A stretch of DNA of 8,851 bases from a bacterium (GTDB lineage Bacteria > UBP18 > UBA7526), in the NCBI GenBank assembly GCA_030615855.1, contig JAUWYL010000033.1, forward strand, positions 1 to 8,851. Reading direction: 5' to 3'. The first letter of the stretch is position 1, and each line of letters begins with the position of its first letter. The position numbers and the translations under genes were made by a program. The notes beneath the pieces are model-generated. The model worked only from the letters and a program-made list of their open reading frames with translations, ran no database searches and was not told where the DNA came from. Shown here piece by piece: positions 1-8,851 of this stretch.

Positions 1-487
1 CACCGCCACCTTGGAAGGAACCAGGCCCCTCTTGGTTGAGATCCAGGCCCTGGTGAGCCCCTCCAGCTTCGCCTTACCCCAGAGAAGGACTACTGGCCTG
101 GACTATAACCGGGCCTCTCTTCTCTTAGCTGTTTTGGAAAAGAGGGCGGGACTGAGATTGGGGAATAAGGATGTCTTTCTAAATGTTGCTGGGGGATTGA
201 GGGTCTATGAACCAGCGGTGGATCTCTCTATGGTATTGGCTGTGGCCTCCAGTCTTAAGAATAAAGCCATCGACTCTGACCTGATTGCTTTGGGCGAGGT
301 GGGTTTAAGCGGAGAGGTGCGCAGTATCAACCGGGTACCTTTAAGGATAAGGGAGGCAGAGAAGCTGGGCTTTAAGAGATGCCTCATTCCTAAAGGAAAC
401 CTAAAGGATTTAGGAAAGAGAGAAAAAATAAAAATAATTGATGTAGGAAAAATTCAAGAAGCCCTGAAAATAGCAAGGATTAGTTGA
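1..487 (+). CDS. radA: DNA repair protein RadA, C-terminal part (5' truncated by window edge)
   Basis: This is the C-terminal 161 residues of RadA (Sms), a RecA-related ATPase that helps process branched recombination intermediates. The frame is already open at the window edge and reads T-A-T-L-E-G-T-R-P from position 2, so the TTG at 11 is not a real start. The peptide LEGTRPLLVEIQALV is the typical RadA segment that follows the ATPase core. It is followed by the Lon-protease-like domain, with the RadA-typical stretches FLNVAGG, EPAVDLSMVLA and GEVGLSGEVRSI. The zinc finger and Walker motifs would lie upstream, outside the window. The stop is TGA at 485-487. A repeat-filled spacer follows before the PIN/TRAM gene, as in the radA-yacL neighbourhood of many bacteria, but without disA. 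The family assignment is secure; only the missing N-terminus is unseen. Confidence 0.95.
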   Translation, partial: TATLEGTRPLLVEIQALVSPSSFALPQRRTTGLDYNRASLLLAVLEKRAGLRLGNKDVFLNVAGGLRVYEPAVDLSMVLAVASSLKNKAIDSDLIALGEVGLSGEVRSINRVPLRIREAEKLGFKRCLIPKGNLKDLGKREKIKIIDVGKIQEALKIARIS

Positions 488-514
488 AAAGTCACTTAGT
501 TCATAAGAAAATAA

Positions 515-617
515 GGGTGAGTTGTGGGTTATGGGTCGAGTAATTGGGATGAGGGTGAGGAAACCCACCCCCAACCTCACAACCCGACCCACTACTCACT
601 ACCCGTCCTCACCCCTA
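515..617. repeat. Palindromic intergenic repeat, copy 1
   Basis: A roughly 103-bp element lies in the radA to PIN/TRAM spacer. It begins GGGTGAGTT and contains an imperfect inverted repeat: 518-529 against 587-598, 11 of 12 paired. A nested perfect arm pairs GTGAGG (555-560) with CCTCAC (575-580). A 30-base stretch at 575-604 is identical to 2628-2657 in copy 2, and the left ends also align closely. It encodes no protein and no transposase, so it looks like a non-autonomous, MITE-like or BIME-like repeat. Confidence 0.8.
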
Positions 618-656
618 ATATAAGCAACTGTAATCAATTGCTGTAATACTACATTT

Positions 657-701
657 ATCTGTGATCTATGTAAATCCGTAATAAATCTGTGTGAATCCGT
701 G
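657..701. repeat. Short AATCCGTG/ATCTGTG-type repeats
   Basis: Degenerate direct repeats of ATCTGTG and AATCCGTG follow the palindromic repeat and end just before the Shine-Dalgarno sequence of the PIN/TRAM gene. A related TAATCC(A/G)TG pair follows copy 2 of the palindromic repeat (2671-2714), so the two repeat types occur in the same order in both spacers. The GTG at 691 lies inside this repeat and is unlikely to be a real start codon. Confidence 0.6.
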
Positions 702-707
702 TTTGAG

Positions 708-716
708 AGGAGGTGA
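708..716 (+). promoter_or_regulatory. Strong Shine-Dalgarno site that decides the PIN/TRAM start
   Basis: AGGAGGTGA is a near-complete complement of the 16S rRNA 3' end. It ends 7 bases before the ATG at 724. It therefore supports 724 over the in-frame GTG at 691, which lies upstream of the site inside a repeat. Confidence 0.85.
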
Positions 717-723
717 GAAAGAG

Positions 724-1692
724 ATGATCTGGATTATAAGAGTTCTTTTTTTATTTATCTGTGCTGGTTTAGGCTATCGCCTCCTAGATAAACTTGGCCT
801 CTTAGCCTTTTCCCTGGGAGCAATAGCTATTCTCCTGTTGGAATTCGCCTCTAAGAGAGTTCGCCTGAAGACTTTCCTGGCAGTTAGCTTAGGACTCATT
901 GTTGGATTAATCTGTGCTAACCTCTTGGCCTATTGTATTACCCTTGTTCCCTTTTCTTATCCCATACCACGCATTATCTTTATTGCCCTGAATCTCTCCT
1001 TAGGTTATCTGGGAATGGTCATCGCCTGGAGGAAGAGGGAGGAGATCGGTTTTGCACCCTTAATTCCCAGAAAGAAAGAAGCACCAAGACTGGGAGCAAA
1101 AACCAAGGTCCTGGATACCAGTGTTATCATCGATGGAAGGATCGCCGACATCTGTCAGACGAAGTTTGTGGAGGGAACCCTGATCATCCCCAGGTTCGTC
1201 TTAAGGGAACTGCAGTCCATCGCTGATTCTCCTGATTCTCTGAAGAGGAATCGGGGAAGAAGGGGACTTGATATCCTGAACCGGCTCCAAAAGCAGAAGG
1301 ATTTGGATATCAAGATAAGCGAGCAGGACTTCCCGGCAATTAGAGAGGTGGACGGAAAGCTCATCCAACTGACCAAGGTCCTGGACGGCCTCCTGGTAAC
1401 CAATGACTTCAATCTCAATAAGGTGGCCGAGCTACAAGGAGTGGAGGTCTTAAACGTCAATGAATTAGCCAATGCTCTGAGGCCGGTGGTTTTGCCTGGT
1501 GAGGTGATGAATGTGCGCATCATAAAGGGAGGAAAGGAGCCTGGCCAGGGGGTGGCCTATCTCGATGATGGGACCATGGTGGTTGTTGACGAGGGTGAGG
1601 ACTTCATGGGAAAGACCATGGATGTTGTAGTGACCAGTGTCCTGCAGACCACTGCGGGAAGGATGATCTTCACTCGCCTGAAAGAAGCCTGA
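724..1692 (+). CDS. Membrane-anchored PIN/TRAM domain protein (YacL family, putative RNase)
   Basis: A 322-residue protein of the YacL family. The N-terminal ~102 residues are hydrophobic and look like four membrane segments (about 4-20, 24-41, 50-76, 83-102). A PIN nuclease-like domain follows (about 127-253). Its expected acidic metal-site residues are visible: D131 in VLDTS, E162 in LRELQ, D210 in REVDGK and D228 in TNDFN. A C-terminal TRAM domain (about 257-320), a predicted RNA-binding fold, ends the protein. The role is inferred to be a membrane-tethered ribonuclease; substrates are not established from sequence. The start at ATG 724 is chosen because a near-perfect Shine-Dalgarno (708-716) stands 7 bases upstream. 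It lies between radA and ispD, the usual location of yacL. In Bacillus, disA lies between radA and yacL; it is absent here. Confidence 0.92.
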   Translation: MIWIIRVLFLFICAGLGYRLLDKLGLLAFSLGAIAILLLEFASKRVRLKTFLAVSLGLIVGLICANLLAYCITLVPFSYPIPRIIFIALNLSLGYLGMVIAWRKREEIGFAPLIPRKKEAPRLGAKTKVLDTSVIIDGRIADICQTKFVEGTLIIPRFVLRELQSIADSPDSLKRNRGRRGLDILNRLQKQKDLDIKISEQDFPAIREVDGKLIQLTKVLDGLLVTNDFNLNKVAELQGVEVLNVNELANALRPVVLPGEVMNVRIIKGGKEPGQGVAYLDDGTMVVVDEGEDFMGKTMDVVVTSVLQTTAGRMIFTRLKEA

Positions 1693-1702
1693 GCTAAAAA
1701 AA

Positions 1703-1828
1703 GTTTACGGTTAACGGTTTACGGTTTACCGTAAACGGTAAACAGCGACGAACAGAGTGAGGAGCGGGCAAATTGAATAATAGTTATTCATCAGCGGGGC
1801 AAGTAAAACGCACCGCTCAACGGTAAAC
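1703..1828. repeat. GTTTAC/GTAAAC palindromic repeat spacer before ispD
   Basis: This 126-bp segment fills most of the gap between the PIN/TRAM gene and ispD. It opens with repeated GTTTACGG units and contains a perfect 9-bp stem (1717-1725 with 1728-1736) with a 2-base loop, then GGTAAAC at 1737-1743. A second small hairpin GAATAA-TAG-TTATTC and a GAGCGG/CCGCTC pair (1762-1767, 1813-1818) follow. It ends with CGGTAAAC (1821-1828), one base before the ispD ATG, so GTTTAC/GTAAAC ends bound the element like terminal inverted repeats. Seven A residues precede the hairpin; read on the minus strand this would resemble an intrinsic terminator. Confidence 0.7.
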
Positions 1829-1829
1829 G

Positions 1830-2570
1830 ATGAAGCAACAATTAAAAGTGGTGGCTATTGTTCCTAGTGCGGGAAAGGGTGAGAGAATGGGCAAGAAGAA
1901 GGAGTTCCTTCTCTTAGGCGATAAACCTATCTTGGCCCATACCTTAAAACCCTTAGAAAACCATCCTCAAATCTCTGAAGTCATTTTAGTAATTGACGAG
2001 AAGAGTGTAGAAAAATGCAAAAGGGTAATTGTCGAGAAGTATGGTTTTAAGAAGGTTAAAGAAGTAGTCGCGGGAGGAGAGGAGAGGCAGGATTCTGTTT
2101 ATAATGGCCTGAAGAGAGTAGCTAAAGACTGTGATATCGTTCTCATTCAGGATGGCGTTCGTCCTTTTCTGACAGAGGATTTAATCACCAGATCTATTGA
2201 AGAGGCAGAGAAACATAAAGCAGCAGTAGTTGCTGTTCCCTGTATCGACACCATAAAATTTGCCCGAAAAGAGAATGATATGGCCTTAGAGACCCTGGAC
2301 CGAGAATACCTCTGGATGGCCCAGACTCCCCAAACCTTCAGATATGAGATAATTCTAAGGGCCTATGAAAAGGCGGGAGAAGAGAAGTTTAGAGGAACGG
2401 ATGATGCTTCTCTGGTAGAGAGGATGGGGATAGCGGTCAAGATTGTAAGAGGCTCCTACGATAACATCAAAATCACCACTCCTCAGGACCTAATCTTAGC
2501 AGAAGCCATCTTAGCCAAAAGGGAAGAGCAGGGACTAGAAGGGATTAGAAGGGACGAGCGGGGAGGGTGA
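1830..2570 (+). CDS. ispD: 2-C-methyl-D-erythritol 4-phosphate cytidylyltransferase
   Basis: IspD joins CTP and methylerythritol 4-phosphate to give CDP-methylerythritol, the third step of the cytosolic MEP isoprenoid pathway. The 246-residue protein has the N-terminal nucleotide-binding motif VPSAGKGERMG (11-21), with basic residues at 22-24. It also has AGGEERQDSVYNGL (81-94), the family signature region VLIQDGVRPF (104-113), RGTDDASLVE (188-197) and NIKITTPQDL (212-221). The signature deviates from the common HDAARPF form (Q for H, V for the second A). There is no visible Shine-Dalgarno before ATG 1830, and an in-frame TAA at 1824 rules out a longer start. The last residues (about 231-246) are encoded by a 10-bp tandem repeat, and the stop lies inside the next intergenic repeat, so the tail is probably not part of the enzyme fold. 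It pairs functionally with ispF downstream. Confidence 0.96.
   Translation: MKQQLKVVAIVPSAGKGERMGKKKEFLLLGDKPILAHTLKPLENHPQISEVILVIDEKSVEKCKRVIVEKYGFKKVKEVVAGGEERQDSVYNGLKRVAKDCDIVLIQDGVRPFLTEDLITRSIEEAEKHKAAVVAVPCIDTIKFARKENDMALETLDREYLWMAQTPQTFRYEIILRAYEKAGEEKFRGTDDASLVERMGIAVKIVRGSYDNIKITTPQDLILAEAILAKREEQGLEGIRRDERGG
2521..2570 (+). repeat. 10-bp GGGA tandem repeat in the ispD 3' end
   Basis: Five consecutive imperfect 10-base units, each starting GGGA: GGGAAGAGCA, GGGACTAGAA, GGGATTAGAA, GGGACGAGCG and GGGAGGGTGA. They encode the last residues of IspD. The last unit overlaps the left end of the following palindromic repeat and supplies the stop codon. Confidence 0.75.
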
Positions 2571-2670
2571 GTTATGAGTTATGTGTCGGGGAATAAGGGT
2601 GAGGATGAGTTTTTACCCCATCCCCATCCTCACAACCCGACCCACTACTCACTACCCATCCCTACCCGTA
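2565..2670. repeat. Palindromic intergenic repeat, copy 2
   Basis: Second copy of the element seen at 515-617, in the ispD-ispF spacer. The left end aligns with copy 1 (GGGTGAGTT, then GTTATG and GTCG). The 30 bases at 2628-2657 are identical to 575-604. The centre differs in sequence but keeps a hairpin: GTGAGGATG (2599-2607) pairs perfectly with CATCCTCAC (2625-2633). Conserved pairing with changed bases suggests that structure is selected, or that the copies are related and diverging. The ispD stop codon TGA (2568-2570) lies within its first bases. Confidence 0.8.
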
Positions 2671-2714
2671 ATTCAACATCCTTGCTAATCCATGCTATTC
2701 CCTACTAATCCGTG
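2671..2714. repeat. Short TAATCC(A/G)TG repeats before ispF
   Basis: CTAATCCATG (2685-2694) and CTAATCCGTG (2705-2714) lie exactly 20 bases apart. They follow the palindromic repeat, as the AATCCGTG repeats do in the first spacer. The GTG at 2712 that could extend ispF lies in this repeat and is probably not used. Confidence 0.5.
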
Positions 2715-2732
2715 AAAAATAGTGGAGAAAAA

Positions 2733-3194
2733 ATGCGAGTTGGAATAGGATACGATGTCCATAAGTTAGTTGAGGGAAGAAAGCTCATCTTGGGTGGGGT
2801 AGAGATCCCTTTTGAAAAGGGTTTACTTGGCCATTCAGATGGGGATGTCTTATTACATGCTATATGCGATGCCCTATTAGGGGCAGCAGGCAAAGGAGAT
2901 ATTGGACGACACTTTCCAGATACCGATCCAGAGTATAAAGATATCTCAAGTCTCATCCTTCTTGAAAAGGTGAAGGGATTAATAAAGGAGTATAGGATAA
3001 ATAACATAGATAGCATCGTCATTGCTCAGGAGCCGAAGCTCGCTCCCTATCTGGAGAAGATGAAGGAAAATATTGCCCAAGTATTGAAGATAGGCAAAAG
3101 CAAGATCAACATCAAGCCAACCACTACTGAAAAGTTGGGTCCCCTGGGAAGGGGGGAAGGAATAGCGGCCTACGCCACGGTAAGTCTCGAATGA
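2733..3194 (+). CDS. ispF: 2-C-methyl-D-erythritol 2,4-cyclodiphosphate synthase
   Basis: IspF cyclises CDP-methylerythritol 2-phosphate to methylerythritol 2,4-cyclodiphosphate with release of CMP, as a metal-dependent homotrimer. The 153-residue product has the usual family length. Visible motifs are [12 protein letters not shown] with metal ligands D8 and H10, the signature [19 protein letters not shown] with the third ligand H42, [11 protein letters not shown] (55-65), and the CDP-binding KPTTTEKLG (128-136). ATG 2733 is chosen because the protein then begins exactly at the conserved [10 protein letters not shown] and a GGAG lies 5 bases upstream. An in-frame GTG at 2712 would add seven unconserved residues from a repeat. 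The stop overlaps the start of the next gene (ATGA, 3191-3194). IspE, which makes its substrate, is not in the window. Confidence 0.97.
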
Positions 3195-3856
3195 AATATT
3201 ATTGTCATCTTTCTTTAATCACTGCAATCATTGTGCTTTTGTTTTTAAGTGGAAACAAGATATTGGCAGAAGAGAAGACAAAGATAGTAATAAATATCCC
3301 GACCACGACTTTGTATCTTTACCAAGGAGATGAACTGATCAAAGAGTATAGAATAACGGTTGGTCGCATAGATGCTTCCACACCCATTGGAAATTTCAAG
3401 GTAGTTAATAAAAAAGTTAATCCCACCTGGTATCCAACAGATGGAAGGAATCCCATTCCACCTGGACCGAACAACGAATTAGGAACGAGATGGATCGGGA
3501 TAGATAAACCCCATTTTGGGATGCATGGGACGATCAAGCCTCAGGAGATAGGGAAGGCCACTTCGGATGGCTGTGTGAGGCTTAAGAACAAAGATATTGA
3601 GGAGCTATACCCTTTAGTTCCTTTGAAGACATCGGTTGAAATCAGATATCAGACGATCGATGTGAAAAAAGAGAAGGGACTACTTAAAATCACCATCTAT
3701 TCTGATATCTATGCTTTGAGAACAAATACCATAAAGAGATTGGGGAAAGAGACGGGTTTGGAGATGGATGACTCTTTCTGGGAGGATACCATAAAAGAAG
3801 CAGAGGAGAGGGGGGTCTATTATTTCACCGTCTTTTCTGGTGGAGTGAGAGAGTGA
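3191..3856 (+). CDS. Exported L,D-transpeptidase (YkuD family)
   Basis: A 221-residue protein with an N-terminal signal or anchor segment (hydrophobic residues about 8-20, then GNKILAEEK with a possible AXA-like cleavage region near 24-27). A YkuD/ErfK L,D-transpeptidase domain follows (about 31-154). The catalytic motif is complete: H112 in MHGT, then S125, G127, C128 and R130 in SDGCVR. Family members form 3-3 cross-links in peptidoglycan or attach proteins to it, working outside the cytoplasmic membrane; which reaction applies here cannot be read from sequence. The C-terminal ~65 residues lie beyond the domain and I do not recognise them. The gene overlaps ispF by ATGA and gltX by GTGA, so it is probably co-translated with them. 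This is an unusual position in this neighbourhood. Confidence 0.92.
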
Positions 3857-5292
3857 AGGTAAGGGTTAGGTTTGCTCCATCTCCCACAGGATATCTTCAT
3901 GTTGGCGGAGCAAGAACGGCACTCTTTAACTGGCTCTTTGCCCGCCACACGGAGGGAACATTTATCCTGAGGATTGAGGATACGGACAGGAAGCGCTCTG
4001 CAAATAAATACGAGAAAGCCATAATTGAGGATTTAAGATACTTAGGGCTCAATTGGGATGAGGGAATAGAAGTTGGTGGAAAATATGGACCCTATCGCCA
4101 GAGTCAAAGGCTAAGTCTATATAAGAAATATGCCTATCGATTATCAAAAGAGAAAAAAGCCTACTATTGTTACTGCACAGAAAGAGAGTTAGAGGGAAGA
4201 AGAAAGGAAGCATTGAGGAAGGGTCAGACACCGAGATATGACGGGAGATGCCGCAATCTAACAAAAGGGCAAAAGAGGGAGCATGAAAGAGAAGGGAGAA
4301 AGCCGACCATAAGGTTTAAAGTCCCAAAGAAGAAAGTAGTGGTCTCCGACCTTGTGCGGGGAGAGGTAACATTCGAGGCAGATGCCCTGGGAGACTTCAT
4401 CATCCTTCGCTCGGATGGGGTGGCAGCCTTCAACTTTGCCAATATTATTGATGATATGAGCATGAAGATCACCCACGTGATCAGGGGTGAGGACCACTTA
4501 TCCAATACTCCAAGACAGATCCTTCTCTATCAAGCTTTGGGAATAGAACCTCCCAAGTTTGCCCATATCTCTATGATCCTTGGTCCAGATCGCTCAAGGC
4601 TTTCTAAACGCCATGGGGCAACCGCAATAAGAGAGTATAGAAGGAAAGGTTATCTGCCAGAGGCCTTAGTAAATTATCTTGCCCTCCTGGGCTGGTATCC
4701 TCCGGATGGAGAAGAGATTAAGTCTACTAAGGAGTTAATTAAAGAGTTTTCATTGGATGATGTATCTAAGTCTTCGGCAATCTTTGATAACCAAAAACTG
4801 AACTGGATGGATGGCCACTATATAAGGAGCGCCTCCTTAAAGAGGATTATGGATTTGGCCATCCCTTATCTGAGAGAGGCAGGTTATCTAAAGGGAAGGA
4901 TAACCCCGGCCAAAAAGAGGTGGCTCTTGAAAGTGATCGAGGCCACCCGGACCCATCTCGATTATCTGGATCAAGTACCAGAAGAGACAGAGGTCTTCTT
5001 TACCAAAGAGATTAAGATTTCTAAAAAAGGGAAAGAGACTCTCAAAAAAGAGTCGAGTAAAAAAGTCTTAGTTGCTTTGGAAAATAGATTAAAGAAAATA
5101 AAGGAGATTACAGATAGAAATTTCAAGACCTTAATGAAAGACTTAGAGAAAGAGATCGGTTTTAGAGGAAAGAACCTCTATCTACCTATAAGGGTTGCCC
5201 TTACTGGCCAAAATAAAGGCCCAGAACTACGTTTTATTTTACCCATCTTAGGCAAAAGAGAATGCCTTAGAAGGCTTTCTAAGGTCCAATGA
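3853..5292 (+). CDS. gltX: Glutamate--tRNA ligase
   Basis: A class I aminoacyl-tRNA synthetase of 479 residues that charges tRNA-Glu with glutamate; some family members also charge tRNA-Gln. The catalytic Rossmann fold starts at once with RFAPSPTGYLHVGGAR (HIGH motif as HVGG, 16-19), followed by RIEDTDRKRS. A zinc-binding-type insert shows C106, C108 and C133 (CYC ... YDGRC). The KMSKS equivalent is SRLSKRHG (248-255). The C-terminal all-helical anticodon-binding region (about 330-479) is lysine-rich. The start is GTG 3853, which overlaps the preceding [16 protein letters not shown] is the normal N-terminus, and a GGAG at 3842-3845 can serve as ribosome binding site. The stop overlaps the galT start (ATGA, 5289-5292). 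Whether it is discriminating cannot be told without gatCAB or glnS information. Confidence 0.97.
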   Translation: MKVRVRFAPSPTGYLHVGGARTALFNWLFARHTEGTFILRIEDTDRKRSANKYEKAIIEDLRYLGLNWDEGIEVGGKYGPYRQSQRLSLYKKYAYRLSKEKKAYYCYCTERELEGRRKEALRKGQTPRYDGRCRNLTKGQKREHEREGRKPTIRFKVPKKKVVVSDLVRGEVTFEADALGDFIILRSDGVAAFNFANIIDDMSMKITHVIRGEDHLSNTPRQILLYQALGIEPPKFAHISMILGPDRSRLSKRHGATAIREYRRKGYLPEALVNYLALLGWYPPDGEEIKSTKELIKEFSLDDVSKSSAIFDNQKLNWMDGHYIRSASLKRIMDLAIPYLREAGYLKGRITPAKKRWLLKVIEATRTHLDYLDQVPEETEVFFTKEIKISKKGKETLKKESSKKVLVALENRLKKIKEITDRNFKTLMKDLEKEIGFRGKNLYLPIRVALTGQNKGPELRFILPILGKRECLRRLSKVQ

Positions 5293-6326
5293 ACGAATTG
5301 AGAAAAGACCCCATTTTGGGGAACTGGGTAATCATCTCTCCAGAACGGGACAAGAGACCCCGTGCCTTTGCCCGACCCCAGGAAAAAGTTAAGAGGAAAG
5401 AGACGGTCTGCCCCCTCTGCTCGGGCAATGAATTTCTAACTCCACCAGAGATCTATGCATTAAGACCCAAGAGGTCAAAGCCTGATACAAAGGGCTGGGG
5501 GGTGCGGGTGGTTCCCAATAGATTCCCAGCTTTGGGTAGAAAGAAAGAATTAGTGAGCAAGAGGCTGGGGATGTTTGATGTGATGAGTGGCTTCGGGGCC
5601 CATGAAGTAATCATTGAGACCCCGGATCATAACAAGAACCTAAAGGATCAGAGTGTAGAAGAATTGAGCAAAGTCTTAAAAACCTTCCAATACAGGATAG
5701 AGGAGCTCTATAAGGATAAGCGCCTGCGCTATTGCTTGGTATTTAAAAACGAAGGCTGGGAGGCCGGGGCCTCTCTGGAGCATCCCCATTCCCAACTCAT
5801 CGCTACCCCAGTCATCCCCAAAAGAATAAAGGAAGAACTGGTCGGCTCAAGGAATTATTTCAAAGGGAGGAGAAGATGCATCTACTGTGATATCCTGAGC
5901 CAGGAGAGGAAGGATGGCGAGAGAATAGTCTATGAGAACAAAGAGTATATTGCTTTCTGCCCCTTTGCCTCACGCTTCCCCTTTGAGATATGGCTCCTCC
6001 CCAAGAAGCATAACGCTGATTTCTGTTCTCAGACCACCAAAAAGAATATTCCTCTCTTGGCTGATGCCCTTAAAACCACCATGCAGAAGTTAGCTTCCAC
6101 TTTGAATGACCCCCAGTACAACTATGTCATCCACACTGCCCCCAACCCGATCTCCAGACATGGTTATGGGAAGAACATTGATAGAGACTTTCATTGGCAT
6201 ATCGAGATTATACCTCGCCTTACCCGGTTAGCAGGGTTTGAATGGGGGGCGGACTTCTACATCAATCCCATGGCACCAGAAGAAGCCGCCCGGTCTCTTC
6301 GAAACGCGAATAATCGCGAATTATAA
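5289..6326 (+). CDS. galT: Galactose-1-phosphate uridylyltransferase
   Basis: A HIT-superfamily nucleotidyltransferase of 345 residues. GalT swaps UMP between UDP-glucose and galactose 1-phosphate in the Leloir pathway. The active-site motif EHPHSQ is present: H165 as likely zinc ligand, H167 as the nucleophile that carries UMP, Q169. Other zinc-site residues are C41 and C44 (CPLC) and probably H114. A second CXXC (C197/C200, CIYC) opens the C-terminal half, which carries FHWHIEIIPR (301-310) and GFEWGADFYINPMAPEEAA (316-334). In the last motif I would expect GTG-like residues where GAD is seen. Related enzymes of this family can act on other sugar phosphates, so the substrate is inferred. 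It overlaps gltX by ATGA. The final residues (NANNREL) are encoded by GCGAAT-type repeat DNA. Confidence 0.9.
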   Translation: MNELRKDPILGNWVIISPERDKRPRAFARPQEKVKRKETVCPLCSGNEFLTPPEIYALRPKRSKPDTKGWGVRVVPNRFPALGRKKELVSKRLGMFDVMSGFGAHEVIIETPDHNKNLKDQSVEELSKVLKTFQYRIEELYKDKRLRYCLVFKNEGWEAGASLEHPHSQLIATPVIPKRIKEELVGSRNYFKGRRRCIYCDILSQERKDGERIVYENKEYIAFCPFASRFPFEIWLLPKKHNADFCSQTTKKNIPLLADALKTTMQKLASTLNDPQYNYVIHTAPNPISRHGYGKNIDRDFHWHIEIIPRLTRLAGFEWGADFYINPMAPEEAARSLRNANNREL

Positions 6327-6347
6327 AGATACGAATTGTCGCGAATA
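6304..6347. repeat. GCGAAT short repeats across the galT stop
   Basis: ACGCGAATA (6304-6312), TCGCGAAT (6314-6321) and TCGCGAAT (6339-6346) form a short cluster of near-identical units, with a related ACGAATT at 6331-6337. The cluster begins inside the galT 3' end and runs into the 63-bp spacer before cysS. It appears to provide the galT stop codon region. Confidence 0.6.
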
Positions 6348-6389
6348 GAAAACTATAAATAGATACAAATCAAGAAAAGGGAAGAAGAA

Positions 6390-7865
6390 ATGACCCTTAA
6401 GGTTTATAATACCCTTACGGGAAAGAAAGAGAAATTTACACCTTTGAAGAAGGATAGGGTGAGGATGTATGTCTGTGGGGTGACGGTCTATGATGACTGC
6501 CATCTGGGACATGCTAGATGCTATGTGGCCTTCGATGTCGTCTATCGTTATCTAAGGTATAAAGGCTACAAGGTAAAATATGTTCAGAATATTACGGATG
6601 TGGATGATAAGATAATTGCCAAGGCAAAGGAGCTCCGAACTGCAAAAAATTTAAAAGCTCTAGTGAGAGAAGTGGCGGAGAGATATACCAAAGAGTATTT
6701 TAAATGGATGGATTATCTAAAGGTGAAGAGGGCTGATCTCTACCCCAAGGCAACAGAGCATATCGAGGAGATGATAAAGTTAATCCAAAAATTATTGGAT
6801 AAAGAATACGCCTATGAAATAGATGGGGATGTCTACTTTAATATCTCTAAATTCACCTCTTATGGTAGGCTCTCCGGTCGCTCTATTGATGAGATGCGGG
6901 CTGGGGCAAGGGTGGAGGTGGACGAGAGGAAGAAGAACCCCTTGGACTTCGCTTTATGGAAGAGGACAAAAGAGGGAGAGCCGAGCTGGGATAGCCCTTG
7001 GGGAAAGGGTCGTCCGGGTTGGCATATAGAATGCTCTGCTATGAGCATGAAGTATTTGGGGAAAAGTTTTGATATCCACGGGGGAGGTCAGGATCTCATC
7101 TTTCCTCACCATGAGAATGAGATTGCCCAGAGTGAGGCCTTTAGCGGGAAGCCCTTTGTCAAGTACTGGCTCCATAACGGCTTTGTCACCACAGAGGGTG
7201 AGAAGATGTCCAAATCCTTGGGGAATATCTTTACCCTGAAAGAACTCTTTCAGGAGTTTCCCGATCCAGAGATCGCCCGACTCTTTCTATTATCCATGCA
7301 CTATCGTAGTCCCGTTGACTTTACTAAGGAGAAATTAGTGGAAATAGAGAAGCGCCTTTCCCATTTCTATAATCTTTTGGATTTTATCCTTCAAGCAGTG
7401 AAGGGGAGAATCTCTAGTAAGAGGATCAATCCCCAGTCTCTGAGTAAGGAAGAGAAGAGGCTCTACCAAGAGATTCAAGAGACAAATAAAGAATTTGATA
7501 GAGCAATGGATGACGATTTCAATACGGCAAGGGCTTTCTCTTCCCTGGATAGCCTGGTAAAGGTGGCCAATACCCTAAAGGATAATCCAAAGGTAAGTGG
7601 AAATAAAGCATTATTGAGCAAAGTTTATAAGTTATTAAAAGAGAAGGGCGTGATTTTGGGCTTCTTTAAAAAGCATAATTGGAAGGCGATGACTCGCATT
7701 CCAGATAGAAAGGAAATAGAGAGGTTAATTGCCCAAAGGGATAGGGCGCGCGAGGAGAGAAATTGGGATCTAGCAGACAGGATAAGGAGCGATTTAAGAA
7801 AGAGAGGGATTATCCTGGAGGACCATCCAGAGGGAACTACCTGGAAAAGAAAACGAAAAACTTGA
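6390..7865 (+). CDS. cysS: Cysteine--tRNA ligase
   Basis: A class I aminoacyl-tRNA synthetase that charges tRNA-Cys in the cytosol, 491 residues, close to the usual bacterial length. The zinc site that reads the cysteine thiol is complete: C29 in YVCGVTVYD, C215 in GWHIECSAMS, H240 and E244 in FPHHENEIAQ. The HIGH motif is HLGH (38-41) and the KMSKS motif is exact (272-276). The region after about 300 is the helical anticodon-binding part, and the tail is strongly basic (TTWKRKRKT). The start ATG 6390 follows a purine-rich stretch (AAGGGAAGAAG) that can act as a modest ribosome binding site. The stop codon is embedded in the -35 box of the next promoter. Its place after gltX matches the yacL-ispDF-gltX-cysS cluster, with galT where cysE is in Bacillus. 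Confidence 0.97.
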   Translation: MTLKVYNTLTGKKEKFTPLKKDRVRMYVCGVTVYDDCHLGHARCYVAFDVVYRYLRYKGYKVKYVQNITDVDDKIIAKAKELRTAKNLKALVREVAERYTKEYFKWMDYLKVKRADLYPKATEHIEEMIKLIQKLLDKEYAYEIDGDVYFNISKFTSYGRLSGRSIDEMRAGARVEVDERKKNPLDFALWKRTKEGEPSWDSPWGKGRPGWHIECSAMSMKYLGKSFDIHGGGQDLIFPHHENEIAQSEAFSGKPFVKYWLHNGFVTTEGEKMSKSLGNIFTLKELFQEFPDPEIARLFLLSMHYRSPVDFTKEKLVEIEKRLSHFYNLLDFILQAVKGRISSKRINPQSLSKEEKRLYQEIQETNKEFDRAMDDDFNTARAFSSLDSLVKVANTLKDNPKVSGNKALLSKVYKLLKEKGVILGFFKKHNWKAMTRIPDRKEIERLIAQRDRAREERNWDLADRIRSDLRKRGIILEDHPEGTTWKRKRKT

Positions 7866-7890
7866 CAAAAACTAATTTATCAGGTAAAAT
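7862..7890 (+). promoter_or_regulatory. Sigma-70 type promoter of the tRNA operon
   Basis: TTGACA (7862-7867), a 17-base spacer and TAAAAT (7885-7890) form a near-consensus housekeeping promoter. The -35 box overlaps the cysS stop codon (7863-7865). Transcription should start near 7897 and read the truncated tRNA-Thr piece, the hairpin block and then the tRNAs. Confidence 0.8.
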
Positions 7891-7913
7891 ATAAATTTGT
7901 CTCTAATCAAGGT

Positions 7914-7934
7914 GCCCACATAGCTCAGTTGGTA
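7914..7934 (+). pseudogene. Truncated tRNA-Thr 5' end
   Basis: These 21 bases match the first 21 bases of the intact tRNA-Thr(TGT) at 8058 at 20 positions, differing only at 7920 (A for G). The shared preceding GT extends the match by two bases. The copy stops in the D-loop and runs into a hairpin block. No anticodon arm, T-arm or matching 3' acceptor strand follows before the intact gene, so it cannot be a working tRNA. Confidence 0.8.
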
Positions 7935-8055
7935 TCCCTGCGTCCCGACTTTGTCGGGACCGGTCCCTATGTCCAAAGGACCGGGATCCCGGCTTTGCTC
8001 AGGGAGACCTCGGTTCCAGCTTTGCTGGAACACAGGGGGAGCATCCCACTTTTTT
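7935..8055 (+). repeat. Hairpin block between truncated and intact tRNA-Thr
   Basis: A 121-base run of small palindromes. GTCCCGAC/GTCGGGAC (7942-7949 with 7953-7960) and GGTTCCAGC-type arms (8013-8020 with 8024-8031) are perfect 8-bp stems, both with a TTT loop. CGGTCC/GGACCG (7961-7966 with 7978-7983) is a perfect 6-bp stem. CCGGGATCCCGG (7981-7992) is a perfect 12-bp palindrome. CCCTG (7936-7940) can pair with CAGGG (8033-8037) and close the whole block. It ends with GGGA-GCA-TCCC and six T residues (8050-8055), which vaguely resembles a weak terminator. No coding potential is seen. Confidence 0.75.
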
Positions 8056-8057
8056 GT

Positions 8058-8130
8058 GCCCACGTAGCTCAGTTGGTAGAGCAGGGCTCTTGTAAAGCTC
8101 AGGTCGGGGGTTCGAGACCCTCCGTGGGCT
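8058..8130 (+). tRNA. tRNA-Thr (anticodon TGT)
   Basis: A complete cloverleaf. The acceptor stem GCCCACG pairs fully with 8123-8129, the D stem GCTC with GAGC, the anticodon stem 8084-8088 with 8096-8100, and the T stem 8106-8110 with 8118-8122 around TTCGAGA. The loop CTTGTAA gives anticodon TGT (8091-8093), reading ACA. The discriminator is T8130. The genomic 3' end does not encode CCA, unlike the other three tRNAs here. It occupies the thrU position of the E. coli thrU-tyrU-glyT-thrT-tufB order. Confidence 0.95.
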
Positions 8131-8155
8131 TTGAGTAAAATTCATTCAAAATTTT

Positions 8156-8240
8156 GGGCGGATACCCAAGTGGTTAACGGGGGCAGACTGTAAATCTGCT
8201 GGCGATGCCTTCGGAGGTTCGAATCCTTCTCCGCCCACCA
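8156..8240 (+). tRNA. tRNA-Tyr (anticodon GTA)
   Basis: A class II tRNA with a long variable arm (about 8200-8212). The acceptor GGGCGGA pairs fully with 8230-8236. The anticodon stem GCAGA (8183-8187) pairs with TCTGC (8195-8199), and loop CTGTAAA gives GTA (8190-8192). The T stem 8213-8217 pairs with 8225-8229 around TTCGAAT. The discriminator is A8237, with CCA encoded at 8238-8240. The CCA also forms the start of the left arm of the inverted repeat that follows. Confidence 0.96.
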
Positions 8241-8297
8241 TCCTTCGCCAATATGTGGTGACCCTATGAAGCAGGCTACGGATGGCAGGCCAATTTT
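8238..8297. repeat. Inverted repeat at the tRNA-Tyr 3' end
   Basis: CCATCC (8238-8243) is the exact reverse complement of GGATGG (8280-8285). CTTC (8243-8246) can pair with GAAG (8268-8271), and GCAGGC occurs twice (8271-8276, 8285-8290). It fills the space between tRNA-Tyr and the broken tRNA-Gly and begins in the tRNA's own CCA. Confidence 0.5.
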
Positions 8298-8361
8298 GCG
8301 GGTGTAGCTCAGTGGTAGAGTCCCGGCCTTCTCCCGAAAATCTCCGAGTCCGACCACCTCT
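8298..8361 (+). pseudogene. Broken tRNA-Gly
   Basis: Positions 8298-8331 read as a tRNA-Gly 5' half: acceptor GCGGGTG, TA, D stem GCTC with GAGT, loop AGTGGTA, anticodon stem CCGGC, then CTTC. As in tRNA-Gly(TCC), the homology reaches anticodon bases T and C and then breaks. The sequence at 8343-8361 faintly resembles a T-loop and 3' acceptor strand (TCCGAGT, then CCGAC, then CACCTCT), but no T-stem 5' strand or anticodon 3' strand is present and about 8 bases are missing. It is either a 5' half cut by a hairpin repeat or a decayed whole gene. It differs at several 5' positions from the intact tRNA-Gly at 8423, so it is not a recent copy. Confidence 0.7.
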
Positions 8362-8410
8362 AGTGGACGGGCGAGAATAGATTTTCGGGGATCCCGCTAA
8401 GGCGCGGGGG
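8332..8410 (+). repeat. Hairpin block between broken and intact tRNA-Gly
   Basis: CCCGAAAATCT (8333-8343) pairs perfectly over 11 bp with AGATTTTCGGG (8379-8389). It encloses a small CCAC/GTGG hairpin (8354-8357 with 8363-8366). CCCGC/GCGGG (8393-8397 with 8404-8408) follows. GGGATCCC recurs here (8388-8395) and in the tRNA-Thr hairpin block (7983-7990), and GGGATCC again at 8510-8516, which hints at a shared repeat family. Confidence 0.7.
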
Positions 8411-8422
8411 CGTAATCTGTTG

Positions 8423-8496
8423 GCGGGCGTGGTTCAGTGGTAGAACATCAGCCTTCCAAGCTGAGGACGTGAGTTCGATTCTCATCGCCCGCTCCA
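8423..8496 (+). tRNA. tRNA-Gly (anticodon TCC)
   Basis: A complete cloverleaf. The acceptor GCGGGCG pairs fully with 8486-8492, and the D stem GTTC with GAAC. The anticodon stem TCAGC (8448-8452) pairs with GCTGA (8460-8464), and loop CTTCCAA gives TCC (8455-8457). The T stem 8469-8473 pairs with 8481-8485 around TTCGATT, with one G-T pair. The discriminator is T8493, with CCA encoded at 8494-8496. It is in the glyT position of the conserved tRNA-tuf operon. Confidence 0.96.
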
Positions 8497-8514
8497 AACT
8501 GGGTCAATCGGGAT

Positions 8515-8557
8515 CCTCGCAACTGTAATCCCAACAGAGTTGGGAACATTTGCGGGG
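8515..8557 (+). repeat. Two-tier hairpin before the tuf promoter
   Basis: The inner stem TCCCAAC (8529-8535) pairs perfectly with GTTGGGA (8539-8545) around AGA. The outer stem 8515-8522 pairs with 8550-8557 using one G-T pair. It sits directly upstream of the second promoter. It could insulate or attenuate read-through from the upstream tRNA transcript, but no T-run follows it immediately, so it is not called a terminator. Confidence 0.6.
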
Positions 8558-8586
8558 TTGACAAATAGGTTTTTATCTGTTATATT
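8558..8586 (+). promoter_or_regulatory. Promoter for tRNA-Thr(GGT)-tuf
   Basis: TTGACA (8558-8563), a 17-base spacer and TATATT (8581-8586), with a TG one base upstream of the -10 (8578-8579, extended -10). Predicted initiation near 8593 gives a leader of about a dozen bases before tRNA-Thr(GGT). Spacing and -35 box are the same as in the promoter at 7862. Confidence 0.8.
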
Positions 8587-8605
8587 ATTTTTTTACCTAT
8601 GCCAT

Positions 8606-8681
8606 GCCCATGTAGCTCAGTTGGTAGAGCACATCCTTGGTAAGGATGAGGTCAGCGGTTCGATCCCGCTCGTGGGCTCCA
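8606..8681 (+). tRNA. tRNA-Thr (anticodon GGT)
   Basis: A complete cloverleaf. The acceptor GCCCATG pairs with 8671-8677 with one T-G pair. The anticodon stem CATCC (8632-8636) pairs with GGATG (8644-8648), and loop TTGGTAA gives GGT (8639-8641). The T stem 8654-8658 pairs with 8666-8670 around TTCGATC. The discriminator is T8678, with CCA encoded at 8679-8681. It lies 29 bases upstream of the tuf start and is probably processed out of the tuf transcript, as thrT-tufB in E. coli. Confidence 0.96.
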
Positions 8682-8693
8682 GAAGGAAATTTT

Positions 8694-8702
8694 AAAGGAG
8701 GT
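8694..8702 (+). promoter_or_regulatory. Shine-Dalgarno site of tuf
   Basis: AAAGGAGGT is a near-perfect anti-16S match, 8 bases before the tuf ATG, as expected for a very highly translated gene. Confidence 0.85.
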
Positions 8703-8710
8703 AAAGAAGA

Positions 8711-8851
8711 ATGGCAAAGGCAAAGTTTGAGAGGAAGAAGCCCCATCTGAATGTGGGGACCATCGGACACGTGGACCATGGGAAGACCACCTTAGTGGCC
8801 GCCATGACCAGGATCTTAGCCAAGCATGGCTTAGCTAAGGAGATGAAGTTT
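8711..8851 (+). CDS. tuf: Elongation factor Tu, N-terminal part (3' truncated by window edge)
   Basis: The first 47 codons of EF-Tu, the GTPase that delivers aminoacyl-tRNA to the ribosome. The N-terminus [27 protein letters not shown] is diagnostic: the G1/P-loop GHVDHGKT spans residues 19-26. The rest of the G domain lies beyond the window. The start is fixed by the strong Shine-Dalgarno at 8694-8702 and the conserved N-terminus. It is preceded by its own tRNA-Thr(GGT) and promoter, completing the Thr-Tyr-Gly-Thr-tuf order. In many bacteria rpmG-secE-nusG would follow; this cannot be seen here. Confidence 0.96.

What the first reader, a model, noticed from the sequence alone, without database searches (positions are those of the whole stretch)
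7914..8410. Two separate broken tRNAs, each just upstream of its intact cognate and each joined to palindromes
The same architecture (5' tRNA fragment, hairpin cluster, intact tRNA of the same amino acid) occurs twice within 500 bases, for Thr and for Gly. Both blocks also contain GGGATCCC. Two independent accidents of the same form are less likely than one process, such as a palindromic element that targets tRNA genes and is tolerated only where a second copy preserves function.
Basis: inference. Interest (0 to 1): 0.65.

Follow-up and report, generated by a model that had tools for sequence, protein, structure and literature searches.

The report
tRNA genes nested inside broken tRNAs
Two broken tRNA genes in this genome are scars of small mobile DNA pieces that cut into a tRNA gene and bring a working copy of the same tRNA with them, a survival trick that appears to recur, linked to one small DNA-cutting enzyme family, in many bacterial groups.

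Summary
The window holds 5' fragments of tRNA-Thr (21 nt) and tRNA-Gly (34 nt, identical to an intact Gly gene in a relative), each followed by palindromes and an intact tRNA of the same identity. These are two of many. In six related genomes, 35 of 182 intact tRNAs (22 anticodons) are flanked by a same-amino-acid fragment in nested order (5' half before, 3' half after); shuffled flanks give none. In relative G002 the Gly 3' half lies after the intact Gly, so the intact gene sits inside the insert; the window has lost that half. Relatives carry the uninterrupted genes. The inserts end in inverted repeats (often CCCCGCACC...GGTGCGGGG), the same ends that elsewhere enclose GIY-YIG nuclease genes or nothing. 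Some nested inserts carry a GIY-YIG gene. Homologues of that nuclease in other families lie beside a tRNA in 25 of 26 loci, 19 of them with a second, partial copy of that tRNA. Best reading: nuclease-linked palindromic elements invade tRNA genes, survivable because they supply a replacement tRNA. Insertion into tRNA genes and nesting are shown; nuclease-driven mobility is inferred.

The parts
7914..7934 (+). 5' fragment (nt 1-21) of the original (outer) tRNA-Thr
   Evidence: 95% identical to nt 1-21 of the intact Thr; the gene is uninterrupted at the same cysS-tuf position in G003 and nested in G005
7935..8036 (.). block of palindromes (hairpins 7942-7960, 8013-8031; GGGATCCC 7983-7990) inside the dead Thr fragment
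   Evidence: absent from G002, where the flanking matches abut; fold z -4.6
8043..8057 (+). probable remnant of the left arm of the insert (ATCCCACTTTTTTGT; G002 TCCCGCACTTTTAT, G005 TCTTGCACCTTTGT)
   Evidence: comparison of the syntenic loci L090 and L091; the right arm is no longer recognisable in the window
8058..8130 (+). intact inner (replacement) tRNA-Thr(TGT), the only one found in the genome
   Evidence: ARAGORN, RF00005 66.1 bits
8298..8331 (+). 5' half (nt 1-34) of the original (outer) tRNA-Gly, broken in the anticodon loop
   Evidence: 34/34 identical to the intact G003 gene
8332..8557 (.). insert in the outer Gly: left end TCCCGAAAATC (8332-8342), hairpin 8333-8389, inner Gly, right end ATTTGCGGGG (8548-8557)
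   Evidence: G002 has the same insert followed by outer nt 35-74; fold z -3.6
8423..8496 (+). intact inner (replacement) tRNA-Gly(TCC), the only one found in the genome
   Evidence: ARAGORN, RF00005 73.4 bits
8557..8558 (.). junction where the outer Gly 3' half (kept in G002) has been deleted in the window
   Evidence: alignment with G002

Best explanation
Both blocks are relics of insertions of small palindrome-ended mobile elements into the only tRNA-Thr(TGT) and tRNA-Gly(TCC) genes of an ancestor. Such elements interrupt a tRNA gene in a loop (anticodon, D or T loop) and contain, or recreate on insertion, a complete tRNA gene of the same identity. The insertion kills the resident gene but supplies its function, so only insertions with a cognate tRNA survive. 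The outer halves then decay (the window lost the Gly 3' half and all of Thr after nt 21), and further palindromes pile into the dead copy. I infer that the driver is a small GIY-YIG nuclease that cuts tRNA genes and is copied in during break repair. ORF-bearing forms exist at Ser and Asn genes of relatives; the ORF-less window copies would be reduced or non-autonomous forms. Shown: fragments, nesting, interrupted versus uninterrupted alleles, inverted-repeat ends, shared ends with nuclease-bearing elements, nuclease-tRNA linkage. Inferred: cutting, copying, order of events, origin of the replacement tRNA.
For: Nesting: 35 of 182 intact tRNAs with same-amino-acid fragments in nested order, 15 on both sides, 22 anticodons; shuffled flanks 0. 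Uninterrupted alleles: His and Leu intact in G001/G002 and nested in G000; Gly and Thr intact in G003. In most cases the outer copy matches the relatives' intact gene and the inner one does not. Inverted arms of score 11 or more flank 15 inner tRNAs against 1.3 expected. CCCCGCACC 55 versus 4 control; 4-bp target duplications at 13 of 40 paired ends, 2.4 expected. The same kind of ends encloses GIY-YIG ORFs (374 and 272 bp elements). GIY-YIG ORF inside nested inserts at Ser (G002, G004) and Asn (G002). Other families: tRNA beside the nuclease in 25 of 26 loci, partial copy of that tRNA in 19; about 4.7% of control sequence lies that close to a tRNA. The 5' partial copy ends at tRNA nt 52-59, in or next to the T loop, in about 8 of 12 loci; the phage GIY-YIG enzyme SegB cuts at RAWTSGAAC, the complement of the T-loop consensus (PMC13096335).
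Against: The window inserts carry no ORF and most nested inserts carry none. The tRNA-linked nucleases are about 80-100 aa, the catalytic domain only, so their target specificity is unexplained. tRNA inserts lack the 4-bp duplication of the dispersed elements and instead share flanks (CCCG...TGAA in T loops, TTTCA...CAAG in two anticodon loops), so simple transposition does not account for them. In G004 Lys the inner and outer copies are identical, which does not fit a requirement for a cleavage-resistant replacement. No activity has been tested.
Confidence: 0.62

Rival explanations
1. Palindromic elements hit one of two pre-existing tandem copies of a tRNA gene, and the other copy preserved function.
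For: In the window alone one sees only a 5' fragment, palindromes and an intact gene.
Against: In G002 Gly, G001 Cys, G004 Met, Lys and Val, G005 Val and others the missing half lies beyond the intact copy, which a tandem array cannot give. Relatives have one copy at the site, and the inner sequence usually differs from the outer one.
Confidence: 0.08
2. Purely DNA-transposon behaviour: terminal-inverted-repeat elements that captured tRNA genes and insert anywhere; only copies that land in a cognate tRNA gene, or in neutral DNA, persist. GIY-YIG genes are passengers.
For: Inverted repeats, 4-bp duplications, about 17 dispersed paired copies in the genome.
Against: None of the dispersed non-tRNA copies examined carries a tRNA, although random insertion would predict many; tRNA inserts lack the 4-bp duplication; the nuclease-tRNA linkage extends to many families.
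Confidence: 0.2
3. Scars of tyrosine-integrase islands or prophages that entered tRNA genes and were reduced by deletion.
For: Integrase islands split tRNA genes and restore them, leaving fragments (PMC4383910, PMC9897764).
Against: Inserts are mostly 100-400 bp with inverted-repeat ends and no integrase gene; a whole, often divergent tRNA lies between both halves of the old one.
Confidence: 0.05
4. The outer halves are exons of an interrupted tRNA that is spliced, the insert being an intron that happens to hold another tRNA.
For: Breaks are common in the anticodon loop, where tRNA introns sit; the Asn gene of this genome does carry a group I intron there (81.9 bits).
Against: No group I or other intron model matches the window inserts or the nested inserts searched; many outer copies have lost parts of arms, and the window Gly 3' half is deleted.
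Confidence: 0.03

Closest known systems
SegB and related free-standing GIY-YIG homing endonucleases of T-even phages (PMC13096335)
   Same: GIY-YIG nuclease genes lie next to tRNA genes; SegB cuts inside tRNA genes at a motif that is the complement of the T-loop consensus
   Different: Phage genes in tRNA arrays, not inside a broken tRNA with a replacement copy; bacterial ORFs here are about 80-100 aa and closer in profile to UPF0213 and SLX1; the window copies have no ORF
Mobile endonuclease ORFs that carry a foreign gene end in fungal mitochondria (Allomyces atp6, Glomus atp6/atp9/cox2/nad3; PMC3630166) and introns with N-terminal duplication in Tremella (PMC7315562)
   Same: An endonuclease element splits an essential gene and brings a foreign replacement part; the displaced native part matches relatives and decays
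   Different: Protein genes in mitochondria, part of the gene replaced, no palindromic ends described in the passages read; here whole tRNA genes in bacterial chromosomes
Integrase islands in tRNA genes (Islander, PMC4383910)
   Same: Splits a tRNA gene and leaves a fragment plus an intact gene
   Different: Large, integrase-encoding, one displaced fragment sharing sequence with the restored gene; no inverted-repeat ends
MITEs (miniature inverted-repeat elements)
   Same: Short elements with terminal inverted repeats, 4-bp target duplications and no ORF, dispersed in the genome
   Different: Candidate partner is a GIY-YIG nuclease, not a transposase; members carry tRNA genes
Group I introns in tRNA anticodon loops (RF00028; PMC3984707)
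   Same: Same target site; the Asn gene of this genome has one where G002 has a nested insert with a GIY-YIG ORF
   Different: Introns keep function by splicing, these inserts by carrying a replacement gene

Membership tests
Free-standing GIY-YIG homing element | GIY-YIG nuclease ORF in the element | tested here: not met
   Not met in the window inserts, which hold no such ORF; met in nested Ser and Asn inserts of relatives
Free-standing GIY-YIG homing element | catalytic residues intact in the tRNA-linked nucleases | tested here: met
   Y, Y, G, R, H and E columns invariant in 21 proteins; PF01541 E 6.6e-14
Free-standing GIY-YIG homing element | cuts the element-free allele and is copied into it | not testable with these tools
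   Needs biochemistry; insert positions in the T loop agree with the SegB motif
Terminal-inverted-repeat element (MITE-like) | terminal inverted repeats | tested here: met
   15 inner tRNAs flanked by arms against 1.3 expected; window Gly insert only weakly (TCCCG-AAAT / ATTTGCGGG); window Thr right arm not recognisable
Terminal-inverted-repeat element (MITE-like) | target-site duplication | tested here: inconclusive
   4 bp at 13 of 40 paired ends, 2.4 expected, but absent at the tRNA inserts
Integrase island in a tRNA gene | integrase gene within the insert | tested here: not met
   Window inserts hold no ORF of 80 aa or more
Group I intron | intron fold in the insert | tested here: not met
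   No RF00028 match in the window or in L101, L095, L109, L191, L103, L056; positive control in Asn, L048
REP/RAYT palindromes | Y1-type REP transposase in the genome | not tested
   PF01797 was not searched

The most novel reading that the evidence does not exclude
A bacteria-wide class of mobile element, a minimal GIY-YIG nuclease with palindromic ends, lives by invading essential tRNA genes (perhaps recognising their hairpin DNA, as SLX1 recognises structure) and carrying a rescue tRNA: a natural cleave-and-rescue system that repeatedly replaces the tRNA genes of its host, at times with divergent ones, leaving nested tRNA relics such as those in this window.
Probability: 0.4. Interest if true: 0.9.

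Novelty: new variant of a known kind. Interest (0 to 1): 0.8.

Why it matters
tRNA genes are essential and usually thought of as stable; here many are single copies that have been destroyed and replaced in place, some more than once (Pro and Leu-CAG are doubly nested). It gives a testable route by which tRNA genes turn over and swap sequence between lineages, a natural parallel to synthetic cleave-and-rescue drives, and a likely role for the many small UPF0213-like GIY-YIG genes found beside tRNAs. It also warns annotators: the broken halves and palindromes look like noise in a single genome.

Tried and rejected
GGGATCCC as shared core: not enriched. Naming the organism: the cysS search of named genomes gave nothing closer than 52% identity, so it is left unnamed; among the genomes only G001-G005 share its genus or family. 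Literature: ten searches found no description of whole tRNA genes nested in broken cognate tRNAs; the nearest are SegB, fungal mitochondrial mobile ORFs and integrase islands; absence from an open-access library is not proof. PIN-like ORF (202 aa) between the Glu-CTC fragment and the intact Glu in this genome: weak PIN match (E 6e-4, below cut-off), not explained. A structure prediction of the nuclease was started but not finished and is not used.

Full report
WHAT IS THERE. The window is a whole contig (G000:C15) of a 1.375 Mb draft genome. After cysS comes the tRNA order Thr(TGT)-Tyr-Gly(TCC)-Thr(GGT), then tuf. The first Thr and the Gly are each preceded by a 5' fragment of the same tRNA and by palindromes. 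The Thr fragment covers nt 1-21, the Gly fragment nt 1-34. Both are real and both palindromic stretches fold far better than shuffled sequence. The shared GGGATCCC is not a family feature.

NESTING. Reading other tRNA clusters of the same genome showed more: His, Leu, Pro and two Arg genes lie between the two halves of another, broken tRNA of the same amino acid. I took the stretches around all detected tRNAs of this genome and of two relatives in its genus and three in its family (part of the tRNAs for G003 and G005; 89 stretches, 223 kb, 182 intact tRNAs) and searched the tRNA-masked sequence with all intact tRNAs. 55 fragments were found, against 1-6 in locally shuffled sequence. With a strict same-amino-acid test, 35 intact tRNAs covering 22 anticodons have a fragment in nested order (5' part upstream, 3' part downstream), 15 of them on both sides; shuffled flanks give 0, 0, 0; the reverse order gives 5, most of which by my reading belong to the next nested locus. 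Among 117 tRNAs at loci of unrelated bacteria the same test gives 7, three from one genome with a different repeat.

UNINTERRUPTED ALLELES. For Gly, G003 has one uninterrupted gene whose first 34 nt equal the window fragment, and G002 has fragment, insert, inner Gly, then nt 35-74 of the outer gene. The window differs from G002 by loss of that last piece. For Thr(TGT), G003 is uninterrupted, G005 keeps both halves around an inner Thr, G002 and the window keep only the 5' piece; the 102-bp palindrome block 7935-8036 is absent from G002. For His and Leu(TAG), G001 and G002 are uninterrupted and G000 is nested. In most loci the outer copy matches the uninterrupted gene of a relative while the inner copy does not, so the inner gene is not simply a copy of the outer one; Lys in G004 is an exception, with identical copies. 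The three alleles of Gly and the sharing of nested His and Leu by G000 and G004 make assembly error unlikely.

THE INSERTS. Inner tRNAs are hugged by inverted arms, often with only 2-14 nt between arm and tRNA; 15 of 182 have arms scoring 11 or more against 1.3 expected from mispaired flanks. The commonest end is CCCCGCACC, 55 copies in the genome against 4 for the pattern read backwards, mostly in convergent pairs 15-375 bp apart. Forty such paired ends in the family show exact 4-bp direct repeats in 13 cases (2.4 expected), so the dispersed ones behave like transposed elements. Those in tRNA genes lack the repeat and share other flanks: T-loop inserts replace TTCG by CCCG-element-TGAA in Lys and Leu of G004, with close variants in two Arg genes of G000; anticodon-loop inserts in Val (G005) and Met (G004) share TTTCA-element-CAAG. 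How they enter is therefore open.

THE NUCLEASE. Paired ends of this type enclose a GIY-YIG ORF in the 374-bp element L192 and the 272-bp element L198/L201, and nuclease remnants in L203 and L206. Nested inserts at Ser (G004, G002) and Asn (G002) carry a GIY-YIG ORF between the outer 5' part and the intact tRNA. A search with the Ser nuclease in 386 genomes hit 37. Of 28 loci examined, 26 lie outside this family, and 25 of these have a tRNA gene near the ORF, many within 50 nt; about 4.7% of control sequence lies within 720 nt of a tRNA. Nineteen of the 25 have a second, partial copy of that tRNA (shuffled flanks 0 of 96). Two layouts recur: 5' part - nuclease - intact tRNA, and intact tRNA - nuclease - 3' part. 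The 5' part ends at nt 52-59, in or next to the T loop, in about 8 of 12 cases, and often has a strong palindrome in or in place of its anticodon arm. The proteins keep all catalytic residues and are closest in profile to UPF0213 proteins, then to the structure-specific nuclease SLX1, then to I-TevI.

HOW IT PROBABLY WORKS. Shown: insertion into tRNA genes, intact cognate inside the insert, decay of the outer copy, shared ends with nuclease-bearing elements, nuclease-tRNA linkage across families. Inferred: the nuclease cuts a tRNA gene in a loop, repair copies the element in, and only events that supply the same tRNA survive. The phage enzyme SegB gives an independent pointer: its mapped cleavage motif RAWTSGAAC is the complement of the T-loop consensus GTTCGAATC (PMC13096335). 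Whether recognition is by sequence or by hairpin DNA is unknown; the small size of the proteins, the SLX1 similarity and the habit of palindromes sitting in hairpin arms make structure recognition attractive but untested. The same Asn gene carries a group I intron in this genome and a nested insert with a GIY-YIG ORF in G002, two solutions to living in a tRNA gene: splice out, or bring a spare.

COMPARISON. Fungal mitochondrial mobile ORFs that replace the end of the gene they split (PMC3630166, PMC7315562) work most alike; SegB is the closest enzyme setting; integrase islands (PMC4383910, abstract) are the familiar bacterial cause of tRNA fragments but differ in size, ends and geometry. The window copies themselves have no ORF, so they are not filed as homing elements, only as relics that fit such a system. 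No paper found describes whole tRNA genes nested in broken cognate tRNAs in bacteria; the literature available was limited.

CAVEATS. All genomes are drafts. Family counts include loci related by descent, so 35 is not 35 independent events; the 22 anticodons are a better guide to breadth. The 28 cross-family loci were the best matches per genome to one tRNA-linked query, so the linkage applies to this nuclease clade, not to GIY-YIG proteins in general.

Noticed in passing
L048:740-977 (-), G000:C44:40490-40800: tRNA-Asn(GTT) of this genome is split between nt 34 and 35 by a group I intron (RF00028, 81.9 bits); the Asn gene of relative G002 instead holds a nested insert with a GIY-YIG ORF.
   Followed up: partly
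L056:795-1403 (-), G000:C45: A 202-aa ORF with a weak PIN-domain match lies between a 35-nt 5' copy of tRNA-Glu(CTC) and the intact gene.
   Followed up: partly
L065:1765-2360 (another bacterial family, G043): Three tRNA genes (Lys, Leu, Gly) are each followed by a repeat of about 115-150 nt that ends in a direct copy of the tRNA 3' end; in two or three it begins with an inverted T-arm.
   Followed up: no
L073 (-) 1160-1500 (another family, G006): Two tRNA-Glu copies whose anticodon arm is replaced by the hairpin TCCCGATACTTCGGGA flank an intact tRNA-Glu(CTC).
   Followed up: no
L108, L109 (Glu-TTC of G002 and G001): Two sequence types of tRNA-Glu(TTC) are outer and inner in G001 but inner and outer in G002, with the same insert sequence upstream, as if the types had been exchanged.
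   Followed up: partly
L304, L330, L316, L191: Several tRNA-linked GIY-YIG ORFs run into the downstream tRNA gene, in L304 apparently ending at the TAG within GGATAG of the tRNA.
   Followed up: no
L042:2240-3010 (-), G000:C35: A methyltransferase gene, which resembles tRNA (mo5U34)-methyltransferases by eye, lies between Pro(TGG) and Arg(TCT), which are adjacent in G001 and G002.
   Followed up: no
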